Source: Candidatus Gastranaerophilales bacterium (lineage in GTDB: Bacteria > Cyanobacteriota > Vampirovibrionia > Gastranaerophilales > Gastranaerophilaceae). From it: a stretch of 64,000 bases of DNA. Position 1 is the first letter of the stretch. Every line of letters starts with the position of its first letter. The notes beneath the pieces are model-generated. The model was not told the origin of the DNA and did not search any database. It saw only the letters and a list, made by a program, of their open reading frames with translations. This document shows, piece by piece, positions 1 through 64,000 of this stretch. The DNA lies in assembly GCA_944326565.1 (NCBI GenBank), contig CALVEL010000006.1, positions 1 through 64,000 on the forward strand, given 5' to 3'. A program made the position numbers and the translations under genes.

Positions 1-1598
1 CTTGCGATACATAAAAATTCACCTTTTATTGAATACACAAGGACTTTTGAAAGGTCAAACAAACTGTATTTTATAAATACTTTTTCTCTTAAATCCAATA
101 AATAATCACTCCTATAATGCATTCCAAGAAATGTTATTCCATGTTTATTTATTGTCCTTGCTTCTGTTTTCATCATAAGGTCGTTCAAAATACTTTTATC
201 AATGTTCTCTTTTGAAATATCATTTAACATCTCTTGAATAGTTTTTGAACGGTTATTAGGACAAGGTTTTGAATTATGGTAATCGAGCCAGCAATCTATA
301 AATTTTATTGTTTCTTGAATTGTTGGAATATAGTTTTTTGTTAACTTATTATGCATCTCTCTATGCAATTTTTCTCCTCGTTTCATCCAAGCCGGTTTAT
401 TTTCAATACTTGTTCCTATATAACTTGTCATCATTTTTTCAAACTCTTCTTGAAATTCAAGGAAGAATCTTTCAATAACTTTTGCTCTTGCATTATATGG
501 TTTTGCAAAAACTGATTTTATTCCAAGTTTTGCATAAATTCCATTAAATCCTGCTTCATCAAAATCTATATTTTGGAAATATTTTGCTTTAAATGCTTTT
601 CCGTTATCTTGATAAACTACCTTCGGAATCAGACCGAGATTTAAAATAGAATTTCTTAATGCACTTGCTATGCATTGAGTATTTTCACTCATCATAATTT
701 CATATCCGACTAATGCTGTTGATTTCCAATCTAAAAAGCCGACCAAAGTTGCTCTGGTCGGCTTTCCTGTAAATGGATTGATTATTTGAAAATTAAGAAC
801 ATGTCCATCAGCTATCAAAACATCTCCTACTTCAATTTTAGAAATATCTCGTTCTATATACGGTTCAATTTTATCGTGATATGCTTTTTCACCTTCTCTA
901 AATAAAATCCACTTTGAATAATTGTTTTTCTTAAAATTCTCTGCAAATCTTCTGAATGTTAGATTACAAGGAATATTTTCATATCCTCGCTTTTCTAGAA
1001 TATGTTTTGTTAAATTTATAGCTTTTCCGATACTAAATTTATTCGGGTGTAACAAATATTTCAAAAATATCTGTTTCATTTCCTCATTCAAAATCGTATT
1101 ATATTCACCCTGTTGATTAGTTTTACGTTTTTGTAAAAGCCCCTCTGTTCCATAATCTTCAAAAGCTTTAACCCAACGATGAAGTGTACCTATCGAAATT
1201 GAACCTACAAACTTATATATCTGTGGCAGATATATTCCGCTGTTATATAAATCTAAAAATACTGAATCAGCCTCTTTTTTAGTCGAATATTTTTTACGAA
1301 TATTATACAAGGCAGTTACTATATCCACTCTTGCAAGTGCTGTTAATCTTGCATTTTCTGATACAAAATTCACCTTGTTTTCAAACGGAACAATTGCTGT
1401 TGTTTTTAATTCTTCTTCATCTAATCTATCTTGTATCTCCGGTTCTAATGAGGAATAAAGAATTTCATATGATTTTCCGCCTCTTACTTCAACTTCTCTT
1501 GCAATATATTTACCTTGGTTAATTGCAAGTCTTATCGAACGGGTACTTTTTAAGCCCTTTATTCTTGCTATTTCATTAATACCAATAAATTCATCCAT
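1..1598 (-). CDS. Mu/Tn552-family DDE transposase, partial (C-terminus beyond window)
   Basis: An open frame of 532 codons begins at the ATG at 1598-1596 (MDEFIGINEIARIKGL) and is still open at base 1. The N-terminus looks like a DNA-binding helix-turn-helix (NEIARIKGLKSTRSIRLAI) as in MuA-type transposases, followed by a second HTH-like region (SIGTLHRWVKAFEDYGTEGL). The integrase core follows, with the three acidic residues in recognisable settings: IADGHVLNF, VYQDNGKAFK and NARAKVIERFF. This is the DDE catalytic triad of the rve fold that cuts and joins transposon ends. No good ribosome binding site precedes the ATG. The frame is intact over the visible part, so the element may be active. 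Confidence 0.85.
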   Translation of the reverse strand, partial: MDEFIGINEIARIKGLKSTRSIRLAINQGKYIAREVEVRGGKSYEILYSSLEPEIQDRLDEEELKTTAIVPFENKVNFVSENARLTALARVDIVTALYNIRKKYSTKKEADSVFLDLYNSGIYLPQIYKFVGSISIGTLHRWVKAFEDYGTEGLLQKRKTNQQGEYNTILNEEMKQIFLKYLLHPNKFSIGKAINLTKHILEKRGYENIPCNLTFRRFAENFKKNNYSKWILFREGEKAYHDKIEPYIERDISKIEVGDVLIADGHVLNFQIINPFTGKPTRATLVGFLDWKSTALVGYEIMMSENTQCIASALRNSILNLGLIPKVVYQDNGKAFKAKYFQNIDFDEAGFNGIYAKLGIKSVFAKPYNARAKVIERFFLEFQEEFEKMMTSYIGTSIENKPAWMKRGEKLHREMHNKLTKNYIPTIQETIKFIDCWLDYHNSKPCPNNRSKTIQEMLNDISKENIDKSILNDLMMKTEARTINKHGITFLGMHYRSDYLLDLREKVFIKYSLFDLSKVLVYSIKGEFLCIA

Positions 1599-1685
1599 AC
1601 ACACAGATTAACTCTGAAGTCGGAAAAGTGTTCTTGTTTTCCTACTTTTGTAACATACCAACACAAATTACTCTTATTAAAGCCA

Positions 1686-1700
1686 AATCGGACATTATTT
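1686..1700 (+). repeat. Candidate transposase-binding repeat, copy 1
   Basis: AATCGGACATTATTT on the plus strand. It matches copies at 1825-1839 and 1924-1938, which lie on the other strand, around a shared core AAnSGGAC. Position between transposase and element end fits a binding site. Confidence 0.4.
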
Positions 1701-1824
1701 ACTTCAAAAGTCCAATAATCGTTTTATCCGTACAATTTAGTAAAATTGGGGAAATACAGAACTGTTATTAGGTTTTTAAAATAAAATGTTGGAAATTTGA
1801 GCCACTTTCTGATACCCAAAAGAG

Positions 1825-1839
1825 ACTTTTCGTCCGGTT
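1825..1839 (-). repeat. Candidate transposase-binding repeat, copy 2
   Basis: AACCGGACGAAAAGT on the minus strand, sharing the AAnSGGAC core with copies at 1686-1700 and 1924-1938. A further pair of inverted segments (ATAAAACGATTA near 1715 and 1850) also lies here. Confidence 0.35.
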
Positions 1840-1919
1840 TCATAACACATAAAACGATTACTTCCGACCGCCATCATTCAAACACAAAGCCAACTTTGCC
1901 GAATAATCTTTTTATGCGT

Positions 1920-2033
1920 TCAGATAAAATGTCCCGTTAAATTACAATATTCTACAGACGATTTTAGTGTTAAGGCATTAGCTTGCATTGGAGCTAGAAA
2001 TATTATAAAGAAAAAAATTAGTAATTTTTTCAT
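1920..2033 (-). pseudogene. 5' fragment of an exported-protein gene, interrupted by the transposon
   Basis: From the ATG at 2033-2031 the frame encodes a textbook signal peptide: MKK, a hydrophobic run (LLIFFFIIFLAP) and a cleavage site after MQANA. About ten mature residues (LTLKSSVEYC) follow. The frame then crosses the proposed transposon end and stops at 1922-1920. The mature protein is therefore lost. The residual leader says the target gene encoded an exported protein; its identity cannot be told from ten residues. The rest of the gene should lie beyond the far end of the element, outside the window. Confidence 0.6.
1924..1938 (-). repeat. Candidate transposase-binding repeat, copy 3 (end-proximal)
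   Basis: AACGGGACATTTTAT on the minus strand, closest to the proposed element end. It shares 11 of 15 bases with copy 1, and a site just inside the terminal TG is where the first MuA-type site normally lies. Confidence 0.4.
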
Positions 2034-2157
2034 AGATAATTAACCATATTGTTAAATCAGTGAGATATTAATAAAATGTGCTACTGATAAATCTTCTTAT
2101 TTTAAAATCTCAATAAGTTTATAATTATTACAATGATATTTCAGCAAATTTGTCAAA

Positions 2158-2195
2158 AATAATGGCGATAGACTTATAAGCCTATCGCCATTATT
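2158..2195 (-). terminator. Rho-independent terminator after tRNA-Arg
   Basis: A perfect 14-base inverted repeat (AATAATGGCGATAG and its complement) with a 10-base loop. On the minus strand it is followed by a U-rich run and lies directly downstream of the tRNA-Arg gene. Confidence 0.8.
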
Positions 2196-2205
2196 CTTCA
2201 AACCT

Positions 2206-2279
2206 TACGCGTGGAGGGATTCGAACCCCCGACCTTTTGGTTCGTAGCCAAACACTCTATCCAACTGAGCTACACACGC
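2206..2279 (-). tRNA. tRNA-Arg (anticodon ACG)
   Basis: The minus strand folds into a full cloverleaf of 74 bases. The D arm contains AGCTCAGTTGGATAGAG, the anticodon stem is TTTGG/CCAAA around loop CTACGAA (anticodon ACG), and the T arm contains GGTTCGAATCC-type sequence. The acceptor stem is GCGTGTG with CACGCGT, closed by a G-U pair. CCA is not encoded. The ACG anticodon is normally converted to ICG by TadA and reads CGN codons. The gene stands alone with its own terminator. Confidence 0.95.
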
Positions 2280-2490
2280 TTACTCTACCAAATTCGGTAC
2301 AGTTTGATTTTATCAAATAAATTTTTATTTTCAAGTCCTAAATTAATTTACGATAAATAATTATCTTTCATTTAAAAAAATGACTTATTATTAATATTCT
2401 TGCTTTTTTTATATATTGTTATGTAACATAATAAATGTAGCATAGTTGAGCATGCTTAACTTAAATCTATGATAATGAAAGGCAAAGATT

Positions 2491-2712
2491 ATGATCACTA
2501 ATTTTGAAGCTATTAAAGAATACGAGCTTACTGAAAGAGAAGTTCTGATTTTGGGTTTAATGACAGAAGGGTGTGACAACAGAGAAATTGCAAGCAAAAT
2601 TTATATCAGCATACACACAGTAAAAGCTCACGTGAGTGCTATCATAAAAAAATTAAACGCAAAAAACAGAACCCACGCCGCTTGCAAGGCTGTTAGAATT
2701 GGAATTTGCTAA
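2491..2712 (+). CDS. Stand-alone LuxR/GerE-type HTH regulator
   Basis: The 73-residue protein is essentially only the C-terminal DNA-binding domain of the LuxR/NarL family. The motif runs from LTEREVLILGLMTEG through NREIASKIYISIHTVKAHVSAI, which is the scaffold and recognition helix of the family. There is no receiver or ligand domain, so it resembles the GerE group of single-domain regulators. GAAAGG about ten bases before the ATG acts as ribosome binding site. It precedes the amidase gene by about 90 bases on the same strand; whether it regulates that gene is unknown. Start at 2491 chosen because of the ribosome binding site. Confidence 0.85.
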   Translation: MITNFEAIKEYELTEREVLILGLMTEGCDNREIASKIYISIHTVKAHVSAIIKKLNAKNRTHAACKAVRIGIC

Positions 2713-2804
2713 TTATTATTGTTACATTTTCTGCGTAAAAATAATGTTACAATTTTGAATCTTTCATACATTCTTATTATAATATCTATGTGGGATATTA
2801 ATTT

Positions 2805-4649
2805 ATGAAAATAATTTTCAAAATTTTTATATTATTCTTTCTATTTATTTGTACATTTACTCAAAAAGTATTCGCAGAAGATTTGTACAAAGTAACATCT
2901 TTCAACTATGACACCTCCAATGCTTTTATACTTTTAACTGTACCTGATACTGTTGAAGAACCTGTTTTGAAAAGTATAAAAGTAGTCAAAATGGAAAATC
3001 CCACAAGAGCTTATTTTGACATAAATTCATCAGTTTTGACAACACCAAGACAAGACTGGTCATTTACTGCTAATGGATTGAAACAGGTTATAGTAAGTCA
3101 ATTTTCAACTAATCCTGATGTTGTAAGAGTCGTTATGTATTTTGATGATGACTTTGACCTTTCCAAGGTACATTTTTACAGAATTAAAAATAATATCATT
3201 ATAAAATTCAAAGACATACAAGCAAAAAATGATTACTTTCAAAATATCTATAGAGATGATCATGCATCCGCAAGTGATTTTTATGAATATTTAACAATGA
3301 CAACACCGGATGTTCCAAAGGATGATGTTGTCACTCAAATACAAGAAGCTTTCAATACTCAACATACATCAAGAAAAGAACTTAAACTTAATACAAAATA
3401 TTATATTGACAGTATCACACCGAAACAAAACGCTATTTTACTAAACGGTTTTGGAACTATTACTATTGAAAAGCCAATGATTTTGACAAATCCTCTAAGA
3501 ATTGTCTATGACATTCCAAATACCCTGGTGAAAGGTAGCATAAGAAATACAGAATATAAAATTGGAGAAAATGAAACTGTAAAAATAGGACAGTTTTCTG
3601 TCAACAAAGCCCGAATAGTAATTACGACAGATGATGTCAAAAAATACATTCCTATCATATCAAGTGACAATCAGTCTTTATTAATTGCAAATACTGATAA
3701 AATCGGTAATTTCAACCTTTTTTCGAACATATCAAATATGATATCTTATTCATCTGAAAAAATAGATTCTCAAACAAATGCAATGACTCTTGCATTTACT
3801 GCACCAGTTGTACATGGCATTAACAGAACTAATGAAGAATTAACTCTATATCTTTATAATGTAGAGAATTATAATGAAAACGATTTTATAACGGCTTTTA
3901 AAAATACAGCATTTGAAAAAGCTCAAATAAGCCTTATTCCTCGAATAGGGCTCGAACTTACCTTACCATTAGAACAAAACAGTTTAGTCAACACGTTTTT
4001 AGGAGCAGACGGTAAAGCTTTAAAAATTATTGTAAAAGCACCTAAAAAACAAGCTTTCATTACAGAACCAACAACCCCGGCTCCCGTAACACAACCAAAA
4101 CCACAAGGAAAAGGTATAAGAAAGGTAGTTATAGATGCTGGCCATGGAGGAAGTGATTACGGGGCAATTAGATGTGATATAAACGAAAAAGATATTACTT
4201 TAGACGTTGCAAAACAAGTAAGAGATATGCTAGTTAAAAAAGGATATATTGTTCAAATGACCAGAGATGGCGATGAATATGTTTCTTTGCAAGACAGAGT
4301 AGCAATAAGTGAAAATTTTGAACCTGATATTTTCATAAGTATTCACGTTAATTCAAGTACCGGAACAGAAGCAAGCGGAGTTGAGACTCATTACTACCAT
4401 CAAGAAAGTCTGATGCTTGCACAGACTTTACATGCATCACTTGCGAGTGCAATTGATACAAAAAACAGAGGTCTGTTTAAATCAAAATTCTATGTTATAA
4501 ATCACACAACTGACCCTGCTATATTAATGGAAATAGGTTTTATATCAAACGATAAAGAAAGAGCAGAACTTAACAGTCCTGCAAGGAAAAAAGCTACAGC
4601 AAAAGCTATTGTAGAAGGAGTTGAGAACTATTTTAAACAAATCAAATAA
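2805..4649 (+). CDS. amiC: N-acetylmuramoyl-L-alanine amidase with AMIN-like N-terminal regions
   Basis: This 614-residue exported enzyme should cut the amide bond between muramic acid and the stem peptide during cell separation. A signal peptide occupies residues 1-24 (cleaved after VFA). About 400 residues follow with AMIN-like beta-rich character (VVKMENPTRAYFDI; NPLRIVYDIPN), which localise such amidases to peptidoglycan at division sites. A Pro-rich linker leads to an Amidase_3 domain from about residue 438. Zinc ligands are visible in VVIDAGHGG, in the Glu of INEKD and in ISIHVNS, and the catalytic Glu is in LMEIGFISN. This arrangement is common in cyanobacteria. The 3' end overlaps murI, suggesting a cell-wall operon. 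Confidence 0.9.
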   Translation: MKIIFKIFILFFLFICTFTQKVFAEDLYKVTSFNYDTSNAFILLTVPDTVEEPVLKSIKVVKMENPTRAYFDINSSVLTTPRQDWSFTANGLKQVIVSQFSTNPDVVRVVMYFDDDFDLSKVHFYRIKNNIIIKFKDIQAKNDYFQNIYRDDHASASDFYEYLTMTTPDVPKDDVVTQIQEAFNTQHTSRKELKLNTKYYIDSITPKQNAILLNGFGTITIEKPMILTNPLRIVYDIPNTLVKGSIRNTEYKIGENETVKIGQFSVNKARIVITTDDVKKYIPIISSDNQSLLIANTDKIGNFNLFSNISNMISYSSEKIDSQTNAMTLAFTAPVVHGINRTNEELTLYLYNVENYNENDFITAFKNTAFEKAQISLIPRIGLELTLPLEQNSLVNTFLGADGKALKIIVKAPKKQAFITEPTTPAPVTQPKPQGKGIRKVVIDAGHGGSDYGAIRCDINEKDITLDVAKQVRDMLVKKGYIVQMTRDGDEYVSLQDRVAISENFEPDIFISIHVNSSTGTEASGVETHYYHQESLMLAQTLHASLASAIDTKNRGLFKSKFYVINHTTDPAILMEIGFISNDKERAELNSPARKKATAKAIVEGVENYFKQIK

Positions 4650-5430
4650 TAACCCCATAGGATTTTTTGACTCAGGAGTCGGCGGAGTAACCGTATATGA
4701 GCAAGTAAAAAAATTACTGCCAAATGAAAATTACATCTACTTCGGAGACACCAAAAATATGCCATATGGCGAAAAAACAGAAGAACAGCTTCTTATATTC
4801 GCTGACAAAATCTTTAAATTCCTTGAAGAAAAGGGTACAAAAGCTGTTGTTATGGCTTGTAACACAACATCAGCTGTTGTGTATGAAAAATTAAAAAACA
4901 ATTACAATTTCGAAATCTATCCCATTATACAATCTGTTTCTAAATCAATAGCCGAAATGCCAATAAAAAGAATAGGTGTCTTTGCAACTCAAGCTACAAT
5001 TAATACCCATTGCTACAAGAAAGAATTACAAAAATATAATTCTGCTCTTGAAATAATAGAAATTGCCTGTCCCGGATGGGTAAAAATTGTTGAAAACGGA
5101 CAGGAAAATTCCAATGAAGCAAAACAAGCTGTTAAAGAAAAAATGAACGAGATGATGCTCTTAACCCCTGAAAAAATAATTTTAGGTTGCACTCACTATC
5201 CATATTTGCTTAACGTTTTATCTGAATTTGCACCTGCTAATATGTTTATTAATCCATCCATAGAATTTGCACAAATTATAAAAAAAGATTTGGAACAGAA
5301 AGGACTTTTAAATAAAATAGAAAATGAATCTTTTGAAAAATTCTATGTAAGCAAATCCCCTGAAAACTTTAAAAATGCAGCGTCAATATTTTATAAAATA
5401 GATTCAATGCCTGAGCTTATATTAAATTAA
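4621..5430 (+). CDS. murI: Glutamate racemase
   Basis: MurI interconverts L- and D-glutamate to supply D-Glu for peptidoglycan. The two catalytic cysteines are in MACNTTSA and LGCTHYPYL, and the N-terminal IGFFDSGVGG holds the conserved Asp-Ser. The frame has no ATG upstream of this motif. It opens at a TTG (4621) inside the end of the amidase gene, but AGGAG ends at 4620, directly against that TTG. An ATT at 4630 has the better spacing (nine bases) from the same AGGAG. The true start is therefore uncertain, either TTG or a rare ATT. The overlap with the amidase gene implies translational coupling of two cell-wall genes. Confidence 0.93.
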   Translation: MRTILNKSNNNPIGFFDSGVGGVTVYEQVKKLLPNENYIYFGDTKNMPYGEKTEEQLLIFADKIFKFLEEKGTKAVVMACNTTSAVVYEKLKNNYNFEIYPIIQSVSKSIAEMPIKRIGVFATQATINTHCYKKELQKYNSALEIIEIACPGWVKIVENGQENSNEAKQAVKEKMNEMMLLTPEKIILGCTHYPYLLNVLSEFAPANMFINPSIEFAQIIKKDLEQKGLLNKIENESFEKFYVSKSPENFKNAASIFYKIDSMPELILN

Positions 5431-6393
5431 ATCGAGACATTTTTTATATGTTTCAACTTCAATTATTGAATTACTTTTAAATAAATTCTTATTTGTTACA
5501 TCCAAAATAGTAGTATTTTCTTTCACTGCAAATATTTTTATATTTCTATTTATTGCCTCAAATACTGGAACAGACCCGAGTGAATTATAAGGCATTACAA
5601 GATAATCAAGATTTTCTATACTTATTCCGCCTCGTTTGACTAATTTCGGCGCATTATTCAAACCTAAAAGCACACAAGGAAGAAATGTCGGCGTAATATA
5701 TTCTGATGCAGATTTCGGATTAACTAAATCAGTTGATATAGAAAAATCTTCAAAAGCCGGTGAATGCGCACAAGGTATTTGAAATTCTTTTGAGATACAA
5801 TGCGAAATTATACCTTCTACCCCTCCTACAGGATCGACCCCAGATCCATTTTGATAATCAAGATTATCATCCTCAGGATCTTTAAAAAGACATACTATAG
5901 CAACAGCCTCTGCTCCTTTATTAATAAGTTTTTCTACAGCACCATAAATTGTTTCAATATTTTTTACCACACCTGACGATATCCCGCTGTTATCAACATA
6001 AAAATCAACTCCTACTTCAGAATTCGTCATTTCATATCCAATTACATCCACACCATATACTATCTTTACTGCATTAATTGTATTAATATGGATATTCAAA
6101 ACATTTTCAGGAATAGCACTGTCAAAAACAACACCTATTTTATTATTATAAGAAGGTACAAACTCAAGATTGCCCTTAAAAAATTCATCAAGACTGTACC
6201 CTTCAATATAAAACATATTTTCATTAATACTTGAAAAGACTCCTGCATTGACAACATTAGGATTGACAATAAGTTTGGATTTTTTGGAAAATTCTCTTGC
6301 ATAACAACTTGCATCCCCAGCAAACCCACCAATTGAAGCACCAATTCCAGTCGGGACAATAAATGCACCTAATTTTTCACCACTATCTAACAT
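5422..6393 (-). CDS. DUF3326 family protein
   Basis: I recognise the N-terminal signature FIVPTGIGASIGGFAGDAS, followed by NPNVVNAGVF, as the DUF3326 family, common in cyanobacteria and of unknown function. The frame extends upstream to 6537, but that part crosses the terminator hairpin at 6411-6439 and the end of the next gene. The ATG at 6393 (MLDSGEKLGAFIVPTG) places the signature at the normal distance from the N-terminus. Length is then 323 residues. No good ribosome binding site is visible. It is convergent with murI, with an overlap of a few bases at the 3' ends. Confidence 0.8.
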   Translation of the reverse strand: MLDSGEKLGAFIVPTGIGASIGGFAGDASCYAREFSKKSKLIVNPNVVNAGVFSSINENMFYIEGYSLDEFFKGNLEFVPSYNNKIGVVFDSAIPENVLNIHINTINAVKIVYGVDVIGYEMTNSEVGVDFYVDNSGISSGVVKNIETIYGAVEKLINKGAEAVAIVCLFKDPEDDNLDYQNGSGVDPVGGVEGIISHCISKEFQIPCAHSPAFEDFSISTDLVNPKSASEYITPTFLPCVLLGLNNAPKLVKRGGISIENLDYLVMPYNSLGSVPVFEAINRNIKIFAVKENTTILDVTNKNLFKSNSIIEVETYKKCLDLI

Positions 6394-6410
6394 AATATAA
6401 TAATATAATA

Positions 6411-6439
6411 AATAAGCGGACTTTAAAAGTCCGCTTATT
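6411..6439 (-). terminator. Rho-independent terminator
   Basis: AATAAGCGGACTTT and its complement form a strong stem; on the minus strand it follows the stop codon of the coiled-coil gene at 6449 and is followed by a U-rich run. Confidence 0.8.
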
Positions 6440-6448
6440 TCATCTTTA

Positions 6449-6838
6449 TTATTTACCTGCTCCGCCATATGTAAAGTCATTTTTGACATTTGTTTGAAGC
6501 AATTTGGTCCAAGAACTTTCATATGTGGTAATTTCATTTAACCTTGTCTCATAGTTGTTTTTATCAAGCTCTAACTGTTCTTCCCAGTTATTTAAATTTT
6601 GCAGTTCATATTCATGTTCTTTTTCTAAAATTTCCATTACTGTATCATAATAATCAGGGTCTGTTTCAGAATAATTATAATAGTAGTATTGCTGCTTATC
6701 ATTATATTTTGCTTGCAATTCTGCACTGTCTCTTGATGCATTCATCATGTTCATCATAATATTTGACAATTTCTCATTAATCATTGATTTTTGTTTTGTA
6801 TACATCAATAATGTTTCTTGAATATTTGATATTGCCAT
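6449..6838 (-). CDS. Small coiled-coil orphan protein, Tyr/Asn-rich
   Basis: The start is taken at the ATG at 6838 (MAISNIQETLLMYTKQK) because AGAGGACGAGAG precedes it; the frame is open further up without support. The 129-residue product is mostly charged alpha-helix with a Tyr-rich patch (KQQYYYYNYSETDPDYY) and a second helix (EQLELDKNNYETRLNEI), ending in TYGGAGK. There is no signal peptide or membrane segment. I do not recognise the family. Its layout (two helices, short polar tail, met-rich middle) resembles the other orphan on the far side of clpP (7735-8274). Function unknown. Confidence 0.7.
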   Translation of the reverse strand: MAISNIQETLLMYTKQKSMINEKLSNIMMNMMNASRDSAELQAKYNDKQQYYYYNYSETDPDYYDTVMEILEKEHEYELQNLNNWEEQLELDKNNYETRLNEITTYESSWTKLLQTNVKNDFTYGGAGK

Positions 6839-6950
6839 ATCTCTCGTCCTCTTATTTCTACTCTTATATTTATAAAAACATTTTAAATAGGCTGTTTTCA
6901 AGAATAGTTTAATTTGTTACATTTGTTAACATATTAGATAAAAAGACAGA

Positions 6951-6979
6951 TTGTAGAAGTTATATTTTTATATTATAAT
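6951..6979 (+). promoter_or_regulatory. Sigma-70-type promoter of clpP
   Basis: TTGTAG, a 17-base spacer and a perfect TATAAT, located 26 bases before the clpP start codon. Confidence 0.6.
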
Positions 6980-7004
6980 ATCTGTATTAAATTAGGAGAG
7001 AAAA

Positions 7005-7619
7005 ATGGATAAAGAAACTTATATGAGAATTATGGGCTATGTACCGACAGTAATTGAGTCCTCATCAAGAGGAGAAAAGTCTTTTGATATATTTTCAAGA
7101 CTTTTAAGAGAAAGAATTATTTTTCTTGGTTCTGAAATTAATGACGAGGTTGCAAATTCAGTTGTTGCTCAATTATTGTTGTTAGACAGTGAAAATAATG
7201 AGAAAGATATTATGCTGTATATCAACAGCCCTGGTGGTGTTATTACTGCGGGTATGGCGATATATGATACAATGAATTTAATAAAATCTGATGTATGTAC
7301 AATCTGTCTTGGTGATGCAGCATCAATGGGAGCATTTTTATTATGCTCAGGAACCAAAGGTAAAAGAATGGCACTGCCTAATTCTAGGATAATGATTCAC
7401 CAGCCTCTTGGCGGAGCTAAAGGACAGGCAACTGATATTGAAATTGAAGCAAAAGAAATTATGCGTATGAAAGAAATGTTAATAAGCATAATGGCTGAAA
7501 ATTCAGGACAACCTTATGAAAAAGTTAAAGAAGATTGCGAACGTGATCACTTCCTGACAGCTAAAGAAGCTCTGGAATATGGACTAATTGATAAGGTTGT
7601 TGAAAGAAATTCATTGTAA
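7005..7619 (+). CDS. clpP: ATP-dependent Clp protease proteolytic subunit
   Basis: ClpP forms the two-ring serine protease chamber fed by Clp ATPases. At 204 residues it has standard length. The catalytic serine is in [11 protein letters not shown], the histidine in [12 protein letters not shown], and the Asp lies in the C-terminal region near [18 protein letters not shown]. The conserved INSPGG loop is present. GGAGAG precedes the ATG. The gene has its own promoter and terminator, so it is a single-gene unit and not paired here with clpX. Confidence 0.97.
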
Positions 7620-7638
7620 TAAAACTTAACAATTCATC

Positions 7639-7672
7639 AAAAACATGCAATTCATTAGAGTTGCATGTTTTT
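7639..7672 (+). terminator. Rho-independent terminator of clpP
   Basis: AAAACATGCAA and TTGCATGTTTT form a stem around a ten-base loop about 20 bases past the clpP stop. Confidence 0.75.
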
Positions 7673-7734
7673 ATATATGTGTAAAGGTTAAAAGGTTACA
7701 AAGGTTAGTTACAAAATTACGGTAGGAGTTTAAT

Positions 7735-8274
7735 ATGTCACTCTTGGTTTTCGCATATCGAAAATATGAGATGATACGCCAGAAAAACGAATTAAATTAT
7801 CGTATAGTGGCGTTGACCAGAAAGCTTAATGAATTGCAGCAATATGCCGCAAACATAGGCGATGGGACTTTATCAATGACTGATATGTTAAATGTTCCTG
7901 CTTCTATGTTTAACCGTACAATGGCATTTATGATGTATTCACATAATGGAGCTTTACGAGGAGCTCAAATGAATATGCAAATGATGTCTCCGCAAATTAA
8001 TATGCAAATACAACAAATGCAGCAAATGTCTCAAAATCAGGATCCAAATGCTGCTGCTATGTATCAAAATTATATTTTCCAAAATTTATATAAACAAGAA
8101 TTAGAAAAATATCAAAAACATGAACAGAAGTTATTAAATCAACAAGAGCAAGAAATTCAACAGGAAAAAGCAAGACTTGAAGCTCAGTTAAGAATGGTAG
8201 AAGCCGAATATGAAAGCACAGTCCAAGCAGAAAAACAATCAGCTCAATTCTGGAAACCTGAGTATGTTGCTTAA
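7735..8274 (+). CDS. Coiled-coil orphan protein, Met/Gln-rich
   Basis: The 179-residue product starts after GGTAGGAG. Residues 10-45 form a charged helix (YEMIRQKNELNYRIVALT); the middle is extremely Met/Gln-rich (repeats like QMNMQMM and NMQIQQMQQMSQNQ); residues 100-165 form a strong coiled coil (QQEQEIQQEKARLEAQL). No signal peptide or membrane segment. I do not recognise the family. Overall design recalls small helical secretion-substrate or filament-associated proteins, but that is only an impression. It ends in a terminator shared with the convergent cyclo-ligase gene. Confidence 0.75.
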   Translation: MSLLVFAYRKYEMIRQKNELNYRIVALTRKLNELQQYAANIGDGTLSMTDMLNVPASMFNRTMAFMMYSHNGALRGAQMNMQMMSPQINMQIQQMQQMSQNQDPNAAAMYQNYIFQNLYKQELEKYQKHEQKLLNQQEQEIQQEKARLEAQLRMVEAEYESTVQAEKQSAQFWKPEYVA

Positions 8275-8322
8275 AAAAGTTTAACTCCCTCTCCCCTTAT
8301 TAATAACTGACCATAATCACTT

Positions 8323-8354
8323 ACAAATAGTCCGTATAAAAACGGACTATTTGT
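8323..8354. terminator. Bidirectional terminator
   Basis: ACAAATAGTCCGT and its exact complement flank a six-base loop between two convergent genes; the stem ends are A/T-rich on both strands. Confidence 0.75.
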
Positions 8355-8867
8355 CTATATATCAGTTATTACGACATCAATTTTTATATCAAATTTTTCA
8401 ATAGGTAGTTTTTCTACAATAAGTTCATGCGGAATTGGGACTATTGTTTTAATTGGGAATTTGGACAAAAAACGATCATAAAAACCGCCTCCATATCCAA
8501 GCCGGTATCCTTTTTTATCAACAACAAGCGCCGGTACGATTGCCAGCTCTAGGTGCTCTGCTTTTACTGGATTAGTACAAGGCTCTTTTATATTAAATTG
8601 AGAAACCTCTAAACTATCGTCTTTAGAATATGGACATACTAAAATTTCATCATTGTATACTTTAGGCAAATAAAAGTTTTTCTTATCATTCAACAAATCT
8701 AAAAGACTAATTTCATATTTTGTAGGATAAAAAAGCATTACATTTTCTGCATTTTTATATATGTCATTATCACGAATTTTAGCAGTAATATTTTTACTTA
8801 TATCTGCTAAATTCAATGTTTTCCTTATACTTTTAGCCCATATCCTCAAGTCGGTTTTATTATCCAT
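8355..8867 (-). CDS. 5-formyltetrahydrofolate cyclo-ligase
   Basis: This family (MTHFS, ygfA/yqgN) converts 5-formyl-THF to 5,10-methenyl-THF using ATP. The signature near the C-terminus is GYRLGYGGGFYDRFL, with VPALVVDKKG before it and VPHELIVEKLPIE-type sequence after it. The start is placed at the ATG at 8867 (MDNKTDLRIWAKSIRKTL), giving 170 residues, close to family length; an upstream extension of the frame overlaps the divergent cobO gene and is not family-like. It is divergent from cobO with about 30 bases between the start codons. Confidence 0.9.
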   Translation of the reverse strand: MDNKTDLRIWAKSIRKTLNLADISKNITAKIRDNDIYKNAENVMLFYPTKYEISLLDLLNDKKNFYLPKVYNDEILVCPYSKDDSLEVSQFNIKEPCTNPVKAEHLELAIVPALVVDKKGYRLGYGGGFYDRFLSKFPIKTIVPIPHELIVEKLPIEKFDIKIDVVITDI

Positions 8868-8896
8868 ATTTTTAATATATAATAAATTACAGGAAA

Positions 8897-9475
8897 ATGA
8901 CAGAGTATTGCGAAAATAATTTAATAAACCCGAATTGGGCAAAACACGGCTACATTCAAGTCTATACGGGCAACGGCAAAGGTAAGACAACAGCCTCGTT
9001 AGGACTCGCAATGAGAGCTTTGGGCAGGTGTTGGAAAGTTTTAATAATTATGTTTACTAAAGGCGGAGATGACTATGGAGAGCTTAATTCATTTAGAAAT
9101 CTCTCCCCTGAAATTGCAAAAAACTTAACAATCGTCCAAGCAGGACTTGACAGAATTGTCTATGAGAATAATAAAAATGCAAATGATGAAGCTGAAATCA
9201 AAAAAGGATGGGAACTAGCCAAAAAAGTAATTAAAAATGATGAATATAATCTTGTAATTCTTGATGAAGCTAATATTGCAATTGATTTAGGATTAATTGA
9301 TTTAGATGAAGTTGTAGATGTTTTAAAAAACAAACCTGAAGAAATGGAAATTGTACTCACAGGCAGAAATGCTAACCCGAAAATTATCGAATTAGCACAT
9401 CTGGTATCTGAAATAAAACCGATTAAACATTACTGGGATACAGGTATCGCTGCAAGAAAAGGTATTGAATATTAA
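8897..9475 (+). CDS. cobO: Cob(I)alamin adenosyltransferase, CobO/BtuR type (copy 1)
   Basis: CobO/BtuR attaches the 5'-deoxyadenosyl group to cobalamin. The P-loop is GNGKGKTTASLGLAMRALG (about residues 25-43), with the later LVILDEANIA Walker B-like strand, VLTGRNANPKIIELA and the C-terminal IKHYWDTGIAARKGIEY. Length 192 residues is normal. A close paralogue lies at 17782-18315. No other cobalamin synthesis genes are in the window, so it may serve corrinoid salvage. The gene end overlaps by a few bases the end of a decayed pilin-like gene on the other strand. Confidence 0.93.
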   Translation: MTEYCENNLINPNWAKHGYIQVYTGNGKGKTTASLGLAMRALGRCWKVLIIMFTKGGDDYGELNSFRNLSPEIAKNLTIVQAGLDRIVYENNKNANDEAEIKKGWELAKKVIKNDEYNLVILDEANIAIDLGLIDLDEVVDVLKNKPEEMEIVLTGRNANPKIIELAHLVSEIKPIKHYWDTGIAARKGIEY

Positions 9476-9627
9476 AATTTTACTGGGTAATCTTTTCTAA
9501 TCACACAACCATCGTGTATTATAAGTCCCAAACACGACATACTCGCTCCAGATCCTGCATTAGTTGTACAAGCAAAATCGACATTTGTAAGTTCACTACG
9601 AATTTTACCTTGTCCATGAGCTATGCC
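9472..9627 (-). pseudogene. C-terminal remnant of a pilin-like exported protein
   Basis: Reading leftward, an in-frame stretch (AHGQGKIRSELTNVDFACT, then GASMSCLGLIIHDGCVIRKD) ends at a stop overlapping the cobO stop. The paired cysteines and the C-terminal 'CxGxIIxDGxxIxxDYP' pattern resemble the tail of prepilin-type secreted proteins in gut Melainabacteria. An in-frame stop at 9628-9630 cuts the frame and no N-terminal prepilin leader is found nearby, so this is a broken gene. Identification of the family is tentative. Confidence 0.45.
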
Positions 9628-9675
9628 TCACCATTCCAACAACCGGACTCTTTACCGCATTTTTTTTTTGAATTT

Positions 9676-9826
9676 TTAACCAATTTTTTTTAATAAATCA
9701 CAAATATCACAGTTAACTATATGTTTTATAAATTTTAGCTTTTTTTCAAATAACAGTTTTAAAAACCTAGCAGGAGCTTTATTCCCGAGTGCCCCCTTTC
9801 CCCTTAATCTGTCTCATAGCCGACAT
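9676..9826 (-). pseudogene. Frameshifted small ORF
   Basis: AAAGGAG lies eight bases before the ATG at 9826. The frame starts MSAMRQIKGKG and then hits a stop after a run of five G residues. Removing one G joins it to a second open frame (ALGNKAPARFLKLLFEKK through VNCDICDLLKKIG) that ends at 9676. The total length is 151 bases, one more than a multiple of three. A single-base indel in the G run explains it, either a real mutation or a sequencing error. Intact, it would be a basic protein of about 49 residues. Family unknown. Confidence 0.4.
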
Positions 9827-9902
9827 TTCCAGCTCCTTTCATTTTTTTGAGTCTCTTTCTATATATTATTTTTATTTTTAACTATTATAAAACAACTTGA
9901 AA

Positions 9903-10079
9903 TTAATAACTTCTGCGCATAAGATCTGATAACTTAACTTCTGTCTTTTGCTTTACAATTTGCTTTTTAACAGCTTTTTCTACAGGTGTTTGCGCTTTAA
10001 ACTGTGTTAGACCTACTTTTATGTTATCCTCACTTTTTAACATGAATATTTCTTTTAAAAAATTAATTACTTCGTTCAT
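9903..10079 (-). CDS. Small orphan protein, 58 residues
   Basis: TAGGAG sits seven bases before the ATG at 10079. The product (MNEVINFLKEIFMLKSEDNI, then a Lys/Gln-rich helix, ending SDLMRRSY) is helical and basic, with no signal peptide or cysteine. The good ribosome binding site and the clean frame support it as a real gene. Not recognised. Between this gene and the cobO gene lie only the decayed ORFs, so the region 9476-9902 holds no intact gene. Confidence 0.55.
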   Translation of the reverse strand: MNEVINFLKEIFMLKSEDNIKVGLTQFKAQTPVEKAVKKQIVKQKTEVKLSDLMRRSY

Positions 10080-10231
10080 AAAATTCTCCTAACCGCTGGG
10101 GTTCATTAACTATATAATACATTAAAACTATTCAACTGGCAAATTTCATTATACTTTATGTTATATTATTTATACAAAGCAACATATCATAATATTTGAA
10201 TTGAAATTTAGATAAACAGAAAGTAGCATAA

Positions 10232-10945
10232 TTGAATACAAGAGGATATTATAACACGTTAGATGAAAACTTTAATATTGCATATAAATTGATTAACACA
10301 CATCAAAGTCATGATGAACTAATTTATATGCTTGAAAACGGCAATATCGTTGAAAAACAATTAGCCGCTTTAAAACTTGACAATATTTTAGATTCAAATG
10401 AAGCTCAAGTCCTTATCAATAACCTTACAGGTCAAGATGGTAAAGTAAGAGAAGCTGTTTCTGCAAAAATTGCAGAATTAATGAAAGATTCAAATAAACA
10501 TATTTTTTTCAATGCTTCCGAAAATTATGAAATCTTCTTAGATGCAATAATTGATATTAATGGAAATATCTGCAGAAATATTATATCCGCTATAACGAAT
10601 CTAAAATCCGATAAATGTTTTTGCAATTTATTCTGTACCGAACTTATAGAAAGAACTCTCAAGTTAGCTTTAACTATTAAAGACTTTGACTTCCAAGATG
10701 GCAAGTATAAAGTCAATAAAGAAGTGTTTAAACTTTATTGGTACCTTGAAACTATTTATCAATTCGCAAGTTTAATTGATATTAATAAATTAAAATCCAT
10801 ACTTAAAATAACAAAATCTATTAACGAATACACAATCAGAGAAAAAACAGCTAAAATTCTTACATTAAATTTTAAAGATGAAGAATTGCAAGAAATTAAA
10901 GAACTGTTAAAAAATGATACAAATTACTACGTTAGAAGATTTTAA
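10232..10945 (+). CDS. HEAT-like repeat protein
   Basis: The 237-residue soluble protein is built of paired helices in the style of HEAT repeats: NIVEKQLAALKLDNILDSNE, then GQDGKVREAVSAKIAELM, and at the C-terminus NEYTIREKTAKILTLNFKD. Such repeats usually hold partner proteins. The frame starts with TTG; no ATG lies nearby upstream and the ribosome binding site (GAAAG) is weak, so the start is uncertain. It stands alone between AT-rich spacers. No enzymatic motif is visible. Confidence 0.65.
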   Translation: MNTRGYYNTLDENFNIAYKLINTHQSHDELIYMLENGNIVEKQLAALKLDNILDSNEAQVLINNLTGQDGKVREAVSAKIAELMKDSNKHIFFNASENYEIFLDAIIDINGNICRNIISAITNLKSDKCFCNLFCTELIERTLKLALTIKDFDFQDGKYKVNKEVFKLYWYLETIYQFASLIDINKLKSILKITKSINEYTIREKTAKILTLNFKDEELQEIKELLKNDTNYYVRRF

Positions 10946-11104
10946 GTATATAATAATAGAAAAGAAGCTCGCACATTATATTAAGATATATTACACAATT
11001 TTCCTTTTTGACATGTATTTTAGGCAATTTTTTAAAAAGAATATCCTTTATATATATAAGAGTTGCAAAATAGTTATCAGATGGGAAAATTAAAGGAGTA
11101 AAAT

Positions 11105-11293
11105 ATGGCAAGAGTACTTATTTCAATGCCGGAAAGATTTTTAGATGAAATAGACAATCTGGCTACAAATGAAAACAGAACAAGATCAGAATTGATTAGA
11201 GAAGCACTCAGAACATATATGTATCGAAATCAAGTGCGAAACGTAAAAAGAGCAGAAAAAAATGCTGAATTACTTGATAACCTGCTCAGTTGA
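11105..11293 (+). CDS. Ribbon-helix-helix (CopG-like) DNA-binding protein
   Basis: The 62-residue protein begins with the beta strand of the fold (ARVLISMPERFLDEIDNLA) and continues with NENRTRSELIREALRTYM, the RHH helix pair typical of CopG/ParD-type regulators. It would bind DNA as a dimer or tetramer. AAAGGAG precedes the ATG. It is followed 40 bases later by a second small gene on the same strand, a layout seen in antitoxin modules; however, the partner shows no toxin motif, so stand-alone regulator is equally likely. Confidence 0.85.
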   Translation: MARVLISMPERFLDEIDNLATNENRTRSELIREALRTYMYRNQVRNVKRAEKNAELLDNLLS

Positions 11294-11332
11294 AAATAGG
11301 GAAAATTTTTAAACACAAGTCAGGGGGAAAAT

Positions 11333-11503
11333 ATGGAAAATTTGGAAAAAGACTATATGATGTCATCTTTGGATGAATACTTTAATTTATTAGAACAAGA
11401 AAATGAAAAACGCTCACAAATGGTAGCTAAATCATTGACTAAATACTTAAAGAATTCTCAAGAATACGGCAAGTATGATGAACTAAGAACTCAAGCTCAA
11501 TAG
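11333..11503 (+). CDS. Small acidic helical protein next to RHH gene
   Basis: The ATG at 11333 follows a GGGGG-rich ribosome binding site (CAGGGGGAAAAT). The 56-residue product is helical and charged (MENLEKDYMMSSLDEYFNLL, then EQENEKRSQMVAKSL, ending ELRTQAQ). It lies 40 bases after the RHH gene and probably shares its transcript, which ends at the hairpin at 11530-11558. No known toxin family (RelE, VapC, MazF) is recognisable and it is too short for most. Function unknown. Confidence 0.6.
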   Translation: MENLEKDYMMSSLDEYFNLLEQENEKRSQMVAKSLTKYLKNSQEYGKYDELRTQAQ

Positions 11504-11529
11504 GTTGGTTTGGAAGGAAAAAGATTTGA

Positions 11530-11558
11530 AAAAGTCCTGCAAAATTTGCAGGACTTTT
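11530..11558. terminator. Bidirectional terminator
   Basis: AAAAGTCCTGCAAA and its exact complement with almost no loop, placed between the convergent RHH unit and the orphan gene at 11563. Confidence 0.75.
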
Positions 11559-11562
11559 GTGA

Positions 11563-11925
11563 TTATTTAAGTATATTCAACAGCTTTTCACCGCGTTTTA
11601 CAAGATCTTCTGTAATAAGCTTGAACGTATCAAAATTAAAAGGCAACTGTCCATCTGCTAGTTTTATTCTGGCTTTTGGAGCATTTTTAGAGCGAGATTT
11701 TGAAAATTCTGCATAAGTCTCTTTAGGCAAAATAACCGTGCCGTTCATAAGCCTCATTGGTGAATTTTGAACTGTTACAATATCAATATTTGTATATTTT
11801 TCACCTGCTCTGAAATTTTTAACTTCTCTATACTGTTTTGGCAAAAGATTTTCTTTGAATTTTGCAAGAGTCTTTGGTGATAATTTCCCACTAAAAGCTA
11901 AACTACTGTCTAAATTTGTCTTCAT
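11563..11925 (-). CDS. Orphan protein with N-terminal LAFSGKL motif
   Basis: TAGGAG precedes the ATG at 11925. The 120-residue soluble protein starts MKTNLDSSLAFSGKLSPKTL and then has mixed alpha/beta sequence (YTNIDIVTVQNSPMRLMNGT). There are no cysteines, membrane segments or signal peptide. I do not recognise it. The short N-terminal hydrophobic-x-Phe-Ser/Gly motif recurs in other orphans in this window (13372, 26282, 26770). Monocistronic between two terminators. Confidence 0.65.
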   Translation of the reverse strand: MKTNLDSSLAFSGKLSPKTLAKFKENLLPKQYREVKNFRAGEKYTNIDIVTVQNSPMRLMNGTVILPKETYAEFSKSRSKNAPKARIKLADGQLPFNFDTFKLITEDLVKRGEKLLNILK

Positions 11926-11987
11926 AATATAATCTCCTAATTAAAATACAATAATATTAAGTAAGAAAAAAATCTTTTTTGCTATCA

Positions 11988-12023
11988 AAAAAGAGTCTGC
12001 TTTAAATAAAGCAAACTCTTTTT
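11988..12023 (-). terminator. Terminator of tuf
   Basis: AAAAAGAGT-TGCTTTA and its near-perfect complement form a long stem downstream of the tuf stop on the minus strand, ending in a U run. Confidence 0.8.
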
Positions 12024-12048
12024 AGATTTTTTGGATTATCGATATAAA

Positions 12049-13257
12049 TTATTCAATAATTTTATCAACAACACCAGCACCAACTGTACGTCCGCCTTCA
12101 CGGATAGCGAATCTCATACCTTCTTCGATAGCTACAGGAGCGATTAACTCAACTTCCATAACTACGTTATCACCAGGCATTACCATTTGACCGTCAAATT
12201 TAATTGAACCAGTTACGTCAGTTGTTCTGATATAGAACTGTGGTCTGTAACCTGGGAAGAATGGAGTGTGACGTCCGCCTTCTTCTTTTGTCAATACGTA
12301 AACGTTAGCTGTGAATTTAGTGTGAGGATGGATTGTACCAGGTTTTGCAAGAACTTGACCACGTTGGATTTCAGTCTTGTCAATACCACGAAGCAATGCA
12401 CCGATGTTATCACCTGCTTGACCTTGGTCAAGAGATTTTCTGAACATTTCAACACCAGTTACAGTTGTTTTCTTAGTTTCGCCTAAACCAACTAATTCAA
12501 CTTCATCACCAACTTTAACAATACCACGTTCTACACGACCTGTAGCAACTGTACCACGACCTGTGATTGAGAATACGTCTTCAACAGGCATCAAGAACGG
12601 TTTGTCTAAGTCACGTTCTGGAGTTGGGAAGTAAGAATCGATAGCATCCATTAATTCCCAAATTTTGTCAACCCATTTATCAGCTCCACGAGCAATTGTT
12701 GGGTTAGCTTGAGCAGCTTCTAAAGCTTTTAAAGCTGAACCATGAATGAATGGGATGTTGTCTCCATCAAATTCGTATGAAGAAAGAAGTTCACGAACTT
12801 CCATTTCAACTAATTCTAACAATTCAGGGTCATCAACCATATCGCATTTGTTAAGGAATACAACAAGGTTAGGAACACCAACTTGGCGAGCAAGAAGGAT
12901 GTGTTCACGAGTTTGAGGCATTGCACCATCTGTTGCTGCAACTACAAGAATTGCACCGTCCATTTGAGCTGCACCTGTAATCATGTTTTTAACATAGTCA
13001 GCGTGACCAGGGCAGTCAACGTGTGCATAGTGTCTAGCAGTTGTTTCATATTCTACGTGAGCTGTAGAAATAGTAATACCTCTTGCTTTTTCTTCAGGAG
13101 CAGCATCGATTTCGTCAAATTTTTTCAATGCAGCTTGTCCTGCTGCAGCTAATACAGCTGTAATAGCTGCTGTCAATGTTGTTTTACCGTGGTCAACGTG
13201 GCCAATTGTACCGATGTTAACGTGCGGTTTGGTACGTTCGTACTTTTCTCTTGCCAT
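12049..13257 (-). CDS. tuf: Translation elongation factor Tu
   Basis: EF-Tu delivers aminoacyl-tRNA to the ribosome as a GTP complex. The G1 motif is GHVDHGKT, G3 is DCPGHADY and G4 is NKCD; domain 2 ([13 protein letters not shown]) and domain 3 ([15 protein letters not shown]) are complete at 402 residues. AAGGAG precedes the ATG. The gene stands alone, bounded by a terminator downstream, instead of following fusA as in the str operon. Codon use looks more optimised than in neighbours (fewer rare AGA/ATA-type choices), as expected for a highly expressed gene. Confidence 0.98.
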
Positions 13258-13371
13258 GAGATTAATCTCCTTTTTACTACTTATACTACTTACTAATTTG
13301 GTATTTTAAGCCATAGTATAATAATATTTGCTCAATTTTTTTTGTCAAGACATCCAATTCCCTAAAGAATT

Positions 13372-13740
13372 TTATCTATTTCTTGTCGTAAATTTATTCT
13401 TTTTCATTGGCGCTTTTTGCATGCCTTTTTGAATATAATCACCGGTTTTGCTTAGATTTCGGACAGCTTCATCAACTTCAGCTATTGATACATTATGCAG
13501 TGGTAATTTTTGATATCTTTTAAAACCTAATCGTTTTAATATTCCCTCAATAAATCCGTCATATTTTTCTTTCACAGAAATTCTTCCATTACCTTTTCCT
13601 GTATTAGGAATTTGAAAAGCACCTATTCTATCTACATATTTCATTAATTCAGGCTCTAAAGATTCTCTTTTAAATCTGTTTACGCCAGGCTGTGTCATTG
13701 GAAAACGATAACTTGATGTAAAATTAATTATGGTATTCAT
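13372..13740 (-). CDS. Orphan protein with N-terminal INFTSS motif
   Basis: AAGGAGG lies just before the ATG at 13740. The 122-residue basic protein starts MNTIINFTSSYRFPMTQPGV and ends with a Lys/Arg-rich tail (KAPMKKNKFTTRNR). A central helix region (YDGFIEGILKRLGFKRYQKL) is visible. It has no signal peptide or membrane segment. Not recognised. The basic tail could bind nucleic acid, which is a guess. The N-terminal Phe-Thr-Ser motif resembles that of orphans at 11563 and 26282. Confidence 0.65.
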   Translation of the reverse strand: MNTIINFTSSYRFPMTQPGVNRFKRESLEPELMKYVDRIGAFQIPNTGKGNGRISVKEKYDGFIEGILKRLGFKRYQKLPLHNVSIAEVDEAVRNLSKTGDYIQKGMQKAPMKKNKFTTRNR

Positions 13741-13798
13741 TTATCCTCCTTTATTAATAATATAAAAATAAAACTTGAAAAAATTTTTTTTGCCATAA

Positions 13799-13842
13799 AA
13801 AACAAAAAACGCTCCTAGAATAAATGGAGCGTTTTTTGTTTT
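13799..13842 (-). terminator. Terminator of rimP-nusA operon
   Basis: AAACAAAAAACGCTCC and its complement around a ten-base loop, 14 bases past the nusA stop on the minus strand. It ends the operon before any infB gene. Confidence 0.85.
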
Positions 13843-13855
13843 GAAATATTTTTAA

Positions 13856-15091
13856 TTATATTTCTTCATCTTCAGAAGATTCTTCACTTACTTCTTCATG
13901 TTGGATATCATCTTCATCGTAAGCCTGTTGATTCATTTCTTCTTCGATTTCTTGTTTTAGTTCATCATCTTCCTCGTCAAAATCATCTTCTTGAGGCTCT
14001 TCTTGATAATTTTGAATATTTTGAGCTTCAGCTTTTTCCATTTGAGATACACTCTTAATATCTATTTTCCAGCCTGTAAGTTTATGTGCAAGTCTTACAT
14101 TTTGACCTTCTCTGCCTATTGCTAGACTCAATTGGTCATCAGGGACTACAACCATTGCATCATGGGCATATTCATCATCTGCTAAAATATCCACAGACAC
14201 AACCCTTGCTGGAGATAAAGCATTTACGATATATTCTACTGGATCTTCTGAATATCTTACAATATCAATTTTTTCATTCTTTAATTCAGAAACTATAGTT
14301 TGAATTCTGCTTCCTCTAGGTCCGATACATGCTCCTACAGAATCTACTTCAGGGTCATTTGACCATACTGCAATTTTAGTTCTGTATCCTGCTTCTCTTG
14401 AAATAGATTTAATTTCTACTATTCCGTCTTCAATTTCTGGTACTTCAAGTTCAAATAACTCGCGAACAATTTCAGCATGTGCATGAGATACGATTACTTG
14501 CGGTAATCTTGTTGTTTCTTTTACATTTAACACAAATACTCTTATACGGTTTCCGGGTTTGTAATATTCACCTGGAATTTGTTCTTTTTGAGGCATAATT
14601 GCATCTGTTTTTCCGATATTTACAATAACATTACGATTTTCTACCCTTTGAATAATACCTGTTGTCAAAGTACCCTTTTTATCCATAAATTCTTGTAATA
14701 CAAGGTTTCTTTCAGCTTCTCTTATTCTTTGAGTGATTACTTGTTTTGCAGCTTGAGCAGCAATTCTGCCAAATTGTTCTGGTGTCACTTCTATTTTAAC
14801 TTCATCATCAATTTCAACATCTTCATCAATTTCTTTTGCTTGAGCCAATGAAATCTGTTCATCTGGATCTTCCACTTCATTTACAACAACTTTAGTTCTA
14901 AATACACCGATTTCGCCTGATTGTTCATCCAATATAGCTTCTACATTTGCAGATTCTTTAATTCTCATATGCTTTTTGTAAGCTGCTACCATTGCATCAC
15001 ATAAAGATGCTATCAATACCTCTTTTGATATTCCTCGTTCTCGTTCCAACTCTTCACAAGCTTCAAAAAGCGCTGTTCCTATTTTTATCAT
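13856..15091 (-). CDS. nusA: Transcription termination/antitermination factor NusA
   Basis: NusA binds RNA polymerase and modulates pausing, termination and antitermination. The N-terminal domain (SKEVLIASLCDAMVAAYKKH) is followed by an S1 domain (GIIQRVENRNVIVNIGKTDA) and two KH domains, with GACIGPRGSRIQTIVSELKNE and the second KH (LAIGREGQNVRLAHKLTGWK). The 411-residue length matches short NusA forms; the C-terminal 50 residues are very acidic (EDDFDEEDDELKQEIEEEMN) instead of the E. coli AR repeats. It follows rimP with a 45-base gap. Confidence 0.97.
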   Translation of the reverse strand: MIKIGTALFEACEELERERGISKEVLIASLCDAMVAAYKKHMRIKESANVEAILDEQSGEIGVFRTKVVVNEVEDPDEQISLAQAKEIDEDVEIDDEVKIEVTPEQFGRIAAQAAKQVITQRIREAERNLVLQEFMDKKGTLTTGIIQRVENRNVIVNIGKTDAIMPQKEQIPGEYYKPGNRIRVFVLNVKETTRLPQVIVSHAHAEIVRELFELEVPEIEDGIVEIKSISREAGYRTKIAVWSNDPEVDSVGACIGPRGSRIQTIVSELKNEKIDIVRYSEDPVEYIVNALSPARVVSVDILADDEYAHDAMVVVPDDQLSLAIGREGQNVRLAHKLTGWKIDIKSVSQMEKAEAQNIQNYQEEPQEDDFDEEDDELKQEIEEEMNQQAYDEDDIQHEEVSEESSEDEEI

Positions 15092-15136
15092 TTTATAACC
15101 TTTCTGTCCTTAGGGACACTATATTAAATTGTCATT

Positions 15137-15619
15137 TTAGTCTATGTATAATTTTGCAGATTGGATATTGCTTCTTGGAATTTGAAGTTCTTTCCCGTCA
15201 TCAAATCTGAAAAATTTTAAACCTTCTTTTTCATCAAAATCGAGTATTTCTCCTTTGAAAACTTTTTCTTCTTCACCTTCTATCGGTGTTTTCAATTTTA
15301 TACTAACATTTCGACCTTTGAATATTATAAATTCTTTATCTGATTTGAATTTACGTTCCAATCCAGGAGATGAAACTTCTAGGTAGTATTTGACAGGAAT
15401 TAATTCATCCAAAAAATCAGACAAACTTCTTGTCACCTTTTCACAATCATCAAGAGTTACATCTTTTTCATTTGAGTATAAATATATTCTAAGAAACCAT
15501 CTGTGATTTTCTTTTGAAAAATCAATCTCTATAGGAATATAGCCAAAACGCATTGCTGTATTTTCTATTAACGGATTAATTTTTTCCAAAATTTCATGTC
15601 TGTTAATATCTTGCTTCAT
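15137..15619 (-). CDS. rimP: Ribosome maturation factor RimP
   Basis: RimP assists late 30S assembly. The 160-residue protein has the family pattern: N-terminal IPIEIDFSKENHRWFLRIYL, then the core DDCEKVTRSLSDFLDE and YYLEVSSPGLERKFKSDKEF, and a C-terminal SH3-like domain. GAAGGA precedes the ATG. It is transcribed with nusA in the usual rimP-nusA order; ylxR and infB, which commonly follow, are not present after the terminator. Confidence 0.95.
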   Translation of the reverse strand: MKQDINRHEILEKINPLIENTAMRFGYIPIEIDFSKENHRWFLRIYLYSNEKDVTLDDCEKVTRSLSDFLDELIPVKYYLEVSSPGLERKFKSDKEFIIFKGRNVSIKLKTPIEGEEEKVFKGEILDFDEKEGLKFFRFDDGKELQIPRSNIQSAKLYID

Positions 15620-15672
15620 GGCACATCCTTCCTTCTCGGTTTTTAAATCTTAGCACTAAAGCCCCATATGAT

Positions 15673-15704
15673 AGAAAAAGAACGGGGGTTCCCGTTCTTT
15701 TTCT
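15673..15704 (-). terminator. Terminator of the coiled-coil protein gene
   Basis: AGAAAAAGAACGGG and its complement with a four-base loop, downstream of the stop at 15769 on the minus strand. Confidence 0.75.
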
Positions 15705-15768
15705 GAAATTATTATAAATTACTTAAAAATAAAAGTAAAGTCTTATGTTACGATATGTATAATTTTTA

Positions 15769-17208
15769 CTAACTAAGAGTTGTACTTACTTCAGTATGTC
15801 CCTCTACTGATGAATTTTTTATTAGGTTGTTATACTCTTCAGCATTTTTTGAATACTTTTCTTCTAATTTTGCTTTTTTGCTATCATCTGTTTCATTTTG
15901 ATATTCTTTTGCATAATCAGCAAGCTTAGTTTTCATTGAAGCTAGTTTATTACTTTCTTTTTCTTCTAGTTTTGTTAGCTTTTGTGTATATTTATCTATT
16001 GCACTTTGAGCTTCTTTTTGTTCTGCTTCTAATTTCGTTAATTCTTCATTACTTTCATTAATATTCTTTTCTGCAGTCTCTATAGTAGTTTGATATTCTT
16101 TCTTATTTGCCTCCAGCCCTTTTAAATTTTCTTCTGATTCTTGCTTAGCTTGTTTTGCTTGTTCCAATTCACTTTTTGACTGTTCAATTTTTGCTTCTAG
16201 TTGTTGTATTTGATTCTGTATTGCTTGATAGCTTAAAGAATTTTTGTCTGTTGATGAACTGTTATTAGCAGCAGCCAATTGGCTTTTATACATTTGCAAT
16301 TGGTTTTCGTCCATTTGAATACTGCTTTCTAATTTTGTTATATTACTAGAATATTTTTGAATATTTTGATTTTCTGAAGAAATTTTTTCTTCTGTTTGTG
16401 TTAAAGATTCTTCTGCCTTAGTCTTTGTTTCTGTTTCTTCTGTTATGCTTTCTTTTACTGTAGTTATATTTGAGGTTATATCACTTTGTTGAGCTTGTAA
16501 ATCACCAAGTGCAGTCTGCATTTCTTTTGAATAGTCTGCTGATGATAATTCTGATATAGTATTATCAACCCCTGAAGTTGTTTGTGTATTTTGTTGCGCT
16601 GAAGTCGTTTCCGTTCCAGTTCCAACCTGAGCTTGAGATGGATTTTGTTGCTGAGTGGTTGTAGCTTCTGGAGTTGTTTCTTTGCCTTTTGACATTTTTG
16701 AAATCTCAATTCCAGCAGTTACCAACTTTGGAACCATTGATATTGCTTGATTTATTATTGACATTTTTGCGTAAAAATCATTACGATCATTATTTTGATT
16801 CACAAATTGAGCATATCTTTGGAATGCTAAGAAATTTCTATAATCTTCTCTGCGTTGAGATCTTGATGTTGGAGCAAAACCACTTGCCAAACTAGCATCA
16901 ATATTTAATCCGACATTATACATTTTATAATCACTCGGATTAACATTTCTCATACCGCCAACAAAATTACCATATTTTGCATATTCATTACTGCTAAAAA
17001 TATTTGAAGGTTTCTGAGTTGTACTCAAAGCCTGTAAAGCAGCATCCCTTGTTGAGCTTGATGTTGATTTTGTATTACTAGTAAATACAGAAGATACAGT
17101 TGCATCACTCTTTTGAGTGTTGAATTTTGGAACAGTATTCAGACTGCTACCGTTTTGGATAGCTGTCTTTAGTCCTGGTTTAAACTTGTACTCTGCATTA
17201 ATAGTCAT
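15769..17208 (-). CDS. Long coiled-coil protein, Gln/Glu/Lys-rich
   Basis: The start is taken at the ATG at 17208 (MTINAEYKFKPGLKTA), preceded by AGAGAG; a GTG lies six bases earlier. Residues 1-180 are Ser/Thr/Asn-rich and low in charge; residues 180-225 form a Gln/Thr/Ala linker (TTQQQNPSQAQVGTGTETTS); from about 240 to 470 there is continuous heptad-type coiled coil (KTKAEESLTQTEEKISSENQ and onward). No membrane segment or signal peptide is clear. I do not recognise a family. A structural or scaffold role is likely from sequence alone. Confidence 0.75.
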   Translation of the reverse strand: MTINAEYKFKPGLKTAIQNGSSLNTVPKFNTQKSDATVSSVFTSNTKSTSSSTRDAALQALSTTQKPSNIFSSNEYAKYGNFVGGMRNVNPSDYKMYNVGLNIDASLASGFAPTSRSQRREDYRNFLAFQRYAQFVNQNNDRNDFYAKMSIINQAISMVPKLVTAGIEISKMSKGKETTPEATTTQQQNPSQAQVGTGTETTSAQQNTQTTSGVDNTISELSSADYSKEMQTALGDLQAQQSDITSNITTVKESITEETETKTKAEESLTQTEEKISSENQNIQKYSSNITKLESSIQMDENQLQMYKSQLAAANNSSSTDKNSLSYQAIQNQIQQLEAKIEQSKSELEQAKQAKQESEENLKGLEANKKEYQTTIETAEKNINESNEELTKLEAEQKEAQSAIDKYTQKLTKLEEKESNKLASMKTKLADYAKEYQNETDDSKKAKLEEKYSKNAEEYNNLIKNSSVEGHTEVSTTLS

Positions 17209-17214
17209 AATCAC

Positions 17215-17781
17215 TCTCTTTATATACTTCTTGTATATATAAAGTATATAAGATTATATAAATTGCTACTTTGGGGTAACGCTTGTAACATATCTTTACA
17301 AAGTGAGAAAATATATATCTTAGTAATCTTATTCCACAATTTATAAATATATTTGCATCAACAGCTATATCTATTGAAAATTTTTATAATATACCGGTTT
17401 GTTAAAAATAATTAACATCACATTAACTGTCAAAATTGTTTAATTGAGACTTCCTTCAGGTCTTGCAATAGAATATTAAATTAACTTTACAAAAATTATG
17501 TAAATTTTTCATCAATTTATAGTAATTCTCAAAAAGCACTCATAATGTCAATCTTTAGATTTAGCAAAAAATTAATTGTAAAAAGATTGGCATGGAGTGT
17601 TATAAAAATGATTCAAGAATAAAAATTTGTTCTATTATGGGAATACATCTTGGGAGGTGGGGATTGATAAATATACATCCTCTCCTTTAGTCTTATAGAT
17701 CCATAGGTCGATTAAGAAGGGTTCAAAAATCGTTTAAAATATGGATAAGAATTATAGTTTATATTCGGAGGTAGTAGAGAA
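17215..17781. other. 567-base intergenic region upstream of second cobO
   Basis: AT-rich spacer between divergent genes. It holds a 25-codon open frame at 17545-17622 (MSIFRFSKKLIVKRLAWSVI) with weak ribosome binding site, and a strong GGAGGTGGGG at 17653 in front of an eight-codon TTG frame. GGAGGTGGGGAT and ATCCTCTCC (about 17653-17690) can form a hairpin. I see no cobalamin riboswitch core (no B12-box-like GCCACTG). Nothing else is recognisable. Confidence 0.4.
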
Positions 17782-18315
17782 GTGTTAGAACATGGTTATA
17801 TTCAAATTTACACAGGAGATGGAAAAGGGAAAACAACAGCATCATTAGGTTTAGCACTTCGAGCGCTCGGACATGGATGGAAAGTTTTAATTATTCAATT
17901 TACCAAAGGTGATAGTGCGACATCCTATGGTGAAATAGTATCTTCATCTAAATTTCTTCCGAATCTTGATGTAGTCCAATTTGGAATGGATAGAGTATGT
18001 TATTCACACAATGTTTGTATGGATGATTATAAAGAAGCTAAAAGAGGCTGGGAATTTGCCAAAAAAGCAATACAGTCAGGTGAATATCAACTTATAATTT
18101 TGGACGAAATTAACATTTGTACAGCAATGAATATGATTAAGGTAAGTGAGGTTAAAGAAGCACTTTTGAACAAGCCTGAAAACCTTGAGATAGTTTTGAC
18201 AGGAAGATATGCTCATCCTGAATTAAAAGCAATGGCTCATCTTGTCACAGAAATGAAACCTATCAAACATTATTTTGATATGGGAGTAATGGCAAGACAA
18301 GGAATTGAGTACTAG
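17782..18315 (+). CDS. cobO: Cob(I)alamin adenosyltransferase, CobO/BtuR type (copy 2)
   Basis: This 177-residue paralogue of the gene at 8897 carries the same P-loop (TGDGKGKTTASLGLALRALG), the strand LIILDEINIC, VLTGRYAHPELKAMA and the C-terminal IKHYFDMGVMARQGIEY. The start is a GTG with GGAGG nine bases upstream. Copy 1 has a longer N-terminus by about 15 residues. Both keep the catalytic motifs, so both may be active. It is monocistronic, bounded by the hairpin at 18411-18443. No linked corrinoid transport or synthesis gene. Confidence 0.92.
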   Translation: MLEHGYIQIYTGDGKGKTTASLGLALRALGHGWKVLIIQFTKGDSATSYGEIVSSSKFLPNLDVVQFGMDRVCYSHNVCMDDYKEAKRGWEFAKKAIQSGEYQLIILDEINICTAMNMIKVSEVKEALLNKPENLEIVLTGRYAHPELKAMAHLVTEMKPIKHYFDMGVMARQGIEY

Positions 18316-18410
18316 GGAGAAGAGAGAGGATAGAAAAATACTGCAGACTTGGGCAGGTGAAAAAGATTTAAGTTAATGTAAATCCTTTTTGTTTCAGAAA
18401 TGAAATACCG

Positions 18411-18443
18411 GACTAACTTTAGGGGAGGTCCGATTTTTTTTGT
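18411..18443 (+). terminator. Terminator after second cobO
   Basis: CGGAC...GTCCG with a run of eight T residues, about 100 bases past the stop. A smaller hairpin may precede it. Confidence 0.7.
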
Positions 18444-18513
18444 GCAAAACAATAAGCTGTATTAAATATTTGTTACATAAAAGTTTGCTAAATTAATATT
18501 TTTGTAATAATAT

Positions 18514-18666
18514 TATAATGGTTATACTAGTCCGATAGGTTTTGCCCTAGTTTGCAGAGGGTGGAGCCGGGCAAGAATCTAAATGTTATTAAAAAACTAG
18601 CCCTTGTCCTATGACGTTCCGATAACCCGCAAATGGGACAGTATTTCCCGTAGTACTAAGTAAAAA
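18514..18666 (+). promoter_or_regulatory. Promoter and structured 5' leader of rpsB-tsf
   Basis: A TATAAT box at 18514-18519 (weak -35) precedes about 140 transcribed bases with unusually high GC and many pairing options. CCCT/AGGG (18545-18548 with 18558-18561) encloses a loop whose AGTTT can pair with AAACT at 18594-18598, a possible pseudoknot. GGGCAAG (18569-18575) can pair with CTTGTCC (18603-18609). CCC (18626) and GGG (18635) close a third hairpin. It matches no riboswitch I know. Its position suggests S2-dependent feedback on rpsB-tsf, as in other bacteria where S2 represses its own operon. Confidence 0.55.
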
Positions 18667-18683
18667 TAAAAAGGAGAAAACCG

Positions 18684-19472
18684 ATGCCAGTAGCATCTAT
18701 GATTGAACTTTTGGAAGCCGGTGTACACTTCGGTCACCAAACACAAAGATGGAACCCAAAAATGAAACCGTATATTTACGGTGCAAGAAACGGAATTTAT
18801 GTATTTGATTTACGTAAAACTTCTGATTTATTAGATAAAGCTTATGAAGTTGTAAGAGATTACGCAGCACGTAATAAAAATATTCTGTTTGTAGGTACAA
18901 AGAAACAAGCTGCAGAAGTTGTAGCAGAAGAAGCTCAACGCTCTGGAGCTTATTATATAAACAGAAGATGGCTTGGCGGTATGTTGACAAACTTTGAAAC
19001 TATAAGAGGTCGTGTCAGCAAACTAAGAGAATTAGAAGATTTCTTAAACAGCGGTCATGCTGAAAAATTACCTAAAAAAGAAATTGCTCAATTGAATCGT
19101 CAACTTGCAAAATTAAGCAAAACTCTAGGCGGTATTAAAGAAATGAGAGGATTGCCTGATTTAATTTTTGTTATCGACCAGAAAAAAGATGAAATCGCGA
19201 TTCTTGAAGCTAAAAAATTGGGTATTCCTGTAGTTTGTCTTGCAGATACCAATGCTGATCCTTCAGATATTGATTACATTATCCCAGGAAACGATGATGC
19301 TATCAGATCTATCAGATTAATATCTTCAAAATTAGCTGATGCAGTTATTGAAGGAAAACAATTAAAAGAAAACAAAGCTAATACAACTGCTAAAATTGAA
19401 GAAATCAAAGCTGAAGATGCAGGTGTTACAGTGGAAGAAACAACTGAAGCTGTTGCAGAAGAAGTAAAATAA
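18684..19472 (+). CDS. rpsB: 30S ribosomal protein S2
   Basis: S2 binds the 30S head-body junction. The N-terminus [21 protein letters not shown] and the motifs [31 protein letters not shown] and DSNADP-like [19 protein letters not shown] are those of the family. 262 residues with an acidic, Glu/Ala-rich tail is normal. AAAAGGAG precedes the ATG. It heads the classical rpsB-tsf operon behind a long structured leader. Confidence 0.98.
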
Positions 19473-19485
19473 TCAATTTTAATTT

Positions 19486-19512
19486 GGCGTCAGCGTTAGC
19501 CTGACGCCTTTT
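19486..19512 (+). terminator. Intercistronic hairpin between rpsB and tsf
   Basis: GGCGTCAG and CTGACGCC around a seven-base loop followed by TTTT. It lies in the 60-base gap and could act as an attenuator that lowers tsf relative to rpsB. Confidence 0.65.
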
Positions 19513-19532
19513 ACAAAATATAGGAGAGAAAC

Positions 19533-20396
19533 ATGAATATTACAGCTCAAATGGTAAAAGAACTCCGTGACAAAACAGGTGCAGGTATGATGGATGCTAA
19601 AAAAGCACTTGTTGAAACAGACGGAGATATGGAAAAAGCTATGGACGTGCTTCGCCAAAAAGGTATGGCTTCTGCAGATAAAAAAATGAGCAGAATCGCA
19701 GCAGAAGGACTTATTGCATCAGCTATTGTTGATAATGCAGGTGCTATGGTTGAAGTTAACTGTGAAACTGACTTCGTTGCTAAAAATGAAGAATTTAAAG
19801 AACTTTCAAATTGTTTAGCTAAAGCAGTTGCTGAATCCAATCCTAAAGATGCTGAGGCTTTTGTTGCTTCAACTTGTCCAAAATGTGGAAAAACCATTGA
19901 AGAAGTTATAAAAGAAAAAATTGCATCTATAGGTGAAAAGATCACTTTCAGAAGATTTGTACGTTATGAAGGTAATGTTGCTACATATATTCACAACGGT
20001 AAAATCGGTGTTCTTTTACAAACAGATAAAAAAGATGATGAATTAATGAATGATATCTGTCTTCATATTGCATCTAACGCTCCTGAGTTTTTATCAAGAG
20101 CAGAAATTCCGCAATCTGTTATTGACCATGAAACTGAAATCGAAATGGGTAAAGAAGATTTGCAAAAGAAACCTGAAGCAATCAGAGCTAAAATAGTAGA
20201 AGGCAGAGTAAATAAACTTTTAGCTTCAAAAGTTCTTCTTGAACAGCCTTTCGTTAAAAACCCAGATGTTACAATTGAACAATTAATCGAAGGTAAATTA
20301 ACAATTAAAGCGTTCACAAGATTTGTACTTGGTGAAGGACTTGAAAAACGCCAAGACAACTTTGCTGAGGAAGTTATGAGCCAAGTTAAAGGTTAA
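19533..20396 (+). CDS. tsf: Translation elongation factor Ts
   Basis: EF-Ts is the nucleotide exchange factor of EF-Tu. The N-terminal UBA-like domain (MVKELRDKTGAGMMDAKKAL) and the core motif MVEVNCETDFVAKNEEF are clear. Length 287 fits the family. A short segment STCPKCGKTIEEVIKEK carries a CxxC pair in the dimerisation-subdomain region, unusual for EF-Ts. GGAGAG precedes the ATG. It is the second gene of the rpsB operon and ends in the hairpin at 20420-20452. Confidence 0.97.
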   Translation: MNITAQMVKELRDKTGAGMMDAKKALVETDGDMEKAMDVLRQKGMASADKKMSRIAAEGLIASAIVDNAGAMVEVNCETDFVAKNEEFKELSNCLAKAVAESNPKDAEAFVASTCPKCGKTIEEVIKEKIASIGEKITFRRFVRYEGNVATYIHNGKIGVLLQTDKKDDELMNDICLHIASNAPEFLSRAEIPQSVIDHETEIEMGKEDLQKKPEAIRAKIVEGRVNKLLASKVLLEQPFVKNPDVTIEQLIEGKLTIKAFTRFVLGEGLEKRQDNFAEEVMSQVKG

Positions 20397-20419
20397 TTCA
20401 ATTATTCAATTTATCTTAT

Positions 20420-20452
20420 AAAAAGGCCGATTATTGAAATCGGTCTTTTTTG
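20420..20452 (+). terminator. Terminator of rpsB-tsf operon
   Basis: AAAAGGCCGAT and ATCGGTCTTTTTT with a short loop, 24 bases past the tsf stop. Confidence 0.85.
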
Positions 20453-20532
20453 TGCTTAAATATCTTATAAACAGGGTTGAAAACATACAAAAAACCTGTT
20501 ATCATAAATAATATATGTCGAAAGGGATTGTG

Positions 20533-20676
20533 ATGGAATTAAAAGTTAAAGAAATAAAAAACTTTTCTGAAGACGGCAAGAATAAAACCAAAATTATATT
20601 CTCCCAAAACGACCTTGAAAAAGAAATTATTTTTGAAGGTAATGGGAAAATTAAAACTCCTGTAGTTGAATTTTAG
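20533..20676 (+). CDS. Small orphan protein, 47 residues
   Basis: AAGGG precedes the ATG at 20533. The charged product (MELKVKEIKNFSEDGKNKTK, then IIFSQNDLEKEIIFEG, ending TPVVEF) could form a small beta sheet. No hydrophobic stretch. It ends four bases inside the end of the convergent exported-protein gene. Not recognised; supported by ribosome binding site and a clean frame only. Confidence 0.5.
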   Translation: MELKVKEIKNFSEDGKNKTKIIFSQNDLEKEIIFEGNGKIKTPVVEF

Positions 20677-21581
20677 TATGTATCAGGCAAATCAAGCGGA
20701 GCTAATGGTTTTGTATTTTGCGGATCTGGCACAGCCATAGGCTGTTGTGTATCAGGTACTGCTTGATCTTCCATTTCCGGCGGGTATTTTTTAGTTCGTC
20801 TGCGAAGATGAAACCCGTTGAATTCTTCATATTCAACAGCATCCTTATCTTCATTTATCTCAGACTTATTTTTTTCTGATTTTTGTATTTGATTAACTCT
20901 TTTTTCATTTTCATTATTTATATTTTTAGAGTTTTCTATTGTCTCTTCTATATAATCGTTTTCTTGAGAGGAGAGAGTATATTCGTAATTAGGCACATCT
21001 TCTTCTTCATCTTTTAATTTAAAATTCAGCATAAATATCTGATCTTTTGCGATAAATATATCCATACCTTTTTCGACATAAGATAAGGGGGTGCTTTCAT
21101 ATACTGATACCGCACTTGACTTTATTCGATTATCTTCTTCATTTTTAACTGCACCTTCTATTGCAGCATATCCCATAGAAAGTCCTTTTACAAAATAATT
21201 TCCAACTGAAAGAGCTGCAGATTTCGCGACTTCTTTATAGTCAAACTTAGTCGTGAATTTACCTTTCACAATTTTATCTTCACTGTCAACTTTATGAATT
21301 ATCCCGTCACGGTCTGTATATTCAGTTAATATAAATGAAAAAGTTGCATCTCTTTTCAATCTTTTTGGACTAATTACATCCACTATATTACCTTTTAATT
21401 TATAGCCTTCAAAAATAACTATTTCATTATCAAGATTTAGATCAGTTACTGCCTCTACTGTAAGTGTATCTGAAGGGTTTTCTGTATTAAAATCTGAAAG
21501 TGATTTTACTTTAATTGTCTGTGCACATACAGGCATTATACCAAAAACTAAAAATATAAAAAGAACTACTATTTTTTTCAT
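20673..21581 (-). CDS. Exported protein of unknown function
   Basis: A clear signal peptide (MKKIVVLFIFLVFGIMPVCA) leads into a beta-rich domain of about 170 residues (FEGYKLKGNIVDVISPKRLK; GKFTTKFDYKEVAKSAAL). It is followed by an acidic, disordered region with ENEKRVNQIQKSEKNKSEI and a Pro/Gln-rich C-terminus. Probably periplasmic or outer-membrane attached. Its upstream neighbour 12 bases away is a one-helix membrane protein, so the two may be co-transcribed. Family not recognised. Confidence 0.7.
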   Translation of the reverse strand: MKKIVVLFIFLVFGIMPVCAQTIKVKSLSDFNTENPSDTLTVEAVTDLNLDNEIVIFEGYKLKGNIVDVISPKRLKRDATFSFILTEYTDRDGIIHKVDSEDKIVKGKFTTKFDYKEVAKSAALSVGNYFVKGLSMGYAAIEGAVKNEEDNRIKSSAVSVYESTPLSYVEKGMDIFIAKDQIFMLNFKLKDEEEDVPNYEYTLSSQENDYIEETIENSKNINNENEKRVNQIQKSEKNKSEINEDKDAVEYEEFNGFHLRRRTKKYPPEMEDQAVPDTQQPMAVPDPQNTKPLAPLDLPDTY

Positions 21582-21593
21582 AAACTAATCCCT

Positions 21594-21992
21594 TTATTTA
21601 ATAAAATCCTTATTTGACCGAAAATTCTCACAAAATGCATTAATACTAGACTTATATTTTGAATCAAATTTGTAAGGCAAAGCAACTCGCCGACCATTAT
21701 TAAGTCTTATTTCAGGATAATAGCACTTACGGCCCCTACTTAATGCAACAAAATTATACAGGCAGTGTCTTCTAAAAATTGATGGGGAGCAAGATTTAAT
21801 ATCCGCGGTTTCAAAAGAGTCAGTTACCGTTTCACCTTTAAAAACTCTACAATGCCCGTTTATACATTCCAATTTTGCACTTTGCATTGCATTGTTATAG
21901 CTGAAAATTCCGACTAAAATCAATATAAAAACAACCCAATATAAAACTTTACTTTTAGATAAATTTTCTACTAACTTAACAATATAATTCAA
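21594..21992 (-). CDS. Single-pass membrane protein
   Basis: The start is a TTG at 21992 with GAGGAT nine bases upstream. One transmembrane helix (residues 17-33, VLYWVVFILILVGIFSY) is followed by an exported domain of about 95 residues with six cysteines (LECINGHCRVFK, IKSCSPSIFRRHCLYNF, GRKCYYP, NAFCENF), compatible with disulfide bonds. Not recognised. It is probably transcribed with the exported protein at 20673. Confidence 0.65.
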   Translation of the reverse strand: MNYIVKLVENLSKSKVLYWVVFILILVGIFSYNNAMQSAKLECINGHCRVFKGETVTDSFETADIKSCSPSIFRRHCLYNFVALSRGRKCYYPEIRLNNGRRVALPYKFDSKYKSSINAFCENFRSNKDFIK

Positions 21993-22044
21993 AAGCTATA
22001 TCCTCATCCACCTTCTAAAATTAAATCATTCAAATATAATTTTG

Positions 22045-24870
22045 TCAAGAAAATAAAGGCTTTAGATACTGTCCAGTATAAGAACTGGCAACTTTTGAAA
22101 CCTGTTTTGGAGTACCAGTTGCAACAATTTGACCTCCGCCAATACCGCCTTCAGGTCCTAAATCAATTATATAGTCTGCAACTTTTATTAAATCAAGATT
22201 ATGCTCAATTATCAAAATAGTATTACCTTGGTCAGCGAGTGCGTGAAGAATTTTTATAAGCTTATCCAAATCAGCCCAATGTAATCCGACTGATGGCTCA
22301 TCCATCAAATAAAGAGTTTTACCAGTTGCTCGTTTATTCAATTCAGAAGCTAATTTTATACGCTGCGCCTCACCACCTGAAAGAGTTGTTGCACTTTGCC
22401 CAAGTTTTATATAATCAAGTCCCACATCATTCAATGTCTGGAGTTTATTTTTTATACTCGGAACATTTTCAAAAAAGGATAACGCTTCTTTTACACTCAT
22501 ATCTAGGACGTCAGCTATTGTTTTGCCTTTGTATTTGACTTCTAAAGTCTCGCGATTATATCTTTTACCTTTACATACAGGACATTTTACATAAACATCA
22601 GATAAGAAATTCATCTCAATTTTATTAACACCATCACCTTTGCAGGCTTCACAACGACCGCCTTTTACGTTAAAACTGAATCGACCAGCTTTATACCCTC
22701 TAAGTTTTGCCTCATTAGTTTTGGCATAAAGCTCTCTTATATGTGTAAATAAATCTGTATAAGTTGCAGGATTAGATCTAGGAGTTCTTCCAATAGGAGA
22801 TTGATCTATATCTATAATTTTATCAATATTTTCAAATCCTGTAATCTCATCTATACCTTGCGGTTTCGGCTTATCTTTCCTCAATTTATGCAATGCATAT
22901 TGATAAACCAAATCCTGCATCAATGTAGACTTGCCTGAGCCTGAAACTCCTGTTAAAACAACTATTTTACCAAGCGGTATGTCTACATTTATATTTTTCA
23001 AGTTATTCAAATGTGCATTTTTTATACTCAAAAACTTGCCATTACCTTCTCGAACTTTTTCTGGAATAGGTATGTATCTTTCACCGCTCAAATATTTGCC
23101 TGTAATTGACTCTGGAGCATTTATGATATCCTGTATTGAACCTGATGCAATAATTTTACCGCCCAAAACTCCGGCTCGAGGTCCGATATCAACTATATAA
23201 TCAGCATTTCTTATTGTTTCTTCATCATGCTCTACGACAATCAGCGTATTTCCGAGATTTCTGAGTTTTATAAGTGTTTTTATTAATCTGTCATTATCTC
23301 TTTGATGAAGACCGATTGAAGGCTCATCTAAGACATACAACACACCGGATAATCCGCTTCCGATTTGTGTCGCAAGTCTTATCCGCTGAGCTTCCCCGCC
23401 TGAAAGAGTCCCTGCCATTCTTGCAAGATTAAGGTAGCTCAGACCGACATCTTTTAAAAATTTCAGTCTTGCCCGGATTTCATCCAAAATTTGTTTTGCT
23501 ATTTGGATATGGTATTCATCCAATTCTAAATACAAATCTGAAATAAAATCATATTCCTCATCTATAGACATCAATGTAAATTCATAGATATTTTTATCTT
23601 TTATAGTGACAGCAAGCGGAAAAGGCTTCAATCTTGCTCCATTACATGCTGTACAAGGAGTCATAACCATATATTTTTCAATTTCTTCCCGCCAATAATC
23701 AGCTTCTGATTCATGATATTTTTTCATCAAATAGGGAATCACACCCGGATATGAATGGTATCTGGTCTCATAACGTTTTGAGGTAAAACCTTTTATTTTC
23801 ATCTTAATAATATCATCCCCACCATATAGGATAATTTTTTGATGTTCTTCTGGTAAATCATCAAACGGGATATCGGGATTTATGCCGTAGTATGATGTAA
23901 CAGATGAGAGCATGTCTTTATAAAATGTTGTAGATGATTTATCCCAAGGGTAAATAGCACCGCCATTTAACGATTTTGTTCTATCAGGGACTACAAGATC
24001 AGGTGAAATCGTATAATCTACACCGATACCGGAACATCTTTCACAGGCACCATAGGGATTATTAAATGAAAATATTCTTGGCGCAAGTTCTTCAAAGCTC
24101 AAATTACATTTAGGACATGCCAGCTTTTCACTGTATATTATTTCTTTATTACCAACCACATCAACAATTATAATACCGTCAGCCTTTTGCAAAGCTATAC
24201 TTACACTGTCTGCTATTCTTGATTGGGCTTCTGGTTTGACAACAATTCTATCAACGACTACATGAATTGTGTGTTTTTTATTTTTTTCGAGTTCAATTTC
24301 ATCTTCATCAAGATTGTAAATTTCGCCATCTACTTTTACTCTGACAAAACCCTCTTGACGTAATTCTTCAAAAGTAGACTGATATTCACCTTTTTTACCT
24401 CTTACTATGGGAGCTAAAATTTGGATTTTTGTCCCTTGAGAAAGACTCATGATACTATTTACAATTTCATCAATTGTCTGTGGTTTAATTTCTTCACCGC
24501 AATTAGGGCAATGCGGAATACCTATTCTGGCATATAAAAGTCGTAAATAATCATAAATTTCAGTTACAGTACCTACAGTTGATCTAGGGTTGTTACTGGT
24601 TGACTTCTGGTCTATTGAAATTGCAGGAGAAAGCCCGTCTATGTATTCAACATCAGGCTTATCCATTTGTCCTAAAAATTGTCTTGCATAAGTAGAAAGA
24701 CTTTCAATATAGCGTCTTTGACCTTCTGCAAAAATAGTATCAAAAGCGAGGGAGCTTTTTCCAGAGCCTGATACTCCAGTAAATACAACCAGTTCGTTTT
24801 TAGGAATCTCCAGCGATACATCTTTTAAATTATGTTCTTTTGCACCTTTTATTTTTATCGTGTCTTGCAT
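22045..24870 (-). CDS. uvrA: Excinuclease ABC subunit A
   Basis: UvrA is the damage-recognition ATPase of nucleotide excision repair. Both ABC modules are present: Walker [18 protein letters not shown] and [17 protein letters not shown], signature [12 protein letters not shown] and [12 protein letters not shown], and Walker [13 protein letters not shown] and [13 protein letters not shown]. Zinc-finger cysteines appear as [18 protein letters not shown]...CERCSG and CEACKGDG...[10 protein letters not shown]. At 941 residues it is complete. No ribosome binding site is obvious. Neighbours are folP upstream (30-base gap), which may share its transcript, and unrelated membrane genes downstream. Confidence 0.98.
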
Positions 24871-24900
24871 AATTTAATTATTGCATGTAAAAGCTTAAAT

Positions 24901-26043
24901 TCAAATTTTATCTGTCACTTCAAGCAGAATTTTATGCAATTGAACATTATGGACTCTTATATAATCTACTTTTCTTTCTATTGCTAAAGTATTAAGTGCA
25001 ATCGTAAAAATATCTTTCATTTGATTATCATTGTCTTGCAGATTTAATAAAGATTTTCTCGAAAGCCCGAGCATTACCTCACAACCAAGTCCGTAAAATT
25101 CTTCTATCCGTTTTATAATTTCAAAATTATCTTCACGTGTTTTTCCAAACCCAATACCAGGATCTACAATAATATTTTCTTTTTTTATACCTTTAGATAG
25201 AGCATAGTCAATTTTTTCTTTTAATTTTAAATAAATCTCATCAATTACATTTTCATAGCAAGGATTTTCCTGCATATTTTCAGGAGTACCTTTTGAATGT
25301 TGAATAATTACTTTGACACCATATTGTGCAATTACATCAGCCATATTTTCATCATAATCAAAACCTGATACATCATTTATAATTGATGCCCCGTTTCGTA
25401 TACAAATTTCTGCAACTTTTGCACTTCTTGTATCAATGCTTATCGGGATTGTAATATTTTGCTCTTTTACAAAATTCAAAATCGGCAGTAATCTGTCAAT
25501 TTGAGCGTCAGCTGACACCGGAGTTGAATAAGGCTTGGTCGATTCTGCTCCTATATCTATAATATCAGCTCCGCATTCTATCATATATTCTAAGTGTTCT
25601 GTCGCTTTTTCATAATCAAGAAATTCACCGCCATCTGAAAATGAATCCGGTGTAAGATTTAATATTCCGACTATTTTGGTATTATTATCCTTTTTAATCT
25701 CTAAAAAACTGTCTATTTCGCCTGATAGTTTTTTCAATCCAAACGGCTGTTTTTTCAGCTTGTCTGCTACTTTTCTTAACTGTGAGAGACTTCCCCCTAA
25801 AATGCAATCTGTTTTATCAATTTTCGCGGTTATCGTCTCGCGATGTGTCGCACAATCAGCACCGACAGATAATGCGGTCTGCTTTAATATATTAGCTTGA
25901 GAAAAAGTCAATCCATATACTTTAATGTTTTTATACCTAAATTTTTGAGCGCCACAATCTGTATAAGTTTTGTCATACCCGATTTTTTCAATCTCTTTTT
26001 CTATATCATCAGTTTTAATTTCTTTTAATATAAAGTCATTCAT
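24901..26043 (-). CDS. folP: Dihydropteroate synthase with N-terminal extension
   Basis: FolP condenses p-aminobenzoate with dihydropterin pyrophosphate. The DHPS barrel begins about residue 118 with IVGILNLTPDSFSDGGEF, continues with DIIDIGAESTKP, SIDTRSAKVAEICIRNGASI, NDVSGFD and IIVDPGIGFGKTREDN, and ends normally. About 115 residues precede it (KEIKTDDIEKEIEKIGYDKT and ITAKIDKTDCILGGSLSQLR), so it is about 100 residues longer than a plain FolP. Similar extensions exist in some anaerobes; their role is unclear. No folK or folB gene is nearby. Confidence 0.95.
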   Translation of the reverse strand: MNDFILKEIKTDDIEKEIEKIGYDKTYTDCGAQKFRYKNIKVYGLTFSQANILKQTALSVGADCATHRETITAKIDKTDCILGGSLSQLRKVADKLKKQPFGLKKLSGEIDSFLEIKKDNNTKIVGILNLTPDSFSDGGEFLDYEKATEHLEYMIECGADIIDIGAESTKPYSTPVSADAQIDRLLPILNFVKEQNITIPISIDTRSAKVAEICIRNGASIINDVSGFDYDENMADVIAQYGVKVIIQHSKGTPENMQENPCYENVIDEIYLKLKEKIDYALSKGIKKENIIVDPGIGFGKTREDNFEIIKRIEEFYGLGCEVMLGLSRKSLLNLQDNDNQMKDIFTIALNTLAIERKVDYIRVHNVQLHKILLEVTDKI

Positions 26044-26067
26044 AAAATAATTTTATCAAAAAAAAAT

Positions 26068-26180
26068 TTATAATTCGGTTTTTATATCGTCACGTTTTTT
26101 ATCACTTTTTGTAATTACAAGCTTATCTCGCTCTATAGTGTATTCAACCATATCAGTTTTCGGATTAATTTTCTATCCAT
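26068..26180 (-). pseudogene. Frameshifted small ORF
   Basis: AAGGAG sits seven bases before the ATG at 26180, but the frame from that ATG stops after 15 codons. A one-base shift joins it to the downstream frame NPKTDMVEYTIERDKLVITK, which stops at 26068. The 113-base total is not a multiple of three. Either a small gene of about 37 codons was broken by a single indel, or the base is an error. The downstream gene is folP, about 25 bases away. Confidence 0.35.
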
Positions 26181-26281
26181 ACAGTCTCCTTACATTTAAC
26201 TTGACAAAATTAGACGGCTGGGGAAATTAAAAAAGATTACCCTAGGAAACAAACAATGATAGATAACAAATAACTTTAACG

Positions 26282-26770
26282 CTATCCTTCTTCTTCTTCA
26301 GTCAAGGAATTCAAAAATTGAGATTTTTCAATATGATTATTATAAGCAACTGTGGTAGTTTTTGCGATATTAGTCAAACCAGTAGCAAGTGTCATGAGTG
26401 CAAGTCCAAATCCTAAGAATGAAGCGACCCCTATAAATGCTTTGCTCTTAACTATTTTACCTAGCAAAGGTGCTTTTTGTACCCAGCTTGTGATACCCTC
26501 AGCAAACTCTTTTGCCATTTTGCCAAAATTACTGAATAAACTTTTGGATTGTTTTATGGGTTTTTGTGCAAATTTTATATTATCAACAACTTCTTGAGAT
26601 AAATACCCTAGTTTTTTTGTGGAATTAAACATCCTAAAACCGGCTTTATTGCTCGCTGCAGCAACAGCTCCGCCTCCTACAGCGACTTCGCCGACTTTTT
26701 TCTTTCTATCTTCAATATCTTGTCTTTTATTACCATCATAAGCTGTAAATGATACTGAAGCTACTTGCAT
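26282..26770 (-). CDS. Orphan membrane-associated protein with N-terminal VSFTA motif
   Basis: The ATG overlaps the stop of the upstream gene (TAATG), so the two are coupled. The 162-residue product starts MQVASVSFTAYDGNKRQDIE, has an Ala/Gly-rich patch (EVAVGGGAVAAASNKAGFRM), and one strong hydrophobic segment near residues 108-130 (SKAFIGVASFLGFGLALMTL). The C-terminus is acidic (LTEEEEG). Not recognised. Pairing with the gene at 26770 and the shared N-terminal motif suggest a common system. Confidence 0.65.
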   Translation of the reverse strand: MQVASVSFTAYDGNKRQDIEDRKKKVGEVAVGGGAVAAASNKAGFRMFNSTKKLGYLSQEVVDNIKFAQKPIKQSKSLFSNFGKMAKEFAEGITSWVQKAPLLGKIVKSKAFIGVASFLGFGLALMTLATGLTNIAKTTTVAYNNHIEKSQFLNSLTEEEEG

Positions 26771-27537
26771 TATTCTTCTCCTTCAGCCTTTTCTGCTTTT
26801 TTTACACCATCCATAGCTTCTACAGCACCAGTTGATATTCCTCCGGCAACACTTAATGTACCAACTGCAGCTTTCTTATAGTTTATACCTGCAATTTTAT
26901 TATAAGCTTTTACAACACCTTCAGCTAAAAATCCGAAGAATGTATCAATACTGTTTGTAACTTTTTGTACCAGTTTGTTATTTGAAACTTTTTTACCAAA
27001 ATTTTTGATAGATGCTACAAACTTTGAATTTTCCATTTTTGTCAATTTATTATCAAGTTTTGCTTTACTGTTTTTATAAGTTTTTGTATTTTTAACAGCT
27101 GAAACTTTTTTAGACAAGTAATTTTTGAAATTATTCAATCCTTTTTTAATCGGCATTGAAATATTATCGTTGAATTTTCCAATAATTTTTTGGATAACTT
27201 TTGAATTATACATATCCTTGAATGCAGCAAAGATATATTTAGCACTCCATCCGGTAGCCATTCCGCCTAAAACACCTGCCGCTAAAACAGCTCCGCCTCG
27301 CATTGCTGTCTTCATTGGCTTTGGAAGTCTTGCCTCCTTGTCGGCTATCATTTCTTCAAAATTATCTCGCTGTTTCTCCCAAATAGCGCGTTCTTCATCA
27401 TTCTCATATTCAGCTTTTAATTTATCTACCTCAGACATATTACTGTATTCTTCTTGTCTGTAGCGTTCTTGTCTGTTTTTTCTGCCGAAATTTACGGAAT
27501 TCAAATTTTGATTAATACCGGAATGAATAGTTAACAT
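26770..27537 (-). CDS. Orphan protein with N-terminal VNFGRK motif and Gly-rich hydrophobic segment
   Basis: GGAGAA precedes the ATG at 27537. The 255-residue product starts with SGINQNLNSVNFGRKNRQER, then has an acidic coiled helix (LKAEYENDEERAIWEKQRDN), a hydrophobic Gly/Ala segment (MRGGAVLAAGVLGGMATGWS) and long Lys-rich helices; a second Ala/Gly segment lies near the C-terminus (KAAVGTLSVAGGISTGAVEA). Two hydrophobic patches could be membrane-inserting hairpins. It is coupled to the gene at 26282. Family not recognised. Confidence 0.65.
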   Translation of the reverse strand: MLTIHSGINQNLNSVNFGRKNRQERYRQEEYSNMSEVDKLKAEYENDEERAIWEKQRDNFEEMIADKEARLPKPMKTAMRGGAVLAAGVLGGMATGWSAKYIFAAFKDMYNSKVIQKIIGKFNDNISMPIKKGLNNFKNYLSKKVSAVKNTKTYKNSKAKLDNKLTKMENSKFVASIKNFGKKVSNNKLVQKVTNSIDTFFGFLAEGVVKAYNKIAGINYKKAAVGTLSVAGGISTGAVEAMDGVKKAEKAEGEE

Positions 27538-27679
27538 ATTTTCTCCATTTCTTTTGACTTTTTCATTTAGTCTAATGGACGTAAAAAAACTTTTTTGCTG
27601 TCTACACCTAATTATTTTAATAAAAATTTACAAACACTTCAACACTCATATTATCGCACAGGTTTATATTTTTGTAAAG

Positions 27680-28606
27680 TTATTGTAAACTTTTACATCC
27701 TTGAAAAGTACCCCTTTGATTCAATTCTCTATCTATTTTATTCAGGCAATCCATTTTTTTACCAAGCCATCTGGGAGCTATCAAATTTTTCTTCATACCA
27801 TTACCTGCAAGTCTGTGAATCATAGTTGTAGCTGGAAGATATTCTAAAAAATCACATACCGTTTTTATATAATCATCTTCATCCATAAAATCTATTTCGC
27901 CTGAATAATACATCTGGGCAAGTTTTGTATTTTCTAATGCACACAGCATATGTATTTTGACACCATCAACTTTCAATTGAGCAAGCTTTTGGGCAGTCTG
28001 CATAATTTCATCATGAGTTTCCCAAAGCCCGAATATCACATGTACACAGACATTTATACCTTTTTCTTTAGTTTTTTCATATGCTTTCAAAAAAGAATTA
28101 AAATCATGTCCTCTATTTATTTTTTTCAAAGTATTGTCATGAATAGATTGAAGCCCATATTCAATCCAAGTGTAATAATCATCTTTATAACTTGCAATTA
28201 GATTAAGTTTTTCATCATCAACACAATCAGGTCTTGTACCTATTGAAAGCCCTACTATTTTCTCATCACACAACGCGGAATTATATATTTTTTCAAGCTC
28301 TTTTACTGGTTTATAAGTATTTGAATATGCCTGAAAATAAGACATAAATTTTTGAGCTTTAAAACGTGTACTTAAATTTTTTATACCCTCTTGGATTTGA
28401 TCTTCAATTGACAATTGATTTGAATGCGCTTGAGAAAAGCTGCCACCTTCATCACAAAATATACATCCACCCTTTGAAATTGTTCCGTCTCGATTTGGAC
28501 ACGAAAAACCGGCATCAAGAGTTATCTTGTATACCTTGACGCCGAATTTATTTTTTAAATATGCACTATATTGATTATAACGTTTATCTGTACCGTTAAA
28601 CAACAT
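27680..28606 (-). CDS. Radical SAM protein, YhcC/TIGR01212 type
   Basis: The radical SAM cluster motif is visible as CPNRDGTISKGGCIFC (a CX9CX2C variant typical of this family) near residue 35. Family-type segments follow: KFMSYFQAYSNTYKP, IVGLSIGTRPDCVDDEKLNL, WIEYGLQSIHDNTLKKINRG and HVIFGLWETHDEIMQTAQKL. Length 308 matches the family. The substrate of this group is not established to my knowledge. The start overlaps the stop of the upstream zinc-ribbon gene (TAATG). Confidence 0.92.
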   Translation of the reverse strand: MLFNGTDKRYNQYSAYLKNKFGVKVYKITLDAGFSCPNRDGTISKGGCIFCDEGGSFSQAHSNQLSIEDQIQEGIKNLSTRFKAQKFMSYFQAYSNTYKPVKELEKIYNSALCDEKIVGLSIGTRPDCVDDEKLNLIASYKDDYYTWIEYGLQSIHDNTLKKINRGHDFNSFLKAYEKTKEKGINVCVHVIFGLWETHDEIMQTAQKLAQLKVDGVKIHMLCALENTKLAQMYYSGEIDFMDEDDYIKTVCDFLEYLPATTMIHRLAGNGMKKNLIAPRWLGKKMDCLNKIDRELNQRGTFQGCKSLQ

Positions 28607-28776
28607 TATTTTTCTTCATCTTGCCCGTCTAAAATCGGGTACACATAATGCTCACCGCAATTAGGACAAACAACCTCTTGTTGTTTTCCTTTTTCTAATT
28701 GTGCTACTTCAAATAATGTTTTACAACCTGATTGCACACATCTTATTGCCCAAGTTGGTCTGATTAATCTTGCCAT
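28606..28776 (-). CDS. Small zinc-ribbon protein
   Basis: The 56-residue product (MARLIRPTWAIRCVQSGCKT, then EVVCPNCGEHYVYP) holds two cysteine pairs, CVQSGC and CPNC, as in a zinc ribbon. AGAGGAT precedes the ATG at 28776. Its stop overlaps the start of the radical SAM gene, so they are translationally coupled; it may supply a partner or chaperone role, which is a guess. Confidence 0.75.
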   Translation of the reverse strand: MARLIRPTWAIRCVQSGCKTLFEVAQLEKGKQQEVVCPNCGEHYVYPILDGQDEEK

Positions 28777-28940
28777 AAATTATCCTCTTTTTTATAACTC
28801 AAATAAACAAGTCTATTTTAACATCAGAATTTTGTTTGTGCAAGTTTTAAAAAACAGTTTACTATTCGAAAAACTAACACAACAGGCTAATTTATATACA
28901 AATCCGCAGGGATATAATAAATACTGAAAACAAGGAGTTT

Positions 28941-29243
28941 ATGATGAAAAAATATTTTATAATATTTTCAATATTTGTAGTAGGAATACTTGCTTTTTTG
29001 GATGCTAAAACAAGAATGGATGAGCTGGAAGCTGTCGCTGCAACAACACCTAGTCAAGTAGAAATGAAAAGAGATCTTCAAAAATCAACTGGAAGGGGAA
29101 TTCAAGAACGAAATTCTAATCCGCCCATGGAAATGACTTATCCGCAAAGTCAAAATAACACTCCTAAAAGTCAAAATATCCCACAAAAATTAAATCCACA
29201 GTTCAAGCCTAATTATCAACCGACTAAAAATCAAAGTCCGTAA
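28941..29243 (+). CDS. Small exported or membrane-anchored protein
   Basis: AAGGAG precedes the ATG. MMKKYFIIFSIFVVGILAFL is an N-terminal membrane segment or uncleaved signal, followed by an 80-residue polar tail rich in Pro, Gln and Asn (SQNNTPKSQNIPQKLNPQ). No cysteine for lipidation. It may be a cell-envelope linker. The gene end overlaps the convergent gene at 29231 by 13 bases. Not recognised. Confidence 0.6.
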   Translation: MMKKYFIIFSIFVVGILAFLDAKTRMDELEAVAATTPSQVEMKRDLQKSTGRGIQERNSNPPMEMTYPQSQNNTPKSQNIPQKLNPQFKPNYQPTKNQSP

Positions 29244-30046
29244 ATTATTTCTCCAAAGTCACCTTCATTTTGTCCTTTAATTTCTTTGGATTTAAAAACA
29301 TCAAGTGTTGGTGCATTCATTCTAAAAAATGAGCTTGGGGCTGCATTTTGTGTACTTTTGGGTGATATAACAGGATCTGATGATTTTGGGAAAAACCTCA
29401 AAGTTACATTTTGAGCTATACTTCTTCCGACTATCGCTTTACTGTACATATCAAGCTGTTCCAGTTTTAAAGCAGCTTCTGAAGGATTTTTAGCTTTAAA
29501 CTCACTGTTATTATTTCCGAGTTTTTTATGGTAATTTCCACTCCACATTACAAGTCCGTTTACAGTATCAATCAGCACTGCATTTGTCTCTAATTCATAA
29601 GGATAGACAATATCAAAACGGCTTGAAAGATCTAAGACTTCCCATATACTTCTTCTCAAATTACTTTTTTTTGTCGTGGCAGCACTTGAAATTAACAAAA
29701 CCGATTTTGCATCAAATACATCTGAAATATTTTTTACTGCCTGCATGTCAATATTATTTGCTCGATTGTATTTTCTTAATGTATTAACTGTCAAAGTTTT
29801 TAGATTCTGATTTGCTGAAAGTTTTGCTCTTACTGAATCTAGTGAAGGCGATATAATCCTTTTTGAAGAATTAAAATTTTCAATTACATCTTCTGCAAAT
29901 ATATTAGAAGCTTCGTCATAACAATAATAATTATTACAAACATTTAATATATCCGCAGGCAAAACTAATACGTTAAAAGTTACCGCATAGGCTCTCATTG
30001 GTAACATCAATGTAATTAATAAAAAAATCTTTATTAAATATTTCAT
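29231..30046 (-). CDS. Exported protein of unknown function
   Basis: A signal peptide (MKYLIKIFLLITLMLPMRAYA) precedes a 250-residue domain. It begins VTFNVLVLPADILNVCNNYY and contains FDAKSVLLISSAATTKKSNL, ELETNAVLIDTVNGLVMWSG and EAALKLEQLDMYSKAI; the alternating alpha/beta pattern resembles periplasmic CsgG/GNA1162-type lipoprotein domains that assemble pores or ring scaffolds, but there is no lipobox. The tail is Ser/Pro-rich. Family assignment is weak. Confidence 0.55.
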   Translation of the reverse strand: MKYLIKIFLLITLMLPMRAYAVTFNVLVLPADILNVCNNYYCYDEASNIFAEDVIENFNSSKRIISPSLDSVRAKLSANQNLKTLTVNTLRKYNRANNIDMQAVKNISDVFDAKSVLLISSAATTKKSNLRRSIWEVLDLSSRFDIVYPYELETNAVLIDTVNGLVMWSGNYHKKLGNNNSEFKAKNPSEAALKLEQLDMYSKAIVGRSIAQNVTLRFFPKSSDPVISPKSTQNAAPSSFFRMNAPTLDVFKSKEIKGQNEGDFGEIIYGL

Positions 30047-30138
30047 ACAAATATTTTACCACATAATTTTCTCATACAACTAACTGATTATTTTAAGAAA
30101 ATAATAAATTAAAATTATAAGAAAACAGGAGAATTAGC

Positions 30139-30522
30139 ATGGATTATCAATTTTTAATGGAAAAAGCTAAAGAAGCCTCTAAAAACTCTTATTCCCCATA
30201 CTCACATTTCCCGGTCGGAGCATGTGTACTGGGTAAGAGCGGGAATTATTATTACGGATGCAATTTTGAAAATTCCAGTTTCGGTCTTACAATTTGTGCT
30301 GAAAGAAATGCTATAGGAAATGCTATTGCAAATGGAGAAAAAGAAATTAAGGCACTTGCTGTATATTCTCCAAACATGGACGATTGTCTCCCTTGCGGAG
30401 CCTGCAGACAAGTTATCTCCGAGTTTAGCTCTGATAACGGGATTGATATAATTACAGAGATAGACAACTGTTTGAAAATTAGAAATTTTAATGAATTACT
30501 TCCTGGAAGATTTAAGCTATAG
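30139..30522 (+). CDS. cdd: Cytidine deaminase
   Basis: Cdd deaminates cytidine and deoxycytidine for salvage. The 127-residue protein carries the zinc/catalytic motif CAERNAI (with Glu as proton shuttle) and PCGACRQVISEF, and the substrate motif SHFPVGACVL. GGAGAA precedes the ATG. The next gene starts one base after its stop. Confidence 0.95.
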   Translation: MDYQFLMEKAKEASKNSYSPYSHFPVGACVLGKSGNYYYGCNFENSSFGLTICAERNAIGNAIANGEKEIKALAVYSPNMDDCLPCGACRQVISEFSSDNGIDIITEIDNCLKIRNFNELLPGRFKL

Positions 30523-30523
30523 T

Positions 30524-30781
30524 ATGTATTTTATCGAGCTATTAGTCAAATATTTTCAAAAAGATAAAGTTGAATATCTTATTGACAAATTTGAAAATGA
30601 AAAATCTATAAATCCGCTTAATGAGACTTTTGAAGACAACTCTGATGAAAGTGAATTTTGTGAGCATATTTTTATGCCAATTGACAGTACAGGTGAGACT
30701 TTTGCATGCTCTAGGTGTGGACTTGTAATTAATAAAAGTGAATATGAAAAAAGAAATTTCTTTAATGATAAAAATATCTGA
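30524..30781 (+). CDS. Small protein with CxxH/CxxC zinc-binding pattern
   Basis: The frame is open from 30491, but the ATG at 30524 (MYFIELLVKYFQKDKVEYLI) directly after the cdd stop avoids the overlap. The 85-residue product has a helical N-terminus and a C-terminal FCEHIFMP...FACSRCGLVIN segment, four potential metal ligands. Likely translated with cdd. Function unknown. Confidence 0.65.
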   Translation: MYFIELLVKYFQKDKVEYLIDKFENEKSINPLNETFEDNSDESEFCEHIFMPIDSTGETFACSRCGLVINKSEYEKRNFFNDKNI

Positions 30782-32050
30782 TTAATGTCCTAATGCTGTT
30801 GTTGATTCTTCTTTTATCATCTGTGAAAGAATTTTTTTAGCGGTCTCTAATTGCACATCATTTTTATTTTTAATATCATCCATTGTCAATTTCACTTCTA
30901 TATCAGGAGAAATGCCTTTTTTATTAATATCGGAGCCTGACGGAGTTAAATATTTTGCAATTGTTAAATTAAGTCCAGTCTCATTAGGCAATGGCATAAT
31001 TTTTTGTACCATACCCTTTCCGAAAGTCTTTGTACCTAATAGTTTTGCTTTCTTATAATCTTTCAGAGCTCCTGAAAGAATTTCACTCGCACTGGCACTT
31101 GAGCCGTCTACCAATACTATCATAGGTTTGTCTATTTCAAATTCGGTATCTTGAGCATAGATATCATATCTGTAATCATCTCGTCCTACGATACTTACTA
31201 AATTACCGTTTTGGATAAATAAATTCGCAATAAATATCGCATTTGGTAGTAAACCGCCTGTATTTCCTCTTAAATCAAGTATCAGCCCGTCTGTATTTTT
31301 TGTTTTTTCAACAGCCTCCATAAATTCATTCGGGGTAGACGTACCTAAAAAACTTGATATTTGTATATAGCCGATGTTTTTATCTACTGAGCTTTTTACT
31401 GTCTTTATTTTAATCTCTTTACGCATTACTTTTTTAATAAATTTATCCTTGTTGCGTAAAATTGTTAATTCTACTACTGTATTTTCAGGTCCTCTCACTA
31501 AATTCGCAACTTCTGACAGGGCGAGTCCATTCACTTCTTTGCCATTGACATCCATAATTATATCTCCGACTTGAAGATTGGCAGCTTGAGCTGGTGTACC
31601 TTCTATTACATTTATTATATGAACTTTACCTGATACGGATGCTATATTTACACCTATGCCGGTTATTTTTGAATTGATTGAAGAATTTTGATCATTATAC
31701 TCTGTCTTATCCATATACCTTGAATATGGATCATCTAAACTAGCAAGCATTGTATCTATTGCAACCTTTGCATCTTCATCCGTTTTAATTTTTCCATGGT
31801 AATGTTCTTTCCATCTTGACCAGGATTGATGGTTCATTGAAGGATCATAATAATTACTTTTTACTGTAGACCATACATTGTCAAATAATTTTTGACTTGA
31901 TACATGTTCATGATTAATAAGTTCGCTCGTATCTGTAATTGAGTAATTGTTATTTACATTCATTACAAACTTGTTTAATGCAAACAGACAAAATACAGTT
32001 ATTATAAATAATATTATCTGATTTCTCTTCATACGATTATTTAACATCAA
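30782..32050 (-). CDS. ctpA: C-terminal processing protease (S41 family, PDZ)
   Basis: S41 proteases cut the C-terminus of exported proteins. The N-terminus is a membrane anchor (NQIILFIITVFCLFALNKFV). A PDZ domain spans about 120-210 (GIGVNIASVSGKVHIINVIE; PAQAANLQVGDIIMDVNGKE). The catalytic domain has DGLILDLRGNTGGLLPNAIF, the Ser in VDGSSASASEILSGAL and the Lys in TKTFGKGMVQKI. Length 422 is normal. The stop abuts the convergent gene at 30781. Start at 32050 or the ATG at 32032 (MKRNQI) are both possible. Confidence 0.93.
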   Translation of the reverse strand: MMLNNRMKRNQIILFIITVFCLFALNKFVMNVNNNYSITDTSELINHEHVSSQKLFDNVWSTVKSNYYDPSMNHQSWSRWKEHYHGKIKTDEDAKVAIDTMLASLDDPYSRYMDKTEYNDQNSSINSKITGIGVNIASVSGKVHIINVIEGTPAQAANLQVGDIIMDVNGKEVNGLALSEVANLVRGPENTVVELTILRNKDKFIKKVMRKEIKIKTVKSSVDKNIGYIQISSFLGTSTPNEFMEAVEKTKNTDGLILDLRGNTGGLLPNAIFIANLFIQNGNLVSIVGRDDYRYDIYAQDTEFEIDKPMIVLVDGSSASASEILSGALKDYKKAKLLGTKTFGKGMVQKIMPLPNETGLNLTIAKYLTPSGSDINKKGISPDIEVKLTMDDIKNKNDVQLETAKKILSQMIKEESTTALGH

Positions 32051-32104
32051 CGAGCTTTTATAATCAATATACTTTATAATTAGTCTGATGAGTTATAATA
32101 AATA

Positions 32105-32797
32105 TTACAAATCTTCAAACCCTGGAGATGTTGCAGGAAGCCCTTTATATCCTTCATTAGATCTCACAGTTTTTTTAATATATTTATTTGAATAATTACC
32201 CTTTTCAAAAAGTTTTTTGAGCGTATTCTCTCGTGTGACAAGAGGATGTAAGTTTTCATCACTTTCTGGATAATTCTCTAAAATTTCACACCAGACTGAA
32301 GCTTCCATTGTCCAAGCATAAGTTTCTTCTGCAATTGAATTATATTCATCCTGATGCAATGCCTCATGGGATAACAATGCCGCTATTGCACCTGGAGGTG
32401 CATCTTTATGTTTCGGATTTATAAAAATATATAATCTCCCGCTTTTTTTCCATCCTAAAGCATCAAAGTCTCCATAATCAGCTCTTATGGTACTTAAATC
32501 TTTGAACATTACTCTCACTGGTTTTTGAGAAAGATTATTTCCTAAAATCGCTCGTCTTGAAAATTCACCATTAGTATCTTTTAGCATATCAAGAGCTACA
32601 TAAAAAATATGATCTTCACTCACATCTTTGTATAGTGGTTTTATCCTTTCTATATACTCTGCATCATATTTTTTAGGATAATTTTCAGGAATTATAATCG
32701 GCTCTTTTTTCCCGAAAGAAAAAGCCGGAAGGGCTATTGTTATTGAAACCGTCAATAGCATTGCCTTAATTATATTTCTCAAATCTTTTCTACTCAC
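32105..32797 (-). CDS. Exported putative metalloprotease-like protein (HEALH motif)
   Basis: A GTG start follows GGAGGAG. Residues 1-28 look like a signal peptide (AMLLTVSITIALPAFSF). The 200-residue mature part carries LLSHEALHQDEYNSIAEETY near residue 140: a HExxH-type zinc motif followed by a Glu, as in gluzincins. Other segments do not match a protease family I know. It lies behind the ctpA-like protease gene and transcribes the same way. Enzyme activity is inferred from the motif alone. Confidence 0.6.
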   Translation of the reverse strand: MSRKDLRNIIKAMLLTVSITIALPAFSFGKKEPIIIPENYPKKYDAEYIERIKPLYKDVSEDHIFYVALDMLKDTNGEFSRRAILGNNLSQKPVRVMFKDLSTIRADYGDFDALGWKKSGRLYIFINPKHKDAPPGAIAALLSHEALHQDEYNSIAEETYAWTMEASVWCEILENYPESDENLHPLVTRENTLKKLFEKGNYSNKYIKKTVRSNEGYKGLPATSPGFEDL

Positions 32798-32883
32798 TGC
32801 TCTCCTCCGAATTACTACATACTTAACAGTTTATTATATATTTTTTTAATGACAAATTTTTCTTTGACAAAATTTGTTTTACT

Positions 32884-34452
32884 TTATTTTCTGTTAAGTG
32901 CAGCCAGTTCTTTATACATAATTTTATATTCTTCTTCACCGTTTGAAAGCAATTCTGCTTCTTTTATATATTCAAAGGCTGTTTTTACATCATTATTTTG
33001 ATTATAGATTTTACTCATTTCTGCATAATATTTCGGGTTATTTATATCGTGAAATATTGCTCTTTTCATACATTCCACTGCCTCTTCAAAATCATTTTCA
33101 TGATTTCTTACAAGCGCTAAATAATAATATGCTTCAGAACAATTTATATCCAGTGCAAGTGCATTTTGCGCATAACTTTTTGTATCATCATAATCGCTGT
33201 TTAGATATGCACCCTTCGCTCCTATCAAATACGCATCTATAAGGTTTTCGTCAGCTTCTGTGACTTTTTTAATAATATCAAGTGCCTTTGCTAATTTTTT
33301 TTCTTTTATAAAAACTTCAGCATAATCACATTGATAAGAAAGATTTTCAGGATATTCATTCGTAAGCTCTTCTAACAATTTTTCAGCTTTATCAAATATA
33401 TATAGCTCACTATATACTTTCGCTAGAGCAGACTTTGTAAAGCTATCATTTGGAAAACTTTTCAAATTATCCTCCAAAATAGACTTTGCTCCTAAAAAGT
33501 CTTTGTCCTGAAATTTCAATAACGCTTCCAAAACTTTTGTTTGTTGATGAAAAGGACTGAGTTCCAATATAAATTTCACTTCATTTTTAGCTTTGTCAAA
33601 CATTTTTTGTCTGTAATACAAATAGCATAAGGAATATCTATAATCCACATTTTCAGGATTTAGACCTATTGCTTTTTTATATGCTGCAGCAGATTCCTCA
33701 TACCAACCGTTTAGAAAATACGCATTTGCCAAATTGTAATAATAAACTGATTTATTTTTAGACATTGAAGATGCTTTCGAAAAGTATTTTATAGCATCGG
33801 TATATTTTTGATTTTCAAGAGCAAAAAGCCCTAAATAATTAAGAACTTCATCATTTTCCGTTATTGATTCCAATCTATGAAAAATCTCATAGGATTTTTG
33901 AAATTCATTATTATCAAAATATATTTTACCTTTCAATATTTGAGCATCATCATTCTCATCATCAATTTTAGAAAGGAGTTCCAAGGCTTTATCAAAATTT
34001 CCTTTAAGATAGCATACCCTTGCATATTCGACCAAAACATCATCTTCCAAAGATTTGGATGCGACATATTTTTCAATTTCATCATAGTCTTTTAATAATG
34101 CAAGAATTTTTATTAATGCAGCAAGATTTTTAGAGGTACCTTCGAGCATATATATCTTTTCTGCCATAATTTTAGCATCATCTATTTTGTTTTCTTTAAT
34201 ATAAATTTCTTTTAAAAGTTTATAAGAATCAATATGAGAACTATCTTTCAATAAAACTTTTTCAAGATATTTTTCAGCTCTCACATAATTATGAAGCTGA
34301 TAATACAAATCACCCAACTGATAAAGGATTTCTATGTTATCTACTTCTGACTCAAGAGTTTTATACAGCATTTCAATTGCCTGCTTGTAACAGCCTTGTG
34401 ATTTTAAATCAAAAGCTTGTTTTATATAATCCAAAACTTCCTTATCCTGCAT
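32884..34452 (-). CDS. TPR-repeat protein
   Basis: The 522-residue soluble protein is a nearly continuous array of about 14 TPR helix pairs (for example DNIEILYQLGDLYYQLHNYV, YYYNLANAYFLNGWYEESAA and EAYYYLALVRNHENDFEEAV). TPR arrays are protein-binding scaffolds. GGGGAG precedes the ATG. It follows the FtsB/DivIC-like gene by 11 bases, so the two are probably in one operon. There is no signal peptide. Partner unknown. Confidence 0.9.
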   Translation of the reverse strand: MQDKEVLDYIKQAFDLKSQGCYKQAIEMLYKTLESEVDNIEILYQLGDLYYQLHNYVRAEKYLEKVLLKDSSHIDSYKLLKEIYIKENKIDDAKIMAEKIYMLEGTSKNLAALIKILALLKDYDEIEKYVASKSLEDDVLVEYARVCYLKGNFDKALELLSKIDDENDDAQILKGKIYFDNNEFQKSYEIFHRLESITENDEVLNYLGLFALENQKYTDAIKYFSKASSMSKNKSVYYYNLANAYFLNGWYEESAAAYKKAIGLNPENVDYRYSLCYLYYRQKMFDKAKNEVKFILELSPFHQQTKVLEALLKFQDKDFLGAKSILEDNLKSFPNDSFTKSALAKVYSELYIFDKAEKLLEELTNEYPENLSYQCDYAEVFIKEKKLAKALDIIKKVTEADENLIDAYLIGAKGAYLNSDYDDTKSYAQNALALDINCSEAYYYLALVRNHENDFEEAVECMKRAIFHDINNPKYYAEMSKIYNQNNDVKTAFEYIKEAELLSNGEEEYKIMYKELAALNRK

Positions 34453-34463
34453 AGCTCCCCAAT

Positions 34464-34871
34464 TTATTTTTTCTTATCTTTTTTATCTGCTTCTTTCTTA
34501 TTCTCGTTTATAATTACCAAAACTTCATCTTCTCCTGCCATTTTAAGATTATTTCTAGCTATACCTTCAAGAGAGGTCGTTTTGGAAAATTGTTTTATAT
34601 CATCTTTCAAATCTTGATTTCTTGCTTCAGCCTCATCTCGGACTTTCTCTAAAGTATTAATTTTAGCTTTGTAAGATATTGTCTTAGAAATATTAAGTAT
34701 TGCGCCAAATCCAACCTGTACAAGACAAAACAAAAGTACCAAAGTGAGAAAAGAATAATAAAAACCTTTTTTCATTTTATGCTTTTTATTCTGAAAGTTT
34801 TTCGGCCTTTTATCAGATAAATCTTTATCTGAGCTATCTTTTGCAATATTTTTTTCGTCTTCCACAGCCAC
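34464..34871 (-). CDS. FtsB/DivIC-type septum formation initiator
   Basis: The 135-residue protein has a Lys/Asp-rich cytoplasmic tail, a membrane helix (FYYSFLTLVLLFCLVQVGFG) and an exported coiled coil (KAKINTLEKVRDEAEARNQD). The C-terminal segment TSLEGIARNNLKMAGEDEVL matches the FtsB/DivIC pattern in which the coil ends in a short 'E.IAR..L.m..p.E' motif. These proteins link early and late division proteins. Start is a GTG after GAGGT. Upstream of the TPR gene. Confidence 0.75.
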   Translation of the reverse strand: MAVEDEKNIAKDSSDKDLSDKRPKNFQNKKHKMKKGFYYSFLTLVLLFCLVQVGFGAILNISKTISYKAKINTLEKVRDEAEARNQDLKDDIKQFSKTTSLEGIARNNLKMAGEDEVLVIINENKKEADKKDKKK

Positions 34872-34941
34872 AAATACCTCACTTCCACCTGAGTATATTA
34901 TAATCGAAATTCAAGACTAACACAATTTTGTATTAATAAAT

Positions 34942-35796
34942 TTACAATTTGAAATTTGTTGTAAAATTTAATTGAGACCAAGTATTTCCAGTATTTACAT
35001 CATAAGTTTGTTTTGCACCAACATTGAACCTCATACGGTCAACATCTTTATTACCTAAAGGATTTATTGAAAATATAAGCTCACTTGATCTTCTGTTCCT
35101 TGTCATATCAGCAGACAAAACCTCTTGTATTGCAAATATATTATTAAATTTTAATTCAGGAATTACACTAAAATTATCAGTCTGTATTTGAGTAATGGTC
35201 ATATTATTTTTTTTATACTTGGAACTTAAAGAAAAATATTTACTATCATATTTTGTAAATAAACTGGTTGCATTTTCTAGCTGTGAAGTAGAAATTTCAC
35301 TATCAAACGAGGTACCGAAAGACCAATTACCGTCCTGCTGAGTAAAGTTTTTTGTACGTGGAGAAATATTATATTCTTCTCCCTTAAATTTTGAAATAGA
35401 ATAAATATTTTTCACATCAGGCACAATCTTGTTTTTATCAATAACTGTTTCTGCAGCAACTTTTTGAGGGCTTTTTATATTAATGACAAATTGTTTATGA
35501 TCATCCATATACAAAACATCTTCCGCACCTTCTACATATTCTGCGTAACCTTTTAAGGTTGTTGCATTTAGCACAACTGGTTCTTCCTCTAATTCAATAA
35601 CATCAGTATTTTCATCCTCTACAGAATCCGATTTTTTATTTTTTTTATCAGCCTCTATATCATTATTTTCATCTGGAATTGCCCAAATAAATATATTGGG
35701 AAGCTCCACACTCTGATTTGAGGATTCAGATTCTTGAGCCATTACAGGATTACAGATAAAAAGGATTAAAGCTAATAAAAAGACAATCTTCTTCAT
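34942..35796 (-). CDS. Exported protein with beta-barrel-like C-terminus
   Basis: A signal peptide (MKKIVFLLALILFICNPVMA) is followed by an acidic linker and, from about residue 160, alternating polar/aromatic strands (NWSFGTSFDSEISTSQ; FSLSSKYKKNNMTITQIQTD; MRFNVGAKQTYDVNTG) that end with FTTNFKL. The strand pattern suggests an outer-membrane barrel or a beta-rich surface protein. Not recognised. The next gene in the other direction (gltX) is divergent. Confidence 0.55.
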   Translation of the reverse strand: MKKIVFLLALILFICNPVMAQESESSNQSVELPNIFIWAIPDENNDIEADKKNKKSDSVEDENTDVIELEEEPVVLNATTLKGYAEYVEGAEDVLYMDDHKQFVINIKSPQKVAAETVIDKNKIVPDVKNIYSISKFKGEEYNISPRTKNFTQQDGNWSFGTSFDSEISTSQLENATSLFTKYDSKYFSLSSKYKKNNMTITQIQTDNFSVIPELKFNNIFAIQEVLSADMTRNRRSSELIFSINPLGNKDVDRMRFNVGAKQTYDVNTGNTWSQLNFTTNFKL

Positions 35797-35982
35797 ATTC
35801 TTTATTTTACTATTTTAATAATACATCGTCAATCCAGTTTTAAATTTACCGATAACTTGAATTTGAAATTTGCGCATGCTAATATTGGAATTGCGAAATA
35901 TAAAGTATCAAGTCATCCTGAGCAGAACAAACCTAAGGATTTTCAAAGTTCCCAACTCGAATGACTGAGGAAGGATTTTAAA

Positions 35983-37446
35983 ATGGAAGAAGTAAGAGTC
36001 AGAATAGCACCGTCTCCAAGCGGAAACCTTCACATTGGAACGGCAAGAACTGCTTTATTTAATTATTTGTTTGCAAAAAAAAATAACGGTAAATTCGTTT
36101 TGAGAATAGAAGATACTGATGCCGAGCGTACAAGTCAGGCATATATAGATAATATTTTTGACAGTCTAAAAGCTCTTGGTCTAAACTGGGATGAAGGTCC
36201 TGACGTTGGCGGTCCTTATGGTCCGTATACACAATCTGAAAGATTTGATATTTATCCTAAATACGTTCAGGAATTATTGGATAAAGGATTTGCCTATGAA
36301 TGTTTCTGTACACCTGAAGAGTTAGAAGCAGAAAAAGAAGAAGCTACAAGAAATAAAAAAGCCTATGTATATTCTAAAAAATGTGAAAATTTGACAGATG
36401 AACAAAAAGCTAAATTAAAAGCAGAAGGCAGAAAACCTGCAATCAGATTTAATATTAAAAAAGCACAAAAAGCTTTCCATGATACATCAATTTTAAAATT
36501 TGATGACCTCGTAAAAGGAGAATTACATGTAGATACTGACTTGTTAGGCGATTTTGTTATATTAAAATCAAACGGTACACCTACATACAACTTTGCTGTT
36601 GTAATTGACGATATGTTGATGAAAATTTCTCACGTAATTCGCGGAGAAGATCATATTTCAAATACATTCAAACAAATTTTGATATTTGAAGCTCTTGGTG
36701 CTGAAGTTCCAAAATTCGGACATTTAGGAATGATTTTGGCTCCTGACAGAAGTAAATTATCAAAACGACATGGTGCAACAGCCGTATCAGAATTTGTTGA
36801 AAAAGGTTATCTGACTGATGCTTTAATAAATTTCGTAGCACTTTTAGGCTGGTCACCATCAGATGGTCAAGAAATTAAAACAGTTGAAGAAATTGCTCAA
36901 GACTTTAGAATCGGTGAAATTTCATCATCAAATTCAATCTTTGAATATGATAAACTTAACTGGATGAACAGTCATTATATCAAAATGCTTCCTATGAAAG
37001 AATTGGAAAAAAGATTAAAACCATATCTTACAAAATATGACTTGAGTGAATTAACAGATGCAGAATATACAAGGATGGTTGAAATTACTCGAGAACCTCT
37101 TACACTTCTATCGGATATTACTGATGCAGTGCCTTATTTCTTTGGAGAAATGGTCGAAGTTGAGCCAGAAGTACAAACTGATGTATTAGATACAGAAATA
37201 TCACAAAATGTACTTAAAGAATTTGAAAAACAAGCTCAAAACTGGGAATGGACTGAAGAAAATCTTCATGAAAAACTTGAAGCATTCAGAGGTGAATTCA
37301 AAGAAAAGGGTATCAAACCGAAAGTTACTATGTGGGCAGTAAGAGCTGCTGTTACAGGTAGGACTAAGGGTGCTGATATGACAGCCATACTTGCAATAAT
37401 AGGCAAAGACAAAACTCTAAAAAGAGTAAAAGCAGCAATCAAATAA
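35983..37446 (+). CDS. gltX: Glutamyl-tRNA synthetase
   Basis: GltX charges tRNA-Glu (and in many bacteria tRNA-Gln for amidation). The HIGH motif is PSGNLHIGTARTALF, the KMSKS motif is SKLSKRHG, and DFVILKSNGTPTYNFAVVID is a conserved catalytic-domain block. GAGGAAGG precedes the ATG. 487 residues is normal for a discriminating or non-discriminating GluRS; the sequence does not tell which. Ends at a strong terminator. Confidence 0.97.
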   Translation: MEEVRVRIAPSPSGNLHIGTARTALFNYLFAKKNNGKFVLRIEDTDAERTSQAYIDNIFDSLKALGLNWDEGPDVGGPYGPYTQSERFDIYPKYVQELLDKGFAYECFCTPEELEAEKEEATRNKKAYVYSKKCENLTDEQKAKLKAEGRKPAIRFNIKKAQKAFHDTSILKFDDLVKGELHVDTDLLGDFVILKSNGTPTYNFAVVIDDMLMKISHVIRGEDHISNTFKQILIFEALGAEVPKFGHLGMILAPDRSKLSKRHGATAVSEFVEKGYLTDALINFVALLGWSPSDGQEIKTVEEIAQDFRIGEISSSNSIFEYDKLNWMNSHYIKMLPMKELEKRLKPYLTKYDLSELTDAEYTRMVEITREPLTLLSDITDAVPYFFGEMVEVEPEVQTDVLDTEISQNVLKEFEKQAQNWEWTEENLHEKLEAFRGEFKEKGIKPKVTMWAVRAAVTGRTKGADMTAILAIIGKDKTLKRVKAAIK

Positions 37447-37481
37447 AAACTACAAATGTAATATTTTGTAAATAATTGTTA

Positions 37482-37515
37482 CAGGATTCCTCAAAAAATT
37501 AAACTTTTTTGAGGA
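37482..37515 (+). terminator. Terminator of gltX
   Basis: TTCCTCAAAAA and TTTTTGAGGAA around an eight-base loop, 40 bases past the stop. Confidence 0.8.
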
Positions 37516-37606
37516 ATTTCCGTATAAAGAAAAATATATAAAATTAATGGTTGCACAGAGAATGGACTTTTGGTGAGAGAGAAGTCCTAACAAAAAGGAG
37601 TTGAAG

Positions 37607-37861
37607 ATGGCATTGGCAAAGAGAGTATTTGAAGAAAAAGAAAATGAGGCAGAAGTATTTAATTTCTTTACGCAAGAAGAAATTCAAAAAAACTTGACAT
37701 TTCTTATGTTAGTTGAATCACTATTTCATCAGGAAAAAGAGCAAAAACACAGTATTATTAAAGTAATTGACCCCCAAGATGAAAATAACGTACTATACTA
37801 TACTAACGACAAATTTTTAGAAGTAATTGATTTATACGGACTTGACGGCTTTATTTATTAA
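37607..37861 (+). CDS. Small acidic orphan protein
   Basis: AAAAGGAG precedes the ATG at 37607. The 84-residue protein (MALAKRVFEEKENEAEVFNF, then EEIQKNLTFLMLVESLFHQE and a beta-rich end NNVLYYTNDKFLEVID) has no membrane or signal region. A small GGACTT/AAGTCC hairpin lies just upstream at 37563-37586. It precedes rsmH by 24 bases and probably shares its transcript. Not recognised. Confidence 0.6.
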   Translation: MALAKRVFEEKENEAEVFNFFTQEEIQKNLTFLMLVESLFHQEKEQKHSIIKVIDPQDENNVLYYTNDKFLEVIDLYGLDGFIY

Positions 37862-37884
37862 TTTGAGCATGCTAAAATTACCTT

Positions 37885-38814
37885 ATGGAATTTAAGCACT
37901 ATACGGTAATGAAAAATGAAGCTGTTGATGCATTGGAATGTACTAATGGCAAAATATATGTTGATTGCACTTTAGGCGGAGGCGGTCATAGCGAGCTTAT
38001 TCTACAAAGGATTCAACCCGATGGAAGGCTTATATCTTTTGACATAGATAAAGAAGCAATAACAGCAGCATCAGAACGATTAAAGAATTACAAAAACTTA
38101 ACAATAGTCAATAACTCCTACGTTGACATCAAACAGACACTTGCAAATTTAGGTATAAAAAAAATCACCGGCGGTGTCTTGTTTGATTTAGGAGCAAGTT
38201 ATCATCAGTTTAATAAAGCAGACAGAGGCTTTTCTTTTTCCAAAGAAGCTCCTCTTGATATGAGATTTAATCAGGATGCAGAATTTTCTGCATTTGATGT
38301 AGTAAACGGTTATTCTGAAAATGATTTGGTAAGAATATTTTCAGAATACGGCGAAGAAAGATTTTCCAAAAGAATTGCAAAAAAAATAATTGAAAGTAGA
38401 AAGACCAAAAATATAGAAACGACAACCGAATTAGCTAATTTAATAATAAATTGTACGCCGAGAGTAAAATCGTCTATACATCCTGCAACAAGAGTGTTTC
38501 AGGCGATTAGAATCGAAGTTAATAAAGAGTTAACAAATGTAAAAAATACTCTGAATGATGTGTTGGATTTATTAGATATTGGTGCTATAATAAGTGTAAT
38601 AAGTTTCCACTCTTTGGAAGACCGATTAGTGAAAAACTTATTCAGGTATCACTCGCAAAAATGCCACTGTGAACCTAACCAAATGATTTGTAAATGTCCT
38701 CCTCCAAAATTGGAGCTGGTAAATAAAAAACCAATCGTTGCGAGTGATGAGGAGATTAAAGAAAATCCGCCATCAAGAAGTGCAAAATTAAGAATTGCTA
38801 GATGTATAAACTAA
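37885..38814 (+). CDS. rsmH: 16S rRNA m4C1402 methyltransferase
   Basis: RsmH (MraW) methylates N4 of C1402 in 16S rRNA. The SAM motif is YVDCTLGGGGHSELIL; conserved blocks LFDLGASYHQFNKADRGFSF, DMRFNQ and HPATRVFQAIRIEVNKEL are present, as is SFHSLEDRLVK. 309 residues is standard. It is followed 48 bases later by an FtsL-like gene, the normal mraW-ftsL order, although the rest of the division cluster is absent. Confidence 0.97.
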   Translation: MEFKHYTVMKNEAVDALECTNGKIYVDCTLGGGGHSELILQRIQPDGRLISFDIDKEAITAASERLKNYKNLTIVNNSYVDIKQTLANLGIKKITGGVLFDLGASYHQFNKADRGFSFSKEAPLDMRFNQDAEFSAFDVVNGYSENDLVRIFSEYGEERFSKRIAKKIIESRKTKNIETTTELANLIINCTPRVKSSIHPATRVFQAIRIEVNKELTNVKNTLNDVLDLLDIGAIISVISFHSLEDRLVKNLFRYHSQKCHCEPNQMICKCPPPKLELVNKKPIVASDEEIKENPPSRSAKLRIARCIN

Positions 38815-38862
38815 GAAAAATGGTTTTTCACTTTTATAAGACGGGTAGTTGGGGAATTAAAG

Positions 38863-39327
38863 TTGAATACAGCAAGAGTAAGACAGGAAAATTACAATTA
38901 TTCTTATACGCAAACGAGCTACGCAGAAAGCCCTATTACGCAAGCTCCGGTAATAGAAGGACCTTTTTATTACGATAAAGAGAACTTGGTAAAAGAAATG
39001 GCAATAAGAAGAATAAATAAAACATTATCTGGATTATTGACAATGCTTATTTTGACAGCATTCGTTAGCTATTATTTTGCCATGACTAATGAAGTTACTC
39101 TTAATAAACTAAGAAGACAAATAACAACTCTTAATGAAGAAAATTCGGAATTACAAAATCAGCTTGACCGTCTAAAATCTTTTAATAATGTTGATGACAA
39201 AATGGGTGAATATAATTTATTACAAAAAGCCGCTAAAGTAATCGAAGTACCTGCTGTAGCAGCAACTGCACCTGTTGAAAAGAAAAATGACACAACAGCA
39301 GCATTTAGCTGGGCTATAGGATACTAA
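38863..39327 (+). CDS. FtsL-like division protein
   Basis: The 154-residue protein has a polar N-terminus, one membrane helix (residues 54-72, TLSGLLTMLILTAFVSYYFA) and a following coiled coil (LNKLRRQITTLNEENSELQN), the layout of FtsL. Position after rsmH strongly supports that role, since FtsL sequences themselves are poorly conserved. Start is TTG with weak GGGG ribosome binding site. The tail is Ala/Val-rich. Confidence 0.6.
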   Translation: MNTARVRQENYNYSYTQTSYAESPITQAPVIEGPFYYDKENLVKEMAIRRINKTLSGLLTMLILTAFVSYYFAMTNEVTLNKLRRQITTLNEENSELQNQLDRLKSFNNVDDKMGEYNLLQKAAKVIEVPAVAATAPVEKKNDTTAAFSWAIGY

Positions 39328-39446
39328 CTTATACTAAAGTATAAAATTTACCCTACTAAAGTATGAATTTTTGTAAAATTTATTAAAGTTTTTTTTAATC
39401 ATGCCGTTACATATACAAAAGGTAGTAAGTAGAAGGCATGAGCTAA

Positions 39447-40730
39447 ATGAAAAAAGATGAAAATAAAACCGGTGTTTCACTTTTCAGTCAATCTGATTTT
39501 CTAATTGATAATGATCCATTAGAAGAAATTTTTGCACTTAATTTAGGTGATTTCTTATCAGAACATCTAATATCAGAAGATTTGGCACATAAAATAGGTG
39601 AACATAACCAAAAAGATAAAAAAGCAGGACTCAAAAACCAATTACAAGAATTAATATCAATATACTCCTTGAATAAAACTCTTTGCATACTTAACTTTGA
39701 TACAGAAAAAGGCTATGCAATAATAGCATCAATAGCTAATTCAATTGCTCAAATGGTAGATACTAAAATCTGTAACATCTACATGGCAAAAGAATATGCA
39801 AAAGGGCTCTCCGAAAGTGAAATGCAGCTTGTATTGGCAGGCGCATCTACTGAAAATCAGGTCCCTGGTTTCAATGTTGACAGTGAAAGTCTTATTGCAC
39901 AAACTTATCTTTCTAAAGCAACCATAAAAAATGAAAGTGCAATAGCAATTTCAATACACAGTGCCTCACAAAATATTGGTGTAATTGAAATAAAAAACAG
40001 CGGATTGCAAAATGAATTTATTGAGCTCGTTGAAAGCATCGCAAATCTTTTTGCGACATCAATAACTTTGCAAAGCCAAATAGATGAGACATATAAACTT
40101 ATAAATACAGAAGATAGTGATATCAAAGACTTACAGCATATGAGAGCTGAATTAACCGCATTAATAGGAGATCTTTGCGACTACCAACAAATATTCGTAC
40201 AGAATCTAGCTAACGCTGTCGATACAAAAGGCGGATATAAAGTTTCACATTCTAAAAATACAGCAGAACTTGCAAGAAAAATATGTAAACAACTTGGCTT
40301 AAATGAAAAAACAACCGATTTAATATACTATGCAGGTCTTTTGCAAAATATTGGGAAAATTACCCTCCCTGAAAGCATTTTTGCAACCAACGGTAAATTA
40401 TCAGATGAAGATTTCCAAAAAATACAGAACCACGCAAATGTCGGGGTAAACCTCTTGATGAATATAAATTTCCTATCAGAGGTCGTTCCATATATCACCT
40501 ACCAAAAAGAACGGGTAGATGGCTCAGGCAGTCCTGAAGGATTAAAAGGACAATCAATACCATTCGGCTCAAGGATTATAGCTGTTGCAGATGCATATTC
40601 TGCAATGACATCAGACAGACCATATCGAAAAGCTATGAGCACAGATAAAGCTCTTTCTATAATGAAAGAAGAAGCCGGCTCTAAATGGGATATTGATGTC
40701 GTAAATGCACTTAGTGAAGTAGTTAAATAA
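39447..40730 (+). CDS. GAF-like plus degenerate HD-GYP domain protein
   Basis: The 427-residue protein has an N-terminal region of about 230 residues with a GAF-like segment (FIELVESIANLFATSITLQS) and a C-terminal HD-GYP fold (from VSHSKNTAELARKICKQLGL to the end). In active enzymes the fold holds HD and GYP motifs that bind metals and cut cyclic-di-GMP. Here the HD of the usual 'LLHDIGK' is GLLQNIGK (Gln300-Asn301), 'HHE' is YQKE, and 'GYP' is GSP (361-363). The metal site is therefore mostly lost. It more likely senses or binds than cuts a nucleotide. Monocistronic, ended by a terminator. Confidence 0.85.
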   Translation: MKKDENKTGVSLFSQSDFLIDNDPLEEIFALNLGDFLSEHLISEDLAHKIGEHNQKDKKAGLKNQLQELISIYSLNKTLCILNFDTEKGYAIIASIANSIAQMVDTKICNIYMAKEYAKGLSESEMQLVLAGASTENQVPGFNVDSESLIAQTYLSKATIKNESAIAISIHSASQNIGVIEIKNSGLQNEFIELVESIANLFATSITLQSQIDETYKLINTEDSDIKDLQHMRAELTALIGDLCDYQQIFVQNLANAVDTKGGYKVSHSKNTAELARKICKQLGLNEKTTDLIYYAGLLQNIGKITLPESIFATNGKLSDEDFQKIQNHANVGVNLLMNINFLSEVVPYITYQKERVDGSGSPEGLKGQSIPFGSRIIAVADAYSAMTSDRPYRKAMSTDKALSIMKEEAGSKWDIDVVNALSEVVK

Positions 40731-40755
40731 TTTGAAATTTAAAATATATAATCGC

Positions 40756-40788
40756 AAAAAGGCAGTCAATAAAATTGACCGCCTTTTA
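40756..40788. terminator. Terminator between convergent genes
   Basis: AAAAAGGC-GTCAA and TTGAC-GCCTTTT form a stem between the HD-GYP gene and the convergent orphan gene at 40801. Confidence 0.75.
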
Positions 40789-40800
40789 TTATTAAATCAA

Positions 40801-41097
40801 TTAATCTTGAATAATACTAAAAGCAGTAATATCACTAATATTTACACTTAGCCAGTCATATCTGAAACAGACATAATCATGACATTCACAATCATTATCA
40901 TCACAAGTACAATAATCTTCCAAACGACAGACAAGAGCATTTTCTAATGCTATAAAATCATCATGACACTCCTCACATTTACCCTCAGGAATAAAAACCC
41001 GTCCATCAATTTTTAGATGCCCTGTGAAAATAGTAATTTTATCAGTACCATTATCTTCTATAATTTTCTTTAATGATTTCATCAAATTTTTATACAT
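40801..41097 (-). CDS. Cys/Asp-rich orphan protein
   Basis: GGAGAT precedes the ATG at 41097. The 98-residue protein has cysteines and acidic residues in clusters (GKCEECHDDF; CRLEDYCTCDDNDCECHDYV), eight Cys in all, suited to binding metal ions. The rest is ordinary soluble sequence (LKKIIEDNGTDKITIFTGHL). No signal peptide. Not recognised. Divergent from gyrB. Confidence 0.65.
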   Translation of the reverse strand: MYKNLMKSLKKIIEDNGTDKITIFTGHLKIDGRVFIPEGKCEECHDDFIALENALVCRLEDYCTCDDNDCECHDYVCFRYDWLSVNISDITAFSIIQD

Positions 41098-41228
41098 AAA
41101 ACATCTCCTGTATTTTGAAATAATTCACAAATACAGTAAAACCTGATTTACGAAAAATAAAATTCGACAATCCGACTAATAAAAAAATATAAAATACTAA
41201 AAATATAGGTAACTTTTTTGTCACAAAC

Positions 41229-41257
41229 TGGCAATATTATTATGTTTATGCTACAAT
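41229..41257 (+). promoter_or_regulatory. Promoter of gyrB (extended -10)
   Basis: TACAAT at 41252-41257 preceded by TG (TGCTACAAT), with TGGCAA at 17 bases upstream; 40 bases before the gyrB start. Confidence 0.45.
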
Positions 41258-41261
41258 ATAG

Positions 41262-43835
<2,574 letters not shown>

Positions 43836-43864
43836 AAAAAAGCGGGCAATACTCCCGCTTTTTC
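43836..43864 (+). terminator. Terminator of gyrB
   Basis: AAAAAGCGGG and CCCGCTTTTT around a seven-base loop directly after the gyrB stop. Confidence 0.85.
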
Positions 43865-43990
43865 TACCATTGAAATAGCTTTGCTATTGTAGTAGAATTA
43901 TTGTGTATTGATACAGGATATAGAAAAGAGATGATTATGGATATGATTAAAAATAAAGCAGAATTTAAAAATTTAGAAAAGAGTACAGTT

Positions 43991-44653
43991 ATGAAAAAAG
44001 AATTCATCTTTTTAGGACCACCTGCCTGCGGAAAGGGAACTCAGACAGAAAAGCTTGCTAAATATTTAAACTTTCCGCATGTCGACACCGGCTCACTTTT
44101 GAGAGCAGAAATCAAAAATCAAACACCTGATGGGATTGTTGCTAAATCATATATTGACAAAGGTCAATTAGTTCCAGTTGATTTGGTCGCAAAAATTATC
44201 AAAAATAGATTAGCTCAAGACGATTGTCGTGACGGATATATCTTGGACGGATACCCAAGAAGCGTTGAACAAGCTGATAAATTAGATATAATTAACAACG
44301 AAATCAACAGCAAAAGAGATCTCGAAGTTGATTTTAGAGCAATATATTTTGATATAGACACAAATGTACTTGTTGAAAGGATTATAAACAGAAGATCTTG
44401 TCCAGTTTGCGGAGAAATTTATAACCTTGCATTCAAAGCTCCGCAAAAAGATGGTATTTGCGACAAATGCGGTACTGAATTAGTTCAAAGAAAAGATGAT
44501 ACAAAAGAAGTAGCACAAGCAAGATTTGACACATATTTTCATGAAACAGCTCCATTGATTGAATATTACCAAAATAAGGGTAACTTAAAGACAATCGATG
44601 CAAACGGATCAATCGATGAAGTTTGGGAAAGATTATTAGAAGCAATCAAATAA
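43991..44653 (+). CDS. adk: Adenylate kinase
   Basis: Adk interconverts AMP, ADP and ATP. The frame is open from 43901; the ATG at 43991 (MKKEFIFLGPPACGKGTQ) puts the P-loop at the usual distance from the N-terminus. It keeps the family blocks HVDTGSLLRAE, DGYILDGYPRSVEQADKL and the LID domain with four zinc cysteines (SCPVCGE and CDKCGTE). The P-loop GPPACGKGTQ varies from GPPGAGKGTQ. Length is 220 residues. map follows 55 bases later, a frequent pairing. Confidence 0.95.
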   Translation: MKKEFIFLGPPACGKGTQTEKLAKYLNFPHVDTGSLLRAEIKNQTPDGIVAKSYIDKGQLVPVDLVAKIIKNRLAQDDCRDGYILDGYPRSVEQADKLDIINNEINSKRDLEVDFRAIYFDIDTNVLVERIINRRSCPVCGEIYNLAFKAPQKDGICDKCGTELVQRKDDTKEVAQARFDTYFHETAPLIEYYQNKGNLKTIDANGSIDEVWERLLEAIK

Positions 44654-44707
44654 AAAAGAAAGGGGCATTGCGATTAAATTAATTAATAATCGCAAGCTAA
44701 AGATACA

Positions 44708-45460
44708 ATGATTCACAAAAAATCAAGAGATGAAATAAAACGTATGCGCCATGCCGGTCATATAGTAGCTTTGGTGCATCAAAAAATGAAAGAAGTAATT
44801 GAGCCGGGCATAAGTACAAAGGAATTAGATGATATTGCATACCATATTATTAAAGAAAACAAAGCAATCCCGACCTTTCTCGGATATGCTGGTTTTCCGG
44901 CATCTATATGTGCCTCTATAAATGAACAAGTTGTACATGGAATTCCAAATGAAAATATAATAGTTAAAGAAGGCGATATAATCTCTATTGATGTAGGTGC
45001 AACGTATGGTGGAATGGTCGGTGATGGAGCTTGGACTTACCCTGTCGGAAAAATTACGCCCGAAATTCAAAGACTCTTGAATACAACTGAAGAAGCTCTT
45101 TTCGAAGGTATAAAACAAATGAGAGAAGGCAATGTCTTAGATGATGTCTCAAAAGCAATTGAACGGGTAGCTGTACGTGAAAAACTCGGTATAGTCCGTC
45201 AATACGGAGGCCATGGTGTAGGACATGAAATGCATGAAGAGCCTTTTCTGTTCAATTACAGTGTAGGAAATAAGACTCCGCTAAAACAAGGCTATGTAAT
45301 CGCAATTGAGCCTATGCTTAACTTAGGCGGAGATGATGTAGTTGTTGCTGATGATGAATGGACAGTTTCTACTACGGATAAAAAACCATCGGCACATTTT
45401 GAGCATACTGTACTTGTAACTGAAGATGAACCTTTAATCATTACAAAACTAATGGCATAA
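44708..45460 (+). CDS. map: Methionine aminopeptidase
   Basis: Map removes the N-terminal Met. The metal ligands appear in SIDVGATYGGMVGDGAWTYP (Asp pair), GHGVGHEMHEEPFLFNY (His), VIAIEPMLNLGG (Glu) and the final SAHFEHTVLVTE. 250 residues is the type I bacterial length, without an N-terminal extension. Follows adk, as in spc operon remnants. Confidence 0.97.
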   Translation: MIHKKSRDEIKRMRHAGHIVALVHQKMKEVIEPGISTKELDDIAYHIIKENKAIPTFLGYAGFPASICASINEQVVHGIPNENIIVKEGDIISIDVGATYGGMVGDGAWTYPVGKITPEIQRLLNTTEEALFEGIKQMREGNVLDDVSKAIERVAVREKLGIVRQYGGHGVGHEMHEEPFLFNYSVGNKTPLKQGYVIAIEPMLNLGGDDVVVADDEWTVSTTDKKPSAHFEHTVLVTEDEPLIITKLMA

Positions 45461-45509
45461 TTTATGCTGTTATTAAAATTACTCTGATATTAAAAAAGGA
45501 GAGCAATTA

Positions 45510-46148
45510 ATGAAATATTATATCGGTCTTTCTCTTGCAGCAACATCCAGCGTTGATACAGGTGTCGCTATATTAGATGAATTTAATAATATTATCTTTG
45601 TCGATAAACTATACAAAATGAACGATATAATGTTTTTCTTTGACAATTATTCTTCATTAAAAGATAGTGAAATTTGCATATCCTTAGCTTGGGACAGAAC
45701 TATGCTTAACGGCAAATGGCGAATATTATCAAAACCTTATCAAATGGTTGCAACTAATCCGCATATGCCTAATTTAGATAACTGGACACAGCGTTTTACG
45801 ACCAGAGGTTGTGAATATTTTAAATCTTTAAGTGAAAAAGGTATTAATATAACAAGATTTGAGCTTTACCTCACAAGACAAAGTCTTCATATGAATTCTT
45901 GTTATAAAGAACGCTCCCCTGCTGATTGCAAATTCTTACAACAAGTACTTAAAAACGAATGGGGATTTGAAGATATTCCTGTAAATATGATGCCAATGTC
46001 GCAATTGGAAGCAATTATCGGAGCTATTTTGGCTAAAGAAAACTACAAAAATCCAGCAAATATCAAACGGATTTCAAGCTTTAGAAATTTTCCAGTAATT
46101 GATGTAAAAAATAATCCCAAAAATTTATTTGAAATTGGTATTCAATAA
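45510..46148 (+). CDS. Uncharacterised protein with RNase H-like start
   Basis: AAAAGGAG precedes the ATG. The 212-residue protein begins YYIGLSLAATSSVDTGVAIL, a pattern like the first strand-turn-strand of RNase H-fold nucleases of the DUF429 type, but the conserved Asp is absent or displaced. Later segments: CISLAWDRTMLNGKWRIL and MPMSQLEAIIGAILAKENYK, the last like a C-terminal Asp/Glu helix of that fold. Not recognised with confidence. It stops one base before a convergent orphan gene. Confidence 0.55.
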   Translation: MKYYIGLSLAATSSVDTGVAILDEFNNIIFVDKLYKMNDIMFFFDNYSSLKDSEICISLAWDRTMLNGKWRILSKPYQMVATNPHMPNLDNWTQRFTTRGCEYFKSLSEKGINITRFELYLTRQSLHMNSCYKERSPADCKFLQQVLKNEWGFEDIPVNMMPMSQLEAIIGAILAKENYKNPANIKRISSFRNFPVIDVKNNPKNLFEIGIQ

Positions 46149-46673
46149 TTATTCTTTATCACGTGTCATAAGAAGACTTAGGGCAGCTCCAAGCAGTGCA
46201 CCTATTCCCATCCCCCATTTGAATCCGTTCCACTTGATTGTACTCATAGCTTTTGATGTAACCGTATCCATCAGACTTCCGTCTTTTTTGTAATTTTTAA
46301 AGTTATCAGCAAATTCTTTTTTTAATGCTATTACTTTATCTTTATCAGTTATTGAATCTTTTATTTCACTGCATTTGGAAGCTATTGAAGAAATATCTTC
46401 ACCTACGCCTAGACCTGTCAAAAATATTTTTGATTCATTTGAAAGTTTATTTTTTGATATTTCATCTGCGACAACTTGAAGTGTTTTCATATCTTTTTGG
46501 GCATTTCTTTTGGTAACACGAAACGCAGTATTTACAAAAGTATCTTTATTTATGGGCAAATAATAACAAGTCATACCTAAAAGACCACCCAATATAGTAG
46601 CACCTACCCTTTTGGATTTTGGAGATACTTGAGCTGGATGGTTAAAATTCATTGACGTATCAATATATGACAT
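46149..46673 (-). CDS. Orphan protein with two hydrophobic Gly segments
   Basis: GAGGTCG precedes the ATG. The 174-residue product starts MSYIDTSMNFNHPAQVSPKS and has hydrophobic Gly-rich segments near residues 24-40 (VGATILGGLLGMTCYYLPI) and 150-168 (FKWGMGIGALLGAALSLLMT), separated by a helical, Lys-rich region. It resembles the orphan membrane proteins at 26282 and 26770 in design. Not recognised. Confidence 0.65.
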   Translation of the reverse strand: MSYIDTSMNFNHPAQVSPKSKRVGATILGGLLGMTCYYLPINKDTFVNTAFRVTKRNAQKDMKTLQVVADEISKNKLSNESKIFLTGLGVGEDISSIASKCSEIKDSITDKDKVIALKKEFADNFKNYKKDGSLMDTVTSKAMSTIKWNGFKWGMGIGALLGAALSLLMTRDKE

Positions 46674-46727
46674 AAAACGACCTCATATTTTCCATCGTTT
46701 ATAAAAAACATCTAAAAAAAAAATTTG

Positions 46728-47345
46728 CTAGATTGATAAATATTTTTTTACAATTTTTTTAAGCTCTTCAAACACAGCATCTATAGGCTGAACTGAATTA
46801 ATAACTTTTATCCTTTCAGGCTCTTGTTTTGCTATTTCTAAATATCCGTTTCTAACTCTGTTATGGAAATCTACTCCTGCACTTTCCATTCTGTCTTTAT
46901 CTTTGCCTACTCGCTTCATTGAATTCTCGACATCAATATCAAATACTACTGTCAAATCAGGTTTTTTAAAATTTGTAGCCAAATTATTCAACATTTCAAT
47001 TCTTTTTATGTCAAGTCCTCTGCCATATCCTTGATACGCAACCGTAGAATCAATATGCCTATCGCAAAGTACAATCTTGCCGGCTTCAACTGCCGGATTT
47101 ACAATAATATCTATATTTTGAGCCCTGTCTGCCAAAAATAAAAAAGATTCACAACGGTCTGATACGACACCATCATAATTCAACAAAATATCTCTGACTT
47201 TTTCACCCAATCCTTTAGCTCCTGGTTCCCTAGTCAAGATGACATCATAACCTTCTTTTTCAAGATAATCCTTTAATAAATTTATCTGCGTAGTTTTTCC
47301 GCAACCGTCAGCTCCCTCAAATGTTATAAAAAATCCTTTTTTCAT
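46728..47345 (-). CDS. tmk: Thymidylate kinase
   Basis: Tmk phosphorylates dTMP. The P-loop is FITFEGADGCGKTTQINLL, followed by the DR motif ILTREPG, LCDRHIDSTVAYQGYGRG and VVFDIDVENSMKR. The ATG at 47345 is chosen because GGGAG lies seven bases before it; an ATG 12 bases upstream is poorer. Length 205 residues. The LID region (GKDKDRMES) has an Arg, typical of the type II enzymes. Confidence 0.96.
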   Translation of the reverse strand: MKKGFFITFEGADGCGKTTQINLLKDYLEKEGYDVILTREPGAKGLGEKVRDILLNYDGVVSDRCESFLFLADRAQNIDIIVNPAVEAGKIVLCDRHIDSTVAYQGYGRGLDIKRIEMLNNLATNFKKPDLTVVFDIDVENSMKRVGKDKDRMESAGVDFHNRVRNGYLEIAKQEPERIKVINSVQPIDAVFEELKKIVKKYLSI

Positions 47346-47372
47346 TTTTTCTCCCATATCTGATTATAACAC

Positions 47373-47409
47373 AAAAAAGCACTCTATAAATTCTATAGAG
47401 TGCTTTTTT
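47373..47409 (-). terminator. Terminator of rplK-rplA operon
   Basis: AAAAAAGCACTCTATA and its complement around a five-base loop, 17 bases past the rplA stop on the minus strand. Confidence 0.85.
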
Positions 47410-47426
47410 ATTATATTTTTAAAGAA

Positions 47427-48152
47427 TTATGAAACTAATTCTTTTACTTCAGCAGCAAAGTTTTTAGGATCCAATTTAATTCCAGGTCCCATTGTTGTTG
47501 ATAAGTAAACTGATTTTACAAAAGTACCTTTTGCTGAAGACGGTTTCGCTCTTAAAACTGCATCTGCAAGAGTTGCATAGTTTTTAATCAAATCTTCTTC
47601 TACAAATTGAACTTTTCCGATAGGACAGTGTATCATACCCTGTTTATCAGCTCTGAATTCTACTTTACCAGCTTTAGCATCTTTGACAGCTTTAGCTACA
47701 TCCATTGTAACAGTACCTGTTTTAGGGTTTGGCATTAAACCTTTAGGTCCTAAAACTCGACCTAATTTACCTAACATACCCATACAATCAGGTGTTGCAA
47801 TCAATGTATCAAATTCAAACCAGCCATCTGTAATCTTATCAATGATTTCTTCAGCTCCGGCATAATCAGCTCCAGCTTCTTTTGCTTCTGTAGCTTTAGC
47901 ACCTTTAGCGATTACACAAACTCTGACTGTCTTGCCTAATCCGGCAGGCAATACAACAGTTGATCTGATTTGTTGATCTGCTTGACGAACATCAATACCT
48001 AATCTCATATGGCATTCTACTGTTTCGTTAAATTTAGCTAATTCTTTTGATATTTCTTGCAATTTTTTAATTGCATTAACTGCAGTTGAAGGTTGTTCAA
48101 ATCCTTCAAGCATTCCCTGCATTTTCTTTTGTTTTTTTGTTAATTTTGACAT
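47427..48152 (-). CDS. rplA: 50S ribosomal protein L1
   Basis: L1 forms the mobile L1 stalk. It has the family blocks [39 protein letters not shown] and [19 protein letters not shown]. 241 residues with a short N-terminal Lys-rich segment. Preceded by GAAAGG. It follows rplK as usual, but rplJ-rplL are 9.3 kb away instead of next. Confidence 0.98.
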
Positions 48153-48209
48153 TTTTCTATCCTTTCGTGGTAATAACGGATTTTACAATTCTGTAAAATA
48201 TCCTTCCAT

Positions 48210-48638
48210 CTAACCTTCCTTAACTGTTACACCCATTGCACGGCAAGAACCTTTTATCATTTTTACCGCTGCTTCTAAAGTTGTAGCATTTAAGTCATTC
48301 ATTTTCATTTTTGCGATTTCTTCAAGTTGAGCTTGAGTAATTTCAGCAACTTTATCCTTGTTCGGTACAGCTGAACCTTTTGACAAGTTTAAAGCTTTTT
48401 TAATCAACACCGGTGCCGGAGGTGATTTTGTTACAAATGAAAAACTTCTGTCTTCATATACATCAATTACTACAGGAATAATATATCCTGCTTGAGACTC
48501 TGTTTTTGCATTAAATTGCTTACAGAAATCCATGATGTTTACACCGTGCTGACCTAATGCCGGACCTACTGGAGGTGACGGATTTGCTTTTCCAGCTTCA
48601 ATCTGAAGCTTAATTTTTCCTACTACTTTTTTTGCCAT
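48210..48638 (-). CDS. rplK: 50S ribosomal protein L11
   Basis: L11 binds the GTPase centre of 23S rRNA. The ATG at 48638 follows AAAAGGAG, giving 142 residues. Motifs: [40 protein letters not shown] and [16 protein letters not shown]. An upstream extension of the frame is not family-like. Confidence 0.97.
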
Positions 48639-48737
48639 TTTTTTCTCCTTTTGTGGTGCTAACGGTTTCAACTTAGCGATTGAAAATCCTTCCACATTTT
48701 TGTACTTACTGACTGCTTTTAATCTCAGTCTTTTTTA

Positions 48738-49376
48738 TTATAGTTTGTTTATTTGCTTATATTCCAATTCTACAGGCGTTTCACGTCCGAAAATTGATAC
48801 GTTTGCACGTAATTTTGATTTGTCTGGATATACTTCAATAATATCCGCAACAAAGTCTGCAAAAGGTCCAGATATGATTCTGACCTTATCTCCAGCTTTA
48901 ACATCCAATTCAATCTTTTGAGTCTGTGATGTTGAGCGGTGAATAATCTTTTTGATTTCACTATCTCTAGCAGGTATCGGCTTTTTAGCTGATCCTACAA
49001 ATTTTGTAACACCTGCTGTATGGCGAACTACGTACCAGCTGTCTTCATCCATTATCATTTCGACTAACACATACCCTGGGAAGATTTTTTCTTCACGTTC
49101 TTGCTTTTTGCCGCCTTTCATTTGAGTGACGGTCTTTTGTGGAACTTCTACACGGAAGATTTTCTCACCCATGTTCATATATTCAATACGTTTTTCAAGA
49201 TTTACTTTTACTTTATTTTCATGTCCTGTCACTGTGTGAACTATATACCAGCGTTTCTGATTTTTTTTGGCTTCTTTTTTCTCTTCTTCAGCACGTGATT
49301 GAGCTTCTGCCTCTTGAGCTTCAGCTTTTAAATCTTCATTTAATTGTTCTTCCATTGATTTTTCTTTTTTTGCCAT
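48738..49376 (-). CDS. nusG: Transcription elongation/termination factor NusG
   Basis: NusG couples RNA polymerase to ribosome or Rho. The NGN domain is RWYIVHTVTGHENKVKVNLE, with FPGYVLVEMIMDEDSWYVVR, and the KOW domain is VKAGDKVRIISGPFADFVAD. An extra N-terminal acidic/helical extension of about 45 residues (EEQLNEDLKAEAQEAEAQSR) makes it 212 residues. Between secE and rplK. Confidence 0.96.
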   Translation of the reverse strand: MAKKEKSMEEQLNEDLKAEAQEAEAQSRAEEEKKEAKKNQKRWYIVHTVTGHENKVKVNLEKRIEYMNMGEKIFRVEVPQKTVTQMKGGKKQEREEKIFPGYVLVEMIMDEDSWYVVRHTAGVTKFVGSAKKPIPARDSEIKKIIHRSTSQTQKIELDVKAGDKVRIISGPFADFVADIIEVYPDKSKLRANVSIFGRETPVELEYKQINKL

Positions 49377-49405
49377 AAGCCACCTTTATTTTTTTGTTCC
49401 AAGAA

Positions 49406-49633
49406 CTATTTTATAAGTCCTAATAAACCTTTAAAAATTATATCCATTAGATAAACTGATACTGTAAATACAAACACTATCACAATTACAAACAAAGTCT
49501 CAGCTACCACTTGACGTTTTTCGGGCCAGCTTATTTTACCCCATTCAGATTTTACTCCTTTGAAGTAATTTTTTATTCCGTCTATAAATGCTGGAGTTTT
49601 TCCTGCTTGTGATGATGTATCATTGCCTATCAT
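49406..49633 (-). CDS. secE: Preprotein translocase subunit SecE
   Basis: SecE clamps SecY. The 75-residue protein has a polar N-terminus, the family block KSEWGKISWPEKRQVVAETL and a single membrane helix (LFVIVIVFVFTVSVYLMDII). Position before nusG and after tRNA-Trp is standard. Confidence 0.95.
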   Translation of the reverse strand: MIGNDTSSQAGKTPAFIDGIKNYFKGVKSEWGKISWPEKRQVVAETLFVIVIVFVFTVSVYLMDIIFKGLLGLIK

Positions 49634-49661
49634 TATTTGGTTTCCTTATTCTTTTTAAAAT

Positions 49662-49734
49662 CGCGCCCTGAAGGACTCGAACCCTCGACATCCGGTTTTG
49701 GAGACCGACGTTCTACCAACTGAACTAAGGACGC
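49662..49734 (-). tRNA. tRNA-Trp (anticodon CCA)
   Basis: The minus strand folds as a cloverleaf of 73 bases: acceptor GCGTCCT/AGGGCGC, D arm AGTTCAGTTGGTAGAAC, anticodon loop CTCCAAA (anticodon CCA) and T arm GGGTTCGAGTCCT. CCA end is not encoded. It lies between rpmG and secE, a common arrangement. Confidence 0.95.
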
Positions 49735-49772
49735 ATCAGGGGTAGTAATCCCCTTTTGCTTCTTAACTTGCG

Positions 49773-49940
49773 TTACTTAGTCTCTTTGTGATTTGTGTGT
49801 TTTTTACACTTAGGACAATATTTACTTAACTCAAGTCTTTCTTTGATATTTTTTTTGTTTTTTGTTGTTGTGTAGTTTCTTTCTTTGCAGTCTTCACATG
49901 CTAGAACTACCATTCTGTCATTTTTTCCTTTGATACCCAT
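49773..49940 (-). CDS. rpmG: 50S ribosomal protein L33
   Basis: The 55-residue product [20 protein letters not shown] continues [18 protein letters not shown] and [17 protein letters not shown], the L33 pattern with four zinc-type cysteines (the C+ form). It heads the rpmG-tRNA-Trp-secE-nusG-rplK-rplA block on the minus strand. Confidence 0.95.
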
Positions 49941-49992
49941 TGTTATTTCCTTTTTCCTATTAATTTTTCAACTTTTAAGTCCTTTTTAAAAT

Positions 49993-50021
49993 AGAATGTG
50001 AGAGAGATCACATTCTATTTA
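49993..50021 (-). terminator. Inverted repeat upstream of rpmG
   Basis: AATAGAATGTG and its complement enclose a seven-base loop between rpmG and the next hairpin at 50084. On the minus strand it precedes rpmG, so it may be a leader hairpin or a weak terminator. Confidence 0.35.
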
Positions 50022-50083
50022 ATCGGCTTATGAATATATAATAAAACAAAAATAAATAAATGCAAATAATTGTAAACAATTGC

Positions 50084-50124
50084 AAACAAAAAGAGCATGA
50101 ACTTATCCATGCTCTTTTTGTTTT
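50084..50124 (-). terminator. Terminator of the coiled-coil gene at 50139
   Basis: AAACAAAAAGAGCATG and its complement form a stem 14 bases past the stop codon on the minus strand. Confidence 0.8.
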
Positions 50125-50138
50125 ATTTAGTTACAAAA

Positions 50139-50735
50139 TTACTTTATCTTAAAATCAACAGATCTGTTTCGCATTTCATAAGAACTCGAAGAATCATAAC
50201 TACTATATGATTCAGATCTAAGTTTTTCCATATACACTTGACCATTTTTTACTACTTGTTGAAGTTGAGTCAAATCATGTTCAAGGTTAGTAAGCACTTG
50301 TTCTGCATATATTTCAGCACCTTCTCTTGTTTTCATTGCATCTTCTGTAGCTTTCATTCTGATTTCATCAGCTTCTTCTAGTGCTTTTCTTTTTAATTCT
50401 TCGCATTCTTCTTGGACTTGAGATCTTATACGATTACCTTCACGTTCCAAAGCTTTTATAAAATCAGCTTCTGACAATTTTCTATCAGCCTCTGCTTGAG
50501 CATCAGCAACTATTTTTTCAGCCTTTTGCTGTGCTTCCATTTGCATTTCATCTCTGCGTCTTAAAAATGCTCTTGCTTCCTGAATTTCAACAGGTAAATT
50601 ACTATATATCTTATCAATTAAAGCTTCTATTTCTTTTGGTTTTGCCAAAACAAAACGTCCCGGAATTATAGGAAAACTTTCTTCAATTGACATTTCTAAC
50701 AGTCTTAATAAGTCATATACGCCATTTTGTTGCAT
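50139..50735 (-). CDS. DivIVA-like/ATP-synthase-b-like coiled-coil protein
   Basis: The 198-residue protein is predicted to be mostly coiled coil. The first 60 residues (LLEMSIEESFPIIPGRFVLA and KEIEALIDKIYSNLPVEIQE) lead into RRRDEMQMEAQQKAEKIVAD and a long Ala/Glu-rich coil. Similar cyanobacterial proteins are often annotated as DivIVA-domain or ATP-synthase b-like; this one has no membrane segment. The tail is Ser/Tyr-rich. A scaffold role is likely. No enzyme motif. Confidence 0.65.
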   Translation of the reverse strand: MQQNGVYDLLRLLEMSIEESFPIIPGRFVLAKPKEIEALIDKIYSNLPVEIQEARAFLRRRDEMQMEAQQKAEKIVADAQAEADRKLSEADFIKALEREGNRIRSQVQEECEELKRKALEEADEIRMKATEDAMKTREGAEIYAEQVLTNLEHDLTQLQQVVKNGQVYMEKLRSESYSSYDSSSSYEMRNRSVDFKIK

Positions 50736-50855
50736 TGTATTACATATCCCTTTCTTGATAATTACATTCTACAAGAGCGAAAAACAATTGTCAAACTATT
50801 TTTATTTAATTAACAAGTATTTTAAGATATTTTACATTTATATTTTTTATTTGGC

Positions 50856-51329
50856 TTATTTTCTGTTTTGCAATAATTCATAGACCGGTTCAGGTACAAA
50901 TTTTGAAATGTCACCATTATTAAGATATATTTCTTTTATTGTACTTGAGGAGATGAAGTTATATTTTGGCTTTGTAATCATGAAAATAGTCTTTATATCG
51001 CTTGATAATGCACTATTAGCTTGTGATAACTGCATTTCATACTCAAAATCTGATACTGCTCTTAATCCTCTTAATATTACATTTGCATTTCTTTTTTTGG
51101 CATATTCTATTGTCAGCCCGTCAAAGCTGTCAACTTCTACATTTTCTATATCTTTGACGCTCTTTTTTATAAGCTCAACTCTTTCTTCTACTGTCAAAAA
51201 GGCATTCTTCTCGGAATTTCTTGCTACTGCAATGATCACCTTATCGAAAATTTCTGCTCCATTTTTTAAAATATCAATATGTCCTTTTGTAATAGGATCA
51301 AAACTACCGGGATAAACTGCTATTTTCAT
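50856..51329 (-). CDS. coaD: Phosphopantetheine adenylyltransferase
   Basis: CoaD makes dephospho-CoA. The start is taken at the ATG at 51329 (MKIAVYPGSFDPITKGHIDI) with GAGGAAAA upstream. The nucleotidyl-transferase HxGH motif is TKGHIDIL, and family blocks LRAVSDFEYEMQLSQANSAL and FISSSTIKEI are present. 157 residues, monocistronic. Upstream on the other strand lies a putative sRNA. Confidence 0.96.
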   Translation of the reverse strand: MKIAVYPGSFDPITKGHIDILKNGAEIFDKVIIAVARNSEKNAFLTVEERVELIKKSVKDIENVEVDSFDGLTIEYAKKRNANVILRGLRAVSDFEYEMQLSQANSALSSDIKTIFMITKPKYNFISSSTIKEIYLNNGDISKFVPEPVYELLQNRK

Positions 51330-51463
51330 AATTTTCCTCATTGTTTGTTTTAAAGCAAAACAATTATAAATCAAAAAAATATATTTTTACAAACTTTTGT
51401 AACAAAATAATTAAAATTTGAAATTCTATATATATAAAATACTTTATTTGTATATAACAAAGC

Positions 51464-51534
51464 TATAATATTTACTTACTATAACCTACCTACACACTTA
51501 CTACTAAACTTCTTTTTAGAAGTTTTTTTTTTTA
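51464..51534 (+). ncRNA. Possible short sRNA ending in a strong terminator
   Basis: A perfect TATAAT (51464-51469) with a weak ACTTTA at the 17-base position precedes about 58 bases of unstructured, C/A-rich sequence (ACCTACCTACACACTTAC). It ends in AAACTTC-GAAGTTT followed by eleven T residues. No open frame of size is present. The neighbouring genes are on the minus strand, so this is not their leader or terminator. Layout (short unstructured C-rich body plus terminator) resembles small regulatory RNAs such as cyanobacterial Yfr1. Confidence 0.4.
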
Positions 51535-51538
51535 CATA

Positions 51539-51574
51539 AAAAAGAACACCCATAAATGGATGTTCTTTTTTTAA
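51539..51574 (-). terminator. Terminator after winged-helix gene
   Basis: AAAAAAGAACACCCAT and ATGGATGTTCTTTTTT form a stem about 30 bases past the stop of the gene at 51603 on the minus strand. Confidence 0.75.
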
Positions 51575-51602
51575 ACTTTTTAATTTCTTGACAATATCAA
51601 AA

Positions 51603-51812
51603 CTATTTCAAGCTGATACTTACTGAAGCACCTTTTTTAGAAATAGCAACTTTGTCTTCTCTTGCTAACCAGCCAAGTCCTAGTTCTGCAAAGTTTCCTT
51701 TTAGATCTAGTTCTTTTTTCATTTTAGCAAATGTTGATTTTCCATTGTTTGATGACAAATAGTTGTAAATTTGTCCTGCTGATTGTCCGATTTGTTCTTG
51801 TAATTCTTGCAT
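51603..51812 (-). CDS. Small winged-helix protein (DUF2582-like)
   Basis: The ATG at 51812 follows GGAGGT with good spacing. The 69-residue product (MQELQEQIGQSAGQIYNYLS, then GKSTFAKMKKELDLKGNFAE and LGWLAREDKVAISKKGASV) reads as a winged-helix domain of the DUF2582 type found in other anaerobes. DNA binding is inferred. Monocistronic. Confidence 0.7.
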   Translation of the reverse strand: MQELQEQIGQSAGQIYNYLSSNNGKSTFAKMKKELDLKGNFAELGLGWLAREDKVAISKKGASVSISLK

Positions 51813-51962
51813 TTCTACCTCCACTTTCTTGCAATGCTTTTATTATTCTTTATTTACAGTATAATACTAGAACATTTTTTTCAAAAAAGCAATAGTTTAA
51901 TAGTATTAGTTTGAAACGTAAAAATAACACTTTTTTTGTGATAAAATACTATAAAAAGAGGA

Positions 51963-54900
51963 TTGATTAAGTTGATTTTAGAAGGAAGTGTATCATCTAA
52001 TAAAACAGAAATTCTGATAGAAAATTACGCAAAACTCCTAAACAATAGAGTTCCTGCATCTTCTATCCTTGTAATCGTTCAAAATTCTCAACTTAAAAAT
52101 AAATTTGTAGAAAGTACACTTAATCTATTAAAGATACCTGCTGTTGAGAAATTAGAAGTACATTCTTTTTTCTCGCTTGTATACAATACTATTATTGACA
52201 ACTGGGCGGTATTGGAAAATATCAATCCATACCCTGGAAAAGAGATTTTGCCAAATCTTGCAGGACTTGAAGTTTCACAATTTATCCTCAAAGATATTAT
52301 CAAAGAAGTTCAATTTAAAGGTTATAATTCTAAAAAATCACTGCTGCACCAATTATTCAGAAGATATTCTCTTATAGTACAGAATAATTTGACCGATGAT
52401 GAAGTTGATTGGAGATCAAGAGTATTGGGGGAAAGTTTTGCTGATGATGCAAAACTTGCACTTAAAAAATTGCTTGCTAAAACACTTTATCTAAGAGATT
52501 TTGACTATTTAAGACAGGGACTTGTTTTTAATTATATTTATAAAAATACAGAATATTTTAAAAATATTAAATATTTGATTTTGGATGACGGAGATGAAAT
52601 TACTCCAATTTGTTTTGATTTTATAAAATACCTTGCACCGCAATTAAAAGATGTTTTTATTGCTTTTGACAGAAAAGGAGCCAGCAGAACTGGTTATTTA
52701 AGTGCTGACAAAACCGCTGTTTGGGAATTTGAAAAACTTTTTAATGAGCCTATAATTTCTATAGATGCAAACTCTAAATTAAAATTTGATGCTGAAAATA
52801 TCTTTAAAAATATTACTGAAGACCAAAATGAAATTTTACATGATTTTTCACTTCAATCTCCATCTAAACGTGCAAAAATGATAGATCTGGCATCTGAGCA
52901 AATTAACAATCTTTTAAAATCAAAGGTAAAGCCTTCCGAAATTTCAGTGATTACACCTGTAATAGATGACATGTTGAAATTTTCACTTAAAGAAAATATT
53001 AAAAATCATACTAATTTGTTATTTTTATCAGGCAGCGAAAAACTTATTCAAAACCCTCTTGTGCTGTCAGTTTTAACTATTATCAAACTAAACTGCGGAA
53101 TGAGAGATAAATTAAGCACTTTTGACTTGAGAATTATACTTTCTAATTTTTTAGAAATTCCTATAAGATATTGTCGTGAAATCTTAGATAACTTTGACAA
53201 GACCAAAGAAATTATTGAATATCAATTTCCCCACGAAGATTACAACGAAAGATATCAAAAATTCCTCGCTATTGCAAATAATAATAAAAATTCAGAAAGA
53301 TCACTATCCGCGCAAGCTCTTGAGATTTACGAAGAGCTTGTTGATTTGAAAAATTTTGATGCAAACACTTTAAATAAATTTAATTTCTTCATAAAACAGC
53401 TTCAAGAATTTGAAAATATTTTTAAATCAGATTTTGAAAAAAGAAAATCAGAAATTATTACCCAGCTTGAGAATTCAATAATCTCTGAAAACCCATACTC
53501 AATCTTGGATATACAAGAATGGGATCTTGTAATAGGGACTCCTCAAAAAATCATTGACAATCAAATCAAGACAAAATATCAGATATGGCTTGATGTATCA
53601 AGTGATGAATGGATAAAAAGTGATACAGGACCTTTATATAACGCTTGGGTATTCCAACGCGGCTGGTCCAAAGATGAGTTTACAATTGACGACAATATAG
53701 AATTAGGTAAAGAGAAAACTGCGAGAATTTTAAGAAAATTGATTCTATGTGCAGAAGAAAAAATATATACCTATTCAAGCCTTTTTGATGGTAACGGGAT
53801 AGAAAACTTTGGCGGTATTGAAAAATATATTATAGTAGATAGTCCTAAAGAGACACCCTCTGAAATTCAAAAACAATTCAAAATAACACCAAGACCAGAT
53901 CAGCAGCCAGTATTGAATTATAAGTCAGGGCAAATGGCAATTTCTGCGGTTCCAGGAGCCGGCAAGACGACTATTTTATTAGCTCTGATTATTAAACTTT
54001 TAGAAATTGGGGTTAATCCTGAAAATATATTTGTACTGACTTATATGGAATCTGCTGCACGCAATTTTAGAGAAAGAATAAAAACAATTCGTGAAAATTC
54101 CGCTCAACTTCCCAATATAAGTACTATTCATGGACTTGCCCTTAGAATTTTAAAAGAAAACGAAAATTTTGAGCGTCTTGGATTATCCTCAGACTTTGAA
54201 ATTTGTGATGACACTCAACGTTCAAGAATTGTAAAAGAAATTGCTACAAAATTAAAACTAAAAAAAACAGAAACTGATGATTTTGACAGAGCAATATCGG
54301 TATTTAAAATAGGTAACGGTGTTTTTAACTCTAACATTACAGATGCAAAACTTAAAAAATTTCAAATATTTTTTGATGATTACCAAACTACTTTAAAGGC
54401 TTCAAATTTAATAGATTATGATGACATGCTTATATCATCGGTTAGACTTTTAGAAGAAAATCCGGATATTCTCGCGCATTATCAAAATATATGTCATTTT
54501 ATTATTGAAGATGAAGCACAAGATTCATCTGCTATTCAACAGAAACTCATAAATTTATTAAGTGCCAAATACAAAAACCTTATCCGCTGCGGTGACATTA
54601 ATCAGGCTATCACAACAACTTTCTCCAATGCAGATGTCGAAGGATTTAGGAATTTTATAAAAAATTCCGATAACGTAAGCATGGATTGTTCCCAAAGATG
54701 CACAAAAGACGTATGGACTCTTGCTAATGAGCTTGTAAAATTTGCTGATAGCAAAGAAGAAATGCAAAATGCATTTTATAAAATTTTCATGCACCCTGTA
54801 GAAGGTAAAAATCCAATAAGTGAAAATGCGCTTACTGCAAAAATATTTGACAGCACATTAGAAGAAAAAAATTATATTTTATCAGTTATAAAAAACGCCC

Positions 54901-55844
54901 TCAAAAAAAATCCTAAAACTACTATTGGTATTCTTTTAAGAAACAATTTCCAAGTAGTTCAATGGATGGATTTTATAAACAACAGCGGGCTAAAGACAAT
55001 TACAAGAAGTGAATGTCTTGAGCAAAAAACTATATTTCGTGTAATTTATGCTGTGCTTCTAATGATATTAAATCCGTTTGATAATAATATCATTGCGGAT
55101 TGTTACGAAACACTTGCTGAATCTGGGTTTTATAAACAAAGGCTGGGATGTGAGATAAGAAAATATGAAAACCCATTTATTTCAATTAATTGTGACAATA
55201 TAAATAATACTTATCTTGAACAATTCTATTGGGACTTAACTTATTGGCTTTCTTTTCCGCATCTAAGCTCCGATCAACTAGCTATTAAAATAGGTCTTTA
55301 TTATTTTTCAAGTGAAATCGAAAAATCGAATGTATACTTAATTTCGACACTAATAAAACGTATCGGTATAAATAACAGTAATTTTGAATATATTATGACA
55401 AGACTTTTGGAACTTTCTAAAAAAACATCCCTCAGCGGATTCAAATTTTTCTCAGAAGAAGATGAAAGTAATAAAGAATTTTTACAAGGCAAAGTCCAAA
55501 TTATGACATTACATAAATCAAAAGGAGATGAATTCGACCTTGTATTTTTACCTGAAATGACTGAAAAAAATCTTACTCTTGACTTTAATCAAATCAAATT
55601 AAAATCATCAGATTTTATGGAAAATGTAAGGCAAATGAATCCTAATTATAAAGCCAAATCAGAATTTCAACTAAAACAGGAAATTTTATCCGAAAACTTA
55701 CGACTTTTATATGTAGCAATTACAAGAGCAAAAAAATATTTGCAAATTACAATGAGTAAAAAATCTAAATCTTATGAAAAAATAATAGATCAAGAACCAT
55801 CATTAATATTTGATATAATTAATATGAAAGCAGGTAATTTATGA
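51963..55844 (+). CDS. AddA/UvrD-type helicase with N-terminal degenerate helicase half
   Basis: The 1293-residue protein has two SF1 helicase-like halves. The C-terminal half is intact: Walker A SAVPGAGKTTILL (Lys668), Walker B EDEAQDSS (850-854), KVQIMTLHKSKGDEFDLVFL and the C-terminal LRLLYVAITRAKKYLQI. The N-terminal 640 residues look like an inactive copy: a P-loop relic LEGSVSSNKTEILIENY (Lys14 present, the Gly before it changed to Asn), YLILDDGDEITP and late ARILRKLILCAEEKIYTYSS. This resembles AddB, the inactive helicase subunit of AddAB, fused to an AddA-like helicase. It overlaps the following nuclease by 4 bases. Start is TTG; the ribosome binding site is very close. Confidence 0.82.
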   Translation: MIKLILEGSVSSNKTEILIENYAKLLNNRVPASSILVIVQNSQLKNKFVESTLNLLKIPAVEKLEVHSFFSLVYNTIIDNWAVLENINPYPGKEILPNLAGLEVSQFILKDIIKEVQFKGYNSKKSLLHQLFRRYSLIVQNNLTDDEVDWRSRVLGESFADDAKLALKKLLAKTLYLRDFDYLRQGLVFNYIYKNTEYFKNIKYLILDDGDEITPICFDFIKYLAPQLKDVFIAFDRKGASRTGYLSADKTAVWEFEKLFNEPIISIDANSKLKFDAENIFKNITEDQNEILHDFSLQSPSKRAKMIDLASEQINNLLKSKVKPSEISVITPVIDDMLKFSLKENIKNHTNLLFLSGSEKLIQNPLVLSVLTIIKLNCGMRDKLSTFDLRIILSNFLEIPIRYCREILDNFDKTKEIIEYQFPHEDYNERYQKFLAIANNNKNSERSLSAQALEIYEELVDLKNFDANTLNKFNFFIKQLQEFENIFKSDFEKRKSEIITQLENSIISENPYSILDIQEWDLVIGTPQKIIDNQIKTKYQIWLDVSSDEWIKSDTGPLYNAWVFQRGWSKDEFTIDDNIELGKEKTARILRKLILCAEEKIYTYSSLFDGNGIENFGGIEKYIIVDSPKETPSEIQKQFKITPRPDQQPVLNYKSGQMAISAVPGAGKTTILLALIIKLLEIGVNPENIFVLTYMESAARNFRERIKTIRENSAQLPNISTIHGLALRILKENENFERLGLSSDFEICDDTQRSRIVKEIATKLKLKKTETDDFDRAISVFKIGNGVFNSNITDAKLKKFQIFFDDYQTTLKASNLIDYDDMLISSVRLLEENPDILAHYQNICHFIIEDEAQDSSAIQQKLINLLSAKYKNLIRCGDINQAITTTFSNADVEGFRNFIKNSDNVSMDCSQRCTKDVWTLANELVKFADSKEEMQNAFYKIFMHPVEGKNPISENALTAKIFDSTLEEKNYILSVIKNALKKNPKTTIGILLRNNFQVVQWMDFINNSGLKTITRSECLEQKTIFRVIYAVLLMILNPFDNNIIADCYETLAESGFYKQRLGCEIRKYENPFISINCDNINNTYLEQFYWDLTYWLSFPHLSSDQLAIKIGLYYFSSEIEKSNVYLISTLIKRIGINNSNFEYIMTRLLELSKKTSLSGFKFFSEEDESNKEFLQGKVQIMTLHKSKGDEFDLVFLPEMTEKNLTLDFNQIKLKSSDFMENVRQMNPNYKAKSEFQLKQEILSENLRLLYVAITRAKKYLQITMSKKSKSYEKIIDQEPSLIFDIINMKAGNL

Positions 55845-56482
55845 AAAATTTTTCTCCTAATATGTTGAAAACTTTTGAAAGTTGTCCTGTCAAATATGAT
55901 TTAAAATTTAATAAAAAAATAATTGTGCCACAAAATCCAATACTGTTTGAAAAAGGCAAAAAAATTCACGCTCTTGCAAACTATTACCACAAAGGCTCAG
56001 ATATTTCAAAACTTGAAAAAGCTCTTAATAATGAAGAATATAAAATTTGGGAGAGCCTTAAAAATAATGAATACTTTTCAAAAAAATGTATTCATTCTGA
56101 ATATTCAGTCACAGCAAAACTTGATGATTTCTGGATTTTCGGAAGAATTGATGCTATCGTTAAGGAAAATAAAAACTATTACATTTTAGATTACAAAACC
56201 GGAGCTATACCAAAAAATCCGGAAAAAGACTTTCAAACTATGATTTATCTCATTTGTGCCGATTTAATACTGCCCCAAAAAGATTCTTTGTATTTCGTAT
56301 ATATTGATTTGAAAAATAACGAAAATAAAATTATTGAGTTTTCCCCTAATTTAAAAGAAATTTATAAAACAGTACTTAAAGAAAAATGTAAAATAATTAC
56401 TCAAACCTCAGAATTTGAAGGAAAAGAAAACAAATCTATATGTAAATTTTGCGAGTATAATAAAATTTGCAAAATTACATAA
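55841..56482 (+). CDS. PD-(D/E)XK nuclease with iron-sulfur-type cysteines
   Basis: The 213-residue protein carries the RecB-type nuclease core: FGRIDAIVKENK, YYILDYKTGA (Asp and Lys of the motif) and HSEYSVTAKL before it. Four cysteines in the Cas4/AddB arrangement, one near the N-terminus (ESCPVKYDL) and three at the C-terminus (SICKFCEYNKICK), should hold a 4Fe-4S cluster. In AddB these features sit at the C-terminus of the inactive helicase; here they form a separate small gene translationally coupled to the helicase (ATGA overlap). Together they look like a rearranged AddAB recombination nuclease. Confidence 0.85.
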   Translation: MKNFSPNMLKTFESCPVKYDLKFNKKIIVPQNPILFEKGKKIHALANYYHKGSDISKLEKALNNEEYKIWESLKNNEYFSKKCIHSEYSVTAKLDDFWIFGRIDAIVKENKNYYILDYKTGAIPKNPEKDFQTMIYLICADLILPQKDSLYFVYIDLKNNENKIIEFSPNLKEIYKTVLKEKCKIITQTSEFEGKENKSICKFCEYNKICKIT

Positions 56483-56490
56483 AAGAAAAA

Positions 56491-56591
56491 GAGGTGACTT
56501 TTTTATTAAAAAAAGGAGCATTCACCTCTATTGACTTGCAGTAAGCTATGACTCTTACTACAATTATTTCCTTAGCTATGATAAGGAAATA
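56491..56591. repeat. Three adjacent hairpins, two with identical loop
   Basis: GAGGTGA...TCACCTC (56491-56528), GTAAG..CTTAC (around 56542-56559) and TATTTCCTTA/TAAGGAAATA (56565-56591) follow each other. The second and third both enclose GCTATGA. The first could terminate the helicase-nuclease transcript. The rest is unexplained. Confidence 0.4.
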
Positions 56592-56708
56592 CCTTTATAA
56601 AAACTATTTAAATTATAATAAATCTGATGAATATTTTATAGAAACTTAGCTAATTGCTTAATATATTTTTCATATTACCATAATATTGGGTAGCAAGTCA
56701 ACATATAG

Positions 56709-56957
56709 GTGTTTAAAATTATAGGTATGGAAAAATGCTCACACACTGACTTGACAGAAAAATTAGGACAAAAAATTCGTATTGAAAGAATGAAAAGGAA
56801 AATGTCTCAGGAGAAGTTGGCTGAACTCTCGGAATTAAACAGAAATTTTATAGGTATGGTTGAAAGAGGAGAAAGTAATATAACAGTCAAAAATTTAGAG
56901 GCCATTGCTAAAGCTTTTAATATGGAAATACAAGAGTTGTTCAATTTTGTTATTTAA
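56709..56957 (+). CDS. XRE-family HTH regulator
   Basis: The 82-residue protein has the Cro/CI HTH (LGQKIRIERMKRKMSQEKLA; LNRNFIGMVERGESNITVKN) and little more. Start may be the GTG at 56709 or the ATG at 56727 (MEKCSHTDLTEKLG), the latter with a TAGGT just before it. It lies after the helicase-nuclease pair but separated by the hairpin region; a regulatory link is unproven. Terminates into a hairpin shared with rplL. Confidence 0.9.
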   Translation: MFKIIGMEKCSHTDLTEKLGQKIRIERMKRKMSQEKLAELSELNRNFIGMVERGESNITVKNLEAIAKAFNMEIQELFNFVI

Positions 56958-56977
56958 TTAAATGCTAACACTAAAAA

Positions 56978-57004
56978 ATCCCCGCTTTGCGGGGATTTTT
57001 TATA
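56978..57004. terminator. Shared terminator, XRE gene and rplL
   Basis: AAATCCCCGC and GCGGGGATTT stem between the convergent ends; A/T-rich flanks on both sides. Confidence 0.8.
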
Positions 57005-57023
57005 ATGCTTTTCTACAAATGAA

Positions 57024-57401
57024 CTACTTAATTTCAACTGTAGCACCAGCAGCTTCAAGTTGTTTTTTGATAGCTTCAGCATCTTCTTTTTTGATGCCTT
57101 CTTTAACTGGTTTTGGAGCACCATCAACTAAATCTTTAGCTTCTTTTAAGCCAAGACCTGTGATAGCACGAACTTCTTTTAATACAGCGATTTTGTTAGC
57201 GCCTGCATTAGCCAAAATTACGCTTACTTCAGATGCTTCTTCAGCTGCTGTTTCACCAGCTGCTGCAGGAGCTGCTGCTGCAACTGCTACAGGTGCTGCT
57301 GCTGATACACCGAATTTTTCTTCCATAGCTTTTACTAATTCAGCTGCTTCTAATAAAGTTAATTTTTCAATTGATTCTAAAATTGATTCTACGTTACTCA
57401 T
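57024..57401 (-). CDS. rplL: 50S ribosomal protein L7/L12
   Basis: L7/L12 forms the stalk that recruits GTPase factors. N-terminal dimerisation domain ([20 protein letters not shown]), Ala-rich hinge ([20 protein letters not shown] variants) and the CTD with [20 protein letters not shown] and VEIK end. 125 residues. Behind rplJ. Confidence 0.98.
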
Positions 57402-57454
57402 TTTTTTCTCCTTGTATGTTTCTTTTTTATTTTGTACTATAAATTAAGCCGCAA

Positions 57455-57976
57455 TTATGCAGCCTTTTGATCTCTGACTGCTGCCATAGCTCTTGTAAGT
57501 TGAGCCATAACTGCATTGACAGAATTTGCAATACCTGATGCAGGTGAATTGATTGAACCAAGTATTTTTGCAATAAGTTCTTCTTTTGAAGGCAATTTAG
57601 CCAATGCTTCTGTTTCTTGTGCTGATAACAATTTACCATCTAAAGCTGCACCTAAAATTACACCTTTTTTGCTGTCTTTGATGAACTTTGCAACAACTTT
57701 AGCAGGACTTACCTGATCTTCATAACCAAAAGCCAAAGCGATAGGTCCTTTAAATGTATCATTAAGAATTTCAAAATCAGTACCTTTAACGGCAATTTTA
57801 GCTAAAGTATTTTTAGTTACCATATAATCTCCGCCCTCTTTTTGAAGAGCACGTCTTAGATTTGTGATTTCTTCTACTGAATAGCCTTTGTATTCGGTAA
57901 CAACTGCAACTTTAGCCTTTTCTAATTTTGATTTTAGAGCATCTATTTTTTCTGATTTAAATTGTTTTGTTGACAT
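57455..57976 (-). CDS. rplJ: 50S ribosomal protein L10
   Basis: L10 is the base of the L7/L12 stalk. Blocks KVAVVTEYKGYSVEEITNLR, KEGGDYMVTKNTLAKIAVK and GPIALAFGYEDQVSPAKVVA are typical; the C-terminal helix binds L7/L12. 173 residues. AAGGAG precedes the ATG, and an L10-type leader lies upstream. Confidence 0.97.
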   Translation of the reverse strand: MSTKQFKSEKIDALKSKLEKAKVAVVTEYKGYSVEEITNLRRALQKEGGDYMVTKNTLAKIAVKGTDFEILNDTFKGPIALAFGYEDQVSPAKVVAKFIKDSKKGVILGAALDGKLLSAQETEALAKLPSKEELIAKILGSINSPASGIANSVNAVMAQLTRAMAAVRDQKAA

Positions 57977-57984
57977 TGTCAGCT

Positions 57985-58170
57985 CCTTATCTTTTGTATC
58001 GACCTGTTATTTTGGAGGTAAAATCATTTTCATACAAAAAAGATTTTGCGCACCTTAACCGCAAAATCACACGTTATAACTATTTTCGATAAAATCGAAT
58101 ATTCGCCAGTGTAACCTCGATTAGCTGTAATTAACATTTAACGGTAAATACCGACTAATTGTCTGCGGTC
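57985..58170 (-). promoter_or_regulatory. L10-type leader of rplJ-rplL
   Basis: About 190 bases before rplJ on the minus strand contain GACCGCAGACAATTAGTCGG, CGAGGTTACAC-type sequence and two clear hairpins (AATATTCGATTTTATCGAAA and GATTTTGCGG..GCGCAAAATC). This is the arrangement of the ribosomal L10 leader, where the L10(L12)4 complex binds its own mRNA and represses translation. Confidence 0.65.
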
Positions 58171-58216
58171 TATGAGAAAATTCTATATTAAAAAACTTAA
58201 AAAATCAAGCTTAAAC

Positions 58217-59140
58217 TTAATATTTTTTAACTAAAGTCCAAACGTTCTCAGGCTCAGTAGTATCATATACACCTTTTAAATATGCTTCAAATAAGTTTTT
58301 AGACTCCATATAATATCTGTTACAAAAGTTGCCATAGCAAACTATTTCGTTATACAAATTTAATTTAAGTAAAATTTGCAAATCATAATATACATCTTTT
58401 AATAACGCTTTATCGTCAAATGCATCGATTGCTGCGTATGATTTCAAAATATAATTATCCTTGCGAAGCTCTGTGCGCATATCTTCTAAAGCTTTATCAA
58501 CATAATACAAAAGTTTATCAACATGGGTAAAACCTTTTAATGTAACAACCAACTGATCACCGTTTTTAGCAAATTTACAACAAGGAGATTCTTTTATTCT
58601 TGAATACAATTCACAGATTAATTTATCACTCATTTCTTGAGCTTCTTTTGCTTTTTCCTCCTCTGTTCTTCTATCGTCAAGCATACGTCTTTTAACAGCT
58701 AAACGTACTATTAATACAACATTTCTATATGCAAGAATAGCTTGATCAGCCTCTGCACGCAGTTGGGCATTAAATTCATCTTCCTTTTTTGATTTTACTC
58801 TGTCAATTGTTCTTGAAAGTCGTCTTATTGCCGATGCGGAGAATGATTTCATCTGTGAAAGAAATGTAATCACTATAACCAAAAACATTATAAAAAGAAA
58901 CAAAGAACCATCAGTATTATTTGCACCTTTATTTAGAGATTCCTCAAAATATGCATGCATGAAATCAATTATATTATTAGCAACGGGAGTCAAAAATGCA
59001 AGATATTGATAATTAATCAAATCTAAGAACCAATACATAGCAAAAGCTAAAATTATAAAAGTCAAAATGATTTGTCCCATAAAAGACATATCTATAAAAA
59101 TTCTTAAAAACTTTTTAAAAAAATTCAATAACGCAATCAT
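58217..59140 (-). CDS. Membrane protein of unknown function
   Basis: GAGGGA precedes the ATG. Two membrane segments lie in the first 110 residues (FMGQIILTFIILAFAMYWFL and SLFLFIMFLVIVITFLSQM), followed by a basic coiled coil (RRLSRTIDRVKSKKEDEFNA) and a soluble domain with GDQLVVTLKGFTHVDKLLYY and an Asp-rich turn (AIDAFDDKALLKDVYYD). Not recognised. Between panC and the rplJ leader, transcribed the same way. Confidence 0.65.
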   Translation of the reverse strand: MIALLNFFKKFLRIFIDMSFMGQIILTFIILAFAMYWFLDLINYQYLAFLTPVANNIIDFMHAYFEESLNKGANNTDGSLFLFIMFLVIVITFLSQMKSFSASAIRRLSRTIDRVKSKKEDEFNAQLRAEADQAILAYRNVVLIVRLAVKRRMLDDRRTEEEKAKEAQEMSDKLICELYSRIKESPCCKFAKNGDQLVVTLKGFTHVDKLLYYVDKALEDMRTELRKDNYILKSYAAIDAFDDKALLKDVYYDLQILLKLNLYNEIVCYGNFCNRYYMESKNLFEAYLKGVYDTTEPENVWTLVKKY

Positions 59141-59157
59141 TTTTCCCTCTTAATAAA

Positions 59158-60015
59158 CTATTCTTTTAATGATATGTTATCTATCAACCTTACATTACCT
59201 ACTTTTACAGCTATAAAAACTATTGTATCTTCGTCTGCTTTCTTTTTTAATTCCAAATTTTCTTCATCTCTAAATTCAAGATATTCAAGATTATGACAAT
59301 CTTTAAGATAATGATATGCGGTCTCTGTCAAAGCATCAATATCTTTTATACCTGAATTATAGCATGCTTTTATATTAAATAAAATATCTTTTAAAACAAG
59401 AGCATCTTTGTGCTGTTCAGGAGTAAGGTATTTATTTCTCGAACTCATTGCAAGACCGTCATCTTCTCTGATTATAGGACAAGGAACAATTTCTACAGGT
59501 ATACTTAAATCTTTAACCATTTTCTTAATAATAATTAACTGTTGCCGATCCTTTTCTCCAAAAAATGCATAATCAGGCTGAACAATATTAAATAATTTAT
59601 TTACTACAGTACAGACGCCATCAAAATGTCCGACTCTTGATTTTCCGCACAATTTATTTACATAAAAAAACGGAGGAATGACATAAGTTAAAAAATCATT
59701 TGACATAATATGACCTTCCCCGTACATTTCAGCCGGAGACGGAGCAAAAACTATATCAACGCCGGCATCTTCAGCTAATTTTCTATCAGAATCCAGCGTT
59801 CTAGGATATTTTTCATAATCTTCGCCGGGACAGAACTGTATCGGGTTTACAAACACAGAAACGACTGTTTTATCACATTTAGCCACACTTTTTTGTATAA
59901 GACTTAAATGTCCCTTATGGAGAGCACCCATTGTGGGAACCAATCCTATTGTTAGACCATCTTTTTTCCACTCTTTTATTTTTGCTCTTACTTCAGCTAT
60001 TGTATGAAACAACAT
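59158..60015 (-). CDS. panC: Pantothenate synthetase
   Basis: PanC joins pantoate and beta-alanine. The HIGH motif region is TMGALHKGHLSLIQKSVA, and VFVNPIQF, KLFNIVQPDYAFFGEKDRQQ and GLAMSSRNKYLTPEQ match the family. The ATG at 60015 has GAGGTG spaced correctly, giving 285 residues. Close to panB but with one TPR gene between. Confidence 0.97.
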   Translation of the reverse strand: MLFHTIAEVRAKIKEWKKDGLTIGLVPTMGALHKGHLSLIQKSVAKCDKTVVSVFVNPIQFCPGEDYEKYPRTLDSDRKLAEDAGVDIVFAPSPAEMYGEGHIMSNDFLTYVIPPFFYVNKLCGKSRVGHFDGVCTVVNKLFNIVQPDYAFFGEKDRQQLIIIKKMVKDLSIPVEIVPCPIIREDDGLAMSSRNKYLTPEQHKDALVLKDILFNIKACYNSGIKDIDALTETAYHYLKDCHNLEYLEFRDEENLELKKKADEDTIVFIAVKVGNVRLIDNISLKE

Positions 60016-60053
60016 TACTCTCACCTCTTTTTGAAAAAATTATATCACAATTT

Positions 60054-60803
60054 TTAAAAATTATACTGCTTTTTATATTGAGAATATAAATCCTTATAAT
60101 AATTTTTATTTTTATATAAATTTTTTAAGGCTTCACTATCAGGACATAACTCTAATGCTTTTTTATAGTTTTTTTCGAATAAATCTTTTTTACCTGTTTG
60201 TCTGTATATATAAGCTCTTGTTGCATAGTCCCAGCAAGTCGGCTTTTTATTGTTCTGAATTTTTTTATTTATAACCTCATAAGCTATTTTATAATCATCT
60301 TGCAAAATGTAGTTAACTGCAATAATCTGTGACAGTTCTAGCTTTTGACACATATTGATTGCTGACTTATATTCACCTTTTATAGTATATAGACGACATA
60401 ACTGGACTGTCGCAACTTTACTTTCGTTCAAATTCAATGCATCTTCAAACGCTTTAACAGCATTTTGTCCATCTAAAAATACAACATAATGATTTCCCAA
60501 CTCCTCCAATATATTAGCCTTAACTGAAGGAATAACCGAAACTGAAACAGCTAATTTATACAATTGCTCTGCTTGTGATTGCTTAGCATTTTGTGCAAAT
60601 GCCAAAATCCAAAACGGTGTTCCTAAATATAAAATTATAAATGACAATATAGATAGCCAAATTTGAACAGGTGATATTTTAAAAGTTTTTTGTTTATATG
60701 AATTAACAAATACAAAAATCAATACTATTAACAGTAATAAAATTGCAACAAATGATAAAAGAAACATTACAACAACTGTTATAAAAAGGTCATTATTAAT
60801 CAA
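60054..60803 (-). CDS. Membrane-anchored TPR protein
   Basis: TTG start with AGGAG nine bases upstream. Two membrane helices in residues 6-75 (ITVVVMFLLSFVAILLLLIV; IWLSILSFIILYLGTPFWIL) are followed by about four TPR units (ANILEELGNHYVVFLDGQNA; WDYATRAYIYRQTGKKDLFE). It sits between panC and panB, same strand. Partner unknown. Confidence 0.8.
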   Translation of the reverse strand: MINNDLFITVVVMFLLSFVAILLLLIVLIFVFVNSYKQKTFKISPVQIWLSILSFIILYLGTPFWILAFAQNAKQSQAEQLYKLAVSVSVIPSVKANILEELGNHYVVFLDGQNAVKAFEDALNLNESKVATVQLCRLYTIKGEYKSAINMCQKLELSQIIAVNYILQDDYKIAYEVINKKIQNNKKPTCWDYATRAYIYRQTGKKDLFEKNYKKALELCPDSEALKNLYKNKNYYKDLYSQYKKQYNF

Positions 60804-60832
60804 AAATTATTCTCCTATTTTTTTTAAAGCAA

Positions 60833-61633
60833 TCAAAAAATTTCACTTTCAGATGGGAATCTACCATTTTTGACATCAAAATCAAATTTTCTTGCACAAT
60901 CTAAAATTAAAGCCCTCATATCACCGTATTTTCTAGCGAACTTTGGCGTAAATTCACTGTATTTACCAAATACATCATCCGAGACCAAAACCTGAGCATC
61001 ACAATAACGTCCTGCTCCGCAAGAAATTATCGGAATTTCGATATGCTCGGTTATATACTTCGCACTTTCTTCTGGTACCATTTCAAGTACAATAGCAAAT
61101 GCTCCAGCTTTTTGTAACTCTTTAGCTTGAGAAAAAATTTCATCAGCTGCTTCTTTAGTTTTTCCTTGAATTTTATACCCTCCTAGAGTATTCAAAAATT
61201 GTGGAGTAAAGCCCAAATGTCCCATTACGGGAATACCTGTATCAGTAAGTCTTTTCACTACTGATAATATATAATCGCTAAATCCTTCAATTTTTACAGC
61301 ATTAGCACCCTGTCTTATCATATCTCCACAATTTTTAACAGCAGACACAACATCACAATGAAAACTTAAAAAAGGCATATCAGTTACCACTAGCGCTCTT
61401 TTTACGCCTTTAGCAACAGCCTTTGTAAAAATTCTCATCTCTTCTAGCCCTACTGAATGAGTTGTTTCATATCCCAAGGCGACCATTGCTAAACTATCAC
61501 CTACTAATATGACATCTATACCTGCCTCATCTATATATTTAGCTGTTGAGAAATCATAGGCAGTCAATACTGAAAATTTTTCTCCTGATGCTTTTATTTT
61601 TTTTAGAGTATTTATATTTACTTTTTTTATCAT
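60833..61633 (-). CDS. panB: 3-methyl-2-oxobutanoate hydroxymethyltransferase
   Basis: PanB makes ketopantoate, the first step of pantothenate synthesis. Family blocks FSVLTAYDFSTAKYIDEAGI, VILVGDSLAMVALGYETTHS and SFHCDVVSAVKNCGDMIRQG are clear; 266 residues. The ATG overlaps the stop of the yvcK-type gene (TAATG). Confidence 0.96.
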   Translation of the reverse strand: MIKKVNINTLKKIKASGEKFSVLTAYDFSTAKYIDEAGIDVILVGDSLAMVALGYETTHSVGLEEMRIFTKAVAKGVKRALVVTDMPFLSFHCDVVSAVKNCGDMIRQGANAVKIEGFSDYILSVVKRLTDTGIPVMGHLGFTPQFLNTLGGYKIQGKTKEAADEIFSQAKELQKAGAFAIVLEMVPEESAKYITEHIEIPIISCGAGRYCDAQVLVSDDVFGKYSEFTPKFARKYGDMRALILDCARKFDFDVKNGRFPSESEIF

Positions 61634-63000
61634 TAGACTGAAACTTTCTGATTATCATATTCATCAGGTGTTAAGCTTACATTTTTCATGTTTTTATGCT
61701 CTTTTTTAAACCAATAATAAATAGCTCGTGCCACTCTGTTTGAACTGTGTCTTACAAGACCTTCTTTGCTATCTTCTATTAGCTTTTTAGGAAACATTTT
61801 TACACCCAGTTTTTTAATATTTTCATAATCTAATTTTACAGGGTATGAACCAGCTAATTCATACTTTTTCGCAAGGTTTGACGGTATACAATCATTTACT
61901 AATACAGTATCTATTATATTTTTACTATTTGCATGCTGCATAAGAGCCTTTACGTGATCTGATGCGGTAAAATTATCAGTCTCTCCAGGCTGTGTCATTA
62001 TATTACATACATAAATTTTCTTTGCCTTAGATTTAGCAATTTCATTTGATATTTCTTCAATTAAAAGGTTTGGTATTACACTGGTATATAGACTGCCTGG
62101 TCCTAATATTATTAAATCTGCCTCTTTTATTGCAAGAATTACATCTTCTAAAGCTCTACAGTGTCTTGGATCTGTAAAAAGTCTTTTTATTCTGCCATGG
62201 GCTTCAGGAATATTTGATTCACCATGAATTATACGACCATCTTCCATTTCAGCAACAAGCTTCATATCATCTAATGTAGATGGTAATACTCGTCCTCTGA
62301 TTGATAATACATTTGAAGATTCTTTAACAGCTCTTACCATATCTCCAGTTATTGCACACAGAGCAGTTAAAAATAAATTTCCAAAACTGTGACCTTCCAA
62401 CCCTTCTCCTGATTTGAAACGATATTGGAATAATTTTGTAATTAAATCCTCATCATCTGCTAATGCAGCAATACAATTTCTTATATCTCCAGGAGGTAAT
62501 ATTCCCATATCTTCACGCAATCTGCCTGAGCTACCGCCGTCATCTCCGACTGTAACTACTGCCGTTATGTTATTTGTGATATGTTTAATCCCTTTTAAAA
62601 GCATTGAAAGACCTGTACCGCCCCCGACTGCAACTATTTTGGGACCTCTATTAAGCTTGCGGCGTCTGTATAAAGCCTCTAAAATACTTTCATTGCCTTT
62701 TTCTGAATTAAGTCCCAGCATTGATATGTTAGTCTTTTGCCAACCTTTGAAGAATATTCCGGCACCAAACATTACTATTGCGAATGCAACCCACTCTGTA
62801 GATACGTTCATAGCAATTTTTCTTATAAACTGCATTGTATAAAAGACAGGTTTTATATCACATAAAATTAAAAAACCTATAGTCATCATCAATGCACCTA
62901 AAAAAATCATTGCAAACCAACGTTTTACCTGTAGTCCTGGAACTAACCAAGCTGCATCTTTAGGCATTCTCATATTATTTCTAAAATTTTTCATCACCAT
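61633..63000 (-). CDS. YvcK/CofD-like protein with membrane anchor
   Basis: The C-terminal 330 residues are the YvcK-type UDP-sugar/F420-transferase fold: KIVAVGGGTGLSMLLKGIKH, VTVGDDGGSSGRLREDMGI, PPGDIRNCIAAL and ADLIILGPGSLYTSVIPNLL. YvcK proteins link wall precursor and carbon metabolism in other bacteria. The N-terminus has two membrane segments (WFAMIFLGALMMTIGFLILC and EWVAFAIVMFGAGIFFKGWQ). Start at 63000 or the ATG at 62994, the latter better spaced from AAGGA. Confidence 0.93.
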   Translation of the reverse strand: MVMKNFRNNMRMPKDAAWLVPGLQVKRWFAMIFLGALMMTIGFLILCDIKPVFYTMQFIRKIAMNVSTEWVAFAIVMFGAGIFFKGWQKTNISMLGLNSEKGNESILEALYRRRKLNRGPKIVAVGGGTGLSMLLKGIKHITNNITAVVTVGDDGGSSGRLREDMGILPPGDIRNCIAALADDEDLITKLFQYRFKSGEGLEGHSFGNLFLTALCAITGDMVRAVKESSNVLSIRGRVLPSTLDDMKLVAEMEDGRIIHGESNIPEAHGRIKRLFTDPRHCRALEDVILAIKEADLIILGPGSLYTSVIPNLLIEEISNEIAKSKAKKIYVCNIMTQPGETDNFTASDHVKALMQHANSKNIIDTVLVNDCIPSNLAKKYELAGSYPVKLDYENIKKLGVKMFPKKLIEDSKEGLVRHSSNRVARAIYYWFKKEHKNMKNVSLTPDEYDNQKVSV

Positions 63001-63008
63001 TATCCTTA

Positions 63009-63812
63009 TTATTCAACCCAGCCGGATGCATATGCATTTTTATAATTTACCGGCACCGGAGTAATTATCTTTTTTGCCTCTTGTGCTATTTCTATAATAT
63101 TAGGAACTTTATTTGAAAAATGAATAGTATCAGCATTAACTATTGTTTTTCCGCCTTCTCTATTTGTTATTTGAGAATTATATAACAACAATTTCAATCG
63201 GTTTACATTGTCAAATACACTTGAGTTATCTTTCATTGAAAAATCGACAGTACCATCCACATTGTATGTTTTTTCAAGATGAATTTCTTGCGCTATCGGA
63301 AGATTTACATACTCACCTACTTTTTCTGTCACATCTCCTGATGCGCCATAGTATACAAGCCATTTTGAACATTTTTTAATAGCTTTTGCAATGGCACTTG
63401 CAAATTGAAAATCTTCCGCTGCTTGTTTGTACATTGCGCCATGGGGACGCACATGCTCAATTTCCAAATTGAAACTTTTTGCAAATGACATTATTGCTCC
63501 AACTTGATATATAACAAGAGCTTCAATTTCATCTTCGTCCAAATCCATTGCTCGATATCCAAACCCTTGTATATCATCAAATCCAATATGAGCACCTATG
63601 ACAATATTTTTTTCTTTCGCTGAAAGAAGCGCTTTTTGAATTGTAAGAGGATCTCCTGCATGAAATCCGCAAGATATATTTACAGAACTTACATAATCCA
63701 ATAATTCATATTCTGAGGTGTTTTTGTATACACCGAAACTTTGTGCTAAATCACAGTTGAAATCTATATTCTTAATTTGTTTTTTCTCAAATTTTTCTAT
63801 CTGCTGCTGCAT
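63009..63812 (-). CDS. LamB/YcsF (PxpA-like) protein
   Basis: The family signature is FNCDLAQSFGVYK near the N-terminus, with VSSVNISCGFHAGDPLTIQK, VRPHGAMYKQAAED and the C-terminal ITPVPVNYKNAYASGWVE region. PxpA is one subunit of prokaryotic 5-oxoprolinase; the PxpB/PxpC partners are not in the window. 267 residues, GGGAAT before the ATG. Confidence 0.9.
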   Translation of the reverse strand: MQQQIEKFEKKQIKNIDFNCDLAQSFGVYKNTSEYELLDYVSSVNISCGFHAGDPLTIQKALLSAKEKNIVIGAHIGFDDIQGFGYRAMDLDEDEIEALVIYQVGAIMSFAKSFNLEIEHVRPHGAMYKQAAEDFQFASAIAKAIKKCSKWLVYYGASGDVTEKVGEYVNLPIAQEIHLEKTYNVDGTVDFSMKDNSSVFDNVNRLKLLLYNSQITNREGGKTIVNADTIHFSNKVPNIIEIAQEAKKIITPVPVNYKNAYASGWVE

Positions 63813-63910
63813 AGTTATTCCCTTGTAGTAACTGTTTAATACTTTAATTATACTATCAAAATATTTTATTACTACAATCTTTACATAAAATTTACTTGTA
63901 TCTTAGTATT

Positions 63911-63943
63911 AAAAAACACACCGAATAAATCGGTGTGTTTTTT
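63911..63943 (-). terminator. Terminator of the partial gene at the right edge
   Basis: AAAAAACACACCG and CGGTGTGTTTTTT around a seven-base loop, 16 bases past the stop on the minus strand. Confidence 0.8.
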
Positions 63944-63958
63944 CTTTTTCTAATTTAA

Positions 63959-64000
63959 CTATTTTGCTTGATTTTTATTTACAGCTTTAGTTAATCTTGA
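63959..64000 (-). CDS. rpsT: C-terminus of a protein, probably ribosomal protein S20
   Basis: Only 13 residues (SRLTKAVNKNQAK) and the stop are visible; the rest lies right of the window. The pattern matches the S20 C-terminus, which commonly ends '..AARxKSRLxKxLNK..'. The terminator follows directly. Confidence 0.55.
   Translation of the reverse strand, partial: SRLTKAVNKNQAK

What the first reader, a model, noticed from the sequence alone, without database searches (positions are those of the whole stretch)
51963..56482. AddAB-like enzyme in a rearranged gene layout
Seen: an active-looking helicase half (Walker A at Lys668, DEAQD at 850-854) is preceded in the same chain by a degenerate half with a P-loop relic (GSVSSNKT), and the nuclease with four Fe-S-type cysteines is a separate coupled gene. 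Known: in AddAB both the inactive helicase and the Fe-S nuclease domain belong to AddB, and AddA carries a second nuclease domain. Inference: AddB's helicase part fused to AddA and its nuclease split off, with AddA's own nuclease missing. It would be a single-nuclease, two-helicase recombination complex, and possibly a defence or Chi-type machine.
Basis: partly seen in the sequence, partly recalled or inferred. Interest (0 to 1): 0.65.

Follow-up and report, generated by a model that had tools for sequence, protein, structure and literature searches.

The report
Three-part DNA-break enzyme, partly fused
Two neighbouring genes of a gut cyanobacterial relative encode what looks like the enzyme that trims broken DNA ends for repair, built as a dead helicase fused to a working helicase plus a separate DNA cutter; the same three parts occur as separate genes in most cyanobacteria tested, where such an enzyme was thought to be missing.

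Summary
In detail: a 1293-aa fusion of a degenerate and an intact UvrD-like helicase overlaps by 4 nt a 213-aa PD-(D/E)XK nuclease with all four Fe-S cysteines. A confident AlphaFold model shows residues 1-628 as a complete SF1A helicase fold aligning with UvrD, AdnA/AdnB and AddB 2-696; the nuclease model matches the AdnA and AddB nuclease domains best. The genome has no RecC, AddB or other AddA/RecB; an accessory helicase-nuclease exists. Four deep-branching genomes of the phylum carry three separate genes in the same order (dead helicase, motor, nuclease), with a 4-nt overlap at exactly the fusion point. Nearly all sampled cyanobacteria outside one RecC-bearing family keep the same three genes scattered; in 10 tested members of that family all three are absent. 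So the nuclease was already separate; only the helicase fusion is specific to Gastranaerophilales. Most likely this is the phylum's own AddAB/AdnAB-type resection enzyme with one motor and one nuclease. The literature reports model cyanobacteria as lacking parts of RecBCD. A defence role and Chi recognition are untested. New variant of a known kind; interest 0.72.

The parts
51963..53882 (+). N-half (residues 1-640): degenerate SF1A helicase, counterpart of the AddB/AdnA helicase part and of the free-standing ~700-aa protein of cyanobacteria
   Evidence: AlphaFold pLDDT 87; fold matches UvrD, AdnA/AdnB, AddB; hhalign to the cyanobacterial protein E 9e-31 over 616 columns
51984..52007 (+). P-loop relic GSVSSNKT (residues 8-15)
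52584..52598 (+). motif II relic DDGDE (residues 208-212), catalytic Glu position changed
53883..55844 (+). C-half (residues 641-1293 and stop): intact UvrD-like motor without nuclease domain
   Evidence: Pfam PF00580/PF13361; tree groups it with the second UvrD-like helicase of cyanobacteria, apart from PcrA
53946..53969 (+). Walker A AVPGAGKT (662-669, Lys668)
   Evidence: core residues invariant
54510..54524 (+). motif II DEAQD (850-854)
   Evidence: invariant
55841..56482 (+). PD-(D/E)XK nuclease of AddB/AdnA type, overlapping the fusion gene by ATGA
   Evidence: PF12705 2.5e-20; AlphaFold pLDDT 93.6; best structural match AdnA nuclease domain Z 17.5
56150..56197 (+). catalytic D104, D117-x-K119
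   Evidence: invariant in 26 homologues
56441..56470 (+). Fe-S cysteines C201-x2-C204-x5-C210 (with C15)
   Evidence: invariant

Best explanation
The two genes encode a RecBCD/AddAB/AdnAB-type end-resection enzyme specific to this phylum. Residues 1-640 are a catalytically dead helicase, residues 641-1293 are the only motor, and the 213-aa protein is the only nuclease. Shown here by computation: the folds, motifs, gene linkage and co-inheritance of the three parts. Inferred: the products form one complex at a double-strand DNA end; the motor pulls in the 3'-ended strand; the dead helicase splits the strands and scans or holds single-stranded DNA as AddB and RecC do; the Fe-S nuclease cuts the emerging strand, leaving a 3' overhang for RecA. 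In the phylum the ancestral form was probably a three-gene operon (dead helicase - motor - nuclease, coupled by short overlaps). In Gastranaerophilales the first two genes fused at that overlap; in photosynthetic cyanobacteria the three genes scattered; in one family RecBCD stands in their place.
For: Fold of 1-628 with AddB, AdnA/AdnB, UvrD. Intact motor motifs invariant. Nuclease motifs and Fe-S cysteines invariant; AdnA/AddB nuclease domains among the best matches. No RecC, AddB or other AddA/RecB, and only one other PDDEXK_1 protein in the genome. Same order N-motor-nuclease as separate genes in L268, L270, L272, L273, with a -4 nt N/motor junction in all four. Free-standing N homologue found reciprocally (own locus E 1.3e-15). 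Motor half groups with the second cyanobacterial UvrD-like helicase 100/100. Nuclease kept elsewhere in 11 of 11 genomes where it is unlinked. Of 19 photosynthetic genomes with N, 19 have the motor and 18 the nuclease; 10 tested RecC-positive f34 genomes have none of the three.
Against: No sequence profile of AddB or RecC matches residues 1-640; by fold alone UvrD monomers score as well as AddB, so the AddB assignment leans on context. The exclusion against RecBCD rests on one clade (f34), so the Fisher value counts relatives, and a few f11/f25 genomes carry both. No protein-level evidence of a complex. One complete genome of the same family (G143) and five of a sister family (f8) lack it. Some members of f1 carry a nuclease without the C-terminal cysteines.
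Confidence: 0.82

Rival explanations
1. It is an anti-phage or anti-plasmid defence machine (Gabija-like helicase plus nuclease) rather than a housekeeping recombination enzyme.
For: The motor half matches GajB profiles, though these are generic UvrD matches. In S. elongatus, loss of a UvrD (paralogue of PcrA) and of PD-(D/E)XK/Cas4-like genes improves transformation and plasmid upkeep (PMC10653904); that these genes are the same ones was not tested.
Against: Core gene in 37 of 40 relatives, motor orthologues recovered as clades that follow the phylum's groups, core housekeeping neighbours and no defence genes beside it.
Confidence: 0.1
2. The fusion and the nuclease are two independent repair proteins (a helicase with a structural extension and a solo Cas4-like exonuclease) that merely sit together.
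For: The nuclease is unlinked in a clade (L095-L116) and in photosynthetic cyanobacteria; Cas4 profiles match it.
Against: Linkage in the same order in distant lineages with unfused genes; shared presence and absence of all three; AdnA/AddB nuclease domains fit better than Cas4 (Z 17.5 and 14 against 11.8).
Confidence: 0.08
3. The real AddAB-like enzyme of this genome is the 1008-aa helicase-nuclease at C7:96649-99672 and the window's pair has another role.
For: That protein joins a UvrD-type motor and a full PDDEXK_1 domain.
Against: No counterpart appears in several near-complete relatives in which the window's nuclease is the only PDDEXK_1 protein (G004, G005, G009, G019, G020, G023), and it lies among mobile-looking genes with a WYL-type regulator.
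Confidence: 0.05

Closest known systems
AddAB (Bacillus subtilis; PDB 3u44, 4cej)
   Same: dead helicase, live UvrD-like motor, Fe-S PD-(D/E)XK nuclease with C-x2-C-x5-C; fold of 1-628 aligns with AddB 2-696 and the nuclease with AddB 787-1133
   Different: AddB's two parts are on separate chains here; dead helicase fused to the motor; motor has no nuclease; AddB profiles do not match
AdnAB (mycobacteria; PDB 6ppj, 9np6)
   Same: nuclease closest to the AdnA nuclease domain (Z 17.5); N-half aligns with AdnA and AdnB (Z 24-25)
   Different: AdnA and AdnB each carry a nuclease; here one nuclease, on its own chain
RecBCD (E. coli)
   Same: inactive helicase-fold subunit (RecC) plus RecB motor
   Different: no RecC (PF04257) in this genome; RecB's nuclease is fused to the motor; in family f34 RecC is present where this system is absent
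Cas4 / ACE1 nucleases (ACE1 of cyanobacteria: PDB 9iab, 9iac)
   Same: same nuclease superfamily; ACE1 is the nearest solo structure
   Different: here coupled to helicase genes, with no Argonaute or CRISPR genes nearby

Membership tests
AddAB | AddB: inactive helicase N-terminal part with SF1A fold | tested here: met
AddAB | AddB: Fe-S nuclease domain in the same chain as the inactive helicase | tested here: not met
   separate 213-aa gene; also separate in the rest of the phylum where examined
AddAB | AddA: UvrD-like motor with its own C-terminal nuclease | tested here: not met
   chain ends 27 residues after the last helicase match at 1266; no PDDEXK domain in the fusion
AddAB | sequence match to curated AddA/AddB models above cut-off | tested here: not met
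   addA_Gpos 85 of 708 bits; addB_Gpos not matched at this locus; no AddB model matched by A1 members
AdnAB | two motor-nuclease chains, each with its own nuclease | tested here: not met
   one nuclease only
RecBCD | RecC present (PF04257) | tested here: not met
   own genome no match; control E. coli found
RecBCD/AddAB/AdnAB superfamily (works like) | ATP-dependent degradation of linear duplex DNA ends, RecA loading, Chi control | not testable with these tools
   needs biochemistry
Cas4 | curated Cas4 model above cut-off, CRISPR genes nearby | tested here: not met
   TIGR00372 51.3 of 65 bits, although Pfam Cas_Cas4 passes its cut-off; no cas genes seen among the neighbouring ORFs
Gabija (GajAB) | GajA OLD-family ATPase-nuclease partner | tested here: not met
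   partner is PDDEXK_1, no GajA-like gene seen among the neighbouring ORFs

The most novel reading that the evidence does not exclude
A fourth class of RecBCD-type enzyme, ancestral to Cyanobacteriota, made of three separate subunits (dead helicase, motor, Fe-S nuclease), is the unrecognised DNA-break resection machine of most cyanobacteria; its genes are scattered in photosynthetic lineages, partly fused in gut Gastranaerophilales, and replaced by RecBCD in one family that is probably the marine picocyanobacteria.
Probability: 0.68. Interest if true: 0.82.

Novelty: new variant of a known kind. Interest (0 to 1): 0.72.

Why it matters
A published survey says model cyanobacteria lack parts of RecBCD: Synechocystis 6803 and Nostoc 7120 lack recB (E. 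coli type) and recC, and Synechococcus 7942 and 7002 lack recCD (PMC5101192). One paper says S. elongatus encodes AddAB without naming genes in the passage read (PMC10269773). The parts found here name three genes that can be deleted and purified, including a ~700-aa protein that none of the family models searched recognises. They would explain how cyanobacteria and gut Gastranaerophilales start break repair. They also suggest that a RecBCD-type machine can be built with one motor and one nuclease on separate chains.

Tried and rejected
Sequence search of the PDB with the N-half profile: nothing significant, so the fold search was needed. NCBIfam on all 37 N-halves: no helicase or AddB family. 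addB_Gpos in the own genome: weak matches only to the island helicase-nuclease. Vampirovibrionales-like family f8 (name inferred): no N-half or clear nuclease, only PcrA-like helicases. Papers on Gastranaerophilales/Melainabacteria recombination: none relevant. Paper on ACE1 nucleases: none held. Considered and rejected: sequencing artefact or frameshift making the fusion (same open frame in 33 genomes); chance Cas4 neighbour. The idea that the nuclease was split off AddB recently in this lineage was rejected because deep-branching genomes already have it as a separate gene.

Full report
What is there. The window lies in a 99.9% complete genome of the Candidatus Gastranaerophilales, as shown by the titles of its closest named relatives. 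A 1293-aa frame (51963-55844) and a 213-aa frame (55841-56482) overlap by ATGA. Pfam sees a UvrD-type motor in 646-1266 of the first protein, no helicase domain in 1-640, and PDDEXK_1 in the second.

Is it real. The fusion is present in 37 of 40 related genomes, in 33 as one match spanning both halves, down to 38-41% identity, and 80 named loci were fetched, partly from the same genomes. In 84 of 110 loci the nuclease follows directly. The other 26 are a clade (L095-L116) and four distant loci; one of these, L031, is cut near a contig end. In all 11 such genomes checked, the nuclease is found elsewhere as an open frame. So the two genes are kept together in evolution even when not adjacent.

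The N-half. No Pfam, NCBIfam or PDB sequence model reaches it. Its AlphaFold model is confident (pLDDT 87, pTM 0.83) and covers a complete SF1A helicase: Foldseek gives UvrD, AddB (E 4.5e-18), AdnB/AdnA and RecC; VIA-align gives UvrD about 30, AdnB/AdnA about 25, AddB 2-696 at Z 23 over about 575 residues, RecB about 20. The profile is also distantly related to the motor half (hhalign 89%). Its P-loop is canonical in only 6 of 101 fusion proteins and motif II is DDxDE, so it is most likely an inactivated helicase. Fold alone does not single out AddB from UvrD.

The C-half and the nuclease. The motor keeps its SF1A motifs invariant or nearly so and ends soon after motif VI, without a nuclease. 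The nuclease keeps C15, H43, D104, D117, K119, Q132, Y136, C201, C204 and C210 in 26 homologues; its model (pLDDT 93.6) matches the AdnA nuclease domain (Z 17.5 over 207 residues), the cyanobacterial solo nuclease ACE1 (16.3), the AddB nuclease (14) and Cas4 (11.8).

Nothing else in the genome looks like a core enzyme of this kind. UvrD-like proteins other than the fusion are PcrA and a 1008-aa accessory helicase-nuclease. PDDEXK_1 occurs only in that protein and in the window's nuclease. RecC is absent and the AddB model finds nothing beyond weak matches in the island protein. Several near-complete relatives have the window's nuclease as their only PDDEXK_1 protein.

Outside the order. A profile built only from those proteins finds them in nearly all such genomes and finds the window's own N-half at E 1.3e-15; hhalign of the two profiles aligns 616 columns, E 9e-31. 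These genomes also hold a second UvrD-like helicase that groups with the fusion's motor half, 100/100, apart from PcrA, and a 265-300-aa nuclease. In the loci examined the N homologue stands alone. Of 19 such genomes tested for all parts, 19 have the motor (profile scores separate it cleanly from PcrA) and 18 the nuclease.

The operon. In four deep-branching genomes (L268, L270, L272, L273; families f18, f19, f15, f9) the three genes stand side by side in the order N, motor, nuclease. In all four the N stop and a motor ATG overlap by exactly 4 nt, 22-30 codons before Walker A, which is where the two halves join in the fusion. The simplest history is a three-gene coupled operon, fused in Gastranaerophilales by losing the stop or shifting the frame at the overlap, and dispersed in photosynthetic cyanobacteria. 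That these genomes branch deeply is read from their family labels and weak profile scores, not from a species tree. An older origin by splitting an AddB-like gene is possible but not shown.

Exclusion with RecBCD. RecC was found in 28 of 244 genomes, 23 of them in family f34 (1.6-3.0 Mb), none of which appears among the genomes with an N match in either search. In the ten f34 genomes tested, the motor and the nuclease are missing too. The genome sizes and the published statement that marine Prochlorococcus and Synechococcus carry recBCD (PMC5101192) suggest f34 is that group; this is inference. The pattern is one clade and not a set of independent repeats; a few f11/f25 genomes have both.

Function. 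The mechanism proposed is that of AddAB, where the inactive helicase region of AddB recognises Chi and holds the latch (PMC4824097): motor C-half, scanner N-half, Fe-S nuclease. Only the parts are shown; complex formation, resection and Chi control are inferred. A possible functional hint: in S. elongatus, disruption of a UvrD that is a paralogue of PcrA, of cas4 and of a PD-(D/E)XK gene (Synpcc7942_0992) raises transformation and plasmid upkeep (PMC10653904; PMC7125226). I could not map those tags to the families here.

Verdict. It works like AddAB/AdnAB with high likelihood; it is not a member of either, because two defining features of AddAB (nuclease on AddB, nuclease on AddA) and the double nuclease of AdnAB were tested and not met. 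A new variant of the RecBCD-type kind, and a concrete candidate for the resection enzyme reported as missing or incomplete in most cyanobacteria.

Noticed in passing
L005:5647-8673 (G000:C7:96649-99672): 1008-aa single-chain UvrD motor with PDDEXK_1 domain, present in some relatives and not seen in others; beside it a WYL-type regulator and two small FtsZ/tubulin-like genes (L005:4360-5569).
   Followed up: partly
G143 (same family, 99% complete): No match to the N-half in two searches although its close relatives have the fusion; loss or assembly gap unknown.
   Followed up: no
L236, L237, L028 (family f1: G184, G243, G015): The nuclease next to the fusion lacks the C-terminal Fe-S cysteines and ends early, so the cluster seems lost in some lineages; several free cyanobacterial nucleases (L238, L240, L242) also lack the last cysteine.
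   Followed up: partly
family f8 (G107, G125, G135, G257, G261): Same class as the window but no N-half, no clear nuclease and no motor orthologue; what resects breaks there is unknown.
   Followed up: partly
51963-51972: The listed TTG start lies about one base behind AAGAGG; the TTG at 51972 is a likelier start.
   Followed up: partly
8897-9475 and 17782-18315: Two similar small cobinamide adenosyltransferase-like (CobO-type) genes in one window.
   Followed up: no
56483-56530: Inverted repeat AGAGGTGA...TCACCTCT just after the nuclease stop, possibly a terminator.
   Followed up: no
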